Shown here piece after piece: positions 1 to 64,000 of a stretch of 64,000 bases of DNA. Below the pieces are notes generated by a model. That model did no database searches, had not been told where the DNA came from, and was given only the letters and a program-made list of their open reading frames with translations. The translations under genes and the position numbers were made by a program. The DNA comes from Nitrospinota bacterium. Its GTDB lineage: Bacteria > Nitrospinota > Nitrospinia > Nitrospinales > VA-1. Position 1 is the stretch's first letter, and every line of letters starts with the position of its first letter. Location: positions 62,001-126,000 of the forward strand of contig JAQCGX010000003.1 in assembly GCA_027619975.1 (NCBI GenBank), given 5' to 3'.

Positions 1-1
1 T

Positions 2-928
2 CTAAAATTTGATATTGAAAAGCATGTAGAACGGGAATGGCATTTTGTAGACAAATTGGGGCTGAAGGTTGTCACCTCGGAGTGCCCGGATTATCCCCGT
101 TTGCTTAAAGAAATTTATGACCCGCCACCTATTCTGTATTTTAAAGGAAAAAGTCTCGATCAATTTCAGGTCCCGCTTGCTGTCGTAGGAACACGAGCCC
201 CTACGAATTATGGAAAAATTGTGACCGAGGCCCTTTGCGAATCCCTGGTTTCCATGGGAGTATGCATTGTGAGCGGGTTTGCGCGCGGCATCGATACTTG
301 CGCGCATAAAAAAACCTTGCAATCCGGAGGGGAGACCCTCGCGGTATTTGGTTGCGGTTTGTCTCATACATACCCGCCTGAAAACCTGTATTTGCGGGAT
401 AAGATCATTGAGCAGGGAGCCATCATCTCCGAATTTCCGGTCACCATGAGGCCGGAGAGAAATAATTTCCCGGCGCGTAACCGGGTCATCAGTGGCCTTT
501 CTTATGGAACGCTGGTCATTGAGGCAGGAGAAAAAAGCGGAGCGTTGATCACCGCTCAGTTTGCGCTGGAGCAGGGACGGGAAGTCTTTGCGGTTCCCGG
601 AAACATCAATTCACCCAAAAGCCGGGAGACCAACCGCTTGATCAAAGCCGGGGCAATACTTGTGGATGGCCCCGAGTCTATTGCGGAAGAACTGTCAAAC
701 TCAGTTCGGAATTATCTCCAGCCGATTCAACTAAAAGCTTCTGATACAACGGATTTGACGATCATTGAGCGGCAGATCATTTCCGTTTTGACGAATGAAG
801 AAAAGCATATTGACCTTATAATTGAAAACAGTCGATTGTCACCGGCGGAAGTTTCAGCTACACTGGTTCAGCTGGAATTGAGAGGTTTGGTGCGGCAATT
901 GGAAGGTAAATTGTTTGTTGTTGTCTGA
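2..928 (+). CDS. dprA: DNA processing protein DprA (5' partial)
   Basis: DprA binds single-stranded DNA and loads RecA on it during natural transformation and recombination, in the cytoplasm. The frame is open to the first bases of the window, and the residues before the TTG at 56 already look like the DprA N-terminal region, so the true start lies upstream and 56 is not the start. The Rossmann-like core is clear: a VGTRAPTNYG strand-loop, the GFARGIDTCAH segment, ERNNFPARNRVISGLS and the EKSGALITAQFALEQGREVFAVPG block. The last 65 residues form a winged-helix (DML1-like) tail. topA follows after a 21 bp gap, a neighbour seen in many bacteria, so the two are probably co-transcribed. Identity is secure; only the N-terminus is missing. 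Confidence 0.95.
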   Translation, partial: LKFDIEKHVEREWHFVDKLGLKVVTSECPDYPRLLKEIYDPPPILYFKGKSLDQFQVPLAVVGTRAPTNYGKIVTEALCESLVSMGVCIVSGFARGIDTCAHKKTLQSGGETLAVFGCGLSHTYPPENLYLRDKIIEQGAIISEFPVTMRPERNNFPARNRVISGLSYGTLVIEAGEKSGALITAQFALEQGREVFAVPGNINSPKSRETNRLIKAGAILVDGPESIAEELSNSVRNYLQPIQLKASDTTDLTIIERQIISVLTNEEKHIDLIIENSRLSPAEVSATLVQLELRGLVRQLEGKLFVVV

Positions 929-949
929 AAATTGAAGGGGCGAAATGTT

Positions 950-3214
950 ATGGCAAAATCTTTATTGATTGTAGAGTCACCCACTAAGGTAAATACCTTG
1001 AAGAAAATTGTGGGGAAGGACTTTGTCATCAAGGCATCCGTAGGTCACTTGAAGGATCTGCCGAAGAAGAAACTGGGCGTCGATGTCGATAATGATTTTG
1101 CTCCTGAATACATCACCATTCGCGGAAAAGGGAAGATTCTCAGCGAACTCAAGGCCGCGGCTAAAAAAGCAGATCATATTTACCTGGCTCCCGACCCCGA
1201 CCGGGAAGGGGAAGCCATTGCCTACCATATTGGTAACGAAGTGGCCAAATTCACCAAGGGAAAAATTTACCGGGTTTCTTTCAATGAAATCACCAAAAAA
1301 GCTGTAAAGTTTGCCCTGGATAACCCTACAGAACTCAATATCAACAGGGTAAATGCACAACAGGCAAGACGCATCCTGGACCGGCTGGTGGGCTACAAAA
1401 TCAGCCCAATTCTCTGGAAAAAAATTCATCGCGGACTCAGTGCGGGCCGAGTGCAATCCGTTGCCCTCAGGCTGGTGGTTGATCGGGAACGGGAAATTCA
1501 AGCCTTTAACCCTGTGGAATACTGGTCGATCACTCTGGATGTGGAAGGGAAAATCCCTCCGCCGTTTGAATCCAAGCTATTTAAAATCAATGATGAAAAA
1601 GCGGAAGTAAACAACCAGGAAGAGGCGGATAAAGTTGTTAAAGCCGTGGAGGGAAAAGAACTGGTCCTGGAAAGCATCACCAAAAAGGAAAGAAAGCGCA
1701 ATCCGACAGCGCCCTTTATCACCAGCACCCTGCAGCAGGAAGCTTCACGGAAACTGAATTTCTCCCCCAAAAAAACCATGATGCTGGCGCAACGGTTGTA
1801 CGAAGGGCTGGCGCTGGGATCAAAAGGTACGGTGGGTTTGATCACCTACATGCGAACCGATTCGGTCCGTCTTTCTGATGACGCCTTGGAGGCGGTACGC
1901 GCATTTATTCCCGAACGCTACGGTAAGGAATATCTTCCGGCTTCCCCCAACGTATATAAAAGCAAAAAATCCGCGCAGGAAGCCCATGAAGCTATTCGCC
2001 CGTCTGATGTGACGATAGATCCCCAGTCGATCCAGGAATATCTTGAAAAGGATCTTTTCAACCTTTATCAATTGATCTGGTCGCGTTTTGTTTCCTGTCA
2101 GATGGTTCCGGCATTGCTTGATACCACGCAATTTGATATCCGCACCGGCGACTATTTATTCCGCAGTAACGGGTCGATCTTGAAATTTGCAGGATTCATG
2201 AAAGTTTATGTAGAAGCGACCGAAGACAAGTTGGATGCAGATTCTGATAAATCCAAAAGTGACAGTGACCGTCTTTTGCCTGAGCTTGATAAGGGGGACA
2301 TTTTAAAATTATTAAAAATTTCTCCCGATCAGCATTTCACGCAACCGCCTCCCCGTTTCACAGAAGCTCTGCTGGTAAAGGAACTCGAAGAACAGGGCAT
2401 CGGTCGACCCAGTACCTATGCGGCGATCATAAGCGTTATTAAGGACCGCGATTATATCCGCACCGAGGAGCGCAGACTGTCTCCGACTGAATTAGGATTT
2501 TTAGTTTCGGACGCCCTGGTGGAAAATTTTCCGGATATCATGAATTCTGAATTCACCGCCAAGATGGAAGGCCAACTGGATGCAATTGAAGAAGGAAAAA
2601 TGGAATGGGTGCAGGCGCTAAAAGATTTCTATAAGCCGTTTGCGATCGATCTTGAGGAAGCAGAAAAGAAAATGAAGGACTTGAAAAGTCAGGTAGAGGA
2701 AACCGACGAAGTCTGTGAGAAATGCGGCGAGCCGATGATCATCAAATGGGGCCGTTTTGGGAAATTCATGGCTTGTACTGGTTATCCCGAGTGTAAAAGT
2801 ACAAAGAACTTAGGTGCGGATGGTACGGCTTCGGCAGAAGTTGAGGAAGTGGAGGGCAAATGCGATAAATGTGAATCTCCGCTGATGATGAAAATGGGTC
2901 GTTTTGGGAAATTTATTGCCTGCACGAATTATCCGGAATGCAAGTTTACGAAACCAGTAAGCCTCGGCATTTCCTGCCCCGAGGAGGGTTGTGAAGGAGA
3001 AATCTCTCCTCGAAGAACCAAAAAGGGCAGAACCTTTTATGGTTGCAGTAAATACCCGGATTGTACATTCACTTCCTGGGAAAAACCTGTCGCAGAAACC
3101 TGCCCGGCCCCGGACTGCAAGCAACCCTACCTGGTGGAAAAATTTAAAAAAGAAGAAGGCCTCTCCATCGTTTGCCCTCAGTGCGGTTTCAAAAAAGCCC
3201 ATGTGGCGGCTTAA
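950..3214 (+). CDS. topA: DNA topoisomerase I
   Basis: Type IA topoisomerase that relaxes negative supercoils by nicking and passing single strands. A TTG at 932 is in frame, but the ATG at 950 fits the family N-terminus (AKSLLIVESPTKVNTLKK) and has GAAGGGG about 10 bases upstream. The Toprim domain carries the acidic DPDREGEAIAYH motif near residue 85. The catalytic tyrosine is in GLITYMRTDS near residue 300. The C-terminal third holds three C4 zinc modules (CEKC..., CDKC..., CPEEGC...) and a fourth, shorter Cys module at the very end. At 754 residues the length is normal for a multi-zinc-finger TopA. trmFO starts 11 bp downstream. Confidence 0.97.
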   Translation: MAKSLLIVESPTKVNTLKKIVGKDFVIKASVGHLKDLPKKKLGVDVDNDFAPEYITIRGKGKILSELKAAAKKADHIYLAPDPDREGEAIAYHIGNEVAKFTKGKIYRVSFNEITKKAVKFALDNPTELNINRVNAQQARRILDRLVGYKISPILWKKIHRGLSAGRVQSVALRLVVDREREIQAFNPVEYWSITLDVEGKIPPPFESKLFKINDEKAEVNNQEEADKVVKAVEGKELVLESITKKERKRNPTAPFITSTLQQEASRKLNFSPKKTMMLAQRLYEGLALGSKGTVGLITYMRTDSVRLSDDALEAVRAFIPERYGKEYLPASPNVYKSKKSAQEAHEAIRPSDVTIDPQSIQEYLEKDLFNLYQLIWSRFVSCQMVPALLDTTQFDIRTGDYLFRSNGSILKFAGFMKVYVEATEDKLDADSDKSKSDSDRLLPELDKGDILKLLKISPDQHFTQPPPRFTEALLVKELEEQGIGRPSTYAAIISVIKDRDYIRTEERRLSPTELGFLVSDALVENFPDIMNSEFTAKMEGQLDAIEEGKMEWVQALKDFYKPFAIDLEEAEKKMKDLKSQVEETDEVCEKCGEPMIIKWGRFGKFMACTGYPECKSTKNLGADGTASAEVEEVEGKCDKCESPLMMKMGRFGKFIACTNYPECKFTKPVSLGISCPEEGCEGEISPRRTKKGRTFYGCSKYPDCTFTSWEKPVAETCPAPDCKQPYLVEKFKKEEGLSIVCPQCGFKKAHVAA

Positions 3215-3225
3215 AGACCTTTAAA

Positions 3226-4557
3226 ATGAAATCCTATTTGACAGTGGTAGGTGGTGGGTTGGCCGGTTCGGAAGCGGCATGGCAGGCGGCGGAAAGGGGG
3301 GTGTCAGTCGTTTTATACGAAATGCGTTCCCACACACGCACCCCGGTTCATAAAACCGATCAATGTGCGGAACTGGTATGCAGTAATTCCCTGGGTAGCA
3401 ATCTGCCTCCTTCAGCTCCCTTTCTTCTCAAAGAAGAACTGAGAAAATTCAACTCTCTCGTTATTGGCACCGCTGACCGGCATTCGGTTCCCGCCGGCGG
3501 CGCCCTTGCCGTAGACCGGGATTTGTTTTCCCAGGAGATCACCCAACGGCTGGAATCTCATCCCAACATAACTATTAAACGGGATGAAGTGACAGAGATC
3601 CCTGACGAAGGTCCTGTCATCATCGCCACCGGTCCTTTGACCTCTCCTAAGCTTTCCGAAGACATCAAAAGAATCATAGGGCAGAAATATCTTTATTTTT
3701 ATGACGCTTTATCGCCTATCGTCGATGCCAATTCGATTGATTACGATAAGGCTTTTTTTGCATCCCGTTATGGCAAGGGAGATGACGATTACTTGAATTG
3801 TCCGTTGAACGCAGAACAATATCACCGGCTGGTGGATGAGTTAAATAAAGCCGAGAAAGTTCCTTTTGCCAGTTTTGAAAAACCGATTTATTTTGAGGGA
3901 TGCCTGCCTGTCGAGGAGTTAGCGTCCCGTGGTCTTAAGACCTTGGCGTTTGGCCCACTCAAACCTGTGGGGTTGCCGGATCCAAAAACGGGAAAAATTG
4001 CTCATGCCGTCGTGCAGTTGCGCCGAGAGAATAAAGAGGGGACGGCTTTCAACCTGGTTGGGTTCCAGACAAAAATGACCTATCCTGAGCAGAAGCGAAT
4101 ATTGAAAATGATTCCGGGGCTTGAAAATGCGGAAATTTTCAGGTACGGAGCGATTCATAGAAATACCTATATCAACGCTCCTGATTTGCTAACGAAGGAG
4201 TTGGATCTGCACTTCCGACCTGGTGTTTATTTTGCCGGTCAGATTACCGGAGTGGAAGGGTATGTGGAGTCATCAACTCTGGGACTGCTGGCCGGATTAA
4301 GTGCGGTCAAGAGAATTTCCGGGGAAAAATTTGTTCCTCCGCCAATCGATACGGCGATGGGAGCCCTGCACAATTACGTCACCACAAAACGGCCACAAAA
4401 TTACCAGCCGATGAACATTAATTTTGGGCTTTTTCTCGTCAAAGAGATGGGAATTCGTAATAAAAAGGAAAGAAATCAGAAAATATTCGAAAACGCCTTG
4501 AACAGCCTAAGTCACTGGATGGACCCAGTAACTGAAAAAGTGGATTCGGCTGTTTAA
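3226..4557 (+). CDS. trmFO: tRNA (uracil-5-)-methyltransferase TrmFO (folate/FAD dependent)
   Basis: Makes 5-methyluridine at position 54 of tRNA using methylenetetrahydrofolate and FADH2 instead of S-adenosylmethionine. The ATG at 3226 gives 443 residues, the usual size, and begins right at the FAD-binding strand VVGGGLAGSEAAWQAAERG; the longer frame from 3172 would overlap topA. Also visible are EMRSHTRTPVHKT, the CAELVCSNSLGSN segment (the family has a functional Cys in this stretch), the GPLTSPKLS turn and the C-terminal FAD segment GVEGYVESSTLGLLAG. It is the last gene of the dprA-topA-trmFO run and converges on the ATPase gene of the other strand with only 24 bp between the stops. metF, which makes the 5-methyl folate from the same pool, is elsewhere in the window. 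Confidence 0.95.
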   Translation: MKSYLTVVGGGLAGSEAAWQAAERGVSVVLYEMRSHTRTPVHKTDQCAELVCSNSLGSNLPPSAPFLLKEELRKFNSLVIGTADRHSVPAGGALAVDRDLFSQEITQRLESHPNITIKRDEVTEIPDEGPVIIATGPLTSPKLSEDIKRIIGQKYLYFYDALSPIVDANSIDYDKAFFASRYGKGDDDYLNCPLNAEQYHRLVDELNKAEKVPFASFEKPIYFEGCLPVEELASRGLKTLAFGPLKPVGLPDPKTGKIAHAVVQLRRENKEGTAFNLVGFQTKMTYPEQKRILKMIPGLENAEIFRYGAIHRNTYINAPDLLTKELDLHFRPGVYFAGQITGVEGYVESSTLGLLAGLSAVKRISGEKFVPPPIDTAMGALHNYVTTKRPQNYQPMNINFGLFLVKEMGIRNKKERNQKIFENALNSLSHWMDPVTEKVDSAV

Positions 4558-4581
4558 AAAACCTCTTCAGCGATTGGTACT

Positions 4582-7446
4582 CTAAAACCTTCCTGGGAGG
4601 AAAGCTTCCTGGATTTTTTTGAAATCGCAATCTCCATTCATGATCTTGTAAATTCCATCCTGATTCAAGCTGATCATGCCATCCTTTAATGCCTGATTAT
4701 GAATTTCTTCCATGGGAGCGTTCTCTGAAATGAGCCGGTTTAATTCGGGCGTTCGCTCCAAAACTTCCTGAAGGGCAATCTGACCTGAATATCCTGTGAA
4801 AATGCATTGTTTGCATCCGACCGCTTTTTTCAGGGTCAAGTTATCGTTGTACTGGAACCCCAGTTCGGAAAAGTTTTTATCGCCATAAAATTTTCCCAGC
4901 ATATCATATTCGTCTTGAGAGGGATGGTAATCCTCCTTGCAGTGGTTGCATAAACTGGGAACAAGTTTTTGTGCCATGATCAAAACAATGGCATCGGCAA
5001 ATAGGACTGCATCGATGTTCATTTCTCTCATCTTGCGGATAGCATCCATGGTGGACTTGGCTTTCAGGGAAGTGAAAATCAGACGTTGTTGTGCGGCTTG
5101 AGTACAGAGTTTCAAGGTCGCATCGTTATCGATTTCTCCGATCATAATTATATCCGGATTTCCCAATAAGAAAGTTTCCAGAGCCAACTCATAATCAAGA
5201 CCATTTTCTTCATTCATCTGCAATTGTCGTAAACCATTCTGTACGATGTCCACCGGGTTTTCAGCAGTCACAATTTTTTTATCGGAAGTGTTCAAATGAT
5301 TCAGAAGGGCATGTAGAGACGTGGTTTTTCCTGTTCCTTCGGCTCCCGCAATAAGGATCATTCCTTTTGTCGCATGGATGCGGGACATTATTTTATCCAG
5401 ATTCGGATCGGAAAATTCCATATCTGTCATGGACATAAAACCGGGGATCGCTTTTCCTATCGGGGAAACCCGAATCATTGCATCTTCAAGATCGCCAATG
5501 GTGGGAAATATGACGACATTGAGTTCATATCTATTAGGACCCAGTGACCATACAAATTTTCCATTTTGAGGAAGTTTGTTAACGGCAGGGTCCAGGTGGG
5601 CCAGCGCTTTAATGTGGCTTAGAATTTCTTTTTGGCAATTTGCGGGAATTTCTTCGAAAACCCGGCATGCGCCTTCTTTTCGAAGCCTTACCAGGAGATT
5701 TTTACCGTTCATCCCAGGTTCAATATGGATGTCGGTGACCCTCTGCTTGATAGCGATGGAGATAATTTCATCAAAAAATTGACCGGTAGAATCTGCAGTT
5801 GCATTTTGTTCTTCTGCATCGACGGTCTCGTATTCTTCAGCTATTGTCAGTTCCAATTTATTGTCTCCCGGTAAAACTTGCGTTTCAACGGATTCAGATA
5901 CTTCCTCCGCCTCATCATAAGAACTAATATATTTTTTAATGTCCATTTTTAGGCCCACTCTGATATCGATATTTTTATGAGGGAAAATTTCTTTTATTTC
6001 TTTAATTGCATCCTGATCGGATGGGTCGTTGAGCAATACCACCACTCCGGAGTCATCAGCTTTTAGCGGAACCCACAATTGACTCTGCAGGGTTTTATGG
6101 TCTATATAAAAACCCTCCAGATTAGGCGGAACGATAGATTCATCGTAACCGGTGTAGGGGAAGTCGTAATAACTTTCCAGAGATTTACCTACATCATGTG
6201 AACGTAAGTACAGGTCTTTAATAAGTAACGTTTCAACATCCGATTGGGTATCGTTGGCTTTACTGACTACTTGGCCTAATTCTTCTTCGGTCAGGAATTC
6301 ATTGTCGATCAGGTAGTTGAATTTTGTGGATTCTGCTTCAATATAAATTTTCAGCCTCTGAAATGCCTGAGCCAGGGGTTCTGAAATGTTTAAAGCGTTT
6401 TGTTCATCCTTTGTCTCAAAAACATTTCTAGTATTTTTGTTCACTAATTGCAATACACCCATGAGTTTATTAGCTTGCCGCAAGGGAATTGCTAAGATAG
6501 ATTTGGTTTTAAAACCTGAATTTAATTCCCAGGACCCGTCGAATTGTAGATTCTGATGATGCAGATTCAATTCATTGACATCGCTAACATCCACTATGTT
6601 GAGCAATTGATTATTGGCTACTGCAAATCCAGCAATGTTTGAGTGATCAATGGGAAGATGAATTTCCTGTTTATATGGGTTCCAATTCAATTTGGAAAAA
6701 ACTTCGCTCTTTTTTCGATCCACTGCAAAAAACACAACCGCTTCAGTATCAAACACTTCAATTAATAGTTGTTTAAGGTCAGAATATATTGCGTTAGGAT
6801 TTTTTACGTTGTTGATAGCTTCGAAGAGTTCATTGAGCCTATTTTCCTGATTGATAAACTCCTGAGGAGACGCGCCGTTTTTATTTTCTCGCTCCCCAAT
6901 ATTTATTAAAGCCAGACCGATGACCAATGAAATTGCTTTGGCTTTAATAAAATCCGTTTCAGGAAAAGGTTTTCCGCCATTCTTATTGATAATTTCCATC
7001 ACTCCAACCAGCTTGTTTTTATGGGGCAGTGGGATCAACATTGCCGAGTGGGTCTTAAAATTCAGCTGTTCATCAATGAAACTATCATTTTTTAAATTTT
7101 TATGTAATCGCTCCAGTTCTTCCTTGGAGTGGACGTCATGGATATTGAGGGGTTTGCCGGTAGCGGCCACATAACCAATAAGATTGTTCTCAGAAATGTC
7201 TACGTAGATTTTATTACTTTCCCCAGAAGGTGATTTTTGAATGGAAAGCTTTCTCTTGGAATGATCGTAGGTAAAAAGGGCCGTGGCCTCACAATTAAAT
7301 ATGTTCTTAAGGTTTTCGGTCAATGAATCCAGTGAGGTGTTGGTGATGTCAATATTTCTAACCTGAGACGCAAATGAATCGAACTCCCCCTTGCTATTGG
7401 GCTTGCCATTCTCTATTACTGGGGCGTTAATGTGGCTTGAAGTCAT
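4582..7446 (-). CDS. Tandem-GAF, PilB/GspE-type secretion ATPase with degenerate motifs
   Basis: About 954 residues. Order: two GAF domains (roughly 20-185 and 205-365), a MshEN/GspE-N-like domain (about 385-520) and a type II/IV secretion ATPase domain (about 570-940). Walker A is intact (GAEGTGKTTS, near residue 700) and Walker B is recognisable (NPDIIMIGEID). The usual Asp-box EDPVE is ENPVD, and the His box normally read as TLHTN is SLKAKS, so the conserved histidine is gone. A C-x2-C pair (CNHC) and a second (CKQC) keep the family zinc site. The paralogue at 8612-11710 keeps canonical forms of all of these. Start: the ATG at 7446 is preferred over the GTG at 7467, but neither has a clear ribosome binding site. 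No pilin, PilC or secretin gene lies nearby. Likely a regulatory or subordinate ATPase; the partner is unknown. Confidence 0.8.
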   Translation of the reverse strand: MTSSHINAPVIENGKPNSKGEFDSFASQVRNIDITNTSLDSLTENLKNIFNCEATALFTYDHSKRKLSIQKSPSGESNKIYVDISENNLIGYVAATGKPLNIHDVHSKEELERLHKNLKNDSFIDEQLNFKTHSAMLIPLPHKNKLVGVMEIINKNGGKPFPETDFIKAKAISLVIGLALINIGERENKNGASPQEFINQENRLNELFEAINNVKNPNAIYSDLKQLLIEVFDTEAVVFFAVDRKKSEVFSKLNWNPYKQEIHLPIDHSNIAGFAVANNQLLNIVDVSDVNELNLHHQNLQFDGSWELNSGFKTKSILAIPLRQANKLMGVLQLVNKNTRNVFETKDEQNALNISEPLAQAFQRLKIYIEAESTKFNYLIDNEFLTEEELGQVVSKANDTQSDVETLLIKDLYLRSHDVGKSLESYYDFPYTGYDESIVPPNLEGFYIDHKTLQSQLWVPLKADDSGVVVLLNDPSDQDAIKEIKEIFPHKNIDIRVGLKMDIKKYISSYDEAEEVSESVETQVLPGDNKLELTIAEEYETVDAEEQNATADSTGQFFDEIISIAIKQRVTDIHIEPGMNGKNLLVRLRKEGACRVFEEIPANCQKEILSHIKALAHLDPAVNKLPQNGKFVWSLGPNRYELNVVIFPTIGDLEDAMIRVSPIGKAIPGFMSMTDMEFSDPNLDKIMSRIHATKGMILIAGAEGTGKTTSLHALLNHLNTSDKKIVTAENPVDIVQNGLRQLQMNEENGLDYELALETFLLGNPDIIMIGEIDNDATLKLCTQAAQQRLIFTSLKAKSTMDAIRKMREMNIDAVLFADAIVLIMAQKLVPSLCNHCKEDYHPSQDEYDMLGKFYGDKNFSELGFQYNDNLTLKKAVGCKQCIFTGYSGQIALQEVLERTPELNRLISENAPMEEIHNQALKDGMISLNQDGIYKIMNGDCDFKKIQEAFLPGRF

Positions 7447-7648
7447 AGGGGTGCGGTATCGGTACACCTAACAATTCAATGGTAAAGAATTTTAATAGGA
7501 ACGCTTATCGATTTCGGACTGATTAATTGAATAAATGACAGTTATCTATAAAATGTAATACCATATATTTGAATTTTTTTGGGAATTAAAAATGTGGAAG
7601 GGGCAATAAAAAATATTGAAATTCCGGAAGCCCAATATTTTTAGGTGA

Positions 7649-8600
7649 TTAGACCATACAAACAGAAAGTACCTGTCTCAAGTCGCAATAACCATTCAAA
7701 ACATTTTGGATGCCATTTTGTTTGAGGGTTTTCATTCCCTCTTCAATGGCTTTTTTTCTGATATCCTCCTCCTCTTTATGGTTGGAGTTGCCTCCAGAAT
7801 TTCGTGGATGCCAATCCGGTCTGCATAGCGGTTTTGATTACAGACCCAGCACATCCCATCGGTTTTTTAATTTGAAAGCAGAGTTGTATTCAACTCTAAG
7901 CCTACCAAATAATTCCTCCCCATATTCGCTCACAAGAATATTGTTTTCTACCCTTAAGGTATCAGAATAATTCAACGGGTTCAGTCCCATGTCCAATAAT
8001 AGGCGAGTGATGGTTTCCGCAGGCAGAGTTTGTGGGGAGAGTACTGAAATTCAGATGACCGGTTAAAGAAGCTTCAAGACTAGGAAGGCTGCTTCCTCAT
8101 CGCGTATTTCCCCTGCAACAATTATTGTGTATTTCCAATACTTCAATAAGGTTCTGATTGAAATGAATTGGAACAACAGTCGTCGATCGAAATTCTTTTT
8201 TAATAATTAATCCCAGATGGATCATGAGCCAATTGAGGATGGTGCTTAGCCAGTTCAAGCGGACCTTTAACAATTTTGGTGTTTATTGATTTGTCAGTGA
8301 CTGCTATAAGCCCGACTAAGTTTTTGATGGAAATCTCGAGGCGGGGACCCGCACTAATATTTTGGTGAGGAGTTGAATACAATTGATTGTTGGGTTTGCC
8401 CAGAGCAAAGAGTGTAAATTGCATCACAACTAAAATATAATTTTAAAACCTAAATCATTTTAGGGAGGGACTCCTTATATTTTACGTTGAGTCCTGACCT
8501 GCCGAATGATGTTCTCAATTGTTTCTTCATTGTCTTTTTTAAATGATACGTTTTGTAAGTCTTCTAGCATTTTTCCACCGGGGTGAATCATAATAGATGG
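7649..8600 (-). pseudogene. Decayed third copy of the tandem-GAF PilB/GspE ATPase
   Basis: Read on the minus strand, this gap holds broken pieces that align in order with the neighbouring ATPases. Near 8200-8427 is a GAF-like piece (RLEISIKNLVGLIAVTDKSI, compare RLDISPKSLAGFCAATGKSL in the intact copy). Near 7960-8130 is a Walker B-like GEIRDEEAA, then stops, then PAETITRLLLDMGLNPLNYS. Near 7660-7770 is EEGMKTLKQNGIQNVLNGYC followed by DLRQVLSV and a stop at 7649. Several stops and frame changes interrupt it, and the second GAF, MshEN and Walker A regions are missing, so there is also a large internal deletion. The C-terminal pieces resemble the 8612-11710 paralogue more than the 4582-7446 one. 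The outer boundary near 8600 is approximate. Confidence 0.85.
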
Positions 8601-8611
8601 CGTTTAATTTT

Positions 8612-11600
8612 TTAAAATGCGGAAACAGTTAAAACTTGTTTCAAATCGCAATGGCCCTGAAAAACCTTTTGTATCCCATCCTGTTTCAGGGTCGTCATTC
8701 CTTCCTGTTTTGCCAAATCCCTGAGCTCAGTCACGAAGGCTTTGTGCATGATTTTACTCTTCATTTCCGGAGTTCCCTTAAGCACCTCGTGCAAAGCCAT
8801 TCGCCCTGAATAACCCGATTCCATACATTTTTGACAGCCAACGGGTTTTTTTAATTGCAGTTCTTTGGTGTATTTAATATCCAGCTTTTTAAAATCCTCT
8901 TCGCCATATTCCTGCACCAGTATTTCGAATTCACTCTTGTCAGGGTGGTAATCCTCCTTGCATTCCTTGCAAAGCGTTTTGACAAGTCTCTGCGCGACGA
9001 TCAATAAAATTGCGTCGGCAAAATTGAGCGCATTCATGCCCATATCGATGAGGCGGGTGATTGTTTCAGGGGCTGAGTTGGTGTGTAGGGTGCTGAAAAC
9101 CAGATGTCCTGTCAGAGACGCTTCCAATGCAATGGCCGCGGTTTCCGAGTCTCGCATTTCACCAACCATGATCACATCCGGGTCTCCGCGGAGAAAAGAC
9201 CGCATTGCTCTGGCAAAATTCAAACCAATTTTGTCTAGCATCTGTACTTGTCGCAAACCTTCCTGAGTGATTTCAACAGGATCTTCAGCCGTCCAGATTT
9301 TTCTTTCCGAAGTATTTATGTGTCCCAGACAGGAGTGCAGAGTGGTTGTCTTTCCCGAACCAGTGGGGCCAACCACCAATATAAGGCCATAAGGCATGGC
9401 AATTTTTTCTTTGATCCAGTTCAGGTTTCCAGTGCTGAAACTCATCTCCTCCAAGGGAATTGGTTTGCTGGAGGCAAGGATTCGCATAACAGCGTCTTCA
9501 TTTCCCCCAACGGTGGGACAAGTCGCGACGCGAAACTCAATTTCTTTTCTTCCATACTTCATTTTTATTTTTCCGTCCTGGGGCATCCTCTTTTCAGCGA
9601 TGTCCAGCCGGGCCATAATTTTCAGACGGGAAATTATTGCCTGCTTATAAAGATAGGGTATTTGTTGGTAGATACGGCAGGTACCGTCCTTTCTAAAACG
9701 AACCTTGACATCTTTTTTACCCACTCCAGGCTCCACATGGATATCGGAAATTCCCTGGTCATAAGCATCAGTCATAATTTTATTAACGAGGCGCACAATA
9801 GTGCTGTCTGTTTCACTGATGGCATTTACAGCATCATCATCTGAAGACCCGTAATCAGCTGAGGAATCTGATTGCTCGTCCACCAGAGCGTTTAAAAGGG
9901 TGGATAACTCTTCTTTGTTGTTTTCTTCGCTTTCCTCTTCAAGCGGGCTTTCTCCTGAGATTCCGGTATTTAGAAAGTCTCGGATATCGGCTTTCAATCC
10001 GACATGAAAACTAATATTTTTCTTTGGAAGAATCATTCTTATATTGTTGACCTTGTCCTGATCTGTAGGGTCATCGATAAGAATGGTAATATTGGAGGGC
10101 GAGTTTTGAATGGGTACCCAGTCGTGTTTGGCGAGATAATTTTTATTTAATCCGGCAAAGACATTGGGATGTAAAACGACTGAGTCGCTATAACCTGAAT
10201 AGGGGATCTCATAATAAAGTTCCAGAGATTTCCCTATATCCTTTCGCTTTAACTTCAATTCTCCCAATAAAACATCTTCAATATTTAACTTGTTCTCACG
10301 TGCTTTCAATATGGCTTCATTTAACTCTTCCTGGGAAACGATCCCATTCTCCACGAGGTATCCGAATTTACTTTTCTTCTTTTGGGAAGTATTTTGTTGA
10401 TTGTTAAAAGCCAGGGCCAGATGGTCTGCAATGATCAGGATGTTTTTTTGATCAAACTTAGTGAAACTTTCTCCATATTTCTTGTTGATGAGCTGTAAGA
10501 CTCCCATGGTCTTGTCATTGTGGACTAAAGGGTAGACAAGCATGGATTTTGTTTTGAGGCCGGATTTTTTATCCCACGAACTGTCAAAGGTGATTTCCGG
10601 ATTGTATTTTTTCAGGTCTTCCTGATTATAAACATCAGCAATATTTATGGGTCTTTTTTCCAGTGCCACCCAACCGGCAATGCTTTTTGATGAGATGGGA
10701 ACCCGGATTTCTTTGATTATGTTATCCGATTTAAATTTAGAAAAAATTTCATTTTTTTCCGAATCGATCGCGTAAATGGTTATCATCTCGGCATCAAAAA
10801 GGTCCATAATGGTTTCCTTGAGGCCCAGAAGAATGTCATTTGAATTTTTCGCGGAATGGATTGCATGCGCGGTCGCCTTGAATTTTGCTTCCACTTCTTC
10901 GATTTCCAACTTGACCATTGCATGGCCCAGCGTGGTTGCCAGTTCTTTTGCCTGCCGCAAGTCTCCTTCACTAAACCGATCTTCCCCTGTCTTATTCAGA
11001 ACCTGCAGGACACCCACTACTCTTTTCTCATAAGGTAAGGCCACCACCAGCGCGGAACTGGTTTTGATGTGAGTCAAATTGTCCCAGGTCTTGTTGTGTA
11101 TCAGGTTAGGATCATATTGCTTGAGTTCATCGGAGGAATAAACATCCACAATATTGAGTGATTTTCCAGTTGCGGCACAAAACCCAGCCAGGCTTTTGGG
11201 TGAGATATCCAGACGAAAATCCATCTCCCCGGGATTTTGGTAGTTGCACGCGTAAAGCTGTCTCTTTCCCCTGTCAAGGGAGTAGATTGATACTGCTTCG
11301 CTTTTAAAAATATTTTTTAGGTCCTCGGTCAGAGAAAAGAGGAGGTCTTTGGTGCTTACAGCTGAAAGGATCTTGTTGATCAGAGGTTTGATTTGATCCG
11401 AAGCTCTTCGGCCCTCTCTTCTTTCTTGCTGAGGGGCCGGCTCTGAGATTCCATTTTTGTCTGGACGTACTGTTGCCTTCTCGTTCTTTTCTTCGAAAGT
11501 AGTTTCCCTTTGCTCCTGGGTTGTTCCCGTTTCGATAAGAACTTCTAACTCTGCGTTGATTAAAGAAATATCGGCATTTTCAGATAAACTCGTCCCGTTA

Positions 11601-11710
11601 GTTACCGTCTGATCCTCGAAATCGTGGGGAAAAGAGTCTTCGCTTGAGGCAGAGCCGTACCTTGGGTCCCTTGGTTTTGCAGACCGCATGAGTTTAGAGA
11701 AAAATGCCAT
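8612..11710 (-). CDS. Tandem-GAF, PilB/GspE-type secretion ATPase (canonical motifs)
   Basis: 1032 residues. A charged, low-complexity N-terminus of about 110 residues precedes two GAF domains (about 115-275 and 290-450), a MshEN-like domain (about 465-600) and a hexameric secretion ATPase domain (about 660-1025). Motifs are textbook: Walker A GPTGSGKTTTLHS near residue 785, Asp box AEDPVE, Walker B DPDVIMVGEMRD, His box STLHTNSAPET near 880, and the CKEC / CQKC zinc pairs. Family members power type IV pilus extension or type II secretion from the inner face of the inner membrane. MshEN domains in relatives bind cyclic di-GMP, and GAF domains bind small ligands, so this looks like a signal-gated motor. 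Whether it drives pili is unknown because no pilus gene is in the window. A promoter lies 50-75 bp upstream. Confidence 0.85.
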   Translation of the reverse strand: MAFFSKLMRSAKPRDPRYGSASSEDSFPHDFEDQTVTNGTSLSENADISLINAELEVLIETGTTQEQRETTFEEKNEKATVRPDKNGISEPAPQQERREGRRASDQIKPLINKILSAVSTKDLLFSLTEDLKNIFKSEAVSIYSLDRGKRQLYACNYQNPGEMDFRLDISPKSLAGFCAATGKSLNIVDVYSSDELKQYDPNLIHNKTWDNLTHIKTSSALVVALPYEKRVVGVLQVLNKTGEDRFSEGDLRQAKELATTLGHAMVKLEIEEVEAKFKATAHAIHSAKNSNDILLGLKETIMDLFDAEMITIYAIDSEKNEIFSKFKSDNIIKEIRVPISSKSIAGWVALEKRPINIADVYNQEDLKKYNPEITFDSSWDKKSGLKTKSMLVYPLVHNDKTMGVLQLINKKYGESFTKFDQKNILIIADHLALAFNNQQNTSQKKKSKFGYLVENGIVSQEELNEAILKARENKLNIEDVLLGELKLKRKDIGKSLELYYEIPYSGYSDSVVLHPNVFAGLNKNYLAKHDWVPIQNSPSNITILIDDPTDQDKVNNIRMILPKKNISFHVGLKADIRDFLNTGISGESPLEEESEENNKEELSTLLNALVDEQSDSSADYGSSDDDAVNAISETDSTIVRLVNKIMTDAYDQGISDIHVEPGVGKKDVKVRFRKDGTCRIYQQIPYLYKQAIISRLKIMARLDIAEKRMPQDGKIKMKYGRKEIEFRVATCPTVGGNEDAVMRILASSKPIPLEEMSFSTGNLNWIKEKIAMPYGLILVVGPTGSGKTTTLHSCLGHINTSERKIWTAEDPVEITQEGLRQVQMLDKIGLNFARAMRSFLRGDPDVIMVGEMRDSETAAIALEASLTGHLVFSTLHTNSAPETITRLIDMGMNALNFADAILLIVAQRLVKTLCKECKEDYHPDKSEFEILVQEYGEEDFKKLDIKYTKELQLKKPVGCQKCMESGYSGRMALHEVLKGTPEMKSKIMHKAFVTELRDLAKQEGMTTLKQDGIQKVFQGHCDLKQVLTVSAF

Positions 11711-11758
11711 ATTTCAGCAGTTAGGAATATGAGAGTAAATTTGATTGATTGATTTCCT

Positions 11759-11787
11759 ATTTTACAATCATACCCCTGCTATTACAA
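11759..11787 (-). promoter_or_regulatory. Sigma70-type promoter for the canonical tandem-GAF ATPase
   Basis: Minus strand: -35 TTGTAA (11782-11787), 17-base spacer, -10 TAAAAT (11759-11764). It lies about 50 bases before the ATG at 11710, in a 276 bp AT-rich gap that separates this gene from parE, so the ATPase is probably transcribed apart from topoisomerase IV. Confidence 0.5.
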
Positions 11788-11986
11788 GCCGAAATAATAA
11801 TTTACCAGTATAAATGTTATTGATTTTATTATGTTTATAAGATATTTGTTTATATATAATAACTATCTATGTAAATAAATGTAATTGCTGGAAAAATGAA
11901 GGGAATGGTGGGTTCGCTGGGCAAAAGGTGGGAAAAATCAGACTTTTTCGCTTAACTGTTTTATCTGGAGGAATGAGGGAAGCGGA

Positions 11987-13876
11987 TCAAATATCGAGGT
12001 CTTTGACGAAGATAGCCTTCTCCTTAATGAATTTGAAACGAGGTTCCGGGTCTTTGCCCATGAGTTGATCGAAAGTTTTATTAGTCTCCTCCGGGTCTCC
12101 GATTTGCACACGGATCATGGAACGGCTTTTTTTGTTCATGGTGGTTTCTTTTAAATCGGATGCGGGCATCTCGCCCAAACCTTTAAAACGGCCAATTTCG
12201 TAGGCAGACCCGTTTAATTTTTCTATGATGTCATCTTTTTCTTTTTCATCGATGGCATAAAATAATTTTTTCCCGGCATCTATTCGGAACAGAGGGGGTT
12301 GGGCTATGAAGAGATGGCCCTTTTGTATAAGCTCAGGCATATAGCGATAGAAAAATGTCAGTAACAGGGTGCAAATGTGGGCGCCATCGACATCAGCGTC
12401 AGTCATGATGATTACTTTCCCGTAACGCAGCTTGCTGTACTCAAACCTGGGTTTGATACCCGCTCCAATGGCGGAGATGATATTTTGAATTTCATTATTT
12501 GCCAGTGCCTTGGCCGTGGTAGCGGTTTCGACGTTTATAATTTTCCCCCGGATCGGCAAAATAGCCTGGGTTTTACGATCCCTTGCCTGTTTGCTGGACC
12601 CGCCGGCAGAATCTCCTTCACATATAAAAAGTTCAGCATGCTCTTTATCGACCGTTGAGCAATCTGAAAGTTTTCCAGGCAGGTTGAGTCGGTGCGATAC
12701 GAGCGTCTTGCGCTGAACCGCTTCTTTGGCCTGCCTTGAAGCGATGCGGGCCTGGGCCGAAAGCACAACCCGGCTGGCGATTAAATCCCCTATGGTTTGG
12801 TTGTTGTGCAGTTGGTGCTCGAGAGAATGTTTGACGACAGACTCCACCTGCGACGTGATATCGGAGTTTAATCGGCCCTTTGTTTGCCCTTGAAACTCCA
12901 CATCTCCCTGCAGGTAGACATTGACTATAGCTACGAGTCCTTCTTTGACATCGTCACTGGTGACATTGGTGACGCCTTTTGGCAGTAAGTTTCTGCGTTC
13001 AATATACGTCCTGAGCGCCTTGGTGATGCCGTTACGGAAGCCGGTTTCATGAGTACCCCCATCCACCGTTTTGATGGAATTGGCGTAGGACAAGAGGGTT
13101 GTTTCGGTACTTGAAGTCCAAAGAAATGCGGTTTCCACTTTCATATTCGAATCTTCTTTCTCGATATAAAAGGGATCTTCCATGAGAGTTGGAAGTTTGC
13201 TCACAATATTCTGGATATAGTCCTTGATTCCCTGAGGGTATTCAAACGTATGTTTGTTGTTATTTTCCTGGACAATTATCTTGAGGCCTTTATTTAAAAA
13301 AGCCTTGGACTCCGCCTGCTCCAGAATTAATTTTGGATTGAATTCAATTTTTTTAAAAATTGTTTTATCAGGCTTGAAATAGATTGTGGTGCCATAATTG
13401 CGGACGGGTTTGCCTTTTTGTAGCTTCGAGGTCGGTTTTCCGCATGAATAAGTTTGCGTCCATTCAAACCCGTCTCGACGCGATGATGCTTTCAAGGTTT
13501 CCGACAGGGCGCAGACCACAGCCATGCCGACGCCGTGAAGACCGCCGGAGACTTTGTAATTGTCCTGGCTGAATTTCCCCCCGGAATGCAGGGTGGTAAA
13601 TAAAACCTCCATTGCGCTTCGCTTGGTTTTGCGAAACATATCCACTGGAATGCCACGCCCGTTATCACTGACCGTGACACCGTGATCCTTGTCGAGAGTG
13701 ATTTCAATCATGTCGCAGTGCCCGTTCAAAGCCTCATCCACGCAGTTATCCAGAATTTCCCAGAGCAGGTGATGCAGTCCCGTTGAAGAGGTGGACCCTA
13801 TATACATTCCCGGACGCCGTCGTACCGGCTCCAGGCCTTCAAGAATTTGTATGTCGTCCGCGCTGTATGTTGCCAT
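11987..13876 (-). CDS. parE: DNA topoisomerase IV subunit B (ParE-like)
   Basis: ATPase subunit of a type IIA topoisomerase that decatenates daughter chromosomes. The GHKL ATPase fold shows EILDNCVDEALNG, DNGRGIPVD and GGLHGVGMAVVCALS. The Toprim domain shows EGDSAGGSSKQARDRKTQAI and the metal-binding MTDADVDGAHI. At 629 residues it lacks the insertion found in long Gram-negative GyrB proteins. The gene starts 11 bp after parC on the same strand, so the two form one operon with parC first. It is called ParE rather than GyrB because its partner lacks a GyrA box; a second gyrase pair is expected elsewhere in the genome. Confidence 0.85.
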   Translation of the reverse strand: MATYSADDIQILEGLEPVRRRPGMYIGSTSSTGLHHLLWEILDNCVDEALNGHCDMIEITLDKDHGVTVSDNGRGIPVDMFRKTKRSAMEVLFTTLHSGGKFSQDNYKVSGGLHGVGMAVVCALSETLKASSRRDGFEWTQTYSCGKPTSKLQKGKPVRNYGTTIYFKPDKTIFKKIEFNPKLILEQAESKAFLNKGLKIIVQENNNKHTFEYPQGIKDYIQNIVSKLPTLMEDPFYIEKEDSNMKVETAFLWTSSTETTLLSYANSIKTVDGGTHETGFRNGITKALRTYIERRNLLPKGVTNVTSDDVKEGLVAIVNVYLQGDVEFQGQTKGRLNSDITSQVESVVKHSLEHQLHNNQTIGDLIASRVVLSAQARIASRQAKEAVQRKTLVSHRLNLPGKLSDCSTVDKEHAELFICEGDSAGGSSKQARDRKTQAILPIRGKIINVETATTAKALANNEIQNIISAIGAGIKPRFEYSKLRYGKVIIMTDADVDGAHICTLLLTFFYRYMPELIQKGHLFIAQPPLFRIDAGKKLFYAIDEKEKDDIIEKLNGSAYEIGRFKGLGEMPASDLKETTMNKKSRSMIRVQIGDPEETNKTFDQLMGKDPEPRFKFIKEKAIFVKDLDI

Positions 13877-13887
13877 GTTCCCTTAAT

Positions 13888-16206
13888 CTAAAGAATGTTG
13901 ATGATTTTAACTCGCCTGGCAATGATCACTCCCTGACTGCCACGTTTGTAGACAGGAACGCTGTTGACTCCTATTTCCTTTTCATTGCCGCTTTCAAAAA
14001 TAAGGGTGACTTTATCTTTTTTGTTCACAACTTTAAAACCGGCCAATTGACCGTCTTGAATTTTAATTAACTTAACGCCCATACCCGATCCAGTGAGTTT
14101 GGGAACATGATCGGTGAGAATGACCAGTCCCTTTCCATCAGTTGTGGCCATGAAAACATGATCCCCTTGAACCAGAGAAACAGCCGCCATGCGATCGGTT
14201 TTCTTCAAACTCATGATCTTTCTTCCCGCTTTGGTTGTTTCTGTCAGGTTTGATGCGGGGAACCGAAACGCATATCCGGCTTCACTCATGACCATGAACT
14301 CCAGGCTCTCCATTATGGAGTCTTCACTTGAATCACTATCGGAAAAATTGAGCGAAGTTTGTGGGGTTTTCAGTTTTTCCCTGGACTTCTTTTTTACCTG
14401 ACCCTCTTCAAATTTTACCAACAGATCCTGAGGATTCAAGGCCATCATTTTCAGTACCCGCTCGCCGTCGCTAAATTTGAACAGGTTTTGAATGGGTTCG
14501 CCAAAACCGGTGCGGGTATGCGGTAAGTTGTATATTTTTTGAACGTAAACCGTTCCAAATGAAGTGAAAAAAGCGACCAGCTCTTTTGTATTCGATTTCA
14601 GGATTTCTTGAAGCTCATCGTTTTCCTTGAACTTCAAGGAACTCGGATCATTAATTGTCTTTAATTTTCTCAACCATCCATTTTTACTGATCACTAAAGA
14701 AACATCTTCATGCTGAATAAAATCCTCAGCGTTGTATTCGACACTTTCAATTTGCTTGATGGTCGTTTTTCGTTTATCACCATATTTTTCGGTGATCTCC
14801 TGCAATTCCTCTTTGACTAAGGCCCATATCTTTTTTGCCGAACTTAAAATGCCCTCAATGCGCTTTTTCTCTTTCAACTTCTCCTGTTGCTCGGCGATTA
14901 TTTTGTCGATTTCCATTGAAACCAGCCGGTAAAGAGGAATTTCGAGAATAGCGTGGGTCTGCTCATCATCCAGTTGAAAGGCGTTTGAAATTTTTTCGTG
15001 CGCTTCTTTGCGTGATTTAGAAGAACGGATCAATTGCAGGGCTTTATCGAGGTTGTTAAAGATAATGGCAAAAGCCGCAAGCAGATGCAGGCGCTTGTCA
15101 ATCAGAGCCAGTTCATACTTCAGCCTTCTGGTAACCACCTCTTTGCGAAAATCCAGAAAGAACTGGCAGATTTCCAGGAGGGACAACCGGCCCGGTTCTC
15201 CGTTGGGCTTTAAACAGGTGAAATTGAGCTGAAAATTGGATTCCATATCGCTATGCTTGAAAACATAGCTCATGACCTTATCCGCGTCCGAATTGGCTTT
15301 CATTTCCAGAACAACACGAATTTTTTCGTCACTTTCGTCCCGGATGTCAATGAGAGGCGGCAGTTTCTTGCCGATGATGATTTCGGCAATTTTTTCGATC
15401 ATTTTGGATTTGTTGACGCCATAGGGAATGGACGTGAGGATAATTTGCTGTCTTCCTCTGGGAAGGTCTTCCAGCCTCCACTCTCCCCGTATTTTTACAG
15501 CACCCGAACCAGTTTCGTAAGCCTTGCGAATTTCTTCTTTGGAAGTAAGGATGATAGCGCCTGTCGGAAAGTCCGGCCCTTTGATATGTTTCATCAACTG
15601 AGTAACTGTACTTTTCGGGTTATCTATGAGATCGATGAGGGCGTTGTTCACCTCGCGCAGGTTGTGACTGGGAAACGAGCAGGCCATGCCTACTGCTATT
15701 CCTGAAGATCCGTTTATTAATAGATTGGGTATCCGGGAAGGAAGAACCACCGGCTCTTTTAGCGTATTGTCATAGTTTTGCTTGAAGTCTACCGTCTCTT
15801 TTTTGAGATCCTGCAATAAATAAGTTGTTATCGATTGCAGTCTCCCCTCTGTATATCTGTAGGCCGCAGGCGGGTCTCCATCCAGGGAGCCAAAATTTCC
15901 TTTTCCATCTACGAGTGGATAACGCAGGGAAAAATCCTGGGCCATACGGACCATGGATTCATAAGTCGAGGCGTCACCGTGTGGATGATATTTACCTAAC
16001 ACTTCCCCAATAATTTTTGCGGATTTGACGTATTTTGCCGCCTCATTCACCCCCATAGCACTCATGGCATATAGAATTCTTCTGTGAATGGGTTTTAAAC
16101 CATCGCGAACATCGGGAAGAGAACGAGAAACGATGGTGGATAAGGCATAAGTGAGAAACCGGTCTTCCAGTTCCACTTGAATATCAGAAATGTTTTCCTT
16201 CGCCAT
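13888..16206 (-). CDS. parC: DNA topoisomerase IV subunit A (ParC-like)
   Basis: DNA-cleaving subunit of topoisomerase IV, 772 residues. The breakage-reunion domain starts with [29 protein letters not shown] and has the catalytic tyrosine at Y118 in [10 protein letters not shown]. The long coiled-coil arm follows (about 360-480), then a beta-pinwheel-like C-terminal part. I see no GyrA box (QRRGGKG-like), which argues for ParC over GyrA. In the quinolone region the sequence is HGDASTYES, so the position equal to E. coli GyrA Ser83 is alanine (A79) and the Asp87 position is glutamate (E83). It leads the parC-parE operon. The 324 bp upstream gap should hold its promoter, but no convincing boxes stand out. 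Confidence 0.87.
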
Positions 16207-16530
16207 GATTTTTAGGTGATGTTAATTTTTGTTTGATGAGAGAAAATTGAAAAAGCCAAAGCGAGTAAACCAGCACTATGGTTATTTTTCGGGAATGAAC
16301 GATTGTAAAAATTCAGTTTGAGATATAAAAGGGGGGCTAGGGTATCGTTGATGTAACGTTTAAAGATAAATAATGGGTCGACTGTAAACTTGTCGAGAAG
16401 CTGTAGCTTAAGTTTCTGTTGTTTTAGGAATTATCTCGTTCTATTTAGTTATTCGGAAGAAAGTTTCCTTAACCTTATTTAAATTACATAGTATCAAAAT
16501 AAATCTGAAAATATAAATTTTAATTTGTAT
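16207..16530. other. AT-rich gap between parC and the frameshifted formyltransferase gene
   Basis: 324 bases without a supportable gene. It is AT-rich, contains short A and T tracts and must hold the parC promoter on the minus strand, but I see no -35/-10 pair, RNA gene or repeat that I would stand behind. Confidence 0.5.
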
Positions 16531-17003
16531 TTACTTTTCTCGGATCGTTCGAGAGCCATCAACTGCGATTGTTGTATCGGAGAAATTAATAGTATGGAAG
16601 GCATCACTGTAAGGGAGTGACTTCTCAGGTAAAATTTCACAAATCCTTTGTTCTTCAAATTCATTTTCTGAAAGGGTTAATATTTCAAAAAAAATAACTG
16701 ACCCCCGTATCGCTTCAAACCATTTTGGGCAGGGCGGATAATTTTACCGTTCTTTAAGAAGATATTCCCAGCCATGCGTGATCCGCGGATATCCGTTTTA
16801 ACAGGGTTTAGCGTATGTGCTTTCCATTCTCCCCACAAACTATCGGAATGATAAATGAATAAATTGTTTTCTTTATTACAGGGCTCAACCCGGGTTGTGA
16901 AGAGCCACCATTTATTTTTATAAAAGTGAATAACCGTATCCGCAGCTGGAAAGTCATCGAACAGAACTTTTTTTTCTCCCAAGTCCTTGAAAAGTCGGTA
17001 CAC
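16531..17003 (-). CDS. C-terminal part of the formyltransferase/beta-propeller protein (frameshifted)
   Basis: Continuation of the gene at 16808-18178 in other frames. From the first shift the frame reads KKVLFDDFPAADTV, then HFYKNKWWLFTTRVEP and GSRMAGNIFLKNGKIIRPAQ, the repeating blades of a GH43/GH32-like beta-propeller. It ends at a TAA inside or just after a T8 run (16687-16694 on the plus strand). One more base in that run would join it to a further 51 codons beginning EILTLSENEFEEQRICEILP and ending in the stop at 16531. The rejoined tail has the SDAFHTINFS and IAVDG pattern typical of the end of this family. The fragment has no start codon of its own that makes sense and is best read as part of one broken gene. 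Confidence 0.75.
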
Positions 17004-18178
17004 TGATATAGAACAATCTGATTAGATTGAGACTGCTCAGGAATCATATACAATTCATTATCATGTTCTAAGATAAATGGAAAAGAAAGATGAAAGTCTG
17101 TTTCCAAAACCGGATAGGGTTTAGAAAAATTGTAATTTTTATCCATCTCTACGACAGCGATATGGCCGCGTTTATTTTTATAGATATAATCCTCAACAAA
17201 CAAATAAACCTTACCGTTTCTGATAAGAATAAAAGGATCGGCAACAAAACGTGATTCATCGGGTGCAAACCAGTGTACATTTTCTAAATGTTTCTTATTC
17301 ATATCAAGGTCATTTCCCGGTATGACCCCGATATTCCATTGCTCTCGTTTGCTGTTTTTGAGAACACGCTTCTTGAAGAAGCGAAAAAACATTTTTCCAA
17401 TGAAAATAAACATTTGCCAGTTTTTAGGCCCTCTATAGAGCTTTTTATTATAGGGCTTTGTACTTTCGGAGTAGTGGGCGAAAAAAAGTTCCTTCGTAAA
17501 ATTTTGCAAGGCCACGAAATTTAGGGTTTCCATTAACAACATGACCCCGGATTCTTGCAGAGAATACCTGTTTCTTAAGGGAGAGGTGAAATCCGTTCTC
17601 CGATTGATTTTATTTAATATCATGCCTCCATCAAGTTTTTCACTCAAGACCTGCAGGGTGACTCCGGAAAGAGGATTGTTTTCATAAAGTTCCCAGAAAC
17701 CCGCCGGTCCCCCTCTATATTCATCATTGTCCCCGTGATGATAGCTCCAAACTCCGAAACGGGCGATATTCAGAATTTCACCCTTTATAATTTTAAATCC
17801 GAATCTCAGGATGACATCCAATTGAAATTTCTGAATTTCTTTAACGTCTTTCGGATCGAACCGATGTATAAACTTTTTGCCAATGGGGATAACGGGCAAG
17901 CAGGCAATGTCGTCCAGTTTTTGTGAAATGTTGCAGTCCTTCAGAGTTTCGAGATAACTGGCGATCCTCTTTCGTTCCCAAGCCAAATAGCGGTGATAGA
18001 GAAATTTATTTTCAATCACCTTCTGCCATAATGTGCGTTTTTGAGATGATTGATCTCCATTATTCAGAATGACTAGTTTTAATTCAATATTGGGATTATC
18101 CGAAATCTTGTCTATGATGGTGTTTACCCAAAATGGAACATCATAACTATCCAGCATGATTCCTAGTTTAAGAGTCAT
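16808..18178 (-). CDS. Formyltransferase-like / five-bladed propeller protein (frameshifted N-terminal part)
   Basis: The first 220 residues look like a formyltransferase fold: LGIMLDSYDVPFWVN at the start, a RFGFKIIKGEIL strand and the SYHHGDNDEYRGGPAGFWEL signature, which is close to the active-site region of formyltetrahydrofolate-dependent enzymes. After about residue 290 come propeller blades (HWFAPDESRFVADPFILIRN, KVYLFVEDY). Related two-domain proteins sit in polysaccharide clusters. The reading frame leaves homology after WEKKK, at a run of eight A (minus strand; 16968-16975), where nine would keep it in frame. The last ~60 residues of this frame are therefore spurious. It is either a recent pseudogene, a homopolymer sequencing error, or rescued by slippage. 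The gene stands alone between parC and mrp. Confidence 0.75.
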   Translation of the reverse strand: MTLKLGIMLDSYDVPFWVNTIIDKISDNPNIELKLVILNNGDQSSQKRTLWQKVIENKFLYHRYLAWERKRIASYLETLKDCNISQKLDDIACLPVIPIGKKFIHRFDPKDVKEIQKFQLDVILRFGFKIIKGEILNIARFGVWSYHHGDNDEYRGGPAGFWELYENNPLSGVTLQVLSEKLDGGMILNKINRRTDFTSPLRNRYSLQESGVMLLMETLNFVALQNFTKELFFAHYSESTKPYNKKLYRGPKNWQMFIFIGKMFFRFFKKRVLKNSKREQWNIGVIPGNDLDMNKKHLENVHWFAPDESRFVADPFILIRNGKVYLFVEDYIYKNKRGHIAVVEMDKNYNFSKPYPVLETDFHLSFPFILEHDNELYMIPEQSQSNQIVLYQCTDFSRTWEKKKFCSMTFQLRIRLFTFIKINGGSSQPGLSPVIKKTIYSFIIPIVCGENGKHIR

Positions 18179-18583
18179 TTATTCGCTCATTCATTTGATT
18201 TATTAAGCTTTTGGACATAATATTTGAAAAGAAGCACCCATTGGCCACAAAATCCAACACATATAAAAGAAACTCCTAAGTATCTGTAAGCTCGCACATA
18301 AAGCTTTTGTAATCAATAAGTAAAAGTTAATTAGATTTAAATTTTTCAAAAATACAAAAACTTATAGACAGATTTATATAAAAATGTAAAAAATAATCAT
18401 TATTTAAGTGTAGTTTTTGAAGGAACATCTTAGGCAAAAGTTTCAGAATTTAAACCTTTTTAGCTATTTGACCATCTTATTGGACAAAAGACCAGTTGCA
18501 ACAAACGGGTCAAGACGGTGAGTAGGTATTTTACTAGAATCGAATCCAGTTCTTTACTGGTTAAATTTATCGGGAGTTAACTG
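18179..18583. other. AT-rich divergent gap between the formyltransferase gene and mrp
   Basis: 405 bases with no open frame of note. It lies between two divergent genes and so should contain promoters for both. It is rich in A/T tracts around 18330-18420. I could not pick a -35/-10 pair with confidence and saw no RNA gene or repeat. Confidence 0.5.
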
Positions 18584-19678
18584 ATGTCAGATCAAGCGTT
18601 GCAGGAAAAAGTTATTGAGGCATTAAAGACCGTGAAAGATCCGGACCTTCATAAAGATATTGTGAGTCTGGGGTTTGTGAAAAATATGAAGGTGGAGAAT
18701 GGCAACGTCAGCTATGACGTTGAGCTGACCACCCCGGCCTGTCCTGTAAAAGAACAATTGAAAGCCGAATGTGAAACCAAAACCCAGGCTATTGAAGGGG
18801 TTGCCAAAGTGGATGTCAATATGACCGCCGTGGTGCGTTCTTCACAGCATAACCAGCCGATTCTGACCGGGGTAAAAAACATCATCGCGGTCGCCAGCGG
18901 CAAAGGTGGTGTGGGTAAGTCAACCGTTGCCACCAATCTTGCGATCGCCTTGAAATTATCAGGCGCCAGTGTCGGGTTGATGGATGCGGATATTTACGGA
19001 CCCAGTATTCCGCAAATGCTGGGCATTCCCATCACGTCTCCGAAAACTGGAGCGGATAATAAATTTTTCCCCCATGAGAAATACGGCATTAAAGTGGTGT
19101 CTGCCGCTTTTTTGACCAAGCAGGGCCAACCTTTGATGTTGCGGGGACCCATGCTGGGCGGCATTATCCAGCAGTTTCTACAGAATGTCGAATGGGGAGA
19201 ATTGGATTACCTGGTGATCGACCTGCCTCCTGGAACCGGGGATGTGCAATTGACCCTGACCCAGAAAGCACCCATTTCAGGAGCCGTTGTGGTCACCACA
19301 CCGCAGGAAGTCAGTTTGATCGATGCGGATAAGGGCGTGAAGATGTTTCAGCAGGTAAAAGTTCCTTTGCTCGGCATCGTGGAAAATATGAGCTACTTTA
19401 TCTGTGACGGGTGTGATAAAAAGCATCATATTTTTAGAAGCGGCGGCGGGAAGACGTTGGCTGAAACTTTTAAAATTCCATTTTTAGAAGAAATCCCCAT
19501 CATCACGGAAGTGGCTGAAGGCGGAGATTCTGGAGTTCCAATCATAATGAGCAACCCGGAGTCTCCGGCAAGTATTGCTTATAAGCAACTGGCAGGCAAA
19601 GTGGCGGCGCAATTGAGTATCCAGCAGGCGAAGGAAGACAAGCCTGAAGCCACTTTTGAAATGGCCTGGAAGGAATAA
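18584..19678 (+). CDS. mrp: Iron-sulfur cluster carrier protein Mrp/ApbC
   Basis: Cytosolic P-loop ATPase that binds an iron-sulfur cluster and delivers it to target proteins. The N-terminal ~90 residues are a MIP18/DUF59 domain (VKDPDLHKDIVSLGFVKNMK, TTPACPVKEQL). The deviant Walker A is ASGKGGVGKSTVATNLA (about residues 104-120), followed by MDADIYGPSIPQMLG and VIDLPPGTGDVQLTL. A C-x2-C pair (CDGC, about residue 276) is the usual cluster-bridging site of the homodimer. 364 residues is the normal length. GGGAG precedes the ATG by 7 bases. The DUF971 gene follows after 3 bp, a common pairing with mrp. Confidence 0.95.
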   Translation: MSDQALQEKVIEALKTVKDPDLHKDIVSLGFVKNMKVENGNVSYDVELTTPACPVKEQLKAECETKTQAIEGVAKVDVNMTAVVRSSQHNQPILTGVKNIIAVASGKGGVGKSTVATNLAIALKLSGASVGLMDADIYGPSIPQMLGIPITSPKTGADNKFFPHEKYGIKVVSAAFLTKQGQPLMLRGPMLGGIIQQFLQNVEWGELDYLVIDLPPGTGDVQLTLTQKAPISGAVVVTTPQEVSLIDADKGVKMFQQVKVPLLGIVENMSYFICDGCDKKHHIFRSGGGKTLAETFKIPFLEEIPIITEVAEGGDSGVPIIMSNPESPASIAYKQLAGKVAAQLSIQQAKEDKPEATFEMAWKE

Positions 19679-19681
19679 ACG

Positions 19682-20041
19682 ATGACTGAAACTGCCAAAG
19701 TGGACTCAAACCATCCCTCACCAAAAAAAATTTCGCAGATCGATCCCACCACGTTGGGGATTGTCTGGACCGACGGTCATGAGTCCGTTTATTCCGTCAA
19801 AATGTTGCGGGAAAAATGCCCGTGTGCAAATTGTATCGATGAATGGACCGGCGAGAAAAGGATCAAGCCAGGGATGATTCCTGACACCATTCGTCCCAAG
19901 GGTCTCAAATCCGTGGGCTTATATGCAGTCCAGTTTACCTGGAACGATGGACACGATACAGGGTTGTATCCGCATGAATTGCTGAGAAAGCTGTGCGAAT
20001 GTGCGGCTTGCAAAAAGGCCCGAACCGCTGGCCAGGGTTGA
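19682..20041 (+). CDS. DUF971 / GBBH-like N-terminal domain protein
   Basis: 119 residues matching the DUF971 family, which is also the N-terminal zinc-binding domain of gamma-butyrobetaine hydroxylases. Visible landmarks are the Cys pair in LREKCPCANCIDEWTGEK, the VQFTWNDGHDTGLYPHELLRKLC stretch and the final CECAACKKA. The domain has no known enzymatic activity by itself. The Cys pairs suggest a metal or cluster site, and together with its 3 bp distance to mrp this fits a role as an accessory to iron-sulfur cluster handling. That role is inference from neighbourhood only. Confidence 0.85.
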   Translation: MTETAKVDSNHPSPKKISQIDPTTLGIVWTDGHESVYSVKMLREKCPCANCIDEWTGEKRIKPGMIPDTIRPKGLKSVGLYAVQFTWNDGHDTGLYPHELLRKLCECAACKKARTAGQG

Positions 20042-20238
20042 GAAACTTCGCAAAACTTTTGTTTTCCCGAGGAATAGCTTATTACAGATTTATCCCAGCC
20101 ACGAGGACGAGGATGATTCTTTTCCGGAAAAGGAAAAGGGCCGTTCAACCATAAAATTCCCTGACCAGGAGCTTGCCCAGGATTTGCCTCCAGATGCCGA
20201 TTTCAAGCAGTTTCTTGACCGAAATCTGTTTCTCCTGT

Positions 20239-20490
20239 TCATTTCAATACTCCAAACGACTCGATCGAACTGATCTGAACGTACCAGTCCTTGGGAAGGT
20301 TTTGCGCGTCCTTCCACTTTTTAGTGCCCAGTGGCCCCGTTTCGAAAACGATGGCCGGGTCGGTTAAAATGACATAGGAATTGTTCACACCGGTGAGTTT
20401 CCCCGTATAGATATAATTGACACAAAAAAGAGTGACCCGCTTTCCGACCAACGTCCTCAACCCGCCACCAATTTCCATGTCCATATCCAT
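20239..20490 (-). CDS. Small Sm-like (LSm-fold) protein
   Basis: 83 residues, with AAGGAG placed 6-7 bases before the ATG on the minus strand, which supports it as real. The sequence GLRTLVGKRVTLFCVNYIYT, then GKLTGVNNSYVILTDPAIVF, has the beta-strand spacing of the Sm fold (a first strand with a residue like V-x-L-x-C, then G-x-L-x-G-V-x-x-x-x-V-x-L). A short insert with GTKKWKDAQNLP precedes the final strand WYVQISSIESFGVL. Such small LSm-like proteins are seen singly in deltaproteobacteria and relatives; an RNA-binding role is possible but not shown. It is transcribed away from the XRE gene and towards the DUF971 gene. Confidence 0.65.
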   Translation of the reverse strand: MDMDMEIGGGLRTLVGKRVTLFCVNYIYTGKLTGVNNSYVILTDPAIVFETGPLGTKKWKDAQNLPKDWYVQISSIESFGVLK

Positions 20491-20773
20491 TTGGTTCTCC
20501 TTTTATCAGGTGCCTTCAATGAAATATCGATTTATTAGTAAGTTTCATAATTAATTTGCGGATAATTAACGATTTCAGGCTCTAAATTTGATATGAGGTG
20601 AATTTATGGTAATATTGGCAAGAATTTAATTGCGATATTACCTAATATGCCTTGATTGTTTGGAACTTTCTTGGTAAAATTGGATAGTTTTTTTACTGTT
20701 ACTGTTTGTAACATGACAAATATTAGCATTTACACTAATTATAGATCAAGTTAATTATTTTTAATGTTTGCCA

Positions 20774-21226
20774 ATGAATAGCATAGGTTCCAGAATTGTC
20801 AGCCGCAGGAAAGAATTGGGTCTTAAGGGCAAGGAGCTTGCCTTGCGGGTGGGCTGTCATCCGCCCGATATCAGTGATTGGGAAAAGTGTAAAAACGTTC
20901 CCAGCGTTGAGTCCCTTATAAAACTGGCTCGTGCCTTGAATACCACTGAGACCTGGTTGGCGTCTGGTAAAAGCCCTAAAAACCCAGGGGATGGGCAGGG
21001 AAAATCAAAAATTACACAATTACCTGTTGAAAACAGCTTGCCGGACGCGGAGAATCATCCTGACATCTATTGGGAGGCGGAAATGATAAAAGATAAAAAC
21101 CAGATCATAGAACTGCAACAAGATAAAATTGAACTGCAGAATGAAAGAATACGGGGCCTGGAAGCTCGTCTGGCTCAACTGGAAGAGGGAAAGGGTAACA
21201 AATCGTCAAAAAAGCAGGCAGGTTGA
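20774..21226 (+). CDS. XRE-family helix-turn-helix regulator with coiled-coil tail
   Basis: About 150 residues. The first 65 are a Cro/C1-type HTH: IGSRIVSRRKELGLKGKELA then LRVGCHPPDISDWEKCKNVP and LARALNTTETWLASGK. A flexible linker follows and then a charged helix (residues ~105-140: IELQQDKIELQNERIRGLEA) that should form a coiled coil and dimerise. The ATG at 20774 is preferred to the TTG at 20768. Upstream, at 20635-20648, is a perfect 6-2-6 palindrome (ATATTA-CC-TAATAT) that could be an operator. The next gene overlaps its stop by four bases, so the regulator and the membrane protein are probably translated together. Confidence 0.8.
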   Translation: MNSIGSRIVSRRKELGLKGKELALRVGCHPPDISDWEKCKNVPSVESLIKLARALNTTETWLASGKSPKNPGDGQGKSKITQLPVENSLPDAENHPDIYWEAEMIKDKNQIIELQQDKIELQNERIRGLEARLAQLEEGKGNKSSKKQAG

Positions 21227-21534
21227 TTGAGCTAGGCAATCCGCAGAGTTTGATCGTAAAACAAATCCCTGGAACAACCCATTCCAGTATCAAGATCGCC
21301 GCGGCTTCATTAGTTTTTATTCTGATGCTGTTCCTGTCAGCGGGAAGGGTGGATGAAGTCCAGATAGCACTTCCCATTCAGAACGATGCCGTGCCCGTTT
21401 ATTCACAAATTCCGGGAGAGGATGAAATCGATTATCAGGAATTTATGAATCGGGTTCCCTTGCGGAAAGCGGCGCCTAAACCCCACTGGCTGGATTGGCT
21501 GAGTGAAAACAGGCATCTGGTGATTTTCAGCTAG
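21223..21534 (+). CDS. Small single-pass membrane protein, unrecognised
   Basis: 103 residues from a TTG that overlaps the stop of the XRE gene by four bases. One hydrophobic segment is clear (IKIAAASLVFILMLFLSAG, residues ~23-41), followed by an acidic and then aromatic periplasmic-type tail (HWLDWLSENRHLVIFS). I do not recognise a family. The coupled start and the coiled-coil tail of the regulator suggest the two proteins work together, for example as a membrane-held regulator pair, but this is inference. Translation from TTG is plausible only through coupling, so the start is not certain. Confidence 0.5.
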   Translation: MIELGNPQSLIVKQIPGTTHSSIKIAAASLVFILMLFLSAGRVDEVQIALPIQNDAVPVYSQIPGEDEIDYQEFMNRVPLRKAAPKPHWLDWLSENRHLVIFS

Positions 21535-21617
21535 GGGAGGGGGCGCTTACAAGCTCTTGGCCTTGCTAGACATGTTATCAGCCCCAGCTAATTCAGCCGC
21601 ACACAAACATCTTCCTT

Positions 21618-22190
21618 CTACGCTTCAACGGGCCGCAGGTATTCCCGGCAGATGAGCGTTACATCCGTCTTGCTCAGGTTTTCCTGTGTCAGTTCACAGA
21701 AAAATTTCCCTTCCCCCTTTTTGCTGTTGTAGTGGCAGGTCCGGCACAGGCCAAAGGGTTTCATTCCGTTTAGCTGCTGCATCCTCTGTAATAGCTGTTG
21801 GAGCCCATCGGTCAATTGGTTTTGCTCCGTCTCCGGCACGTCCTCCCAAGCCCTAACCACCGTCTGAGCGGGCAGGGTATCCCCCAAAAGCTTCAGGCCC
21901 CTCTTCGTTACATTTAAATGAACCATCCTGCCGTCTTTTTTATCCGGGCTTTTCTGTATGAACCCTTTTCTTTCTAAAGCCATGAGGGTTTGAGACACCG
22001 TTCCCTTGGTCAGACCAAAATATTCCGTCACGCCTTGGGGAGTGTTTGAATACCGATTGGAACGACTCAGAAATTGCAGGGCACTCAGCTGTATGGGCTG
22101 AAGGTCGTAATCAGCCCCTGCCTGGCGGGTCTCTGAGCGAAGTAATTGGGATATTCGCTCAATGTATTCATGTAATAGGGAAGCGCTCAT
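21618..22190 (-). CDS. MarR-family regulator with C-terminal four-cysteine motif
   Basis: 190 residues. Residues ~10-140 form a winged HTH of the MarR type: QLSALQFLSRSNRYSNTPQG, LTKGTVSQTLMALERKGFIQ and the wing DKKDGRMVHLNVTKRG. After residue 145 there is an added tail with four cysteines, C149-x2-C152-x12-C165-x15-C181 (LCRTCHYN...FFCELT...ICREYL). That spacing suggests a metal or iron-sulfur site and so a redox or metal signal; this is inference. It faces the cytochrome P460 operon across a 117 bp region with two matching palindromes and overlapping promoters. Its own predicted -10 box puts transcription start within a few bases of the ATG, so the message may be leaderless. Confidence 0.88.
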   Translation of the reverse strand: MSASLLHEYIERISQLLRSETRQAGADYDLQPIQLSALQFLSRSNRYSNTPQGVTEYFGLTKGTVSQTLMALERKGFIQKSPDKKDGRMVHLNVTKRGLKLLGDTLPAQTVVRAWEDVPETEQNQLTDGLQQLLQRMQQLNGMKPFGLCRTCHYNSKKGEGKFFCELTQENLSKTDVTLICREYLRPVEA

Positions 22191-22198
22191 AATTATTT

Positions 22199-22227
22199 AT
22201 TGTATCGAATCAAAACTAATTTGACAA
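22199..22227 (-). promoter_or_regulatory. Sigma70-type promoter of the MarR gene
   Basis: Minus strand: -35 TTGTCA (22222-22227), 17-base spacer, -10 TACAAT (22199-22204). The -35 box shares bases with the -35 box of the divergent promoter on the plus strand, so the two cannot be occupied at the same time. The palindrome at 22201-22217 lies between the two boxes, which predicts that the MarR protein represses its own gene. Confidence 0.65.
22201..22217. promoter_or_regulatory. Putative MarR operator 1
   Basis: Imperfect 17-base palindrome TGTATCGA-A-TCAAAACT, with 6 of 8 half-site bases paired. It matches operator 2 in the pattern GTATCGAnTCAAnACTAA and lies 56 bases from it, centre to centre. 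It covers the MarR promoter spacer. Confidence 0.6.
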
Positions 22228-22249
22228 ATGAATTTCCATAGGCTATATT
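22221..22249 (+). promoter_or_regulatory. Sigma70-type promoter of the cytochrome P460 operon
   Basis: Plus strand: perfect -35 TTGACA (22221-22226), 17-base spacer, -10 TATATT (22244-22249). Expected start of transcription is near 22256, where operator 2 begins. The gene at 22308 follows a good ribosome binding site (AAGGAGG, about 10 bases before the ATG). Confidence 0.75.
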
Positions 22250-22256
22250 TCATTTA

Positions 22257-22273
22257 AGTATCGAGTCAATACT
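22257..22273. promoter_or_regulatory. Putative MarR operator 2
   Basis: 17-base palindrome AGTATCGA-G-TCAATACT, 7 of 8 half-site bases paired. It begins at the predicted transcription start of the P460 operon, a position where a bound repressor would block the polymerase. Confidence 0.65.
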
Positions 22274-22307
22274 AAATTAGCGGTCTAAATTTAAGGAGGT
22301 AAAGCCA

Positions 22308-22790
22308 ATGAAGTTTATTGCGGCATGTTTAGCAGCGGTATTTCTCCTCAGCTCTGCGCCCGAAGGGGTTGCGGACAGTGGAAAGGTTGATTATCCAGAA
22401 GGTTATAGGCAATGGACGCATATTAAATCCATGCTGATCGAGCCTGGACACCCATTGGAGAACCCGTTTCAGGGATTGCACCATGTTTACGGCAATAAAA
22501 ATGCAATAAAAGGACTTAAAGCGGGAAATTTTCCGGATGGATCGGTCCTGGTTTTTGATCTTTTGCAATACAGCCAGGGCGACCATGCCATTCAGGAAGG
22601 GGAGAGAAAGTTAATAGGGGTGATGCAAAAGGATAAAAAGGCATTCAGTGCCACCGGTGGATGGGGCTTTGAAGCGTTTCCCAAAAATTCTAAAACGGAT
22701 CGTGTCGTGGGAGATGGCGGAAAAAGTTGCTATCAGTGCCACACCTCCGAGAAGGATCACAGTCTTGTGTTTTCCCGATTAAGAAAGTGA
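22308..22790 (+). CDS. Cytochrome P460 family protein
   Basis: 160 residues with a signal peptide (MKFIAACLAAVFLLSSAPEGVA), so periplasmic. The family body is clear: YRQWTHIKSMLIEPGHP, GLHHVYGNKNAIKG, NFPDGSVLVFDLLQ, GVMQKDKKAFSATGGWGFE, and a single c-type haem site C141-Y-Q-C-H145 near the end, followed by VFSRLRK. Members in ammonia oxidisers turn hydroxylamine into N2O or NO and carry a lysine cross-linked to the haem; lysines are present at 64, 68 and 71, but I cannot say whether one is that lysine. Others in the family detoxify reactive nitrogen. It is first in an operon with a thioredoxin-like gene and is controlled by the adjacent MarR gene. Confidence 0.9.
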   Translation: MKFIAACLAAVFLLSSAPEGVADSGKVDYPEGYRQWTHIKSMLIEPGHPLENPFQGLHHVYGNKNAIKGLKAGNFPDGSVLVFDLLQYSQGDHAIQEGERKLIGVMQKDKKAFSATGGWGFEAFPKNSKTDRVVGDGGKSCYQCHTSEKDHSLVFSRLRK

Positions 22791-22854
22791 GTGTTTCTAC
22801 CAGTTCATGAGGTTGTTGGGTAATTTAAATTTAACCATGAAAGGAAAAAGAACA

Positions 22855-23088
22855 ATGAATAAAGCTATTTTTTATCACGCGGGATGCCCTGTTTGTGTCG
22901 AGGCGGAACAACGGTTTGTCTCTGCCCTGAACCCATCGGAATATCAGGTGGAAGAAGTTCATTTGGGCAATGAAAAGGGTCGCATCAGCGAAGCCGAAGC
23001 GGCGGGAGTGAAGTCCGTCCCCGCTTTGGTTGTCGGAGGCACTCCTTTTCACATTAATTTTGGAGCTTCCATCGACGCATTGAAATAA
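22855..23088 (+). CDS. Small thioredoxin/glutaredoxin-like protein (CPVC)
   Basis: 77 residues from the ATG at 22855, which has AAGGA about ten bases before it; longer in-frame starts would add only a basic leader. The fold shows FYHAGCPVCVEAEQRF with a CxxC active site at the N-terminus of the first helix, and SVPALVVGG with the cis-proline of thioredoxin folds. There is no signal peptide, so it acts in the cytoplasm while its operon mate P460 is periplasmic. It could keep cysteines of the neighbouring MarR regulator reduced; that is inference. A terminator follows. Confidence 0.8.
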   Translation: MNKAIFYHAGCPVCVEAEQRFVSALNPSEYQVEEVHLGNEKGRISEAEAAGVKSVPALVVGGTPFHINFGASIDALK

Positions 23089-23102
23089 GGTTTGGTGAAT
23101 GG

Positions 23103-23131
23103 CCGGTGGCAGGCGCCGCTGCCGGTTTTTT
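23103..23131 (+). terminator. Intrinsic terminator after the P460 operon
   Basis: An 8-pair stem, CCGGTGGC with GCTGCCGG (two wobble pairs), a 7-base loop and a run of six T (23126-23131). It sits 15 bases after the stop of the thioredoxin-like gene and just before the end of the convergent Rieske gene. Confidence 0.75.
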
Positions 23132-23132
23132 A

Positions 23133-23444
23133 CTAATCCATTCGCACACAGATATCATCCCCTTGAACCACGACAGGGAAAACCTGGGTTTTGAGAGCAG
23201 GGTCGATGTTGCAGTCTCCCGTCTTCAGGTCGAAGCGGTAGCCGTGGTTGGGGCATTTGATACCGAGACCATCCAGCGATCCCCGTATCAAGGGTGCGGT
23301 TTTTTTATGTGGGCAGGTGTCAAAGATGGCGTAATATTCTCCCTCAATATTGAAGATGCTGATTTTCTTGCCGTCCACCTCCACCCGTTTACGGGCATCC
23401 CGTGGAATTTCCTCGACTTTGGCGACGGGAATGAGTTCGCTCAT
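23133..23444 (-). CDS. Rieske-type [2Fe-2S] ferredoxin (NirD/biphenyl-dioxygenase ferredoxin type)
   Basis: 103 residues, soluble. The cluster-binding pattern is CPHKK at one end and CPNHGYRFDLKTGDC at the other, giving two Cys and two His ligands. The small size, the lack of membrane anchor and the ending EVDGKKISIFNIEGEYYAIF-type strands fit single-domain ferredoxins that feed electrons to an oxygenase or nitrite reductase. No such partner enzyme lies next to it. The gene starts inside the 3' end of the rhodanese gene (56 bp overlap as read), but if one G is removed from a G7 run the upstream gene stops at TAATAA directly before this ATG, which would be a normal operon junction. Confidence 0.9.
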   Translation of the reverse strand: MSELIPVAKVEEIPRDARKRVEVDGKKISIFNIEGEYYAIFDTCPHKKTAPLIRGSLDGLGIKCPNHGYRFDLKTGDCNIDPALKTQVFPVVVQGDDICVRMD

Positions 23445-24396
23445 TTATTAGCCCCCCCTCTACCGGCAAATCCGGGTTTGCGCTCCAGTCCCACCAAGAG
23501 CCGTCGTAATTACGCACCGAATACCCCAGTCTGCGGAACGCATAATAGGCCATGCCCGAGCGTACGCCGCCGGTGCAATACACAACGATCTCCTGATCGG
23601 CACGAATGCCTTTTTCAGCCAACATGGTCGTCAAATTTTCAATACTTTTTAACACCCCTTCATCCGTGAAAAATTCTTCCCAGGGAATATGAATGGATTT
23701 AGGAATATGGCCCCCGCGTTTCGATTCATAGGGCGTGGCGCCATCGTATTCTTTTTGGGTCCGATTGTCGATGATTGCCAACTTGCCTGATTCGAGATTG
23801 GCATGAATCCACGAACTCACTGCAGAAACCTGGTCATTCAAGCGGATATCTTTAGCGGTTAACGAGGAGGGAGTGATCGGATCCTGCTTTCCTCTTTCAA
23901 CCTCGCCGCCGGATTGTTTCCAGGAATCCAACCCTCCAGTTAAAATTTGGACCGATTCAAACCCGAACCTTTCGAAAATCCATAAGAATCGCCCGTCTGT
24001 GCGCCAGCGGTCTGTCGGGTCTCCATAGATGACGATGGTTTTTTGATTGTCAATGCCCAGGGGGCGCAATTTGCTGACGATAAATTCATGGTCTTCGATC
24101 AACATTCCCTGAATGCCATCCACTTTGTTTGTGAAATCACGCCAATCAGAGAGATTCACAGCACCGGGAATATGACCCAGAAAATATTTCCAGCCGGTGC
24201 GTGTATCAATGACGACAATCTCATTTTTGGGACGGGATTGCAGCTCGTCCACGGTAATGGAAACGGATTTTTCGAGGGTATTTGAAAAGACCGGAGCGGC
24301 GTTCCCAGCTAAGTAAATAAGCAGAATAACGGCCCAAAAGACCTCTTTATTTTTTCTTGACAAATCCCGGTCATCATTAGTAAGATCATTTTTCAT
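23389..24396 (-). CDS. Two-domain rhodanese-type sulfurtransferase, exported
   Basis: 335 residues as read. An uncleaved or cleaved signal segment (VFWAVILLIYLAGNAAPVFS) places it in the periplasm or membrane. Two rhodanese domains follow. The first (VIDTRTGWKYFLGHIPGAVN) ends in VIYGDPTDRW and lacks the active cysteine; the second (IIDNRTQKEYDGATPYESKR) has it in VVYCTGGVRSG. This inactive-plus-active layout is typical of thiosulfate:cyanide sulfurtransferases. After NPDLPVEGG, where relatives stop, the frame runs 17 residues into the next gene. The cause is a run of seven C at 23452-23458 (G on the coding strand): six would give GGC TAA TAA ATG. The real end is therefore probably about 23445-23450. 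Confidence 0.85.
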   Translation of the reverse strand: MKNDLTNDDRDLSRKNKEVFWAVILLIYLAGNAAPVFSNTLEKSVSITVDELQSRPKNEIVVIDTRTGWKYFLGHIPGAVNLSDWRDFTNKVDGIQGMLIEDHEFIVSKLRPLGIDNQKTIVIYGDPTDRWRTDGRFLWIFERFGFESVQILTGGLDSWKQSGGEVERGKQDPITPSSLTAKDIRLNDQVSAVSSWIHANLESGKLAIIDNRTQKEYDGATPYESKRGGHIPKSIHIPWEEFFTDEGVLKSIENLTTMLAEKGIRADQEIVVYCTGGVRSGMAYYAFRRLGYSVRNYDGSWWDWSANPDLPVEGGLINERTHSRRQSRGNSTGCP

Positions 24397-24673
24397 TTTT
24401 AACGCCTTTCAAGCAAAATAAGCGTAAGGAAATCCGCTATTTATTGCGGTCCGAATTTTAAATCAAAAAATTTTGGGCTTCCAATATTTATTGTTGTTTG
24501 AAGATTAATTTGAGTCCGGAAGTTATCAATTTATTTATTAGTTTGTTTTGTCCCGAGTGTCAGAAATAAGTAAAACCTGAATGACGGGCCAGAACAAGGA
24601 ATTATTCTATTATAACGGTTATTATTAAGAGAGCAAAAATCAGGAATTGGTTTCCGGATTTTTGGGAGAAACT

Positions 24674-25645
24674 ATGACGACGAGCGATAACAAACGAGAA
24701 AACGAATCCACCAAAGAAAACCAAGAACCGAAGAATGACCGGCTCGAGGAAATCAAAAAGGAAGAACAAGAGGACGCAAGCTCTTACTATGCTCAGGAAA
24801 AAGAAGAAGCTCCTGATACGAAAGCAGAGTTTGAAAAGCCTGTGCCGCCGGTAGGGAAGGCCGAGGAAGACATGAGCCTGTTGCGGACTGTGGCTTTTCT
24901 GGGGTTTGGACTGGCTGCTCTGGCAATCGTCTTTATTTTGTTTTTCATTCGAGACCTGGATGAAAGAGTGGGTGGGGTGGGTTCTGCCGTTAATAAGCTC
25001 GAAGGCACGATTGGTCCTTTAAAAACGGAAGTTGAAGGCAGTATCAAATCCGTTGAAGGAAGCATCAAGGCAGTTGAAGAAAGCCTTCAGTCTGTTAGCC
25101 AGACTGTCACCGGGTTGCAGGGCAAATTGGGCGATTATGAAAAAACAATGGCTATCATGGAGTTGAAACGGGCTCTGGTAATGGTACAGGGAATTTCGAA
25201 TGGGTCTAATTCTGGCGTGAAGTCGAAATCCTCCGAAGTGGCGGCAAGTATCCAAACCCTTTTGAATGAGCTTGGGGGAGGGAATGCGTCTTCTGGACAA
25301 CCTGCCGGCGAGATACAGGTAAAGGAAGCCTCTGAAGAGCCCGCCGCTCCCGCCGCGGAAGCAAAAGAAGCTCCTGCTGAAGATGCCGTAGAGCCCGCTG
25401 CAGAAGAGCCGGAAGCTGAAGAAGCGCCTGAGTCGGAAGAGTCTGCAGGAGAGGCTGAAGAGCCTGCCGCTGAAGAAACTGAAGAAGAGCCGGAAGCCGC
25501 ACCCGTTAAAGCGGCCGTCACCGAAGAATCTCATGATGAGGCCGCGGCGTCTGGCTCCGATGGGCATGCCGGAGAAGAACATGCAGGCGCGGGGGGGATG
25601 GAAGAGCTACCGACAGTTGAAGAGCTTTTGAAAGAGTCCAACTAA
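24674..25645 (+). CDS. Membrane-anchored protein with Ala/Glu/Pro-rich low-complexity tail
   Basis: About 323 residues from the ATG at 24674 (GGGAGAAAC before it). The first 70 residues are highly charged and cytoplasmic in type, then one membrane helix (VAFLGFGLAALAIVFILFFI), then a helical, probably coiled-coil region with a seven-residue-like repeat (GTIGPLKTEVEGSIKSVEGS, SIKAVEESLQSVSQTV). The last 110 residues are almost only A, E, P, S and G. I do not recognise a family. The layout recalls stalk-like or spacer proteins that reach across the periplasm, but no function can be assigned. It is probably co-transcribed with the LapA-like gene that follows. Confidence 0.6.
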   Translation: MTTSDNKRENESTKENQEPKNDRLEEIKKEEQEDASSYYAQEKEEAPDTKAEFEKPVPPVGKAEEDMSLLRTVAFLGFGLAALAIVFILFFIRDLDERVGGVGSAVNKLEGTIGPLKTEVEGSIKSVEGSIKAVEESLQSVSQTVTGLQGKLGDYEKTMAIMELKRALVMVQGISNGSNSGVKSKSSEVAASIQTLLNELGGGNASSGQPAGEIQVKEASEEPAAPAAEAKEAPAEDAVEPAAEEPEAEEAPESEESAGEAEEPAAEETEEEPEAAPVKAAVTEESHDEAAASGSDGHAGEEHAGAGGMEELPTVEELLKESN

Positions 25646-25727
25646 GGTTCAAATTGTCCGGGGGTGTTTTTATTTAAAATCATTTCCACCCAAACTTTTG
25701 CTAGTTAAAGGACTCTGAATTGCCTTT

Positions 25728-26054
25728 ATGTCATCGATCAAATTTATAATTTCTATACTTTTTCTCATTTTCATCGCCGCTTTCACGGTGGTGAATAGGC
25801 ATTCCGTTCCGGTATTTTTTTACGATCTCCAATTAGTCAAGCAATCACTAGAGCTTCCTTTGATTCTTGTCGCGCTGATTCCGTTCGTTCTGGGGTTTTT
25901 ACTTGCCTGGTCCTTCACTGTCTTGAACCGGGTAAAATCTAAAACCATGATCAATAAAAGGAACCGTACCATCACGTCCCTGAATGAAGAATTGGATAAA
26001 CTAAAATCCCATTCCAAAATCTCCGAATCGGTTGGCAGTTCGTCTGGAAATTGA
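25728..26054 (+). CDS. LapA-family (DUF1049) inner-membrane protein
   Basis: 108 residues with two membrane helices (IKFIISILFLIFIAAFTVVN and ELPLILVALIPFVLGFLLAW) separated by a short loop with the typical N-R-H-S-V-P-V-F-F pattern, followed by a cytoplasmic coiled-coil (NKRNRTITSLNEELDKL). This is the lipopolysaccharide assembly protein A / DUF1049 pattern. In E. coli LapA works with LapB in controlling LPS synthesis. No lapB is adjacent here, so the family call is firm but the role is carried over from elsewhere. Confidence 0.8.
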   Translation: MSSIKFIISILFLIFIAAFTVVNRHSVPVFFYDLQLVKQSLELPLILVALIPFVLGFLLAWSFTVLNRVKSKTMINKRNRTITSLNEELDKLKSHSKISESVGSSSGN

Positions 26055-26113
26055 CTCCCCCCACGTTACAACGTTGCATTTCCAAATAATTTAATTTTTT
26101 CTCAGATCCCGGT

Positions 26114-27166
26114 CTACAGAGGTTGTTGCTGGGTGACGCAGTGGATAGAGCCGAACCCCTGCACTAGTTCACGGCATGGGATGGGAACGATTTCCCGTTC
26201 AGGGAATGCTTCCTTGAGGATAGCCTCGGCTTTGGAGTCATTGGCTGTGTTGTAAACAGGGAGCAGGATAACCCGGTTGCCGATGTAAAAATTGGCGTAG
26301 CTTGCCGGAAGTCGACCTGAAGACGCTTCGACTTTCCCCGGCATGGGCAGACGAATGATGTTCAACGGATTACCATCTTGATCCGTGGCGGATTCCAACC
26401 TGTCGTAGTTGTCTTTCAAGCCTTCATGATTTGGGTCGGAAGGGTCTTCTTCGTAAGCGCACAGGATGGTAGTCGGGTTGACAAATCGGGCCAGGTTGTC
26501 TATATGCCCATCGGTGTCGTCCCCCTCCATTCCACCTTTCAGCCAGATGACTTTTTGAACGCCAAGGTAGTTTATTAGATAACCTTCCATCGCTTCCCGG
26601 TCCATTCCCCCGTTGCGATTGGGGTTGAGCAGGCACGGTTCTGTGGTTAAACAGGTTCCTTTGCCGTTGACATCGATGGCGCCGCCTTCCAGCACAATCC
26701 CAGGCTCGAAGGTTGGTATTTTAAAAATCTGCGCGATTTTGCCAGCGGCTTCATTGTCGGTCAATAAGTCATCGTATTTGCCGCCCCAGGAATCGAATCG
26801 CCAGTTATTGAAGGCGATCTTTCGTATTTCCTTTTCGCCGGACACCAGAAAATTGGGACCGTAGTCGCGAATCCAGGCGTCTTTAGTCGGAATGATGTGG
26901 AGCCGAATCCGCTCGAGAGAAATTCCTGCCTGAGTGATTTTCTTTTCAACGAAATCCAGAGTTGCCGCATCGTTGACAAGAATATGAACCTCTTCACCGG
27001 GTGCGAGCGCACGGATCATGGCAAGGTAGGTTCGTTCTACATCCGGCAATATGGACGGCTCCCAGGTTATCTGGTTATGGGGCCAGGAGAGCCAGGTGGC
27101 AGAGTGGGATTCCCATTCCGCAGGCATGCGAAACCCTTGATCAGCGGGATATTGAAGGTCAGTCAT
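26114..27166 (-). CDS. aguA: Agmatine deiminase
   Basis: Hydrolyses agmatine to N-carbamoylputrescine and ammonia. 350 residues, the normal size for the peptidyl-arginine/agmatine deiminase family. Seen: RMPAEWESHSATWLSWPHN at the start, IPTKDAWIRDYGPNFLV (substrate aspartates), LEGGAIDVNGKGTCLTTEPC, DGHIDNLARFV with the catalytic-region His, and the nucleophile C343 in GFGSIHCVTQQQP. The gene begins inside the last 8 bp of the amidase gene upstream, so the two are translationally coupled and together give putrescine. No arginine decarboxylase is in the window to supply agmatine. Confidence 0.95.
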   Translation of the reverse strand: MTDLQYPADQGFRMPAEWESHSATWLSWPHNQITWEPSILPDVERTYLAMIRALAPGEEVHILVNDAATLDFVEKKITQAGISLERIRLHIIPTKDAWIRDYGPNFLVSGEKEIRKIAFNNWRFDSWGGKYDDLLTDNEAAGKIAQIFKIPTFEPGIVLEGGAIDVNGKGTCLTTEPCLLNPNRNGGMDREAMEGYLINYLGVQKVIWLKGGMEGDDTDGHIDNLARFVNPTTILCAYEEDPSDPNHEGLKDNYDRLESATDQDGNPLNIIRLPMPGKVEASSGRLPASYANFYIGNRVILLPVYNTANDSKAEAILKEAFPEREIVPIPCRELVQGFGSIHCVTQQQPL

Positions 27167-28043
27167 TTGGGTCGTTATAAATTTGAGTTATTCCCTGATA
27201 GGCGTCGATTCTGCGGTCGCGCAGAAACGGCCAGCTTTGGCGGGTGGTCTCTATTTTCGACAAGTCACAGGTGGCGATGAGAATCTCAGGAGAGTCACTC
27301 CCTGCCTGAGCCAATACTTCCCCAAAGGGGTTGCTCACGAATGAGCGGCCCCAAAATTTCAAGGCATCCTCCGTTCCCACCCGGTTGGCGGCGGCAAGGA
27401 ACACCCCATTGGCGATGGCGTGGCCTTTTTGTACGGTTTCCCAGGCGGCAATCTGCTGGTTCACTTGCGAAGCATCTGCCTGCTGGAATCCGATCGCCGT
27501 GGGATAAAACAAAAACTGAGCGCCGGATAGAGCCGTCAACCGCGCCGCTTCCGGGAACCATTGATCCCAGCAAATGAGCACCCCAACCCGTCCATATCGG
27601 GTAGCAAAACTTCGGAATCCCGAATCTCCGGGAGTGAAGTAGAATTTTTCATAAAAACAGGGGTCGTCCGGGATGTGCATTTTACGGTATTTGCCGACGA
27701 TCGAGCCGTCCGCGTCGATGACCACGGCGGTATTGTGATAAATGCCCTCAGTTCGTTTCTCAAATAAGGGTACGATAATGACGATTTCGAGCTTGGCCGC
27801 CAGTTTACAGAGTGCTTCGGTGCTGGGGCCGGGGATGGTTTCCGCCAGGGAAAACAATTCTGCATTTTCCGTCTGGCAAAAATACCGGGACCGGAACAGC
27901 TCTTGGAGGCAAACGATTTGCGCCCCCTTTTCAGAGGCCTCGGTGACCGCTTGAATAGCATCCTGCAAATTTTTAGCGGGATCGAGCGCGCAGGTTGCCT
28001 GAATCAGGCCGAGGGTGATTGCTTTGTTATTAGAGATAGACAT
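27159..28043 (-). CDS. aguB: N-carbamoylputrescine amidohydrolase
   Basis: Nitrilase-superfamily enzyme that converts N-carbamoylputrescine to putrescine, CO2 and ammonia. 294 residues. The catalytic triad is visible as E48 (VCLQELF), K121 (YRKMHIPDD) and C158 (VLICWDQWFPEAARL). The LFRSRYFCQ and DDPCFYEKFYFTPGD stretches are typical for this subfamily rather than for general nitrilases. It is the first gene of the aguB-aguA pair and has a good promoter about 45-70 bases upstream of the ATG. Confidence 0.95.
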   Translation of the reverse strand: MSISNNKAITLGLIQATCALDPAKNLQDAIQAVTEASEKGAQIVCLQELFRSRYFCQTENAELFSLAETIPGPSTEALCKLAAKLEIVIIVPLFEKRTEGIYHNTAVVIDADGSIVGKYRKMHIPDDPCFYEKFYFTPGDSGFRSFATRYGRVGVLICWDQWFPEAARLTALSGAQFLFYPTAIGFQQADASQVNQQIAAWETVQKGHAIANGVFLAAANRVGTEDALKFWGRSFVSNPFGEVLAQAGSDSPEILIATCDLSKIETTRQSWPFLRDRRIDAYQGITQIYNDPND

Positions 28044-28084
28044 TTTATTTATTGCAATGAATTTGACTGACGGTAGAAACGCCG

Positions 28085-28113
28085 AGTATAGGGGATGTCA
28101 GTTGCAATCTCAA
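28085..28113 (-). promoter_or_regulatory. Sigma70-type promoter of the aguB-aguA operon
   Basis: Minus strand: -35 TTGAGA (28108-28113), 17-base spacer, -10 TATACT (28085-28090). It lies 42 bases before the aguB ATG, in the gap between two divergent genes. Confidence 0.65.
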
Positions 28114-28279
28114 TCGAGAAATTCAACCGCGAAGGAATTCTTAAACCCATTGTTTCGCTTACTCATATATGCTACAAAAGAAGAACTGATAATGAAAAAT
28201 TTAATAGAATTTACCCCTCATCCAGCTTTGGCTCAAGGGTACTTCAACAGTTTTACCAATCCCGAAAAATAGAAAAACC

Positions 28280-28645
28280 ATGTGGGTTAAAGAAGCATTC
28301 AGAGATTATTACAAGCCGAAACTTCGCCGCGAGCTAAAACGCGATCCGAGCCAGGAAGAACTGGATCAGCGCTTCGAGGAAATTTACAGCCAGGTCAATT
28401 GCACTTTATTGGCTGGAGTTCGGGAAGGCGTGGGCATCTATTTTTATGAGATCGCCAGGTTCACCCTGGAGGAGTTCAAAGAGTTTCGCGATCGGACCGA
28501 AGAATATTTGTTTGAGCGGTTTGGCGGAGGTAATTACAAACTGAATTTTTATGAGGGGCCTTCCTTCATCGTTTGTGTCAATTTCAAGCCCGCAGGCGAG
28601 CCCAAGTGGCAACATCTTCTACCCAAAAAATCAGGAATCTCATAA
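28280..28645 (+). CDS. Conserved-looking small protein, unrecognised
   Basis: 121 residues, charged and probably cytosolic. It has an amphipathic helical start (WVKEAFRDYYKPKLRRELKR) and a mixed alpha-beta second half (GGGNYKLNFYEGPSFIVCVN). No catalytic motif or membrane segment is visible. Codon use and the absence of a better frame on either strand make it a likely gene. I see no clear ribosome binding site and no family. It stands alone between the aguB promoter and mfd. Confidence 0.6.
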   Translation: MWVKEAFRDYYKPKLRRELKRDPSQEELDQRFEEIYSQVNCTLLAGVREGVGIYFYEIARFTLEEFKEFRDRTEEYLFERFGGGNYKLNFYEGPSFIVCVNFKPAGEPKWQHLLPKKSGIS

Positions 28646-28734
28646 AGACAAGAGAGATCTAAAGATCTACGGAAAAACTCCTCCTGATCACATTCATTCA
28701 CTTCATCGCACTTTAATAAACTGAATTTTCATTG

Positions 28735-31700
28735 ATGGAACAAACTCTTAATTTATCTCAGCCGGAAACCCTTGATTTTGCGGGCCGGATCAAGACGCTG
28801 ACCAACCTGTTAAAAAACCCGGCGGCGCAAGTGACCGTGGAAGGATTTGCGAGTGCTTCGCGGGCCTTATTCCTGGCGCATCTCAAAAAAAATGTTCGTC
28901 GACCCATAGTTCTTCTTACTTCCGATCAGAATACCGGAGATGCCTTGTTGGGCGATTTGAAATATTTTTTCCAATACGAAAAAATTAAAGCGAAGCCGCA
29001 GTTTTTCCCGACCTGGGAAACATTACCTTACGAGCATATCTCGCCTCTGAAAGAAGTGTCTGGCGAACGGTTGTCGATCCTCGACCAGCTGATGCACGAT
29101 GGTTGTCCCTTTCTTGTGGTTCCTGTGGAAGCTGTCATGCAATGCCTGGTTCCTAAATCCGTTCTTGCGAAACAGGTGTTCCCGCTGAAGAAGGCGGATT
29201 CTCTGGAGCGTGAACTGTTGGAAGCCTCTCTGACCGACAATGGTTATTCACGGGTTCACATGGTGGAAGACCGGGGCGAGTACAGTGTTCGCGGGGACAT
29301 TGTGGATTTTTTCCAATCCGCAGCAGCCAACCCCATCCGCGTGGAGTTTTTTGGCGACCAGGTAGAATCCTTAAGAGAGTTCGATATCAATTCTCAGGTT
29401 TCGGTTCAGGAGGTTGCGGAAACAAAAATCCTTCCGGTATGCGAGGTCATGCTGACGCCGGAAGAGGTTGATCGAGGCGTTAAAAATATTCTTGCCTTCG
29501 CCAAAGGTAATGACTTCGACAGAACCCGACTCAAAGAAGTGGTGGATCGAATCGAACATTTGGGCGGATTTTCCGGGATCGAACGTCTGGCGTCTTTTTT
29601 TTATCCGCAAAAGGAGAATCTGTTTGATTATCTGCCGTCAGACACGCTGGTGGTTGTGGACGATGAAGACCTGGTTTTTTCCAAGTGCGAACAGTATGAA
29701 AAACTCATACAAACCGAGTATGAAAAGGCTTTGGAAAATGGGGATATTGCCGCGCCACCTGAAGATTTTTATTTAACTACTGAGGATATAAAATCCCGCC
29801 TGACGTCTATTGGCAAACTGGCCATGAATTCGATCAAGTTGAATGATGGGGCGTCTGCCCATGTGGTTCACTTTGATGTTCAACCGATTCCCTTGCTGAG
29901 AGGTAAATTCGATACACTGGCGGAGTATGTCGTCGAATGGGAAGAGGAGGGGATGGCAGTCACACTTGTGGCTCCCACCAAAGGTCATGTCAGAAGAGTC
30001 CACCAACTGTTGGAAGAATATGGAATTCAACTCGAGGTGGAGAAGGGGGTGATCAGTTCCGGGTTTCAGATCCGCGACTTGAAGAAAGTATTTGTCGCCG
30101 AGAGTGAAGTGTTTGGTCGTTCTCACAAGCACCGTCATCGACGAAAACCCAAGTCTCAAAGTTTTCAACGTGGGTTCAAGGACCTCCGGCCCAATGATTT
30201 CCTGGTGCATGTTGAATATGGCATCGGTCAGTACCTAGGGACCAGGGAACTGGAAACCGGAGTGGGAGGCGGAGAGTTTCTGGAAATCCTGTATGCCGAT
30301 GACGAGAAGCTATATATCCCAATGAATGGCCTGGGATATATTCAAAAATATATGGGTGCCGGCGATGCGCATCCGCAGCTCAGCAAAATGGGAACCGTCA
30401 CCTGGCAGCGGCAGAAATCCAGAGCCAAAAAAGCCATCCAGGAAATGGCGGCAGACCTGTTGAAACTTTACGCGACCCGGGCGGTTATCGAGAGACCTGC
30501 CTATTCTGGAAATCCGGTAGAAATGCAAGAGTTTGCCGATTCGTTTGAATTTGAGGAAACGGATGACCAGCTAAAGGCCATCGACGAAATCGAAGAAGAT
30601 CTGGATCAGGATAAACCCATGGATCGCCTGGTCTGCGGCGATGTCGGTTATGGAAAGACGGAAGTGGCGATGCGGGCGGCTTTCAAAGCAGTCTCGGCTA
30701 AAAAACAGGTTGCCGTCCTGGTGCCCACCACGATTCTTGCACAGCAACATTTGAATACCTTTCAGGAACGGTTCCGCAGTTATCCCGTAACTATTGAACA
30801 GATCAGCCGGTTCCGCACTCCGAAAGAGCAAAAGGAAACCCTTGCCAAGCTGAGCCGGGGTGAGGTGGATATTTTAATCGGTACCCATCGTCTGCTTTCA
30901 AAGGATGTCAAATTCGCCGACCTCGGACTCATTATTGTTGATGAGGAACAGCGGTTTGGCGTCAAGCACAAGGAGAGTTTGAAAAAACTCCGCGCTTCCG
31001 TTGATATTCTAACGTTGACCGCTACCCCCATCCCCCGAACCCTGCATTTCTCTCTGATGGGAGTCCGGGACCTGAGTGTGATTGAAACCCCGCCCATCGA
31101 TCGGCTGGCGGTTAAAACCTTTGTGCGTAAATTTGACGAGAAAGTGGTGCGCGAAGCTATCCAGCGGGAAATGGACCGTGGCGGGCAAATCTTTTTTCTG
31201 CATAACAAAATTCACAGCATTGAATCCGTTAAAGAAATGATCCTCAAACTTGTTCCTGGAGTGCGGATTGGCATCGCGCATGGTCAATTGCCGGAGCATC
31301 AGTTGGAGAGGGTCATGAAAAAATTCATGGATCACGAGATCGACCTGCTCTTATGCACGACGATCATTGAATCCGGCTTGGACATTCCAGCCGCCAATAC
31401 CATTATCATCAACCGGGCCGACCAGTTCGGATTAGCGCAGTTGTATCAATTGCGGGGGCGGGTGGGGCGCTATAAACATCAGGCTTACGCCTATTTGTTG
31501 ATTCCCGGCACGATGGCTATCACACCGGAAGCACGGAAAAGAATCTGCGCCATTGAGGAGATGAGCGAATTAGGGGCGGGATTTCAATTAGCGGCACGGG
31601 ATATGGAAATTCGTGGGGTGGGAGATATGCTGGGTCACAAACAATCCGGACAAATTTCCACCATCGGGTTCGATTTATATTGTAAGCTGATTGAAGAAAC

Positions 31701-32181
31701 GGTGAAGGAAATCAATGGGGAAGAGGTCGATACGAAAATTGAACCAGAAATCGATTTCATGGTCAAAGGCTATATCCCCAAGGATTATATCGAAAACCTC
31801 AACCAGCGCCTGGAGGTGTATCGGCGAATTCAGATGATCACGGAACTGGACGATTGTAAATCCCTGAGAGGCGAATTGCTGGATCGCTACGGGGTCTGCC
31901 CGGAGCCTGTAGAAAAATTGATGCAATTGCTTGAAATCAGAGTACTTTGTCAAAAACTACATATCTCGGAAGCCAAATTAAAGGATAACCATGCTTATTT
32001 GACGGTGGCGCCCAGCACTCCTATGAGTCCTGCGACCATTGCATCTCTGACAGATAAGAAGATGAAATTTTTATCCGAGTATAAGATAAGTATCAAGATC
32101 GACCGTAAAGAATGGAAGAAGGATTTTGAAGAGGTCAAATATTACTTGCAGGCATTACTTGGGCTCCCGCGACGTGATTGA
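28735..32181 (+). CDS. mfd: Transcription-repair coupling factor
   Basis: Moves stalled RNA polymerase off damaged DNA and recruits UvrA. 1148 residues, the full family length. The N-terminal UvrB-like part shows FFPTWETLPYEHISPLKEVS and VEDRGEYSVRGDIVDFF. The RNA-polymerase-interacting domain starts around DFLVHVEYGIGQYLG (about residue 490). The RecG-like translocase follows with Walker A CGDVGYGKTEVAMRAA (near 635), DEEQRFGVKHKE (near 735), TATPIPRTLHFSL and the TRG-type block TTIIESGLDIPAANTIIINR. The C-terminal domain is complete. The ATG at 28735 is preferred over the TTG one codon earlier. The next gene overlaps its end. Confidence 0.97.
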   Translation: MEQTLNLSQPETLDFAGRIKTLTNLLKNPAAQVTVEGFASASRALFLAHLKKNVRRPIVLLTSDQNTGDALLGDLKYFFQYEKIKAKPQFFPTWETLPYEHISPLKEVSGERLSILDQLMHDGCPFLVVPVEAVMQCLVPKSVLAKQVFPLKKADSLERELLEASLTDNGYSRVHMVEDRGEYSVRGDIVDFFQSAAANPIRVEFFGDQVESLREFDINSQVSVQEVAETKILPVCEVMLTPEEVDRGVKNILAFAKGNDFDRTRLKEVVDRIEHLGGFSGIERLASFFYPQKENLFDYLPSDTLVVVDDEDLVFSKCEQYEKLIQTEYEKALENGDIAAPPEDFYLTTEDIKSRLTSIGKLAMNSIKLNDGASAHVVHFDVQPIPLLRGKFDTLAEYVVEWEEEGMAVTLVAPTKGHVRRVHQLLEEYGIQLEVEKGVISSGFQIRDLKKVFVAESEVFGRSHKHRHRRKPKSQSFQRGFKDLRPNDFLVHVEYGIGQYLGTRELETGVGGGEFLEILYADDEKLYIPMNGLGYIQKYMGAGDAHPQLSKMGTVTWQRQKSRAKKAIQEMAADLLKLYATRAVIERPAYSGNPVEMQEFADSFEFEETDDQLKAIDEIEEDLDQDKPMDRLVCGDVGYGKTEVAMRAAFKAVSAKKQVAVLVPTTILAQQHLNTFQERFRSYPVTIEQISRFRTPKEQKETLAKLSRGEVDILIGTHRLLSKDVKFADLGLIIVDEEQRFGVKHKESLKKLRASVDILTLTATPIPRTLHFSLMGVRDLSVIETPPIDRLAVKTFVRKFDEKVVREAIQREMDRGGQIFFLHNKIHSIESVKEMILKLVPGVRIGIAHGQLPEHQLERVMKKFMDHEIDLLLCTTIIESGLDIPAANTIIINRADQFGLAQLYQLRGRVGRYKHQAYAYLLIPGTMAITPEARKRICAIEEMSELGAGFQLAARDMEIRGVGDMLGHKQSGQISTIGFDLYCKLIEETVKEINGEEVDTKIEPEIDFMVKGYIPKDYIENLNQRLEVYRRIQMITELDDCKSLRGELLDRYGVCPEPVEKLMQLLEIRVLCQKLHISEAKLKDNHAYLTVAPSTPMSPATIASLTDKKMKFLSEYKISIKIDRKEWKKDFEEVKYYLQALLGLPRRD

Positions 32182-33163
32182 GCGTATCCGTTTGTTGTTT
32201 CAAGGTGCTTTAACTCGATACTTTTTGTTTTTTGTTATAGTACTCATGGCGGCCTGTTCGTCCGATACGAGTTCCTCCGATGGTATTGAAGAAACCGTTG
32301 TTATCGCTAAAGTCAATGGGGAAGGAATCACCGTCCGGAAATTTCGAAAAAGTCTTGAAAAACTTAAGAGGAAACACAGGGTGGATACCAGTGAGCCTGT
32401 AAATTCAGATTCCTACCTCTGGTTGAAGACCGATGCGTTGAATGTGGAGATTCAAAATAAGTTGTTTCTGCAGGAAGCTGGGAAAAACGGAATTTCTCCG
32501 AGCCCGGAAGAAATTGATGATGTTATTATGGAGGCCAAGGAAGGATACGCGGATAATACTCTTAAAAAGTATCTGGAGCTGGAAAACATCTCCCAGGAGG
32601 AATGGGAAAACGGCTTGAAAAACAATCTGTTAATAAAAAAATTGATTGATAAAAGTGTCAATAGTAAAGTATCTGTAGGTGAAGATGAATTGCGCGAATA
32701 TTTTGATGCGCATGAGAAGGAGTTTCACAAGGGCAAACAGGTGAAGGCTCTTCATATAATGGTCGAAACTGAAGAGGAAGCTCTGGGGATTAAAAAACAA
32801 CTCGATGACAATGGCAAAGACTTTTCTGACCTGGCCAGGGAATTTTCACTCGGACCGGAAGGTGCCGAAGGCGGGGATTTGGGTTATCTGGAAGAAGGCC
32901 ATATGCCGGCGGAACTCGAAGAAATCTTTAAGCTGAAAATGAATGAAATTAGTAATATCATAAGGACTCCTTATGGGAGCCATATTTTCAAAGTGGTGGA
33001 TAAGAATGAAGATCGAAAAATGAGTTTTGAGGAGTCCAAAAAAATCATCCACGAACAGCTCATTCGAGAACGCCAGGATAAAGCGTTTCATGAGTGGCTT
33101 TCTGAATTGAAGGAAAAATCAAACATTGAGATTGAGCATGAAGTATTGGCAAAAATCAGTTAA
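32174..33163 (+). CDS. Parvulin-type peptidyl-prolyl isomerase, lipoprotein (SurA/PrsA-like)
   Basis: About 329 residues from a GTG at 32174 that overlaps the mfd stop by 8 bp; a longer frame from 32126 would add residues inside mfd before the signal sequence. The signal (RYFLFFVIVLMAACSS) has a lipobox with the lipidated Cys, so it is anchored in a membrane facing the periplasm. A SurA-N-like chaperone domain follows (VVIAKVNGEGITVRKFRKSL) and one parvulin domain (VKALHIMVETEEEALGIKKQ, FSLGPEGAEGGDLGYLEEGH, PYGSHIFKVVDK). Such proteins help fold outer-membrane or exported proteins. The next gene is a second member of the family overlapping by 26 bp. Confidence 0.88.
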   Translation: MIERIRLLFQGALTRYFLFFVIVLMAACSSDTSSSDGIEETVVIAKVNGEGITVRKFRKSLEKLKRKHRVDTSEPVNSDSYLWLKTDALNVEIQNKLFLQEAGKNGISPSPEEIDDVIMEAKEGYADNTLKKYLELENISQEEWENGLKNNLLIKKLIDKSVNSKVSVGEDELREYFDAHEKEFHKGKQVKALHIMVETEEEALGIKKQLDDNGKDFSDLAREFSLGPEGAEGGDLGYLEEGHMPAELEEIFKLKMNEISNIIRTPYGSHIFKVVDKNEDRKMSFEESKKIIHEQLIRERQDKAFHEWLSELKEKSNIEIEHEVLAKIS

Positions 33164-34403
33164 ACCGGTTGTCATTGTATTGGGTCTGGCACTCACCTTG
33201 GTGGCGGCTCAACCTGTTTTAGCCATGGTGGTGGACCGTGTGGTGGCGAAGGTCAATGGAGAAATCATTACCTTGAGTAACGTTGAAGAAATGGTTTCAG
33301 TTACTAAACAGCAGTTGAGTGCGTCTAAAACCCCTTCAGAGTTCTCAGAAAAGGAAATTACCGAGAAATCTCTGAATGGCATCATAGAGGAAAAATTACA
33401 ACTTCAAGAAGCCAAGAAGTCGGGGTTGGAAGTCGATGATGAATCTATTCAGCTTGCACTTGACGATATCATGAAAAGAAATAACATCACTGAATCGCAA
33501 ATGGAAGAGATGCTGGAAGCCGAAGGCCGTTCCATGAAACAATACAAAGAAGTGATCCGCAACCAGATCCTGGTGACGAAAGTAGTGCAGTTTCATATGG
33601 GGAAATCGGCTGGTGCGACTAATAAGCAAATCCAAAAATATTATGATGAACATCAAAAAGATTATTGGCAGCCGAGGCAACCTTTTGTGCGTCACATTTT
33701 GTTTATAGCGGATGAAAGTGCTACCCCGGAAGTGAAGCAATTAAAAAAAGTTAAAGCCAACGAGATTATTCGGCAAATTCGTGCCGGAAATGATTTTTCT
33801 GAGATGGCTAAAAAGTATTCAGAAGATGTTTCCGCGAACACCGGCGGGGAGGTCGGTTTGTTAAAGAAAGGCCATTTCGTTCCGGAGTTCGAGAAAGTTG
33901 CTTTCAGCTTAAAACCTGGAGAGATCAGTGACGTCGTTGAGAGTCGTTATGGGTACCATATCATCAAAGTGGATCGGGTGATTCCCGGTAAAGCCCGGTC
34001 TTTGGATGAAGTCAAAGAGAAAATTGAACAAGTTCTGCAATTTGAAAACAAGCAAAAAAAATATCAGAAATGGATGGATGAACTCAAAAATCACGCCATG
34101 ATTCAAATAACTCTGTTTCAGGATGAAAATTTAATAGAAAGCCCGAAGCAGGATCTTTTTTTGAAAAAAGCCAAATCCTCACAAGATTCCCCTAAAGAGA
34201 ATGGCCCGGCTGGAAAGCAGAGCCAATGGGAGGAGGCGTCCAATGTTAAAAGTAATAGGAGTGGAAAAAATTTAGGCCAGAATCAAAATAATTTTAAGGA
34301 AATCAAAAACAGGCTGGCTTTCATCAAAAGATTGAGAAAGAACGAAAAGATTTCAGAAGATGAATATCACTTAAGGAAGCGCAAATTGCTTGATCAATTA
34401 TAA
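33138..34403 (+). CDS. surA: Periplasmic SurA-like chaperone / peptidyl-prolyl isomerase with SHOCT-like tail
   Basis: About 421 residues from the ATG at 33138. A signal peptide (VVIVLGLALTLVAAQPVLA) leads to a SurA N-terminal chaperone domain (VVDRVVAKVNGEIITLSNVE, IIEEKLQLQEAKKSGLEVDD) and one parvulin domain (VRHILFIADESA, FSEMAKKYSEDVSANTGGEV, ESRYGYHIIKVDRV). E. coli SurA has two parvulin domains; this has one. After a low-complexity linker the last 30 residues (RLAFIKRLRKNEKISEDEYH then LRKRKLLDQL) look like a SHOCT motif, which is unusual on a SurA. Overlaps the previous parvulin gene; likely one operon with mfd. Confidence 0.85.
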   Translation: MKYWQKSVKPVVIVLGLALTLVAAQPVLAMVVDRVVAKVNGEIITLSNVEEMVSVTKQQLSASKTPSEFSEKEITEKSLNGIIEEKLQLQEAKKSGLEVDDESIQLALDDIMKRNNITESQMEEMLEAEGRSMKQYKEVIRNQILVTKVVQFHMGKSAGATNKQIQKYYDEHQKDYWQPRQPFVRHILFIADESATPEVKQLKKVKANEIIRQIRAGNDFSEMAKKYSEDVSANTGGEVGLLKKGHFVPEFEKVAFSLKPGEISDVVESRYGYHIIKVDRVIPGKARSLDEVKEKIEQVLQFENKQKKYQKWMDELKNHAMIQITLFQDENLIESPKQDLFLKKAKSSQDSPKENGPAGKQSQWEEASNVKSNRSGKNLGQNQNNFKEIKNRLAFIKRLRKNEKISEDEYHLRKRKLLDQL

Positions 34404-34517
34404 TGATTTTTTTGTGTTAAAAAATAAAAGTATTTTCAGCCTTCCTTTTATAGTCAAGATTGAGCCGTTGAAGTCGATTTTCTTGCTTTAATCCCCGTCC
34501 TCATCGTTAATAGATTT

Positions 34518-35942
34518 ATGAAAAATTTTCTGGATAAAGCCAGGCTTGCGATTTCTCGCATGATTGTCCCTGGAGATAGGGTCCTCACCGCTGTATCCGG
34601 TGGGCCGGACTCGGTCACCCTCTTGTACCTTTTGAATGATATGAGGGAAGAGTTCGAGATTGATCTTTGTATTGCCCATATGGATCATATGGCTCGGCAA
34701 CAGGAATCGCAGGAAGACGCTCGCTTTGTGAAAGAGCTTGGCGAAAAATTGGGACTAGAGACATACATCGAAAAGATTGATGTTCTCAAGGAGAAGGAAA
34801 TTTTAAAAACTTCCTTTCAGGAAGCCGCCCGGATTTTCCGCTATCGGTTTTTGCGATCCACTCTGAAGCGTGCCGAGGCAACGAAATTGGCGCTGGGTCA
34901 TAACGCGGATGATCAAGTAGAAACTATTTTGATCAATCTCATTCGTGGGAGCGGCTTGAAAGGTTTGGGGGGAATGCCGGAAAGCCGGGGAGAAATCATC
35001 CGGCCTTTGATTGATTGCACCCGGACGGAGATAGAAGGCTATCTTGCAGACCGGGGCCTGGAAAGCAGGGTAGATAGCTCCAATGCCAGTAAAAAATACC
35101 TGAGAAACCGGATTCGACACGAATTAATTCCGACCCTTGAAAATTACAATGAGAATATTAAATCCAACCTTTTGGAAATGGCACAAATCATTCGCGATGA
35201 CGATCATTGTCTTGACGAGCAAACCCGCCTTATATATGAGAGGATTGCCGTCCCTGGGATGGAGGGAAAAGAGGTCGAACTCAATCGGGAACAATTCAAC
35301 CAGCAGCCCCCTGCTTATCAAAAGCGTCTGGTGAGACAGGCTCTTTTCAGTGTTCAGGGAAACTTGAGTCGTATCTCCACGGGTCATATTCAGCAAATTA
35401 TTGGATTATTTCAGAGTTCCATGAAAGGGAAGAGCATCAACCTTCCTGATCGATTAACCGCAGTCAGGGGGCCGGTTGGCGTTAAGTTTCAGAAAAACTC
35501 CAAAAGACAGTCAGCAAGTACTTCAAAGGATGAACTCTATTCGACGGAACTGGTTATTCCAGGATCTACCAATATCAGAAAAGTCGGCATCAACCTGCAC
35601 GCAAAGATTCTCACCCTTGGGAATTGGACGGACCGCGACAACTTTTCCCGGCGGGCATTTTTAGATTACGATAAAACCGGACCCTGTATCCAGACCCGAT
35701 TTTTCCGGCCTGGAGATCGATTTGTTCCTCTGGGAATGACAGGAAGAAAAAAGCTGAAGGCCTTTTTTATCGATGAAAAAATTCCCAGGGAATCAAGAGA
35801 ATCGATTCCCATCTTGACAACCCGGATGGGCGATATTATATGGGTTTATGGAAAAAGAATTTCGGAAAAATTCCGAGTCACCGATAAAACAAAAAATATT
35901 CTTCATATAGAAGGGGACAAAGGGGATCACCACGTTTCTTAA
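34518..35942 (+). CDS. tilS: tRNA(Ile)-lysidine synthase
   Basis: Puts lysine on C34 of tRNA-Ile(CAU) so that it reads AUA; ATP dependent and essential. 474 residues. The PP-loop SGGPDSVTLLYLL is near residue 28. The IAHMDHMARQQESQEDARFV and GHNADDQVETILINLIRGSG segments complete the N-terminal catalytic domain. The TilS C-terminal substrate-binding domain is seen in TRFFRPGDRFVPLGMTGRKK and KAFFIDEKIPRESRESIPIL. It lies directly upstream of ftsH, an arrangement conserved in many phyla. Confidence 0.95.
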   Translation: MKNFLDKARLAISRMIVPGDRVLTAVSGGPDSVTLLYLLNDMREEFEIDLCIAHMDHMARQQESQEDARFVKELGEKLGLETYIEKIDVLKEKEILKTSFQEAARIFRYRFLRSTLKRAEATKLALGHNADDQVETILINLIRGSGLKGLGGMPESRGEIIRPLIDCTRTEIEGYLADRGLESRVDSSNASKKYLRNRIRHELIPTLENYNENIKSNLLEMAQIIRDDDHCLDEQTRLIYERIAVPGMEGKEVELNREQFNQQPPAYQKRLVRQALFSVQGNLSRISTGHIQQIIGLFQSSMKGKSINLPDRLTAVRGPVGVKFQKNSKRQSASTSKDELYSTELVIPGSTNIRKVGINLHAKILTLGNWTDRDNFSRRAFLDYDKTGPCIQTRFFRPGDRFVPLGMTGRKKLKAFFIDEKIPRESRESIPILTTRMGDIIWVYGKRISEKFRVTDKTKNILHIEGDKGDHHVS

Positions 35943-36026
35943 TGAATAAACCCCTCCCCATATTCCAGGAATGTGGTAACATTACTACTGAATAGCAGAC
36001 AGTATTTTCTTCAAAAGGAGAAAGTT

Positions 36027-37961
36027 TTGAACCAATTTTACAGAAATTTAGCACTTTGGCTGGTCATTGGACTCATTCTGATAGGCCTGGTTAATATTTT
36101 TAATAAACCCATCATCAACCAATCTGAAATCATTTATAGCGATTTTATGGGCAAGGTGGAAAAGGGTGAGATCACGGAAGTGGTGGTTCAGGGTGACAAT
36201 ATCAGCGGAAAATTGATGAATGGAAGTTCTTTTCAAACAATCACTCCGTCCCGTGACCCGGACTTAATCAAAATTCTAAGAGAGAAGGGGGTGCGCATTG
36301 TTGTGATGCCTCCCGAGCAGACCAGCTGGTATATGAATATCCTGATATCCTGGTTCCCGATGCTTCTTTTGCTGGGCATCTGGATTTTCTTCATGCGGCA
36401 GATGCAGTCCGGCGGTGGGAAGGCACTTTCTTTTGGCAAAAGCAAGGCGCGGTTATTGAGCGATTCTAAAAACCGCACCACATTTAAAGATGTGGCCGGG
36501 GTTGAGGAAGCCAAGGAAGAGCTTCAGGAAATTATTGAGTTTTTGAAGGAGCCGCAGAAATTCAGCAAACTGGGAGGAAAAATTCCCAAGGGAGTTCTGC
36601 TGGTGGGACCTCCTGGAACGGGAAAAACCTTGTTGGCACGGGCCATTGCCGGTGAAGCCAATGTGCCGTTTTTCAGCATCAGCGGGTCAGATTTTGTGGA
36701 AATGTTTGTCGGCGTCGGTGCATCGCGTGTACGCGATCTTTTTGAACAAGGGAAGAAAAACAGCCCTTGCATTATATTTGTCGATGAAATTGATGCAGTA
36801 GGTAGACACCGGGGGGCGGGTCTTGGTGGCGGGCATGATGAGCGCGAACAAACTTTGAACCAACTGCTGGTAGAAATGGATGGTTTTGAAAATAACGATG
36901 GCGTCATCATGATAGCGGCCACTAATCGTCCTGACGTTTTGGACCCGGCTTTATTGCGTCCTGGTCGGTTTGACAGGCAAGTGGTGGTCGGTCGGCCCGA
37001 TGTTCGGGGACGAGAAGCAATTCTTAAAGTGCATACCCAGACCGTGCCCCTTGATGACAATGTGGATCTCAAGGTCATTGCCCGTGGGACGCCAGGCTTT
37101 ACAGGCGCCGATCTTGCCAATCTGGTGAACGAGGCTTCTTTGCTCGCGGCGCGTCGGGATAGGAAATCTGTGACCATGGTGGATTTTGAGGATGCCAAGG
37201 ATAAAGTGCTGATGGGAGTGGAAAGGCGGAGTTTGGTGATTTCCGATAAGGAAAAGAAGACTACGGCCTATCATGAAGCAGGTCACGCTCTGGTGGCCTT
37301 TCTTTTGCCGGGAACGGACCCCATCCACAAGGTAACGATTATTCCTCGTGGGCAAGCCTTAGGTGTCACTCAGCAATTGCCTACGGATGAACGGCACACG
37401 TACCCCAGAACCTATCTTCACAATACGCTTGCCATCCTGATGGGGGGTCGACTGGCTGAAGAAATTTGCCTGGGCCAAATGACCACCGGGGCGGGCAATG
37501 ATATCGAACGGGCCACCGAGATGGCGCGTAAAATGGTTTGCGAGTGGGGCATGAGCGATAAGATGGGTCCGTTGACCTATGGGCACAAGGAGGAACAGGT
37601 TTTTCTGGGAAGGGATTTTTCCTCGCAGAAAAATTTCAGCGACCAGACTGCCAAACTCATAGACCAGGAAGTGAAGGCCCTGGTGATGGGGGGGTATAAC
37701 AAAGCCCATGAGTTGATCACTACAAACATAGCTAAACTTGAAAGTCTTGCGGAAGCCTTGTTGGAACGTGAAACCCTGGACGCCAAGGAAATTCTAGAGA
37801 TCTTTGAGGGTAAAAAACCGGACGACACCAGCAATAATGGTGAGGGAATTACGAACCTAAAGCCCCCCCTTGTGGACCTAAAGAAAGAATCCCAGGATCG
37901 ATCGGGAGGGACCGGAGATATCGTTAGTGGCGGCGGTCTGCCAGACCCACACCCTGCTTAA
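36027..37961 (+). CDS. ftsH: ATP-dependent zinc metalloprotease FtsH
   Basis: Membrane-bound AAA+ protease that removes damaged or short-lived membrane and cytosolic proteins, including LpxC in many Gram-negatives. The start is the TTG at 36027, with AAAGGAG six bases before it; the frame is open further up but gives no family match. About 644 residues. Two membrane helices ([18 protein letters not shown] and [17 protein letters not shown]) flank a periplasmic loop. Walker A GPPGTGKT is near residue 195, Walker [13 protein letters not shown] follows, the second region of homology is [20 protein letters not shown], and the zinc site HEAGH is near 416. The tail is Gly/Asp/Pro-rich. A strong terminator follows. 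Confidence 0.97.
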
Positions 37962-38007
37962 TGGTTAGAAACTAGTTTCCGATACCAAAAGCGTTTACTC
38001 AATTTGG

Positions 38008-38052
38008 CTCCATTTCCAAGATCTGTTTAGACTTGGGAGTGGAGTTTTTTTT
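38008..38052 (+). terminator. Intrinsic terminator after ftsH
   Basis: Interrupted stem CTCCA ... CCAAG / CTTGG ... TGGAG (38008-38044) with a small internal loop and a run of eight T (38045-38052). The first Ts overlap the -35 box of the folP promoter, so termination and new initiation are side by side. Confidence 0.85.
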
Positions 38053-38079
38053 GTCAAAAAAACGGTTCAAGCTTATAAT
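38051..38079 (+). promoter_or_regulatory. Sigma70-type promoter of folP-pdxJ
   Basis: -35 TTGTCA (38051-38056), 17-base spacer, perfect -10 TATAAT (38074-38079). Start of transcription is expected near 38086, about 40 bases before the folP ATG. Confidence 0.8.
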
Positions 38080-38124
38080 CTCAAGATCAATATAATTAAA
38101 ATTCTGAGAACATAGCAAAATATT

Positions 38125-38946
38125 ATGTCCTTTTCATTTCAGAAGGGTGGGACTAACGGGTCCGTCGCTCTAATGGGAATCGTGAACCTGTCTCCTGATT
38201 CCTTTTATGAAGGGAGCCGATCTTTTTCTGATAGAGAGGCGTTGTTACTCGCTGAGCGTCATATTGAGGAAGGTGCCAGTGTTATAGATATTGGCGCTGA
38301 AAGTTCCCGCCCCGGCTCACAACCCATTTCTGAAGCGGTGGAACTTGAACGGTTGCTCCCTGTCGTCTCCGAAATTTGTAAACGGTTTGATGTTGCAGTT
38401 TCCGTGGATACTTACAAACCACGCGTGATTGATGCCGTTTTATCAGAGGGAGCGAGTATTATAAATGACATTACCGGGTTGCAGGGGGATGAGAGGGCGG
38501 CTGGAATCATCGCCCGACACCGGGCAGGGGTGATCCTCATGCACATGCGTGGAACCCCATTGACCATGCAGGACCAGCCTCAATACAGCGACTTGATTGA
38601 AGACGTCAGAAGTTATTTAAAGAAAAGCATCGAATTGGCGGAGAGTGCCGGGATCGACAAAATTGTGATAGATCCCGGAATAGGTTTTGGAAAAACCCGA
38701 TCCCATAATCTGGAATTGATTCGTCGCTTGGAAGAGTTTAAGGAGCTGGGGAAGCCCATTCTTTTAGGAGTTTCACGCAAGTCGTTTATCGGCGAGACTC
38801 TAGATCTTCCTGCGAAGGAAAGGTTGGAAGGATCATTGGCTGCGGCGGCCATTGGCGTGTTGAATGGGGCGACAATCATTCGTACCCATGACGTTAAGGC
38901 AACGGGACGGGCTGTTAAAGTGGCCCTCGCCATAATGAATGAATAA
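38125..38946 (+). CDS. folP: Dihydropteroate synthase
   Basis: Joins p-aminobenzoate to the pterin pyrophosphate in folate synthesis; target of sulfonamides. 273 residues, single domain. Seen: MGIVNLSPDSFYEGSRSF (pterin/phosphate loop 1), VIDIGAESSRPGSQPIS (loop 2), SVDTYKPRVIDAVL, IINDITGLQGDERAAGIIAR, LMHMRGTP, IDPGIGFGKTRSHNLELI and LLGVSRKSFIGE with the substrate lysine-serine pair. It has its own promoter after the ftsH terminator. pdxJ follows after 26 bp, probably in the same transcript. Confidence 0.97.
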   Translation: MSFSFQKGGTNGSVALMGIVNLSPDSFYEGSRSFSDREALLLAERHIEEGASVIDIGAESSRPGSQPISEAVELERLLPVVSEICKRFDVAVSVDTYKPRVIDAVLSEGASIINDITGLQGDERAAGIIARHRAGVILMHMRGTPLTMQDQPQYSDLIEDVRSYLKKSIELAESAGIDKIVIDPGIGFGKTRSHNLELIRRLEEFKELGKPILLGVSRKSFIGETLDLPAKERLEGSLAAAAIGVLNGATIIRTHDVKATGRAVKVALAIMNE

Positions 38947-38972
38947 ATGAAAGATAGTGGAGTGGAAGAATC

Positions 38973-39716
38973 ATGACAAGACTGTTTGTTAACGTGGACC
39001 ATGTGGCCACACTCCGGGAAGCCAGAAAAACCGTGGAACCCGATCCTCTTGTTGCCGCTCTACTGGCGGAGAAAGCGGGAGCGGATGGCATCACCATTCA
39101 CTTGCGGGAAGACCGCAGGCATATTCAGGATCATGATCTGGAAAGAATTCACTCGGCCATAAATACCAAATTGAACCTTGAAATGGCGCCTGTGGAAGAA
39201 ATGGTGCAGATTGCTCTCAAGGCGCGCCCCTATCAGGTGTCCCTGGTTCCCGAAAAAAGGCAGGAAATAACTACAGAAGGTGGTTTGGACGTGTGTTCTC
39301 AGCTGGAAAATCTAATTCAAATGAAAGACCGAATGAAAGCATGCGGAATTTTATTCAGTTTATTCGTGGACCCAGATTCCAGGCAAATCGAGGCGGCGGC
39401 AAAAGTCGGAGCGGATAGCATTGAGATAAATACGGGTGCTTACTCGGAATTCAGGGATAAAGGACAAGTTGAGGAGGCTTTGAAAAAAATCCGCCGGGCC
39501 GCGAACCAGGCTTCCGGGCTGGGATTGCGAGTGTTTGCGGGCCACGGATTGACCAATAAAAATGTACGGCCCATTGCCGCTGTTGCCGAGATCGAAGAAT
39601 TGAATATTGGTCACCACATTGTGTCCCGTGCGGTTTTTTGCGGCATCGAAAAGGCCGTTAGGGAAATGATTCAGGCCATCAGTCAACATTCTGTTCAAAC
39701 AGTTGATAAATTTTAG
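38973..39716 (+). CDS. pdxJ: Pyridoxine 5'-phosphate synthase
   Basis: Last step of the DXP-dependent vitamin B6 pathway, joining 1-deoxyxylulose phosphate and 3-amino-2-oxopropyl phosphate. 247 residues, a TIM barrel. Seen: LFVNVDHVATLREARKTVEP (N-terminal signature), DGITIHLREDRRHIQDHDL, INTKLNLEMAPVEEM, VSLVPEKRQEITTEGGLDV, FVDPDSRQIEAA and GHGLTNKNVRPIAAVAEIEE with the catalytic histidines in place. Co-transcribed with folP. Confidence 0.96.
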   Translation: MTRLFVNVDHVATLREARKTVEPDPLVAALLAEKAGADGITIHLREDRRHIQDHDLERIHSAINTKLNLEMAPVEEMVQIALKARPYQVSLVPEKRQEITTEGGLDVCSQLENLIQMKDRMKACGILFSLFVDPDSRQIEAAAKVGADSIEINTGAYSEFRDKGQVEEALKKIRRAANQASGLGLRVFAGHGLTNKNVRPIAAVAEIEELNIGHHIVSRAVFCGIEKAVREMIQAISQHSVQTVDKF

Positions 39717-39770
39717 ACAAGTGCTTAATGTTTAGGGTAAGAGTAGGAATTTTTGGAAACGGCATAAAAT

Positions 39771-39798
39771 TTGCTTTGAGTTCTTTTAGTTATATATT
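39771..39798 (+). promoter_or_regulatory. Possible promoter of the coiled-coil gene
   Basis: -35 TTGCTT (39771-39776), 16-base spacer, -10 TATATT (39793-39798), about 30 bases before the ATG at 39827. The -35 box is only a partial match. Confidence 0.4.
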
Positions 39799-39826
39799 GC
39801 CAAAAAATTGACGGATAAATATACTC

Positions 39827-40618
39827 ATGGTAATGAACCAGACAGATCCTCACATAGCGGAAGAAAATATCGCGGTTAGAGAGAAGGCTTTGATCGTTTC
39901 CCGTGAGTTTGACCGTATTGTAAATACGTTTAGAAGGGTTTTAGAGTTTAAGGAAAAATATGGAAAAAGCCTTGAAGAGAAGTTTGAAGATTTAAAAATT
40001 AAATTAAAAGACAATCTTGTTCAACTGGAAGAGGTTAACCAAAATATTGAAATATATGATCGCAATAGTGAAAAAATAATTTCAAACCTCAAACAATTGG
40101 ATGATGATGAAAGAAAGTTTACCGATCAATATGAACGCCTGTTGCGGGGGCTTGGATTGGATGGAAAGGGGTTGGGGGCTGAAAATTTTGAAAACTCAAT
40201 TACTTCATCCCCGAATGGGTCCGATGGTCAGAAACTTAGAGAAAGGTTAGCGAGCCGAAGAGGGGAATTTCTTGAAAATTTAAAACACAGTTTTGATAAA
40301 TTGGATGAAAACCTGGCTTCGGTAAATGATTTAAAAACTGAACTCAATGAATCGCGAACCGACATTATGCAAAGGAGATTTCAAGCCCTTAAAAAAAAAG
40401 AAGCATTGGAAGAAATGGGCAAGAAAATTGTAAATGATGTGGGCAGGTTGGAAAATGAATTAGCAACAACCACTATTGAAGAAAAAACATTGATCGATGA
40501 ATTTTCCAAGATTGTCAGTCATGTGGAAAGCTGTTTAGAACTGGATGAAGCAACAGATCATGCTTTGTTCTCCTCTTTGTCCATCGTAGAGTCTCCCGAT
40601 AAGGTAGCAGTAGAGTAG
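39827..40618 (+). CDS. Coiled-coil protein, unrecognised
   Basis: 263 residues, strongly charged and nearly all helical, with heptad-like patterns across most of the length (EKFEDLKIKLKDNLVQLEEV, RNSEKIISNLKQLDDDERKF, EEMGKKIVNDVGRLENELAT). A short Gly-rich break (GLGLDGKGLGAENF) splits the N- and C-terminal coils. There is no signal peptide, membrane helix or catalytic motif. Two ATGs at 39827 and 39833 are possible starts. I cannot assign a family; a structural or scaffolding role is a guess. It has its own putative promoter and is separate from folP-pdxJ and from gap. Confidence 0.6.
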   Translation: MVMNQTDPHIAEENIAVREKALIVSREFDRIVNTFRRVLEFKEKYGKSLEEKFEDLKIKLKDNLVQLEEVNQNIEIYDRNSEKIISNLKQLDDDERKFTDQYERLLRGLGLDGKGLGAENFENSITSSPNGSDGQKLRERLASRRGEFLENLKHSFDKLDENLASVNDLKTELNESRTDIMQRRFQALKKKEALEEMGKKIVNDVGRLENELATTTIEEKTLIDEFSKIVSHVESCLELDEATDHALFSSLSIVESPDKVAVE

Positions 40619-40951
40619 AACAATTCCCCTTTGTAAATAAAATCACATCAGGACTTAAGTTATCGGAACTCCCGATAAACTAAAAGGTAATTGTTGACTT
40701 GGGTCTATAAATTTTGCATAATCTGCCCAAGAAAGCAGGAGGTTAGTCCTTTTTCCATGATTTTTCCTTGAAGGGACCCTGCCCGGGGACTGTCTTTTTA
40801 CGATGGTTAGGTTTTTTATCGCAAAAATCCGCAATTCTGTTAATTTCTAGTCATAAATCCAATTTTCAATGTCCCAAAATTCTGGTTTGGAATTTGGGTT
40901 GTTGTGAATGTGTTTTTTTGTATTTTAGGTCTATAGGAGGTTGTGCAAATA
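40619..40951 (+). promoter_or_regulatory. gap upstream region: hairpin, promoter and long leader
   Basis: 333 bases without a gene. A stem TTATCGG (40660-40666) / CCGATAA (40672-40678) has a 5-base loop and no T run, so it is not a normal terminator. A promoter follows: -35 TTGACT (40694-40699), 17-base spacer, -10 CATAAT (40717-40722). That gives a leader of about 220 bases before the gap ATG at 40952, with AGTCC (near 40756) and GGGACT (near 40787) able to pair. The leader may carry a regulatory structure, but I recognise no riboswitch class. Confidence 0.55.
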
Positions 40952-41968
40952 ATGTCGATTAAGGTTGCTATTAACGGATTCGGGAGAATCGGCAGAAATG
41001 TTCACCGATGTATCCTTAATGATAAAGGATGCGATGATATTGAAGTCATTGCCATCAATGACTTGACAGACGCTAACACCCTTGGCCATTTGTTCAAGCA
41101 TGATTCCGTCCAGGGCTTAAACAAAGCCGAAGTGGCAGTCGAGGGAAATAATTTAATTGTTAATGGTAAATCAGTCCAGATTTTTTCCGAGCGCGATCCG
41201 GAGAAGCTTCCCTGGAAAAGCCTGGGGGTGGATATTGTCATAGAATCCACGGGATTTTTTACCAACCGCGCCGGCGCTGGAAAGCATATTAAAGCCGGCG
41301 CCAAAAAGGTGATCATCTCCGCTCCTGCAACCGATCCGGATGTGACTCTTGTGTTGGGCGTGAATGAACAGGAATATAATAAGGACAAGCACCAGATTGT
41401 TTCCAATGCATCGTGTACAACCAACTGTCTGGCCCCGGTGGTCAGAGTTCTGCATGAGAAATTGGGAATTAAAAGGGGCTTGATGACGACCATTCATTCT
41501 TATACCAATGACCAGAGTATTCTGGATTTACCGCACAAGGACCTGCGCAGGGCACGGGCTGCAAATCTGTCGATGATTCCGACGACCACCGGCGCGGCAC
41601 GTGCGGTATCTTTAGTTTTGCCGGAACTTAAAGGCAAGCTGGATGGAATGGCTATTCGTGTTCCGACACCCAATGTGTCACTGGTGGACCTGGTTATCGA
41701 GGCGGAAAAGGACACCACTGCGGAAGAAGTAAATCAACTCTTCAGGGATGAGAGCGCCCACCGTTTAAATAATATCCTGCGTGTGGAGGACAGCCCTCTG
41801 GTTTCCGTCGATTTCAACGGTGATAGCTCATCATCTATTGTAGATAGTCTTTCTACAAAAGTTCTTGATAAAAGGATGGTCAAGGTTCTGGCTTGGTATG
41901 ATAATGAATGGGGTTATTCCTCGCGAGTTAAGGATTTGATTAAATTTATTATCAATAAAGGGTTATAG
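40952..41968 (+). CDS. gap: Glyceraldehyde-3-phosphate dehydrogenase
   Basis: Oxidises glyceraldehyde 3-phosphate to 1,3-bisphosphoglycerate with NAD(P), in glycolysis and gluconeogenesis. 338 residues from the ATG at 40952, with AGGAGG upstream. The Rossmann start is IKVAINGFGRIGRNVHR, with a D after the second strand (IAINDLTD), which favours NAD. The catalytic cysteine is C154 in SNASCTTNCLAP and the partner His lies in TTIHSYTNDQ. NEWGYSSRVKDL is the C-terminal signature. First gene of gap-tpiA-secG-tRNA-Leu. Confidence 0.97.
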   Translation: MSIKVAINGFGRIGRNVHRCILNDKGCDDIEVIAINDLTDANTLGHLFKHDSVQGLNKAEVAVEGNNLIVNGKSVQIFSERDPEKLPWKSLGVDIVIESTGFFTNRAGAGKHIKAGAKKVIISAPATDPDVTLVLGVNEQEYNKDKHQIVSNASCTTNCLAPVVRVLHEKLGIKRGLMTTIHSYTNDQSILDLPHKDLRRARAANLSMIPTTTGAARAVSLVLPELKGKLDGMAIRVPTPNVSLVDLVIEAEKDTTAEEVNQLFRDESAHRLNNILRVEDSPLVSVDFNGDSSSSIVDSLSTKVLDKRMVKVLAWYDNEWGYSSRVKDLIKFIINKGL

Positions 41969-41974
41969 AATGGC

Positions 41975-42730
41975 ATGAGGAGACCTGTCATCGCCGGGAA
42001 TTGGAAAATGAACATGCTCCAATCCGAAGCCGAGGATTTCGTCAAAAAACTGATAGAATGCGGAGGTTTTCCTCAAGGAGTTGATGTTATTATAGCACCA
42101 CCTTATACTGCCTTGGGTGTCGTACGAAAGCTGATAACAAATTCATCAATACAACTTGCGGGTCAGAATATTTATTTTGAACCCAAGGGCGCCTGGACCG
42201 GGGAGATTTCCGCGGCAATGCTAAAAGATGCGGGATGCCAGTTTGTCATCCTTGGGCATTCCGAGCGCAGGCATTATTTTCACGAGGATGACGCTTTGAT
42301 AAATCAAAAAATCAAAGCCGCTCTGGAAAATGAATTGCAGGTTATTTTTTGTGTAGGAGAAACTCTGGAGCAAAGGGAGCGGGCTCAAACTCAGGAGGTT
42401 GTGGAGTTTCAGCTGAAAATAGGTTTGCAGGGGTTGGACGCTACCGATCTGAAAAATCTTGTGATCGCTTATGAGCCGGTATGGGCTATTGGCACTGGTA
42501 GAACGGCGACTCCCGATCAGGCTCAAGAAGTTCATTGCTTTGCCAGAAAATTTATTGGAAAAGAATTTGGGGAAGCGACATCCGATAAAATAAGAATTCA
42601 ATACGGCGGAAGCGTTAACTCTGAAAACAGCAAACTTTTGTTGCGGCAAAAGGATATTGACGGGGTCTTGGTAGGTTCTGCAAGCCTGAATATTGAATCG
42701 TTTACCGCTATTATCAATTTCGCCAATTAA
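41975..42730 (+). CDS. tpiA: Triosephosphate isomerase
   Basis: Interconverts dihydroxyacetone phosphate and glyceraldehyde 3-phosphate. 251 residues. Catalytic residues are in NWKMN (Lys near residue 11), GHSERRHYF (His near 94) and AYEPVWAIGTG (Glu near 167), and the phosphate-binding GGSVNSEN and DGVLVGSASL loops are present. It starts 6 bp after gap, so the two are co-transcribed and act on consecutive steps. Confidence 0.97.
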   Translation: MRRPVIAGNWKMNMLQSEAEDFVKKLIECGGFPQGVDVIIAPPYTALGVVRKLITNSSIQLAGQNIYFEPKGAWTGEISAAMLKDAGCQFVILGHSERRHYFHEDDALINQKIKAALENELQVIFCVGETLEQRERAQTQEVVEFQLKIGLQGLDATDLKNLVIAYEPVWAIGTGRTATPDQAQEVHCFARKFIGKEFGEATSDKIRIQYGGSVNSENSKLLLRQKDIDGVLVGSASLNIESFTAIINFAN

Positions 42731-42757
42731 CCCCAAAATGGGAGGGTTTCACTGCTA

Positions 42758-43069
42758 ATGCAGACAGTCATTACTGTTTTTCATGTTATTGGAGCGTTAA
42801 TTTTAATTGTTGCCATACTTTTGCAGGCTGGAAAAGGGGCGGCTATGGGGGCAGGATTGGGAGGTGGAAGTAGCCAGACGATGTTTGGTAGTGGTGGCGC
42901 TGGAAACTTTTTGACCAAGTTGACTACAGGTGTGGCCATTTTGTTTATGGTGACCTCGTTAACGCTGGCGATACTTTCAACAAAAAAGGATTCTCGATCG
43001 ATCATGCAAGGTATTGAACAGCCTGTTAAGAGCCAGGAAGCACCTGTTGAGCCTCTTCCCTCCAAATAG
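42758..43069 (+). CDS. secG: Protein-export membrane protein SecG
   Basis: Small subunit of the SecYEG translocon. 103 residues with two membrane helices (TVITVFHVIGALILIVAILL and LTTGVAILFMVTSLTLAIL), and between them the family loop QAGKGAAMGAGLGGGSSQTMFGS-type Gly/Ser stretch ending in GAGNFLTKLT. The tail is short and Pro/Glu-rich. GGGAGG precedes the ATG. It is third in the gap-tpiA-secG run and is followed after 23 bp by tRNA-Leu, the same secG-tRNA-Leu(GAG) junction known in E. coli. Confidence 0.93.
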   Translation: MQTVITVFHVIGALILIVAILLQAGKGAAMGAGLGGGSSQTMFGSGGAGNFLTKLTTGVAILFMVTSLTLAILSTKKDSRSIMQGIEQPVKSQEAPVEPLPSK

Positions 43070-43092
43070 AGTTTACTGGTTTTATTGAAAGT

Positions 43093-43174
43093 GCCGATGT
43101 GGTGGAACTGGTAGACACGTGCGCTTGAGGGGCGTATGGAGCGATCCGTGGGAGTTCGAATCTCCCCATCGGCA
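43093..43174 (+). tRNA. tRNA-Leu (anticodon GAG)
   Basis: 82-base class II tRNA. The acceptor stem pairs GCCGATG (43093-43099) with CATCGGC (43167-43173), discriminator A73. The D-arm has TGGTAGACA, the anticodon stem TGCGC/GCGTA encloses the loop TTGAGGG (anticodon GAG), the long variable arm contains GGA/TCC, and the T-arm is GGGAG-TTCGAAT-CTCCC. The CCA end is not encoded. There is no room for a promoter after secG, so it is processed from the same transcript. Confidence 0.96.
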
Positions 43175-43292
43175 TTCATTTTCTTTGGTTGTATTTTCTG
43201 ATTCTGGCTCATCAATTTAATTTCATCATTAGCGATGAATTGAATCTCTTTTTTATCTTTTTGGAGCCCGCCTTTTAAGCCGGAAAGTGATC

Positions 43293-44330
43293 ATGGACAT
43301 GTTCAGGAAAAATACGAAACCTGAAAAGAAAGTACCCGTGGAAAATTCCGCAACTAAGGAATTCAATGAGCGAATCTCCCGACTGCTCATGGTTTGTATC
43401 GAAGGAATTTGCAAACTGATCCCCAAAAAAGATGCTCTCTGTGAGAATTTGGAGAGTCTGGGGACGGTCGTTAAAAAAGTGACTCGCCCCAAACCCGTTT
43501 CCGGTCTCGCAAAAGATATTGAAGATTTTTTCTCTCGCCAGCATTTGGAAGTCAGTTTCCTGGAAACAAAAAACGATACGGTCAAACAGATTGTTCTTGA
43601 TCTCACCGGCGCTATCCAGGAAATTACATCAACTACCATAGATTTTGATCAGAAAATGGAGTTGAGTATTGAAGAAATTCAGGCCGCAGGGAATATTGAT
43701 GATATTTTGGCGCTTAAAGATGGGATCATCGCGGAAATTAAAAAAGTAAGAATCAGCTCCCAGTCCATTAAAAAGGAATTGAACGAATACCGAAGGACCA
43801 CTCAATCTCTATCATCCAAACTAGAGCAAACGGAAGCCAAAGCGCTCGTGGATGCTCTCACCAACGTGCTGAATAGAAATGCCTATAACATGAAAATCAG
43901 CCAAATGATTCGTGAGTTCTCCAGAGTGAATGAACCTTTTTGCTTGTTGGTGATCGATATCGACCATTTTAAAAAATTTAATGATCAATATGGGCATAAG
44001 GCAGGTGATCGGGTTTTGAGATCCGTTGCCGCATCCGTTCAAGAGAGTCTTAGAGCTTCAGATTTGGTGTTTAGGTATGGAGGAGAGGAGTTTGTTGTCA
44101 TTTTAGGCGGAGCCGACCTGGGAAATGCCGCAAAATTGGCAGAAAAGGTTCGTCAGGGAGTTGAGAAAGATTATTACATTGATAAAGAAAAAAATATGAA
44201 AGTCACGGTGAGCCTTGGTGTTGCTTGTGTCCAGCCAGAGGACACAGAACTCTCCTTGTTTGAAAGAGCAGATAAAGCTCTGTATGTGGCCAAGCGGAAG
44301 GGGAGGAATCAAGTGGAAATTGCAGAGTGA
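43293..44330 (+). CDS. Diguanylate cyclase (GGDEF domain)
   Basis: Makes cyclic di-GMP from two GTP. About 345 residues from the ATG at 43293 (a GTG lies two codons earlier). The N-terminal ~170 residues are soluble and helical without a recognised sensor domain. The GGDEF domain begins at TEAKALVDALTNVLNRNAYN and has DIDHFKKFNDQYGHKAGDRV and the active-site GGEEF near residue 263. An RxxD inhibitory site (RASD) sits five residues before it, so product feedback is expected. Relevant partners for cyclic di-GMP could include the MshEN domains of the PilB-like ATPases in this window; that link is inference. Confidence 0.93.
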   Translation: MDMFRKNTKPEKKVPVENSATKEFNERISRLLMVCIEGICKLIPKKDALCENLESLGTVVKKVTRPKPVSGLAKDIEDFFSRQHLEVSFLETKNDTVKQIVLDLTGAIQEITSTTIDFDQKMELSIEEIQAAGNIDDILALKDGIIAEIKKVRISSQSIKKELNEYRRTTQSLSSKLEQTEAKALVDALTNVLNRNAYNMKISQMIREFSRVNEPFCLLVIDIDHFKKFNDQYGHKAGDRVLRSVAASVQESLRASDLVFRYGGEEFVVILGGADLGNAAKLAEKVRQGVEKDYYIDKEKNMKVTVSLGVACVQPEDTELSLFERADKALYVAKRKGRNQVEIAE

Positions 44331-44432
44331 TGGTTCTCGGAAGGCCATAGACGACTGGGAGTTTCATAAGGGCATTTCTAAAAATAGACTAAATGTTCCT
44401 AATCGTTAATTTAAGGAGATGGCTTTGTTATA

Positions 44433-44529
44433 GTGGGACAGGCGACCTGCCCTTAAAGGTTATACGGAAGTGCGGAATTTAATTCCGCCTTTCCAGCCTG
44501 TCCGCACGGGCTAGAAAGCCCGTGCCACC
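44433..44529. repeat. Nested palindromic (REP-like) intergenic element
   Basis: Within the 407-base gap 44331-44737. Outer arms GTGGGACAGGC (44433-) and GCCTGTCCGCAC (ending 44507) pair imperfectly. Inside are a perfect 7-bp hairpin GCGGAAT/ATTCCGC (44472-44488) and, at the right end, a perfect 9-bp hairpin GCACGGGCT/AGCCCGTGC (44504-44525) with loop AGAA. No T run follows. It is much more GC-rich than the sequence around it, which fits a mobile REP or MITE-like element. The rest of the gap shows only a weak hairpin (ATAGTTTT/AAACTAT near 44685). Confidence 0.6.
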
Positions 44530-44737
44530 GATATAAGAAATCCTTGTGCCATGTTCGATTTCCCGTAATAAACTAATTTTCAGAGGTGTCCATAAAGTTT
44601 CTTTACGAAAGAGTGTCGGGCATTTATCAGTTAGCTTCTACGGACAGGCAGTATCTCGGTTTTTATAATTTGTAAGATTCATAGTTTTAAAAACTATAAA
44701 TTTTTCTTCGGTGCAGGGAATCAGGCGCCGTTCTCCC

Positions 44738-45097
44738 ATGCACATCACGACCCTAGAAGATTTATTTCTCAATCCAGGTTTTCTTTTCATATTCTGCGCG
44801 CTCCTGATGACAGTCTCCAATGTCATGGTGGGAGTCAGTATGCTCCCTGCAGATATGCGAAAGAAGCGGTACAATCTTCACCGCTACGTATTTTATTCTG
44901 TCCTTATTTGCTATTTGTGCTTTCTTGGGTGGAACCACTTTTATCAAGATAAAAACAGCCTTTTAAATTATCTTGTATTTGTTTACTTCGCCTTAATCAT
45001 TCCCCTCAGCAGAAGGGCCAATGTTACAGCCCACGCAATCATTGCTTCGGTGGGGCTGGTTCTTCTCGCCCTTGCTGGCGTTCTCCACATGGGTTGA
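44738..45097 (+). CDS. Small four-helix membrane protein, unrecognised
   Basis: About 119 residues from the ATG at 44738. Four hydrophobic segments are visible: LFIFCALLMTVSNVMVGVSM, YVFYSVLICYLCFLGWNHFY, LNYLVFVYFALIIPL and HAIIASVGLVLLALAGVLHM, with a basic loop KKRYNLHRY. Conserved-type His and Arg residues in loops recall small cytochrome- or quinone-associated membrane proteins, but there is no diagnostic motif. It precedes the flavoprotein and the bc-type complex operon by 112 bp and 1.6 kb. Confidence 0.6.
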   Translation: MHITTLEDLFLNPGFLFIFCALLMTVSNVMVGVSMLPADMRKKRYNLHRYVFYSVLICYLCFLGWNHFYQDKNSLLNYLVFVYFALIIPLSRRANVTAHAIIASVGLVLLALAGVLHMG

Positions 45098-45209
45098 GGT
45101 TAAGTCATCCTTATTCTATTCTGTTGGGTCGTGCGCTTCAAAGTATCCCGAGCGTTGCAAGTATGGTCTAATATCTCGCGTTTCCCTTTAAAAAGAAGAT
45201 TTCTGGTTT

Positions 45210-46589
45210 ATGGTTGAATTTGATATTGCTATTATAGGGGCAGGCATTTCAGGCATTTCTGCGGCGAAACGAGCGGCGGAGTTGAATGCCAAAGTCTGTT
45301 TGATAGAAAATCACACCATAGGGGGCAGGTGCTTTCATAAGGGCCTGTATCCCTATCGGCACATGATGAGTCAATTGGAGAGAAACGGGTTCAACAGGCG
45401 ACTCCAGAGGTCAGAGGGGAAAGAGACTGAGAATAAAACAGACGATTTTTCAGAATTATTTGAAGAAACGAGAAAGTTCGCTCAGTCGGTTACAGAGAAG
45501 TGGGAATCGACTCTCAAGGCGAAAGGAGTCCATATCGAGATTGGGGAGGGCTTGTTGGTTGGGGCCAATGAGATCCGGGTCCAGGGTGCTGATGAAGAAA
45601 AGATAATTAAAGCCCAAAAAATTATTCTCGCTACCGGCTCCGGTATTGAAGCCCCGGCAACGATACCATTTGATGAAGAGCGGATCATTTCTGTTGATGA
45701 TGTATTTAATGTTGGAAAAGTGCCGAGAAGTGTTTTGATTCTAGGCGGTGATGGCGGTGGGTGTGAATTGGCCGCCTTGTACAATAAATTGGGTAGTAAA
45801 ACCTTTTTGTGCGATGAGGCTCCCCGTCTGCTTCCAGAACAGGACCCGGATGTCATAGAAGCAATTGAAGGCGAGATGAAGAGGCAAAAAATTAAGCTTC
45901 TTCTTAATAAAAAAGTGATTTCAATTTTTAAAGATACGGATGCTATCGATATCTCCCTGGATGGAGGGGTGAAATTTTCAGTCCAAACCATTATTTTAAA
46001 TACAAGCAGAAAACCCCGCGTTGAGGGATTGGACACTGAAATACTGGGATTGCGTCTTGGAGAAAAAGGGCAAGTCCTGGTTAATGAGAAACAGGAAACT
46101 ACATTAAGCGGGGTATATGCTGTTGGAAGTGTTACAGGGCGACGTGGGTTTCACGGACTATCTGAAGAGGAAGGAAGGGTTGCTGCGGAAAATGCTTTGG
46201 GGAAAAAAGCGCACCTCAACAAAGATTGGATTCCCCGAATTGTCTATACCAGCCTTGAAGTTGCTACCGTAGGTTGTTATGCTGGCACCGCCCATCACAA
46301 GGGTTTCCGGGCGGTGGAGGGAAGATGCAATGAAGATCAGCTGGATTATTCTCTGATCCGTGCGGATGCTTCAGGGTTTATCAAAATTGTTGCTGATAAA
46401 TCCTCCAAGAGTGTCATCGGCGGACAAGTCGTTTCAAGACATGCATCGGAAATTATCCCTTTGATATTATTAGCCATAAAAAAAGGTTTGCCGGTAAATT
46501 CACTGGCAAGTCTGTCTTGTGGGGTTTCCACCCAGTTGTTGGGGGTTAGGGAGGCGGCAAGGGCTTGTGTTGAAGCCCTGCGAAAATAA
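45210..46589 (+). CDS. Lipoamide-dehydrogenase-fold flavoprotein lacking the redox disulfide
   Basis: 459 residues of the class I pyridine nucleotide-disulfide oxidoreductase family. FAD-binding IAIIGAGISGISAAKRAAEL, NAD-binding VLILGGDGGGCELAALYNKL and the second FAD motif GVYAVGSVTG are intact. The active-site helix, normally GGTCLNxGCxPSK, reads GGRCFHKGLYPYR: C41 is present but the second cysteine is leucine (L46). The C-terminal His-Glu dyad (HxHPT.SE) is replaced by SLSCGVSTQ. It therefore cannot run the usual dithiol chemistry and may instead be an NAD(P)H:quinone-type or structural flavoprotein. It ends 141 bp before the bc-type complex operon. Confidence 0.85.
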   Translation: MVEFDIAIIGAGISGISAAKRAAELNAKVCLIENHTIGGRCFHKGLYPYRHMMSQLERNGFNRRLQRSEGKETENKTDDFSELFEETRKFAQSVTEKWESTLKAKGVHIEIGEGLLVGANEIRVQGADEEKIIKAQKIILATGSGIEAPATIPFDEERIISVDDVFNVGKVPRSVLILGGDGGGCELAALYNKLGSKTFLCDEAPRLLPEQDPDVIEAIEGEMKRQKIKLLLNKKVISIFKDTDAIDISLDGGVKFSVQTIILNTSRKPRVEGLDTEILGLRLGEKGQVLVNEKQETTLSGVYAVGSVTGRRGFHGLSEEEGRVAAENALGKKAHLNKDWIPRIVYTSLEVATVGCYAGTAHHKGFRAVEGRCNEDQLDYSLIRADASGFIKIVADKSSKSVIGGQVVSRHASEIIPLILLAIKKGLPVNSLASLSCGVSTQLLGVREAARACVEALRK

Positions 46590-46623
46590 ATAGTTAAGGA
46601 AAAAACTGATTTAACATCTTGTC

Positions 46624-46652
46624 TTGACTCGATTTTTCAATTATGTTAAAAA
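46624..46652 (+). promoter_or_regulatory. Possible promoter of the bc-type complex operon
   Basis: -35 TTGACT (46624-46629), 17-base spacer, -10 TAAAAA (46647-46652, 4 of 6 consensus). About 75 bases before the Rieske ATG. Confidence 0.5.
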
Positions 46653-46730
46653 CCAACTCTTTGATTAAATCTAGCTAGCGCTTAAACCCATATTTTTATA
46701 ATTCATCCACTTGAATAATCAGGTTTTATT

Positions 46731-47300
46731 ATGGCTGAAACCACCGAAGTAAAAAAACCCGAGCCTGGTACGGCAAAAGACAAAGGAAAAAAAGATAGCA
46801 AGGAAGCTGTTGTCGATAATCTTTACTCCCGCCGAGATTTTTTTTCGCTGGCGGGTTGGGCGAGTTTTTTAGGCGCCCTGGGATTATCATCAGCATATTT
46901 TTTGCGCCTTCTTTTTCCCAGGGTTTTGTTCGAACCGTCTCCCATATTTAAGGCAGGTTTGCCCAGTGATTACACGGTTGGCGAAGTGAGCACGAAATGG
47001 GTTAAAGACCAACGGGTATGGATCGTTCGCGATTTAGAGGGGATTTACGTTATTTTTGCCCTTTGCACCCATCTTGGATGTACGCCCAGGTGGCTGAAAA
47101 CAGAGAGTAAGTACAAATGCCCCTGTCACGGAAGCGGATTTACCAAAATCGGCGTTAACTTTGAAGGTCCGGCACCCAGAGCATTGGAGCGTTTGAAAAT
47201 TTCGCTGGGCCCGGATGGCCAGATTGAAATTGATAAAAGCAAAAAGTTTCTTTACGAAAAAGATGAGTGGGGCAAACCCGAAGCCAAGTTAAGAGTTTGA
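46731..47300 (+). CDS. Rieske iron-sulfur subunit of a cytochrome bc-type complex
   Basis: Takes electrons from quinol and passes them to cytochrome c. 189 residues. A charged N-terminus is followed by a Tat-type motif (SRRDFFSLAGW) and one membrane helix (ASFLGALGLSSAYFLRLLF), so the folded protein is exported with its cluster and stays anchored. Cluster ligands are C112 and H114 (CTHLGC) and C130 and H133 (CPCHGS), with C117 and C132 as the disulfide pair. FEGPAPRALERLKI is the usual Pro-loop region. First gene of the operon 46.7-52.5 kb. Confidence 0.95.
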   Translation: MAETTEVKKPEPGTAKDKGKKDSKEAVVDNLYSRRDFFSLAGWASFLGALGLSSAYFLRLLFPRVLFEPSPIFKAGLPSDYTVGEVSTKWVKDQRVWIVRDLEGIYVIFALCTHLGCTPRWLKTESKYKCPCHGSGFTKIGVNFEGPAPRALERLKISLGPDGQIEIDKSKKFLYEKDEWGKPEAKLRV

Positions 47301-47373
47301 ATTTTTTTTAAATTTACGTTGACCTTGAGTTTTAGCTTGAGTTCATTGCTTTTTTTTATGGGGGGTTAAAGTT

Positions 47374-48207
47374 TTGGCAACAAAACAACCTGAAATTCCA
47401 AATATCGCCGAAATAATGAATAAGATTAAAAGCGGCAAGATTTTTGGCGAAATTGCTAAATCAATTACAGAATCCCAGATTTGGACCTCTTCGTTTCGGC
47501 ATGGATATGCCGATACGCCGAGGAATAGGGTTCTGCAAATTGCCAGTAATGTCTGGATGCACTTGCATCCCGTCAAGATTCACCGGCATGCGTTGCGCAT
47601 CAAATTTACCTGGTGTATGGGAGGGATCACTTTTCTCCTGTTTTTGTCAACGGTAGTCACGGGCGTGATCCTGATGTTCTATTACCGCCCGGTGGGTGAG
47701 TATGCCTATTTCGATATGAAATATTTGCAGTATGACGTGCCCTTCGGGATGTTGATGCGGAATATGCATCGCTGGGCGGCACATGCGATGGTGATCACTG
47801 TCTGGTTGCATATGTTCCGGGTTTTTCTGACCGGTTCCTACAAGCCGCCCCGGGAGTTCAATTGGGTCATTGGCGTATTCCTCGTTACTTTTACCCTTCT
47901 GCTGAGTTTCACAGGATATCTCCTTCCCTGGGATCAATTGGCAATGTGGGCGGTAACAGTCGGAACTAATATGGCTCGCGCCACCCCGTTTCTTGGACAT
48001 GAGGGGCCATTTCAGGAATTTGTATTTGGAGTCAGCCCGAGGTACGATGCCCGGTCGGTATTGATAGGAGGTAGTGTTGTCGGGCCTCCTGCGCTTCTAA
48101 GATTTTATGTGTTGCATTGTATATTTATCCCACTGGTTGCTGGCGCTTTAATGATAGTACATTTCTGGCGGATAAGAAAAGACGGTGGAATATCAGGTCC
48201 CCTGTAA
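47374..48207 (+). CDS. Cytochrome b (N-terminal, b6-type) subunit
   Basis: 277 residues from a TTG; the next ATG (47417) has no ribosome binding site and would shorten the N-terminus. The four-helix haem b core is clear: [40 protein letters not shown] then [39 protein letters not shown], and [20 protein letters not shown]. The paired histidines of helices B and D that bind the two b haems are visible (HRWAAH...HMFRV, LHC...VH). As in b6f-type complexes, the protein ends after helix D and the rest is encoded by the next gene. Confidence 0.93.
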
Positions 48208-48251
48208 TTTTCCAGTATGCAATTTTGAGTTAATGGGAAAGGATTTGTTTT

Positions 48252-49004
48252 ATGGCTGAGCCTGCCAGGAAAAAAATAGAGGCGGTTGCCGAAAAGGTCC
48301 ATGTCTGGCCTTATCTGGTGCGGATAGAGTTTCTTTGCGCCATAATTACCATACTGCTTTTGACTGTATGGTCTATTTCTATCGACGCACCTCTTGAAGA
48401 GGCCGCAAACCCGACCAAAACACCCAATCCATCCAAAGCCCCTTGGTACTTCCTGGGCTTGCAGGACATCCTGGTATATTTTGATCCCTGGTTTGCAGGG
48501 GTTGTCGCGCCGGTTCTGATCATTGTCGGCCTCATGTTGATTCCCTATCTGGATGTTAATCCCAAAGGTAACGGCTACTACACCTATACCGAGAGAAAAT
48601 TTGCGATATGGGTCTATAGTTTTGGCTTTTTAGTCTTATGGATTGCCTTGATTATTATGGGGGTTTTTCTACGAGGCCCTGGGTGGAACCTGTTCATGCC
48701 CTGGCAATTTTGGGACCCGCATAAGGTAGTAGCGCTGGTAAGTGTTGATTTGCCTTATGCGTTTGGAGTTCGTTCCTACAATATGGCAATGTTTTTCGGT
48801 GGCGTGGTGGTTTTGGGCTACTTTGCTGTAGGCACTGGCATTTACATGTTTATGGAAAGAAAAGCTCTCAAAAGCGTTGGTTTTGTTCGGATGTTTTTGA
48901 AGATCCAGCTGGTGCTCATAATGATAGGGATTGTGGTTAAAATTGTTTTACGCCTGGGTTTTAACATCAAATATATCTGGGTGACTCCCTGGTTTAATGT
49001 TTAA
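48252..49004 (+). CDS. Cytochrome b C-terminal / subunit IV
   Basis: 250 residues with GGAAAGGA before the ATG. The quinol-site region reads PNPSKAPWYFLGLQDILVYF, where PEWY of classic bc1 is APWY. Membrane helices include FLCAIITILLLTVWSISI, GVVAPVLIIVGLMLIPYLDV, FAIWVYSFGFLVLWIALII, NMAMFFGGVVVLGYFAVGTG and LKIQLVLIMIGIVVKIVLR. That is more helices than the three of plant-type subunit IV, so it is an extended version. It completes the split cytochrome b. Confidence 0.9.
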   Translation: MAEPARKKIEAVAEKVHVWPYLVRIEFLCAIITILLLTVWSISIDAPLEEAANPTKTPNPSKAPWYFLGLQDILVYFDPWFAGVVAPVLIIVGLMLIPYLDVNPKGNGYYTYTERKFAIWVYSFGFLVLWIALIIMGVFLRGPGWNLFMPWQFWDPHKVVALVSVDLPYAFGVRSYNMAMFFGGVVVLGYFAVGTGIYMFMERKALKSVGFVRMFLKIQLVLIMIGIVVKIVLRLGFNIKYIWVTPWFNV

Positions 49005-49029
49005 CTAGAATTTTCTAAGGGTTAGATCA

Positions 49030-51753
49030 TTGGACGATCAAGAGAAAAATGAAGGTTACATTCCTGTAGAAAAAGTTTCCTTTAGCTTTGTGTTCTTCCT
49101 TGTTTCGGGGGCCGCGCTGTTGGTTACCCTTTGGGCGCTTTGGGATGACGAGTATGCCCGGCGCGGGTTCAAGGAACACCAGGAGGAATATTTCAAGGTT
49201 CAGTATGCAAGAGCCGAGGGCGACTGGAAGAAAACAAATAGCGATCTTGCCTCCAAAGAAAACCAGATTAAAGAGGGCTTGCAACAGGAACTGGGAAAGC
49301 TGGAGGACTCCAAGGAGTACCAGACTTTGGTGGATCAGCTGAGTGTGGCTCAGGTAGCCCTTGCTGAGATCAAGGAAGAGAAGAAGTTTACCGGAAGTCG
49401 ATTGGATGAGGCTTATTATTATTATAAAAAAGCATTGCATGGCGGCGAAAACTACGATGTTCAGCTAGCGACCTATAAATCCCTGGAAAAAGAGTTCAAG
49501 CAATGGGATCCGAAGGTTGCAATAGAGCAAAAGAAATACGACCTGGCAGAATCCAATTTGATGGAATTTAAGGCAAAATACGTCAATTTGGAGAAAGAGT
49601 TAAAGGGATTGACCCTCAAGAGAGAGCAAATCCAATTGACCATGGATTATTACAAACCCTTCCCTTTTATCTGGAGACCTGCGGAAGTTCTGCAGACGGT
49701 TATTCCTGGTTTCGGCATCAATAGTTTTTCTGAAATTATTTACCGGGTTGACAGATGCATGACCTGTCATACCTCCTATAAGGATAATTATTACAAGGAT
49801 TTTAAAAACCCTCTTAAAACTCACCCAAACCTGGAAGGTTTGATAGATAATCATCCACCGGATAGAACCGGTTGTACCTGGTGTCATTTAGGGCAGGGTA
49901 CTGCTACCGCACCTGCGGAAGACGCCCACGGATCTCATCACGAGACGGATCAGACCGCCGAGATCAATGAGCCTATACTGCAAGGAAAGTTCATGGAATC
50001 CAATTGCAGGAATTGCCATGCGGAGGTTTTAAACCTTAAGGGCGCCCCGGTTTTATCTAAGGGTAAAAACTTATTCGTGAAACTGGGTTGTCATGGATGT
50101 CATCTGGCTGACGGATATTCTCAGGAAGCCAAGGTAGGTCCCAGTCTGTTGCGAGTTGGATCTAAAGTAAATCCTAGTTGGTTGTATCGTTGGGTCAAGA
50201 ATCCCAGAGAGTATTTACCCAAAACCCGGATGCCGGATTTTGGTTTCAATGATAAAGATGCTCTTGGTGTCACAGCCTATCTTCTGTCTGTATCGGATAA
50301 GGCCTATAAGCCTTCTTATAAATTAGAGTCCGGTGACCCTGAAAAAGGGCAAAAGGAATTTGAAGGTGTCGGGTGTCTGGCTTGTCATCAGTTGAACGGC
50401 AAGGGAGAGTCCTTTGCTCCCAATTTGAGTAATATAGGAAGCAAGGTCAATGCGGACTGGTTGGTCAGTTGGGTGGGAAACCCGACTCATTATAATGATA
50501 AGAGTAAAATGCCAGACCTCAGGCTTACCAAGGGTCAAGCGTCTAATATTGCAGCGTATCTGATGCAGTTTGGCAAACCGAAGCACATTGCAGGAATTGC
50601 GGCCCGGCTGAATCATCCAAAAATGATTGAGCATGGCGAGAGCGTGGTTCGTGCGCGTGGATGTTTTGCATGTCATGATATCAAGGGAATGGAAAATGAA
50701 GGGCGCATTGCACCGGAATTGTCCGCATTCGGGCGAAAACTTATTCTGGAGCTTGAGTTTGGCGATGCTCATATCCCACATACCTGGGAGTCATGGGTAA
50801 GGGCTAAATTGAAAGAGCCGAGCACATTCAGGACCGAAAGAGTTCTGGATAAGATGCCTAATTTTCACCTCTCTGAAGAAGATATTGATGCGCTTGTGGT
50901 TCTTCTTAAAGGGTTCAATGGAACCAAAGTTCCTGAGAAATATCGTAAAGTATTGACAGAAAAAGAGAAAACCCTGGAAACAGGGCGTCGTCTCATAGAT
51001 CGATACAATTGTAAAGGATGTCACCACGTCGAGGGTGAAGGCGGCCGTATTCAGAAATATCTCAGTGGCACAGCTCAATATCCTCCGCCGCTCGATTATG
51101 GTTCGTATCACGTGGGGGAACGAATTAAAGGCTCGTGGTTATTCTCCTTTCTGAAAAATCCAACAGAAGTCAGAAGCTGGGTGAAAGTACGAATGCCCAC
51201 ATTCAATCTGACGGATACAGAAGTACGCGATCTCACTGCCTACTTTGAAGCGCTCGCGCCTCAAAAAATTAATTACGAGGCCGGGGTTAACATCAGGAAA
51301 GATAAATCCGTCGTGCAAACAGGTGCGGGAATCGTCAATTATATGGATTGCGGAAAGTGCCATGATGAAGGGGCAAAGGGCATTGACTTTTCCATTGCCA
51401 GTGCACGGTTGCGACAAGATTGGATTCCTCGCTGGCTGAAAGACACCCGTGAATTGATTCCCTGGACCAAAATGCCGGCTCACTGGGATAAGAAGGGTAA
51501 TGAGTATTTGGTCAAGACAAAGTTTGATAAGCTGAAAACCGTTGGAAATGTCGATCAACAGATTGATGCGGTCAAGGATTTTATCATTGCTTATAATTTG
51601 GCGGATGTCGATTTTGATTGGGTTCTCGGTGATGAAGCAAGCGGTGGGGGTAGTAGCAATGGCGCCGTAGAATCCGGGGCTGAGGATGATGCTGGATCTG
51701 AAGGTGAGGAGGAAGATTTATCCGAGGATCAGGAAGAGGAGCCCATAGAATAG
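49030..51753 (+). CDS. Membrane-anchored octahaem cytochrome c subunit of the bc-type complex
   Basis: 907 residues from a TTG. One N-terminal membrane helix (FSFVFFLVSGAALLVTLWAL) is followed by a long coiled coil (about 40-210) and then eight CxxCH haem sites: CMTCH (~243), CTWCH (~282), CRNCH (~326), CHGCH (~354), CLACH (~448), CFACH (~545), CKGCH (~661) and CGKCH (~774). From the fourth site on the pattern looks like tandem mono-haem cytochrome c domains, each with a downstream KTRMPDF/KSKMPDLR/DKMPNF-type Met ligand motif. The tail of ~35 residues is acidic. It takes the place of cytochrome c1 or f and could pass electrons over a long distance. The fusion size is unusual. Confidence 0.92.
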   Translation: MDDQEKNEGYIPVEKVSFSFVFFLVSGAALLVTLWALWDDEYARRGFKEHQEEYFKVQYARAEGDWKKTNSDLASKENQIKEGLQQELGKLEDSKEYQTLVDQLSVAQVALAEIKEEKKFTGSRLDEAYYYYKKALHGGENYDVQLATYKSLEKEFKQWDPKVAIEQKKYDLAESNLMEFKAKYVNLEKELKGLTLKREQIQLTMDYYKPFPFIWRPAEVLQTVIPGFGINSFSEIIYRVDRCMTCHTSYKDNYYKDFKNPLKTHPNLEGLIDNHPPDRTGCTWCHLGQGTATAPAEDAHGSHHETDQTAEINEPILQGKFMESNCRNCHAEVLNLKGAPVLSKGKNLFVKLGCHGCHLADGYSQEAKVGPSLLRVGSKVNPSWLYRWVKNPREYLPKTRMPDFGFNDKDALGVTAYLLSVSDKAYKPSYKLESGDPEKGQKEFEGVGCLACHQLNGKGESFAPNLSNIGSKVNADWLVSWVGNPTHYNDKSKMPDLRLTKGQASNIAAYLMQFGKPKHIAGIAARLNHPKMIEHGESVVRARGCFACHDIKGMENEGRIAPELSAFGRKLILELEFGDAHIPHTWESWVRAKLKEPSTFRTERVLDKMPNFHLSEEDIDALVVLLKGFNGTKVPEKYRKVLTEKEKTLETGRRLIDRYNCKGCHHVEGEGGRIQKYLSGTAQYPPPLDYGSYHVGERIKGSWLFSFLKNPTEVRSWVKVRMPTFNLTDTEVRDLTAYFEALAPQKINYEAGVNIRKDKSVVQTGAGIVNYMDCGKCHDEGAKGIDFSIASARLRQDWIPRWLKDTRELIPWTKMPAHWDKKGNEYLVKTKFDKLKTVGNVDQQIDAVKDFIIAYNLADVDFDWVLGDEASGGGSSNGAVESGAEDDAGSEGEEEDLSEDQEEEPIE

Positions 51754-51830
51754 AATTTGTTTGATCGCCTAAATTAGGGTAAAATATCTCTATAGATTTT
51801 AATGTTTCAATATCTCGGTTAGAATAAATT

Positions 51831-52013
51831 ATGGAAAATTCTGGATTAGAAAACTTTTTATTGATTGCCACCAAGCCGGATAATATCCCTATCGGAACGA
51901 TGTTATTGTTTGTGGCGTGGGTTTTTTGGGTTGCCATAAAACAAATGATTGTTCATGACCGGCATATCAAAGAAGGTAAGAAAGAAAAAATCTGGGATGA
52001 AATGATAAAATAA
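51831..52013 (+). CDS. 60-residue membrane protein of the bc-type operon
   Basis: One membrane helix (GTMLLFVAWVFWVAIKQMIV) followed by a basic helical tail (HDRHIKEGKKEKIWDEMIK). It sits 77 bp after the octahaem gene and its stop directly abuts the start of the next gene. Small single-helix subunits are common in bc and b6f complexes, so a structural subunit is a fair inference, but no family is recognised. Confidence 0.65.
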   Translation: MENSGLENFLLIATKPDNIPIGTMLLFVAWVFWVAIKQMIVHDRHIKEGKKEKIWDEMIK

Positions 52014-52508
52014 GTGGGCATATTTATAATTGCATTCGGTGCTATCGTTTTGGGATTGGTTCTCATCCTTTTCCTGAAAAACACCTCTCCACCTCCCCCT
52101 GTGGAGCAGATTCACTATGCCAACCCCGAAGACAAACCCCTGTACCTGATTGAACCCGACGCTTTCAAAGAGAAATGCCTCGAATTTCTGAAAAAGTTTA
52201 ACTTGGAATACGTCCATTCCGTTTGGGCAACCGACCATGAATTGGAGATATTCATGAATGATGAAACTCCAGTTATCGGTGGAACCTACCTTGCCCTCTG
52301 CATCATTGATCCTCCCAATCGAACCGTTGATATAATGAAAGTAAAAGGATTCCTGGATACCGTGAAAGGTGAGGGCGCTTCGCGTGGAATTTTTATAACT
52401 ACGGGGTATTTTTCCGATGAGGCCATCCGGTTTATCGAGGAGGAGCCTGTCGAATTAGTCAACGTTGTTACCTTTGTTGGTTATTTGAAAAAATTTGATA
52501 TCTATTAG
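52014..52508 (+). CDS. Membrane-anchored Mrr-like domain protein
   Basis: 164 residues from a GTG that follows the previous stop without a gap. One N-terminal membrane helix (GIFIIAFGAIVLGLVLILFL), a Pro-rich linker, and a cytoplasmic or periplasmic domain with the layout of a PD-(D/E)xK/Mrr fold: DHELEIFMNDETPVIGGTYL, then DIMKVKGFLDTVKGEGASRG, then IFITTGYFSDEAIRFIEEEP. The last part matches the conserved end of Mrr-type domains, but the D..QxK nuclease residues are not evident, so it may not cut DNA. Why it closes a respiratory operon is unclear. Confidence 0.6.
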   Translation: MGIFIIAFGAIVLGLVLILFLKNTSPPPPVEQIHYANPEDKPLYLIEPDAFKEKCLEFLKKFNLEYVHSVWATDHELEIFMNDETPVIGGTYLALCIIDPPNRTVDIMKVKGFLDTVKGEGASRGIFITTGYFSDEAIRFIEEEPVELVNVVTFVGYLKKFDIY

Positions 52509-52706
52509 GTCTCTACGTTCACACCCCTTCCAGTTACAAGGTTTCACTATCCCGAAGTTTCTACTATTTATTGGTCGATTTTTTGTTTCCTGTTATTATA
52601 TTTATCCAATGGCTGCATTGTATTGAATAAGCCCAATCCCTTGCGATGTGAAAAGTTGATATTTTTCGTTTTAAGGGAGTTTTTTTTAATTATTTGAAAT
52701 AACATT

Positions 52707-53570
52707 ATGAAAATTAGTGAGATATTGAAGCAGGGTTTGCATCCATTTTCGTTTGAATTTTTCCCACCAAAAACTGATGACGGATTTGAACAATTATTCC
52801 AAACCATTGAAAACCTGAAATCCTGGAACCCTGGGTATGTTTCCGTCACTTATGGGGCGGGTGGCAGTACGCGGACAAAAACTCTTGATTTGGTTGGGCG
52901 GATCAAACATCAAATTGGCTTGGAGGGCATGGCTCATTTGACTTGTGTGGGCCACACCACCGATGAAATCAGGAGTATTTTAGATCGGCTGAAAGAAGAT
53001 GGGATCGAAAATATTCTGGCTCTGAGAGGCGACCCACCAAAGAGAGAGGATAGTTTTGTAAAAACAAAAAATGGCTTTGGTTTTGGCAGTGAGTTGGTGG
53101 GCTTTATTCGCAAGCACTATTCGTTTTGCTTAGGGGTTGCGGGTTATCCTGAGGGACATATAGAGAGTCCTGATTTAAAAATTGACCTGGACAATCTTAA
53201 AAGAAAACTGGACGCGGGAGCCGACTTCATTGTGACGCAATTGTTTTTCGATAATCGGTATTTTTTTGATTTTCTTGAGCGGGCGCGTGCCAGCGGTATT
53301 CAAGTGCCCATTATTCCAGGCATTATGCCGATTATCAATGCGAAACAAACTCAAAGGTTCACTAAAATGTGTGGGGCCTCCATTCCTCCGGAACTTATGG
53401 AACGTTTGGAACAGAACCAGGAAGACGCCGCTGCCGTCCGGCAGATAGGGGTCGAGCATGCTACCACTCAATGCGATGAACTTTTAAAGAGTGGCGTGCC
53501 GGGAATTCATTTTTACACTCTGAATCAATCCAAAGCCACACTCGCTATTCTGGAAAATTTGAAAGCATGA
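52707..53570 (+). CDS. metF: Methylenetetrahydrofolate reductase
   Basis: Reduces 5,10-methylene- to 5-methyl-tetrahydrofolate, the methyl donor for methionine; FAD enzyme. 287 residues, the short bacterial form. Seen: PFSFEFFPPKTDDGFEQLF with the catalytic Glu, VSVTYGAGGSTRTKTLDLV, AHLTCVGHTTDEI, NILALRGDPPK, GVAGYPEGHIES and DFIVTQLFFDNRYFFDFLER. The two following genes start within a few bases of the preceding stop, so metF leads a three-gene transcript. Confidence 0.96.
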   Translation: MKISEILKQGLHPFSFEFFPPKTDDGFEQLFQTIENLKSWNPGYVSVTYGAGGSTRTKTLDLVGRIKHQIGLEGMAHLTCVGHTTDEIRSILDRLKEDGIENILALRGDPPKREDSFVKTKNGFGFGSELVGFIRKHYSFCLGVAGYPEGHIESPDLKIDLDNLKRKLDAGADFIVTQLFFDNRYFFDFLERARASGIQVPIIPGIMPIINAKQTQRFTKMCGASIPPELMERLEQNQEDAAAVRQIGVEHATTQCDELLKSGVPGIHFYTLNQSKATLAILENLKA

Positions 53571-53571
53571 G

Positions 53572-54378
53572 TTGTTAATATTAATTGACCCCTATCCCAG
53601 CGGCTTTTTATTTGTGCATTTATTTGGATATTTCATATTCTGCCTGTTACTTATAGCTCCCGTGGCCGCGCATTCGGAACCCACCTCCAGGATAGGAGAA
53701 GTTCCTGAGGATATGGTTCTCATTCCGGCTGGGACTTATAAAAGAGGGTGTGACCGATTTGGTCCTCAACATGGGTCGCCGGCTCATCTGGTTTATCTCG
53801 ATGCGTTCATGATCGATAAGTATGAACTTACCAATGAAAAGTTTGAAATGGTTTTTCCTGAGCATTTTCTCCGCCGCAGTCAGTTTTCTCATTGCAATAA
53901 TTGTCCCGTGAGCAAAATCAGTTGGTATGAAGCGGCGGATTATTGCCATCTGAAAGGAAAATCTTTGCCGAGTGAAGCGCAATGGGAACGGGCGGCGCAG
54001 GGGCAAAATGGCTGTGAATTCCCGTGGGGGCCGGATTTTAACCCGGAACAGCCACAGGCGCGGGGAGGGTTGAAGCTCAAGGATAAGGGCACTCCCGTGG
54101 GCAGCTTCGCCCCCAATAAGAACGGAATCTATGACATGGCGGGCAATGTCTGGGAGTGGGTGAGCGATTGGTTCTCAATCCGCTATTATTTCAGAGAAAT
54201 TATGTATAATCCCAGAGGACCCATTGACGGTAAAATGAAGGTCCGCCGGGGCGGCTCCTGGTCCGACAGTATAATGGCCATGAAAACCGGATACCGGGAT
54301 TGGAGTTATCCTTTTTCCCGTGGGTTCAACGATATCGGCTTTCGTTGCGCCATTAATCTTAAAATGGATTCCAAGTAA
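53572..54378 (+). CDS. FGE-sulfatase (SUMF1/DUF323) domain protein, exported
   Basis: 268 residues from a TTG one base after the metF stop. A signal sequence (FLFVHLFGYFIFCLLLIAPVAAHS) points to export. The domain is complete: MVLIPAGTYKRGCDRFGP, VYLDAFMIDKYELTNEKFEM, PVSKISWYEAADYCHLKGKS, LPSEAQWERAAQG, YDMAGNVWEWVSDWFS, VRRGGSW and DIGFRCAI. Some members activate sulfatases by making formylglycine; many others act as binding modules. No sulfatase is nearby and the catalytic Cys pair of true FGE is not evident, so enzyme activity is doubtful. Confidence 0.85.
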   Translation: MLILIDPYPSGFLFVHLFGYFIFCLLLIAPVAAHSEPTSRIGEVPEDMVLIPAGTYKRGCDRFGPQHGSPAHLVYLDAFMIDKYELTNEKFEMVFPEHFLRRSQFSHCNNCPVSKISWYEAADYCHLKGKSLPSEAQWERAAQGQNGCEFPWGPDFNPEQPQARGGLKLKDKGTPVGSFAPNKNGIYDMAGNVWEWVSDWFSIRYYFREIMYNPRGPIDGKMKVRRGGSWSDSIMAMKTGYRDWSYPFSRGFNDIGFRCAINLKMDSK

Positions 54379-54379
54379 A

Positions 54380-55114
54380 ATGATCACCTCGGCTAAATTG
54401 GTGTATATAGACAGGCTGATAACCGAAGGCCTGTCCGAAGATGGGGATTCGCTCGAGTTGAATGGCAAGTTCATCGGCGATGAGGGCATGGAGGCTTTGA
54501 TTTTGTCAGATAAACTGGGAGAAGTTGAGAACCTGGACTTGACCAAAAACTCCCTGACCCATAAAGGCGCCATCCTTTTGGCCGGTTGTGATCGTCTGAA
54601 AAAATTGAAACGGCTTTATATCGGCGATAATAATATTTCCGACAGCGGGACCGCCGCCATAGCCAAAGCTGGTTTTGCGTCCAACCTGTCTCTTTTGGAT
54701 CTTCGTTTCAACAATATGGGATCGGAGGGTGGGTTAGCCATTGCCAATTCAGGTGAGTTCAATAAACTGCAGGTCCTGATTCTTCAGGAAAATGAGGTGG
54801 GCGACGACACCCTGATCGCCCTGGCAAAATCCGCGACCTTTGCCAATTTGCGAAAACTTAATTTTTACCGGACCAATGTGACGGCTAAAGGAATCAAAAT
54901 ATTAGCAAAATCGAAGTCCCTGCAGCGCGTTAAGCATTTAAATATCGCTAGAAACTATTTGTATCAGGATTCCGTAAAAGCCCTGGCAAATACAAAAACT
55001 CTCACCAATATCGAAACCCTCTTGATGTTTGACACTGGAATCAGCGACGAAGGAGTCAAAACCATTATGAGCTCGCCATCGTTTTCCAAGTTAAAAACCT
55101 TCCGCGTGACCTAG
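54380..55114 (+). CDS. Leucine-rich-repeat protein (ribonuclease-inhibitor type)
   Basis: About 244 residues from the ATG at 54380, one base after the previous stop. It is built of about eight repeats of 24-29 residues with the pattern L-x-x-L-x-L-x-x-N-x-I-x-D-x-G, for example LDLTKNSLTHKGAILLAGC, LYIGDNNISDSGTAAIAKAG, LDLRFNNMGSEGGLAIANSG, and LNIARNYLYQDSVKALANTK. No signal peptide or other domain. Such repeats bind proteins. Tight coupling to the FGE-type gene suggests a shared function, but the upstream protein is exported and this one appears not to be. Confidence 0.8.
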   Translation: MITSAKLVYIDRLITEGLSEDGDSLELNGKFIGDEGMEALILSDKLGEVENLDLTKNSLTHKGAILLAGCDRLKKLKRLYIGDNNISDSGTAAIAKAGFASNLSLLDLRFNNMGSEGGLAIANSGEFNKLQVLILQENEVGDDTLIALAKSATFANLRKLNFYRTNVTAKGIKILAKSKSLQRVKHLNIARNYLYQDSVKALANTKTLTNIETLLMFDTGISDEGVKTIMSSPSFSKLKTFRVT

Positions 55115-55230
55115 TCTGCTCTTTATTCGCCATATTAATTGCTCTCTCTGGAGCGATAGTAAAGATGGATGGGATTTTCAGCCATTCTGTCATATGAATA
55201 ATACTGACTATAAATATCGGTATGGCACTG

Positions 55231-55258
55231 TTGACAGAGTCTTAGTCGAGCATATATT
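55231..55258 (+). promoter_or_regulatory. Sigma70-type promoter of the 55295 lipoprotein gene
   Basis: Perfect -35 TTGACA (55231-55236), 16-base spacer, -10 TATATT (55253-55258). Expected start near 55265; GGAGG precedes the ATG at 55295. Confidence 0.7.
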
Positions 55259-55294
55259 TCCTGCTAAGCAAGTTAAGCTAACGTTGGAGGAATT

Positions 55295-56578
55295 ATGCAT
55301 TTCATCTTGGTTGTTTTGATCTTTTTTTGTTTGATCTCCAGTGGTTGTATTAATGGAGGACAACGGCTAGACGCTGTGCTCAATCCTAAACCTATGGAGG
55401 TTGAAAATAGTAGCGACGTTGACAAGGCTATAGAAAAGTTTCGTGGTTCCTTCCCGGAAAATGTAAAAGAAAATATTGAACAGAAAAATGGTGTAAATAA
55501 TCCGAACCCTAAGCCTGATGAAAGTGCCGGTGGTAGCCAGGAGGAGGGTACTGCATCTGGTGATGGTTCAGGTAAGTCTAGTGATGCTTCAGGTGAAGAA
55601 AATGCCAAAAATAATGGTGCAAGCGGTAACGGTGAGTGCAATCCTATCATAAGCAAAGGTAATGATACGGGACTATTTCTAAAAGCCACTTTTTTCCATA
55701 AATTGCAGGAAGCCGCAGCATGTCCTAAAGATAAGGAGAGGGTTAGCTTTTATATGCATGCGGGCATTGCCCTTTCAGACGAATTATGCAGTGTCTGGTT
55801 CGATCGCCTCGGTAAAGCTCAAGCTAAAGTAAATGCGGATCGCGATATTTTGAGCAATGTTGGAGCTCTTACAGGGGCTATTCTTGGGTTTTCTGGTGCT
55901 GGTGGGGCCGTTGCCGGTGGGGCCGCCGCTGGGTTTGGGTTTTTGGAAAACTCCTTCGATTCCGAGTTGGCGAATTTTATTGTAGCTCCTGACATAAGTG
56001 AAGTTCAGGAGGCGATTGACGTAGATAGAAAATCTAGGGCTTTGGCTCTAGAGGGGCTTAGTACTGAGGTCGATTTTTTTCAAGCGAGGGCGGAACTCAT
56101 TCGCTACGACAATACCTGCTCCCATTTGGCAGTTAAGCGTAAGGTGAATGAATCCGTCGGGAATGCAACCCAAAAAACTAAAAGGCAGATCGAGGCAATA
56201 TCGGCAACCGTATTTGATACTTATGTGAATGCTAAAAAAGCCAAGGTAGAAGCTGATGAAAGGTTGGTGAAGGCTATAGATGAAAAAAAGGACGAGGAGG
56301 GTCGGGAGAAAGAAAACGCTTTGATTGAAAAAGCCAATGAAAGGTTAAAAAAGATTTTTAATCCAACAAACCTTTCAACAGTAAAAGATCTCAAAATTGA
56401 TCAAATCATTGCTTTTTATGTTAGACTTAATAACGGAAAGTGGGACCAGCTTGAAGATAAACAAAAGGATGACAATTATCGTCTAATAGATGAATATCTT
56501 TCCCAAAATAAGTTGGATGAAAAGGCAGTTGCAATTGAGGGTATAAGAACGGCTTTCTCCGTCTCCGTATACCGTTAA
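55295..56578 (+). CDS. Lipoprotein with glycine-zipper segment, unrecognised
   Basis: 427 residues. The N-terminus is a lipoprotein signal (VVLIFFCLISSGC) with the lipidated Cys at 18. A disordered stretch rich in G, S, E and N follows (about 70-115). The middle holds a Gly/Ala-rich hydrophobic segment with regular glycines (ALTGAILGFSGAGGAVAGGA, about 189-212), a glycine zipper that could insert into a membrane or oligomerise. The C-terminal half is helical and charged. Three of its cysteines outside the signal could form disulfides. I find no known family. It has its own strong promoter and appears to be a single-gene unit. Confidence 0.65.
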   Translation: MHFILVVLIFFCLISSGCINGGQRLDAVLNPKPMEVENSSDVDKAIEKFRGSFPENVKENIEQKNGVNNPNPKPDESAGGSQEEGTASGDGSGKSSDASGEENAKNNGASGNGECNPIISKGNDTGLFLKATFFHKLQEAAACPKDKERVSFYMHAGIALSDELCSVWFDRLGKAQAKVNADRDILSNVGALTGAILGFSGAGGAVAGGAAAGFGFLENSFDSELANFIVAPDISEVQEAIDVDRKSRALALEGLSTEVDFFQARAELIRYDNTCSHLAVKRKVNESVGNATQKTKRQIEAISATVFDTYVNAKKAKVEADERLVKAIDEKKDEEGREKENALIEKANERLKKIFNPTNLSTVKDLKIDQIIAFYVRLNNGKWDQLEDKQKDDNYRLIDEYLSQNKLDEKAVAIEGIRTAFSVSVYR

Positions 56579-56742
56579 GGAAAATGAGAGATACAATAAA
56601 TATGAAAAGTTTATTCTAGGGCCAAACTTACGTGAGTAAAAACCCCTTTTCAGTTTCCTTTTTTAGTTACCTACGTAGATATTTTTGACCAACCATAGAT
56701 TTAGTGTGCTATCCCTCTGCCAGGTGCTACCATAACTTCAAT

Positions 56743-56772
56743 AAAAAAGCCTTTATGCTATAAGGGCTTTTA
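56743..56772. terminator. Bidirectional hairpin terminator between convergent genes
   Basis: AAAAGCC-TTTAT ... ATAAGGGCTTTT hairpin with an A run on the left and a T run on the right, so it could end transcripts from both sides. It overlaps the last bases of the lytic transglycosylase gene. Confidence 0.55.
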
Positions 56773-57438
56773 TGAATCCGCTTTATTCAGTTTGATTTTA
56801 TTGTAGACTGAGAATACTTTTCCCGAATAATCTTTAGGATGCTTTCCACTTCTTAGATAGCTGGCGATGCGCGTGGGGCCGTGATTGTAGGCTTCCAGAG
56901 CCGTGTGCATTTTTCCAAACCGCTTGACCAATTTGTTCAAATAATAAGATCCAAGAGCGATATTCTTTTCTGGATGATACAGCGTGCTTTTTCCACTCCA
57001 GAGCATGTTCGCTTCCGAAGCTAATGCTTCCCCTGTTTTCGGGCGGATCTGCATCAAACCCAGAGCGCCTACTTTGGACTTGGCCCGGTGGTTGAAGGAG
57101 CTTTCGGTAATGATCAAAGCGGTCAGAAATAACGGATCGTACCCATATTTTTTGCTTTGCTTGAGGATGTGTTGGGAAATTTGATCCATTTGCTCTTCTT
57201 TAAGACCGGTTTTGTAATGGGTGATCACACTTATTATTTTATCTTGAATTTTTTTGTCATAAACTAGGGCGTTTATTTTTTCAAGTTTTTGATCCGGGTA
57301 GACGAGGAGCTTGCCGGATGTAGTTTGTACCACTTTAGCTTTAGCGATTCCTATTGTGGCCGGAAAAGATAAGAATGCAACGCAGGCAATAACCAGGGCA
57401 ACGATCGGCAACCGAATTTGAGTATTAGAAAAAGTCAT
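56770..57438 (-). CDS. Lytic transglycosylase (SLT/Slt70-type)
   Basis: Cuts peptidoglycan between MurNAc and GlcNAc, making 1,6-anhydro ends, in the periplasm. 222 residues with a signal segment (LPIVALVIACVAFLSFPATIG). The SLT domain starts at QISQHILKQSKKYGYDPLFL. The catalytic Glu is E112 in LIITESSFNHRAKSKVGALG, followed by LMQIRPKTGEALA, NIALGSYYLNKLV and ALEAYNHGPTRIASYL. It stands alone; no spanning secretion system lies next to it, so general wall turnover is the likely role. Confidence 0.92.
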   Translation of the reverse strand: MTFSNTQIRLPIVALVIACVAFLSFPATIGIAKAKVVQTTSGKLLVYPDQKLEKINALVYDKKIQDKIISVITHYKTGLKEEQMDQISQHILKQSKKYGYDPLFLTALIITESSFNHRAKSKVGALGLMQIRPKTGEALASEANMLWSGKSTLYHPEKNIALGSYYLNKLVKRFGKMHTALEAYNHGPTRIASYLRSGKHPKDYSGKVFSVYNKIKLNKADS

Positions 57439-57610
57439 TATTTATCCCTTATCCAAATTGTGGATAAAACAATTCACTAAATATTGGATACAGGATAAAA
57501 AATCTGAGTTAAGGCGGGGTCAAGCGTAGGTAACGATTGAGCAACAATAATTAAAGTGTTTATAAAGCAGAAGAGTCCATGTAACTAGTTGTATTTATTA
57601 GTTTTAATTT

Positions 57611-58294
57611 TTAAGAATACCGGTCGTTCAACCAGGGTTCCGCCGTGTTGGAATAACCGCGCTTTTCCCAGAACCCCTTCTCGTCATAATCACGAATAAC
57701 AATTTCCCCAATCCATTTAGCCCCCTTCCAGGCATAGAGTTGCGGGGTGATCATGCGGACCGGGCCGCCGTGATCCCGGGTGATGGGGTGTCCTTCCCAA
57801 TTGTGCACGAGGAGTACGTCTTCCTTCATGGCTTCCTCCAGCGGCAGGTTGGTGGAATAGGCGTCATAGGCTTTAATATAGACATATTTGGCGCCGGGAA
57901 GCAGTTCGCATTGGTTGACGATGTCCCGAAACCGCACTCCCTGCCAATGATTGTCCATCCGGCTCCACGAAGTCACACAGTGAAAATCCGATACATCCTC
58001 GACTTGCGGAAACGCCATAAATTCTTCCCAGGAAAAGGTTTTGACGTTTTTTACCAAACCGGAAACGGTCAGATTCCAGGTGATTTCGTCTAGTTCCGGT
58101 TGAAATCCCAAGTCCAGAACCGGCCAGTTTTCAGTCACTCTTTGTCCCGGAGGGACTTTAGGGTTGCCGTCCCGGTTCAACTCCCCTTCACCCATAGGCA
58201 TTTCTCCCTCCCATTGTTGCTTTTTCGCAAGGGCTTTTCGGTATTGGATCAGCTTTTCACGGCCTTGAATGCGCTTTGAATTAGGATCGTACAT
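57611..58294 (-). CDS. Sulfite-oxidase-fold molybdopterin protein (cytosolic type)
   Basis: 227 residues of the oxidoreductase molybdopterin-binding (SUOX) fold. The molybdenum ligand is C106 in DFHCVTSWSRMDNHWQGVRF, and cofactor-binding landmarks HGGPVRMITPQLYAWKGAKW are present. No signal or Tat sequence is visible, unlike YedY/MsrP, and there is no haem or dimerisation domain, so it belongs to the short cytosolic sulfite-oxidase-like group whose substrate is not settled. It is transcribed alone, divergent from the glycosyltransferase genes. Confidence 0.88.
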   Translation of the reverse strand: MYDPNSKRIQGREKLIQYRKALAKKQQWEGEMPMGEGELNRDGNPKVPPGQRVTENWPVLDLGFQPELDEITWNLTVSGLVKNVKTFSWEEFMAFPQVEDVSDFHCVTSWSRMDNHWQGVRFRDIVNQCELLPGAKYVYIKAYDAYSTNLPLEEAMKEDVLLVHNWEGHPITRDHGGPVRMITPQLYAWKGAKWIGEIVIRDYDEKGFWEKRGYSNTAEPWLNDRYS

Positions 58295-58489
58295 TGATGG
58301 ATTGCAACTCCCAAATTATTAAAGTGATGGACTTCCAAATTGGATGAAAAAAATGACTAAATAGTTACAAAAAAACAAGTATTTTGGAATATTTATTAAT
58401 CCTGCTAATTCCTAATTAAGGATAAAGGGATTCTTTCAAGAAACCGAAAAGGTAACAACGGTAACTCATTACAGGAGCAATTATTTTTC

Positions 58490-58813
58490 ATGAATCTCAA
58501 AATCCTGACCTTTAACTGGCACGAGCCTTATCTTTGTCTTCTCGCAAAAATCGGCCACGAATTTCTGGTGGTCGAGCCTGAAATTGCCTTTGAGAAAATC
58601 AGACGCTGGGACACAAACATGCGCCCTGTACCGGAAAATGTGCGCTTGTTATCGATTCAGGACGCAATGGAACAACTTGACCAGAATGCAGTCGATCTGG
58701 TGATTGCCCATAATGTAAAAGATCTGATAGAGATCAGGGATTACACCTTACCTAAAATATTGGTTTTCCACAACCGGCTGACCACGGAAATTGATCTGGG
58801 AAAAGCACGGTAA
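58490..58813 (+). CDS. N-terminal fragment of the GT4/GT/methyltransferase/TPR fusion (frameshifted)
   Basis: 107 codons that read as the start of a GT-B glycosyltransferase (LKILTFNWHEPYLCLLAKIG, VDLVIAHNVKDLIEI, KILVFHNRLTTEIDL). The frame stops at 58811, just after a run of four A at 58801-58804. With one more A there it would continue as KSTVNREEYLSKIQPFLKP into the frame of the gene at 58903, which has no good start of its own. The two are therefore one gene of about 1126 codons. Confidence 0.8.
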   Translation: MNLKILTFNWHEPYLCLLAKIGHEFLVVEPEIAFEKIRRWDTNMRPVPENVRLLSIQDAMEQLDQNAVDLVIAHNVKDLIEIRDYTLPKILVFHNRLTTEIDLGKAR

Positions 58814-58902
58814 ATCGGGAGGAGTATCTATCGAAAATTCAGCCATTTTTAAAACCTGTAAAAAAAGTATTCATTTCTGAAAGCAAAAAAAGCGATTGGG
58901 GT

Positions 58903-61869
58903 TTGGAAGGCAAGGTGATTCCCCCTGGAATCAATGTTGATGAATTCGACGCTTATACGGGGGAGAATTCCTGCATTCTCAGAGTGGGGAACCTGCTGAA
59001 GGAAAAAGATCTTATGCTGGGCTTCACTGCAAGCGAAAAGATCATCGCAGGGTTACCAGCCGTCACCCTGGGAATGAACCCTTCGATTCCTGAGGCCCGG
59101 CTTTCTACAAGCCTTCAGGATTTAAAAGATCACTACTGCACCTCCCGGTTATATCTGATCACAACGGTGGATGCTTACGAAGACGGGTACAACCTGTCCA
59201 TGCTGGAAGCAATGGCCACGGGTATGCCGGTTATATCGACCGCAAGCCGAACTTCTCCGATTGAAAATGGGATTAGCGGCTACATTTCGGACGACATCCA
59301 CTATTTGCGATCCCATGTGGCGGAATTATTGATGGACCCTGAAAAAGCTAAAACAATGGGAGCCGAAGCCCGCAAAACGGTCGAACAAAAATTTGGACAG
59401 ACGGTTTTCATAAAATCATGGACGGAGACGATAAAGGAAAGAATTGTCGATTTTCTGGAGGCGACGGGAGTTTCTTTGAACGGGTCTACTGAAAGGTTCC
59501 ATGAAAAGCCACGCAAAAACATTCTGATGAATTATGTGTCATACCCTGTGACCACTGCCCATTATATGGAACGGGCACTCAGAAAAGCGCACAACGTGGT
59601 CACCGCCGGGGCCATGATCACAAATGAAATTATTAAGCAATGGAATCTTGAAGCCTTGAAATGGAAAGTTGCTCCGCAGGATATTCCCTGCGAGGTTTCC
59701 GCCCCATTGTCCCACATGCTGAGCCAGCTGTCGGACGGGTGGAGCCCGGATCTTTATTTTTGGGTGGAGACGGGGCTCGGGTCCATCCCGCCGGATTTAA
59801 AGGATCATTCGATTCCCAAAGCCTGTTACCTGATCGATTCCCACATTCATTTTGAACGCCATAAGGAAATTGCTAGGCACTTCGATTTTATATTCCTCGC
59901 GCAAAAAGCGTATGTGGAGCCGATGAAGACGGCAGGATATAAGCAGGTTTTCTGGCTTCCCCTCGGGTGTGATCCTGAAATTCATGGCGAGAAAAATCGT
60001 GATGAGAAATACGACGTGGGCTTCGTGGGATCGTTGACGACCGCTCACGTGCGCCGAAAAAAACTACTGTATCGGATCGATGAACATTTTTCCCTGCATT
60101 GCGACCGCAAATTCATGGATGAAATGGCGGAGGTATTTTCCGAGTGCAGGATCGTATTCAATGAGGCGGTTAACAACGACCTCAATATGCGAGTGTTCGA
60201 GGCGCTGTGCAGTGGCCGTCTGCTGGTTACAGACGAAGCGCCGGGAAGCGGCCTGAAAGACATGTTTCAGGATAATAAACATTTGGTCATTTATAACGAA
60301 GATAACCTTATCGAACGGATTCGATATTATCTGGACCACCCCGATGAAAGACTTCGGATCGCCAGGGAAGGCCAAGAAGAAGTGCTTAAACGTCATACCT
60401 ATGACCATCGGGCAAAATTCATGTTGGAAACGCTGGATAATCACTTCAGGGAAAAAGGTGGAGCGAAGTTGGTGAGCGACAAACCTGACTCGTATTACCA
60501 GAACGTCCGAATGGATATTCTTCCCCTCGTGCCTGAAGATGCCTCCTGCATCCTGGAAATCGGCTGTGCCGCCGGAGGCACCGGGAATGAATTGAAAAAG
60601 AGGGGAGGGGTATTCGTCGCCGGCGTAGAGCAGGACCCTGAAGCGGCTCGGTTGGCGCGTGAGGTGTTGGATGAGGTGATTGAAGGCAATATTGAAACGC
60701 TGGATTTGCCCTATGCCGAAAACAGCTTCGACTGTATTTTATTCGCGGATGTGCTGGAGCATCTCATCGACCCGCTTACAGTCCTGAAAAATCTACGGAA
60801 ATACCTGAAGACTGAGGGAACGGTGGTTGCCAGTCTTCCTAATGTGCAGTTTCATGGGGTGGTTCATCATCTGGTGGAAGGAAACTGGACGTATCAAAAA
60901 GAAGGCATTTTGGATGAGACCCATTTGCGCTTTTTCACTTTTAAAGAAATGGAGAATTTTTTTGCGCAAGCGGGGTTTGAAATTGGTCAGGTTGAAGAAA
61001 CTCTCGACCCAGTTTTCAAGGACTATAATCCGACGTATCCCGCAACCCTCACCATGGGCCGGATAACGATCAACGACCTATCTGAAGAAGAGTTCCGGCG
61101 ATTTTTTGTTTTCCAATACAAAATTTCTGCCCGAAAGAAGGTGGTTGCTTCGCAATATTTTGATGAACCTGAAGGAGCTGATTCATCAGAATTGTATATC
61201 GAAGAAATGCTGGCGAAAGGTAAAACACTTGAGCAGGCAAATGACTTCAAGGGAGCGGTTCGCATTTATCGACAACTACGGGAGGCCGTTCCCGGTTGCC
61301 TGGAAGCGATCTGTGGCGAGGCCAATTGTTGCATGCACCTGCAAGACCTGGAGCAGGCTGAGAGGCTATATTTAAAAGCCCTGTCTCTTGAACCCGGAAC
61401 CTTTCTTGCCCGCATGGGGTTGAGTTCCCTTGAACTGCAGCGAGGAAATTTAGACGAGGCCATTGAAGGGTTTCACGGAGCTCGTGAAATCCTGCCGAAT
61501 AATGATAAGGCCTGGACCGGGTTGGGTTTGGCTTACCGACAAAAGGGAATGATACGGGATGCGCTGGACTGCTTTGCGCACGCGCTGGATATCGACTTGG
61601 AAAATCAATTAGCGTTAACCACACTCATGGAATTGTGCTACGAAGGAGATGAGTTTTCCGAATGTGAAAAATTCCTGAATAAATATCTGGTACTTCATCC
61701 AGCTAATTTAAATATTCTGTTTGGACTGGCAGGGATACAGTACAAAATGAATAAATTGGATGAAGCTAAAGAATCATTGGAAAGAATCCTGGTGTTTGAT
61801 CCCGTCCATAAGGACGCCTGTGACCTCAAGGAACACCTTGGCAGAAAGCTTAGCCCCCTGCGAGCGTAG
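58903..61869 (+). CDS. Glycosyltransferase - glycosyltransferase - methyltransferase - TPR fusion protein
   Basis: 988 residues counted from a TTG at 58903, but the real protein begins at 58490. Order from 58903: the C-terminal half of a GT4 domain (INVDEFDAYTGENS, YEDGYNLSMLEAMATGMPVI, residues ~1-190); a second CgeB/Glyco_trans_1_2-type transferase (~205-510; LPLGCDPEIHG, DVGFVGSLTTAHVRRKK, NMRVFEALCSGRLLVTDEAP); a SAM methyltransferase (~545-740; ILEIGCAAGGTGNELKKRGG, FADVLEHLIDPLTVLKNLRK); and about six TPR repeats to the end (AERLYLKALSLEPGTFLARM, AWTGLGLAYRQKGMIRDALD). Proteins with this mix usually build or modify surface glycans or glycosylate exported proteins. The acceptor is unknown. 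Confidence 0.85.
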   Translation: MEGKVIPPGINVDEFDAYTGENSCILRVGNLLKEKDLMLGFTASEKIIAGLPAVTLGMNPSIPEARLSTSLQDLKDHYCTSRLYLITTVDAYEDGYNLSMLEAMATGMPVISTASRTSPIENGISGYISDDIHYLRSHVAELLMDPEKAKTMGAEARKTVEQKFGQTVFIKSWTETIKERIVDFLEATGVSLNGSTERFHEKPRKNILMNYVSYPVTTAHYMERALRKAHNVVTAGAMITNEIIKQWNLEALKWKVAPQDIPCEVSAPLSHMLSQLSDGWSPDLYFWVETGLGSIPPDLKDHSIPKACYLIDSHIHFERHKEIARHFDFIFLAQKAYVEPMKTAGYKQVFWLPLGCDPEIHGEKNRDEKYDVGFVGSLTTAHVRRKKLLYRIDEHFSLHCDRKFMDEMAEVFSECRIVFNEAVNNDLNMRVFEALCSGRLLVTDEAPGSGLKDMFQDNKHLVIYNEDNLIERIRYYLDHPDERLRIAREGQEEVLKRHTYDHRAKFMLETLDNHFREKGGAKLVSDKPDSYYQNVRMDILPLVPEDASCILEIGCAAGGTGNELKKRGGVFVAGVEQDPEAARLAREVLDEVIEGNIETLDLPYAENSFDCILFADVLEHLIDPLTVLKNLRKYLKTEGTVVASLPNVQFHGVVHHLVEGNWTYQKEGILDETHLRFFTFKEMENFFAQAGFEIGQVEETLDPVFKDYNPTYPATLTMGRITINDLSEEEFRRFFVFQYKISARKKVVASQYFDEPEGADSSELYIEEMLAKGKTLEQANDFKGAVRIYRQLREAVPGCLEAICGEANCCMHLQDLEQAERLYLKALSLEPGTFLARMGLSSLELQRGNLDEAIEGFHGAREILPNNDKAWTGLGLAYRQKGMIRDALDCFAHALDIDLENQLALTTLMELCYEGDEFSECEKFLNKYLVLHPANLNILFGLAGIQYKMNKLDEAKESLERILVFDPVHKDACDLKEHLGRKLSPLRA

Positions 61870-61926
61870 TAAATCAAGCTTGTGGGTGAGTGATTTAAAA
61901 ATCTCCTTTTATCTTGGAAGCTTAGA

Positions 61927-63723
61927 GTGCATCTATTTAATGAAAATCTAAAATTACTCCGGGATCACGATCCGGCTTTGGCTCTCAGGGTGGAAAGTGC
62001 GAGGAGTCTGGATGCTGTCCAGGTGATAGTGTCAAAGGATGGCAATCCGGTTCCGAGAGTAGGATCTGTGAGCCTTCACAGCACCTATCGGCCCAAGGAT
62101 GAAGCCGCCCGAGCGGTTTCTGAATTTGCCGTCAAAGGTGGATTGCAAAATGTGGTTTATGGGCTGGGGTTTGGCTATCACGTTGCGGAATTATTGAACC
62201 GATATTACTCCAGGTCTGTTACCGTGATTGAACCGTCACTGGAATTATTCCACGCGTTCATTTCAGCGGTGAATCTCAAACCCTTTCTGCCACGCACCCG
62301 GTTTTTAGTTGCCGAACCCACTCCAAAAATTGGAGCCCGTTTCAAGCCAGAGAACTGGAACATCCTGAGCCACCTTCCCTCAGTTCGCTTATCTCCAGAC
62401 TATTTTAACAGGTTGGAACAGAGCCGGAAATTAGCCGGGGTTTTGAAATCCAATTCATTAAGAATTCTCGTGGTCAACCCGATTTACGGCGGGTCTCTGC
62501 CAACGGCACGGTTTTGCGCCGAAGCTTTGAAGAACCTTGGTCATCATGTAGCCTCGGTGGAATGCGATAAGTTTGCCGAGGGCTTTTTATCTCTTGATGG
62601 AATCACCCGCAACAAAGAAAATTCCCAGATCCTTTCGACTGTTTTCATGAATATGATGGGAGATATGACTGCCGCCAAAGCGGCGGACTTCCGCCCGGAT
62701 CTGATTCTGGCTCTTGCCCAGGCGCCTCTGACCCCGAAAGCCATCCAAAAATTAAAAGTGTTGCAGGTTCCCATTGCCTTTTGGTTTGTGGAGGATTTCC
62801 GTACCCTCCCATACTGGAAAGATGTTGCCAGTTCCTACGATCATTTTTTCACCTTTCAGCAAGGGGAGTTTTTTGATCAGCTGGAAGCCCATGGTGCCAA
62901 AAGCGTTTACTACCTCCCACAAGCATGTTTTCCCGATATTCACCGAATACATGATCTGACCCCTGAAGAGAAAAAGAGTTATGAAGCCGATCTTTCCTTC
63001 ATGGGGGCCGCCTACTACAACCGGCGGAAAACGTTTCCTCAGTTATTGGACCACGATATTAAAATCTGGGGCACCGGTTGGGAACTGGAATCGTCACTAG
63101 GCCAACGCGTACAGAATGAAAATAAACGGGTTTCTTCCGATGAAACGGTGAAAATTTATAATGCCGCCAAAATCCATTTGAACCTGCATTCATCCACCTT
63201 TCATGAAAGCATTAATCCCGAAGGCGATTTCGTGAACCCCCGCACATTCGAAATTCCAGCCTGTTGCGGATTCCAGCTCGTCGATCAGCGATCGGAATTG
63301 AAAGACCTGTTTCGAGTAGGTGAGGAAATTATTACCTTTAATAGTGTTGCCGATTTAAGGAAAAAGATTGCCTACTATCTGGAGCATGATGAGGAAAGAA
63401 AGACGATTGCTCTTAATGGACGCACGCGGGTTTTGTCGGAACATACTATGGAACACCGGATGACGGAATTGTTGATCTACATTTTCGGCGATCAGGTTGA
63501 AGCTCTGAAACAGCGGCTGGCCGACAGAAAAGAGCCTTTGGATGTTTTAATCGAACAAGCCGGAGCAAATACAGAGTTGGCGAAATTCCTTGAGCCGTTC
63601 CGTGGAGCCCCGGAATTTTCTCTGAAAACCGTCATTGCTCATATCGCTAAAGGCGAAGGAGCTTTGACAAAACCGGAAACTCTGTTATTGATGGTGAATC
63701 AACTGGTGCATGAGGGAAAATGA
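61927..63723 (+). CDS. CgeB/Maf-like glycosyltransferase
   Basis: 598 residues from a GTG with GGAAG six bases before it. The N-terminal part (NVVYGLGFGYHVAELLNRYY, VTVIEPSLELFHAFISAV) resembles the nucleotide-fold region of motility-associated factor (Maf) glycosyltransferases. The rest is a CgeB/Glyco_trans_1_2-type transferase (ILVVNPIYGGSLPTARFCAE, PIAFWFVEDFRTLPYWKD, ADLSFMGAAYYNRRKTFPQL, GDFVNPRTFEIPACCGFQLV). The second half is clearly related to the middle domain of the fusion protein upstream. Maf enzymes add nonulosonic acids to flagellins; that role here is inference, since no flagellar gene is in view. Confidence 0.8.
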   Translation: MHLFNENLKLLRDHDPALALRVESARSLDAVQVIVSKDGNPVPRVGSVSLHSTYRPKDEAARAVSEFAVKGGLQNVVYGLGFGYHVAELLNRYYSRSVTVIEPSLELFHAFISAVNLKPFLPRTRFLVAEPTPKIGARFKPENWNILSHLPSVRLSPDYFNRLEQSRKLAGVLKSNSLRILVVNPIYGGSLPTARFCAEALKNLGHHVASVECDKFAEGFLSLDGITRNKENSQILSTVFMNMMGDMTAAKAADFRPDLILALAQAPLTPKAIQKLKVLQVPIAFWFVEDFRTLPYWKDVASSYDHFFTFQQGEFFDQLEAHGAKSVYYLPQACFPDIHRIHDLTPEEKKSYEADLSFMGAAYYNRRKTFPQLLDHDIKIWGTGWELESSLGQRVQNENKRVSSDETVKIYNAAKIHLNLHSSTFHESINPEGDFVNPRTFEIPACCGFQLVDQRSELKDLFRVGEEIITFNSVADLRKKIAYYLEHDEERKTIALNGRTRVLSEHTMEHRMTELLIYIFGDQVEALKQRLADRKEPLDVLIEQAGANTELAKFLEPFRGAPEFSLKTVIAHIAKGEGALTKPETLLLMVNQLVHEGK

Positions 63724-63739
63724 TGGAGGAGAAGGAGTG

Positions 63740-64000
63740 ATGGCTGAACGTATTCTCATAATGAGCCTGACTCGAATGGGTGATCTGGTGCAGGCAACTC
63801 CATTGATCAGCGGAATGCGGCAAAAATACCCGGATTCTGTAATCACCTTGATGGTTTCCAGTGATTTTGAGAGTTTTATCCCAAATATTCCCGATATCGA
63901 CAATTCTATCGTTCTCGATATTCGCCAATTCAAAAAGCGAGAACGTGAGCAAGATCTGAGCTGGGTGGTCATTTACCAGTACCTGGAATCTTTCCTTGAG
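63740..64000 (+). CDS. Glycosyltransferase family 9 / heptosyltransferase-like (3' partial)
   Basis: 87 codons to the window end, from the ATG at 63740 with GGAG just upstream and 16 bp after the preceding stop. It reads ERILIMSLTRMGDLVQATPL, then GMRQKYPDSVITLMVSSDFE and IPDIDNSIVLDI, the N-terminal signature of ADP-heptose:LPS heptosyltransferases (R-x-G-D-x-x-x-x-T-P-x-x). The rest lies outside the window. It continues the glycan-building cluster. Confidence 0.88.
   Translation, partial: MAERILIMSLTRMGDLVQATPLISGMRQKYPDSVITLMVSSDFESFIPNIPDIDNSIVLDIRQFKKREREQDLSWVVIYQYLESFLE

Follow-up and report, generated by a model that had tools for sequence, protein, structure and literature searches.

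A four-cysteine MarR-family regulator and a conserved twin-operator switch predicted to control a cytochrome c′-beta gene in Nitrospinota

In a 64-kb stretch of Nitrospinota DNA (the window, by which we mean the whole stretch analysed), a marR gene on the minus strand and a cytochrome gene on the plus strand diverge from the intergenic region 22190–22308, which carries two copies of a conserved operator word. We consider it likely that this region is the switch of a MarR repressor with a cysteine centre, released by a reactive nitrogen or redox signal, which would control itself, a cytochrome c′-beta and a thioredoxin and, in relatives, MOSC genes. The divergent MarR switch as such is conserved and very probably real and ancient, as near-identical arrangements are found in related nitrite-oxidizing bacteria and on Enterobacter plasmids. 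The architecture of the sites, their conservation, their co-occurrence with MarR, the membership of the regulon, the identity of the cytochrome and the invariance of the four cysteines are read directly from sequence comparisons.

Divergent MarR switches are themselves well known; what is of most interest here is the four-cysteine sensor, the cytochrome c′-beta target and the cross-phylum operator. As in other autoregulated divergent MarR repressors, a MarR_2 winged-helix protein is found together with palindromic operators over its own and the divergent target promoters; the differences here are the placing of two operators around promoters with a common −35 and the four-cysteine C-terminal motif. 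The first-pass annotation of this DNA missed the four-cysteine motif, the thioredoxin-like gene in the regulon and the presence of the switch in other phyla. A conserved regulator with its co-regulated genes offers a direct route to what induces cytochromes c′-beta. Nitrospinota are major marine nitrite oxidizers, and their handling of NO or hydroxylamine matters for nitrification.

Gene layout and identity of the cytochrome

The features of the locus are, in order of position:

21618–22190, minus strand: marR, a 190-aa MarR-family regulator with C-terminal Cys149, Cys152, Cys165 and Cys181 (Pfam MarR_2, E 7.6e-12)
22199–22204, minus strand: marR −10 box, TACAAT
22200–22218, unstranded: operator A, TTGTATCGAATCAAAACTA, covering the marR −10 and lying immediately upstream of the c′-beta −35
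22221–22226, plus strand: c′-beta −35 box, TTGACA, with 5 bases in common with the marR −35
22222–22227, minus strand: marR −35 box, TTGTCA
22244–22249, plus strand: c′-beta −10 box, TATATT
22256–22274, unstranded: operator B, AAGTATCGAGTCAATACTA, over the predicted c′-beta transcription start
22294–22300, plus strand: Shine-Dalgarno-like AGGAGGT stretch of the c′-beta gene
22308–22790, plus strand: cytochrome c′-beta gene (Pfam Cytochrome_P460), with CYQCH at 141–145, Phe54 and Phe83, and Gly104
22855–23088, plus strand: thioredoxin/glutaredoxin-like gene, 77 aa with a CPVC motif, second gene of the operon
23101–23127, plus strand: terminator-like stem-loop, 3′ of the thioredoxin-like gene

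The regulator, whose nearest named relatives are found in Nitrospinaceae and Nitrospina assemblies, contains a MarR domain (PF12802, E 7.6e-12; PF01047, 3e-07) and shows a MarR-like secondary structure in a predicted model of moderate confidence; its matches to the curated NCBIfam MarR families all fell far under the cut-offs. The conserved predicted operators A and B agree with what is typical of the family, a palindromic operator of ~16–20 bp at the regulator's own promoter. Family matches of the 77-aa CPVC protein were weak and sub-threshold, and its homologs bear the same operator pair.

The cytochrome had been called a cytochrome P460, which does not hold in the strict sense, as both the heme–Lys cross-link and the catalytic carboxylate are missing, and the gene encodes a cytochrome c′-beta. 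The protein is 60% identical to Methylococcus capsulatus McCP-beta over 134 residues (PDB search, E 3e-59), matches PF16694 with E 5.2e-32 and ends in a C-terminal CXXCH motif (CYQCH, 141–145). Cytochromes c′-beta are recognized by a Phe cap (PMC10318465) and by having neither the heme–Lys cross-link nor the distal carboxylate (PMC11928373, table 2); a five-coordinate heme able to bind NO also characterizes the class. Phe54 and Phe83 correspond in the alignment to Phe32 and Phe61 of McCP-beta, the position of the cross-linking Lys is taken by Phe83 and that of the distal carboxylate by Gly104. The window protein thus resembles McCP-beta (6HIH) and TtCP-beta (7EAD) in its Phe cap, its CXXCH and the lack of both Lys and carboxylate. 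The hydroxylamine-oxidizing cytochrome P460 has the same Pfam family and fold but carries the cross-linking Lys and a distal Glu/Asp, and we rejected this assignment. From these residues, binding of NO would be expected and oxidation of hydroxylamine would not. Cytochromes c′-beta bind NO very fast in vitro, and their cellular role is unsettled. The main text of the superfamily review nowhere mentions MarR regulation, operons or Nitrospina.

Promoters and paired operators

The two predicted sigma-70 promoters match the consensus at 11/12 positions on the plus strand (TTGACA–17 nt–TATATT) and at 10/12 on the minus strand (TTGTCA–17 nt–TACAAT), and their −35 boxes overlap at 22222–22226, which bears out the divergent promoters with common −35 bases described in the first-pass annotation. 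Promoter-like sites as such are no more frequent here than chance allows, with four against 2.7 expected in shuffled sequence. The marR ATG begins 8 nt past the end of its −10 box, and with the −10 so near the ATG there is no space for a Shine–Dalgarno sequence, so that the marR mRNA is predicted to be probably leaderless. In the Nitrospinota orthologs the gap from −10 to ATG is ~6–9 nt; the Enterobacter and Pseudomonas versions of marR have a purine-rich leader.

Two palindromes had also been described. The better one, AGTATCGA-G-TCAATACT at 22257–22273, is as reported, with arms pairing at 7/8 positions; the other, at 22201–22217, is present but weak, its arms pairing at just 5/8 positions. 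A palindrome equal to the better one arose in 273 of 2,000 dinucleotide shuffles of the 117-bp region (14%, P ~ 0.14), which is not significant alone. The sites stand out more clearly as a repeat: TTGTATCGAATCAAAACTA and AAGTATCGAGTCAATACTA are copies of one 19-bp word, 56 bp apart and flanking the c′-beta-side promoter, and an equally good direct repeat was seen in 1 of 400 shuffles. A 34-bp repeat at 74% was also seen. Searching with the consensus derived from relatives, we found just these two sites in the 64-kb window at ≤3 mismatches (0.09 expected) and just the same two in the 2.93-Mb genome at ≤2 mismatches. Three extra matches in the own genome at 3 mismatches were unpaired and were treated as noise.

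We searched 100 genomes around the source for relatives of the MarR and the P460-family protein. The MarR was present in 19 genomes, with one further distant match, and close P460-family relatives were found in most of the 19. Reading the intergenic regions revealed the consensus TAGTWTCGANTCGAWACTA twice per promoter at ~20 Nitrospinota promoters, the two copies spaced by 54–56 bp and sometimes by 46–49 bp; at a spacing of 49 or 46 bp, operator B sits nearer to or on the −10. Across 14 aligned promoters, operators A and B reached means of 1.62 and 1.58 bits per column and the −35 block (22221–22227) 2.00 bits per column, with the −10, the spacer and the flanks below them at 0.50–0.87 bits. 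In the 64 genomes searched for the site, it was found in 17/17 genomes carrying the MarR versus 6/47 without it (P = 7e-11, Fisher test, a value that overstates independence, as the genomes are related and several of them supplied the consensus). One of the six site-positive genomes without the MarR has a paired copy at a contig edge, and the rest have weak single matches. Those single matches, with 2 mismatches (in G010, G029, G032, G050 and G057), we attribute to chance, as they are unpaired and their rate is like that of a reversed-pattern control, which gave 10 matches over the same genomes.

The first-pass annotation had tied its reading to conservation of the palindromes in relatives, and they are indeed kept there, upstream of P460-family genes. 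The same comparison bears on whether the palindromes and promoter-like hexamers could have arisen by chance in AT-rich intergenic DNA. The local statistics would allow it, given a best palindrome at P ~ 0.14 and promoter-like sites near the shuffled count, but both words and the distance between them are conserved in different families, before unlinked genes and in Enterobacter. This refutes the chance reading, which we regard as exceedingly improbable.

Unlinked targets and occurrence in other phyla

In two genomes (G042 and G044) the cytochrome c′-beta gene is on a separate contig from the MarR gene, and both operators are still present. In the single-contig genome G046, a blind pattern search recovered an operator pair upstream of a homolog of the 77-aa CPVC thioredoxin, at a distance of ~1.3 Mb from marR. 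G042 likewise has an operator pair at a second thioredoxin gene. That the pair also precedes P460-family or thioredoxin genes remote from marR indicates a regulon. In G007 and G019 we found no relative of the cytochrome c′-beta, and the region retains operator A but lacks operator B. Together with the unlinked loci, this suggests that A serves the promoter of the regulator and B that of the target, A also persisting at targets that have no divergent regulator.

The operator-bearing thioredoxin genes are followed by YcbX-type MOSC (MOSC_N/MOSC) genes in G036, G042, G044 and G046 and by a YiiM-type MOSC gene in G047; this last one matches the 6-hydroxyaminopurine reductase model at a score under the model's cut-off. 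The operator-bearing operons of G003 and G047 include a small protein that is probably exported. YcbX and YiiM of Escherichia coli reduce N-hydroxylated compounds and bases (PMC3831636). The combination of cytochrome c′-beta, CPVC thioredoxin and MOSC genes in operator-bearing operons is indicative of reactive nitrogen or redox stress.

Beyond Nitrospinota, an IncHI2 plasmid of Enterobacter hormaechei carries a MarR 46.7% identical to that of the window, with the four cysteines and divergent from a thioredoxin gene; the intergenic region contains operator A and a perfect operator B, TAGTATCGAATCGATACTA, at a spacing of 55 bp and with TTGACAAA in between. A plasmid record of Pseudomonas aeruginosa has a MarR (46–47% identical, same four cysteines) divergent from a thioredoxin gene, its operators degenerate (4 and 3 mismatches) and spaced as in Enterobacter. 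In Thermus thermophilus HB27, a gene for a more distant four-cysteine MarR lies 10 nt after a c′-beta gene (L109, 3947–4963). Another distant four-cysteine MarR gene, on a Nostoc plasmid (L111, 832–6609), diverges from tpx and from thioredoxin-like and MOSC genes, and one in Sphingomonas adjoins a thioredoxin-like gene. A globin-family gene is located close to the Nostoc locus. The presence of the switch in Pseudomonas and Enterobacter makes this little-studied four-cysteine MarR class accessible to experiments in common laboratory strains.

The four-cysteine motif and the mode of action

Past its MarR domain, the regulator has the motif C149-x2-C152-x12-C165-x15-C181, and none of its four cysteines varies across 20 homologs, the most distant of them 25% identical. 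Of the 60 listed matches to solved MarR structures, not one covers the motif whole, 3nqo_A aligning up to query residue 170. An AlphaFold2 model built from 8 sequences gave a pLDDT of mostly 70–90 for the MarR core and of ~30 for residues 142–190, a value at which the fold is unreliable and the cysteine region undefined. The invariance of the cysteines is compatible with an Fe–S winged-helix NO sensor of the type of ArnR, a [4Fe-4S] winged-helix repressor of narKGHJI and hmp that is released by NO (PMC12343034). Of the systems met in the literature, ArnR of Corynebacterium glutamicum is the closest functional parallel: both it and the window MarR are winged-helix repressors, the latter by prediction, with C-terminal cysteines and placed on NO-handling genes. 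The likeness is one of description; ArnR has three conserved cysteines against four in a CxxC-C-C pattern here, and its homologs are almost only found in Actinobacteria. We propose that the four-cysteine centre is probably an Fe–S cluster, or possibly a zinc–thiolate or disulfide site. In the open-access literature on MarR with P460, four-cysteine MarR with Fe–S, Nitrospina with MarR, and PA0942/PA0941, we found no account of the regulator.

MarR-family proteins bind DNA as dimers and are released by a ligand or by oxidation. In the mechanism that we infer, which includes MarR binding, repression, polymerase exclusion, cofactor and signal, a MarR dimer would bind the two copies of TAGTWTCGANTCGAWACTA, operator A covering its own −10 and operator B the start of the joint c′-beta/thioredoxin transcript. 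Because the promoters have a common −35 region, RNA polymerase could probably serve no more than one side at any given moment. With MarR bound, both directions would be off or low. Reaction of the four-cysteine centre with NO, other reactive nitrogen species or an oxidant would cause MarR to release the DNA, after which cytochrome c′-beta and the small thioredoxin and, in relatives, MOSC-type reductases could be made. The earlier suggestion that one repressor controls both genes is strongly supported by the comparison as far as a single MarR and two operators are concerned; its repressive action is suggested by the position of the sites.

Repression is the likely mode of action. The retention of operator A at unlinked c′-beta promoters without a divergent marR implies that the site is not only autoregulatory and could also help to activate, and A, lying just upstream of the c′-beta −35, is kept with B at both c′-beta and thioredoxin promoters of this kind. 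A dual regulator that represses marR and activates c′-beta from operator A, with operator B as a brake, would account for this, but we find it improbable: operator B sits over the predicted start, or overlaps the −10 at a spacing of 49 bp, as expected for a repressor, and a near-consensus sigma-70 promoter (11/12) should need no activator. A less remote alternative concerns only the signal part of the preferred explanation. The signals sensed by many MarR proteins include aromatic or phenolic ligands, metals and organic peroxides, and CxxC…C…C patterns are commonly zinc sites; the same switch might respond to such a signal, with the four cysteines forming a structural zinc site. The DNA-binding domain has the fold of an ordinary MarR, and the operon of the Nostoc relative contains a thiol peroxidase; that the four cysteines would equally suit Zn2+ or disulfide chemistry counts against the signal assigned. 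On the other hand, nitrogen-oxide or redox stress is a better match for the targets (an expected NO-binding cytochrome, a CPVC thioredoxin and MOSC reductases), and the invariance of the four cysteines even at 25% identity also speaks against this alternative. On balance we take this alternative to be rather unlikely and prefer release by reactive nitrogen or a redox signal. A broader and more tentative proposal, which we hold to be somewhat doubtful, is that the four-cysteine MarRs of Nitrospinota, Enterobacter plasmids and Pseudomonas, and distantly those of Thermus, Nostoc and Sphingomonas, are Fe–S sensors of nitrogen oxides, with the twin-operator switch defining a cross-phylum regulon of c′-beta, CPVC thioredoxin and MOSC genes. 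If true, this would be the first regulatory context for cytochrome c′-beta.

Some loci depart from the common arrangement. G047 has a second MarR paralog. Its operator, TAGTTTAGATCCTAAACTA, is shifted, and the paralog appears to control the exported protein, the thioredoxin and the YiiM-type MOSC (L041; L096, 410–2518). In G006 and G008 the gene for a different four-cysteine MarR is co-directional with genes for a P460-family protein and for the same thioredoxin (L097, 1498–3106; L099, 262–1734), and a different palindrome, TTAGGAGTCCTAA / TTAGCAGTGCTAA, is found where these loci start. A second P460-family gene near the same MarR in G059 has Lys at the cross-link position (L074, 253–843). In G048, ~300 additional bases lie between operator B and the cytochrome gene (L024, after 2145); they contain GGACACTAGTGTCC-like palindromes and may be a small mobile element.
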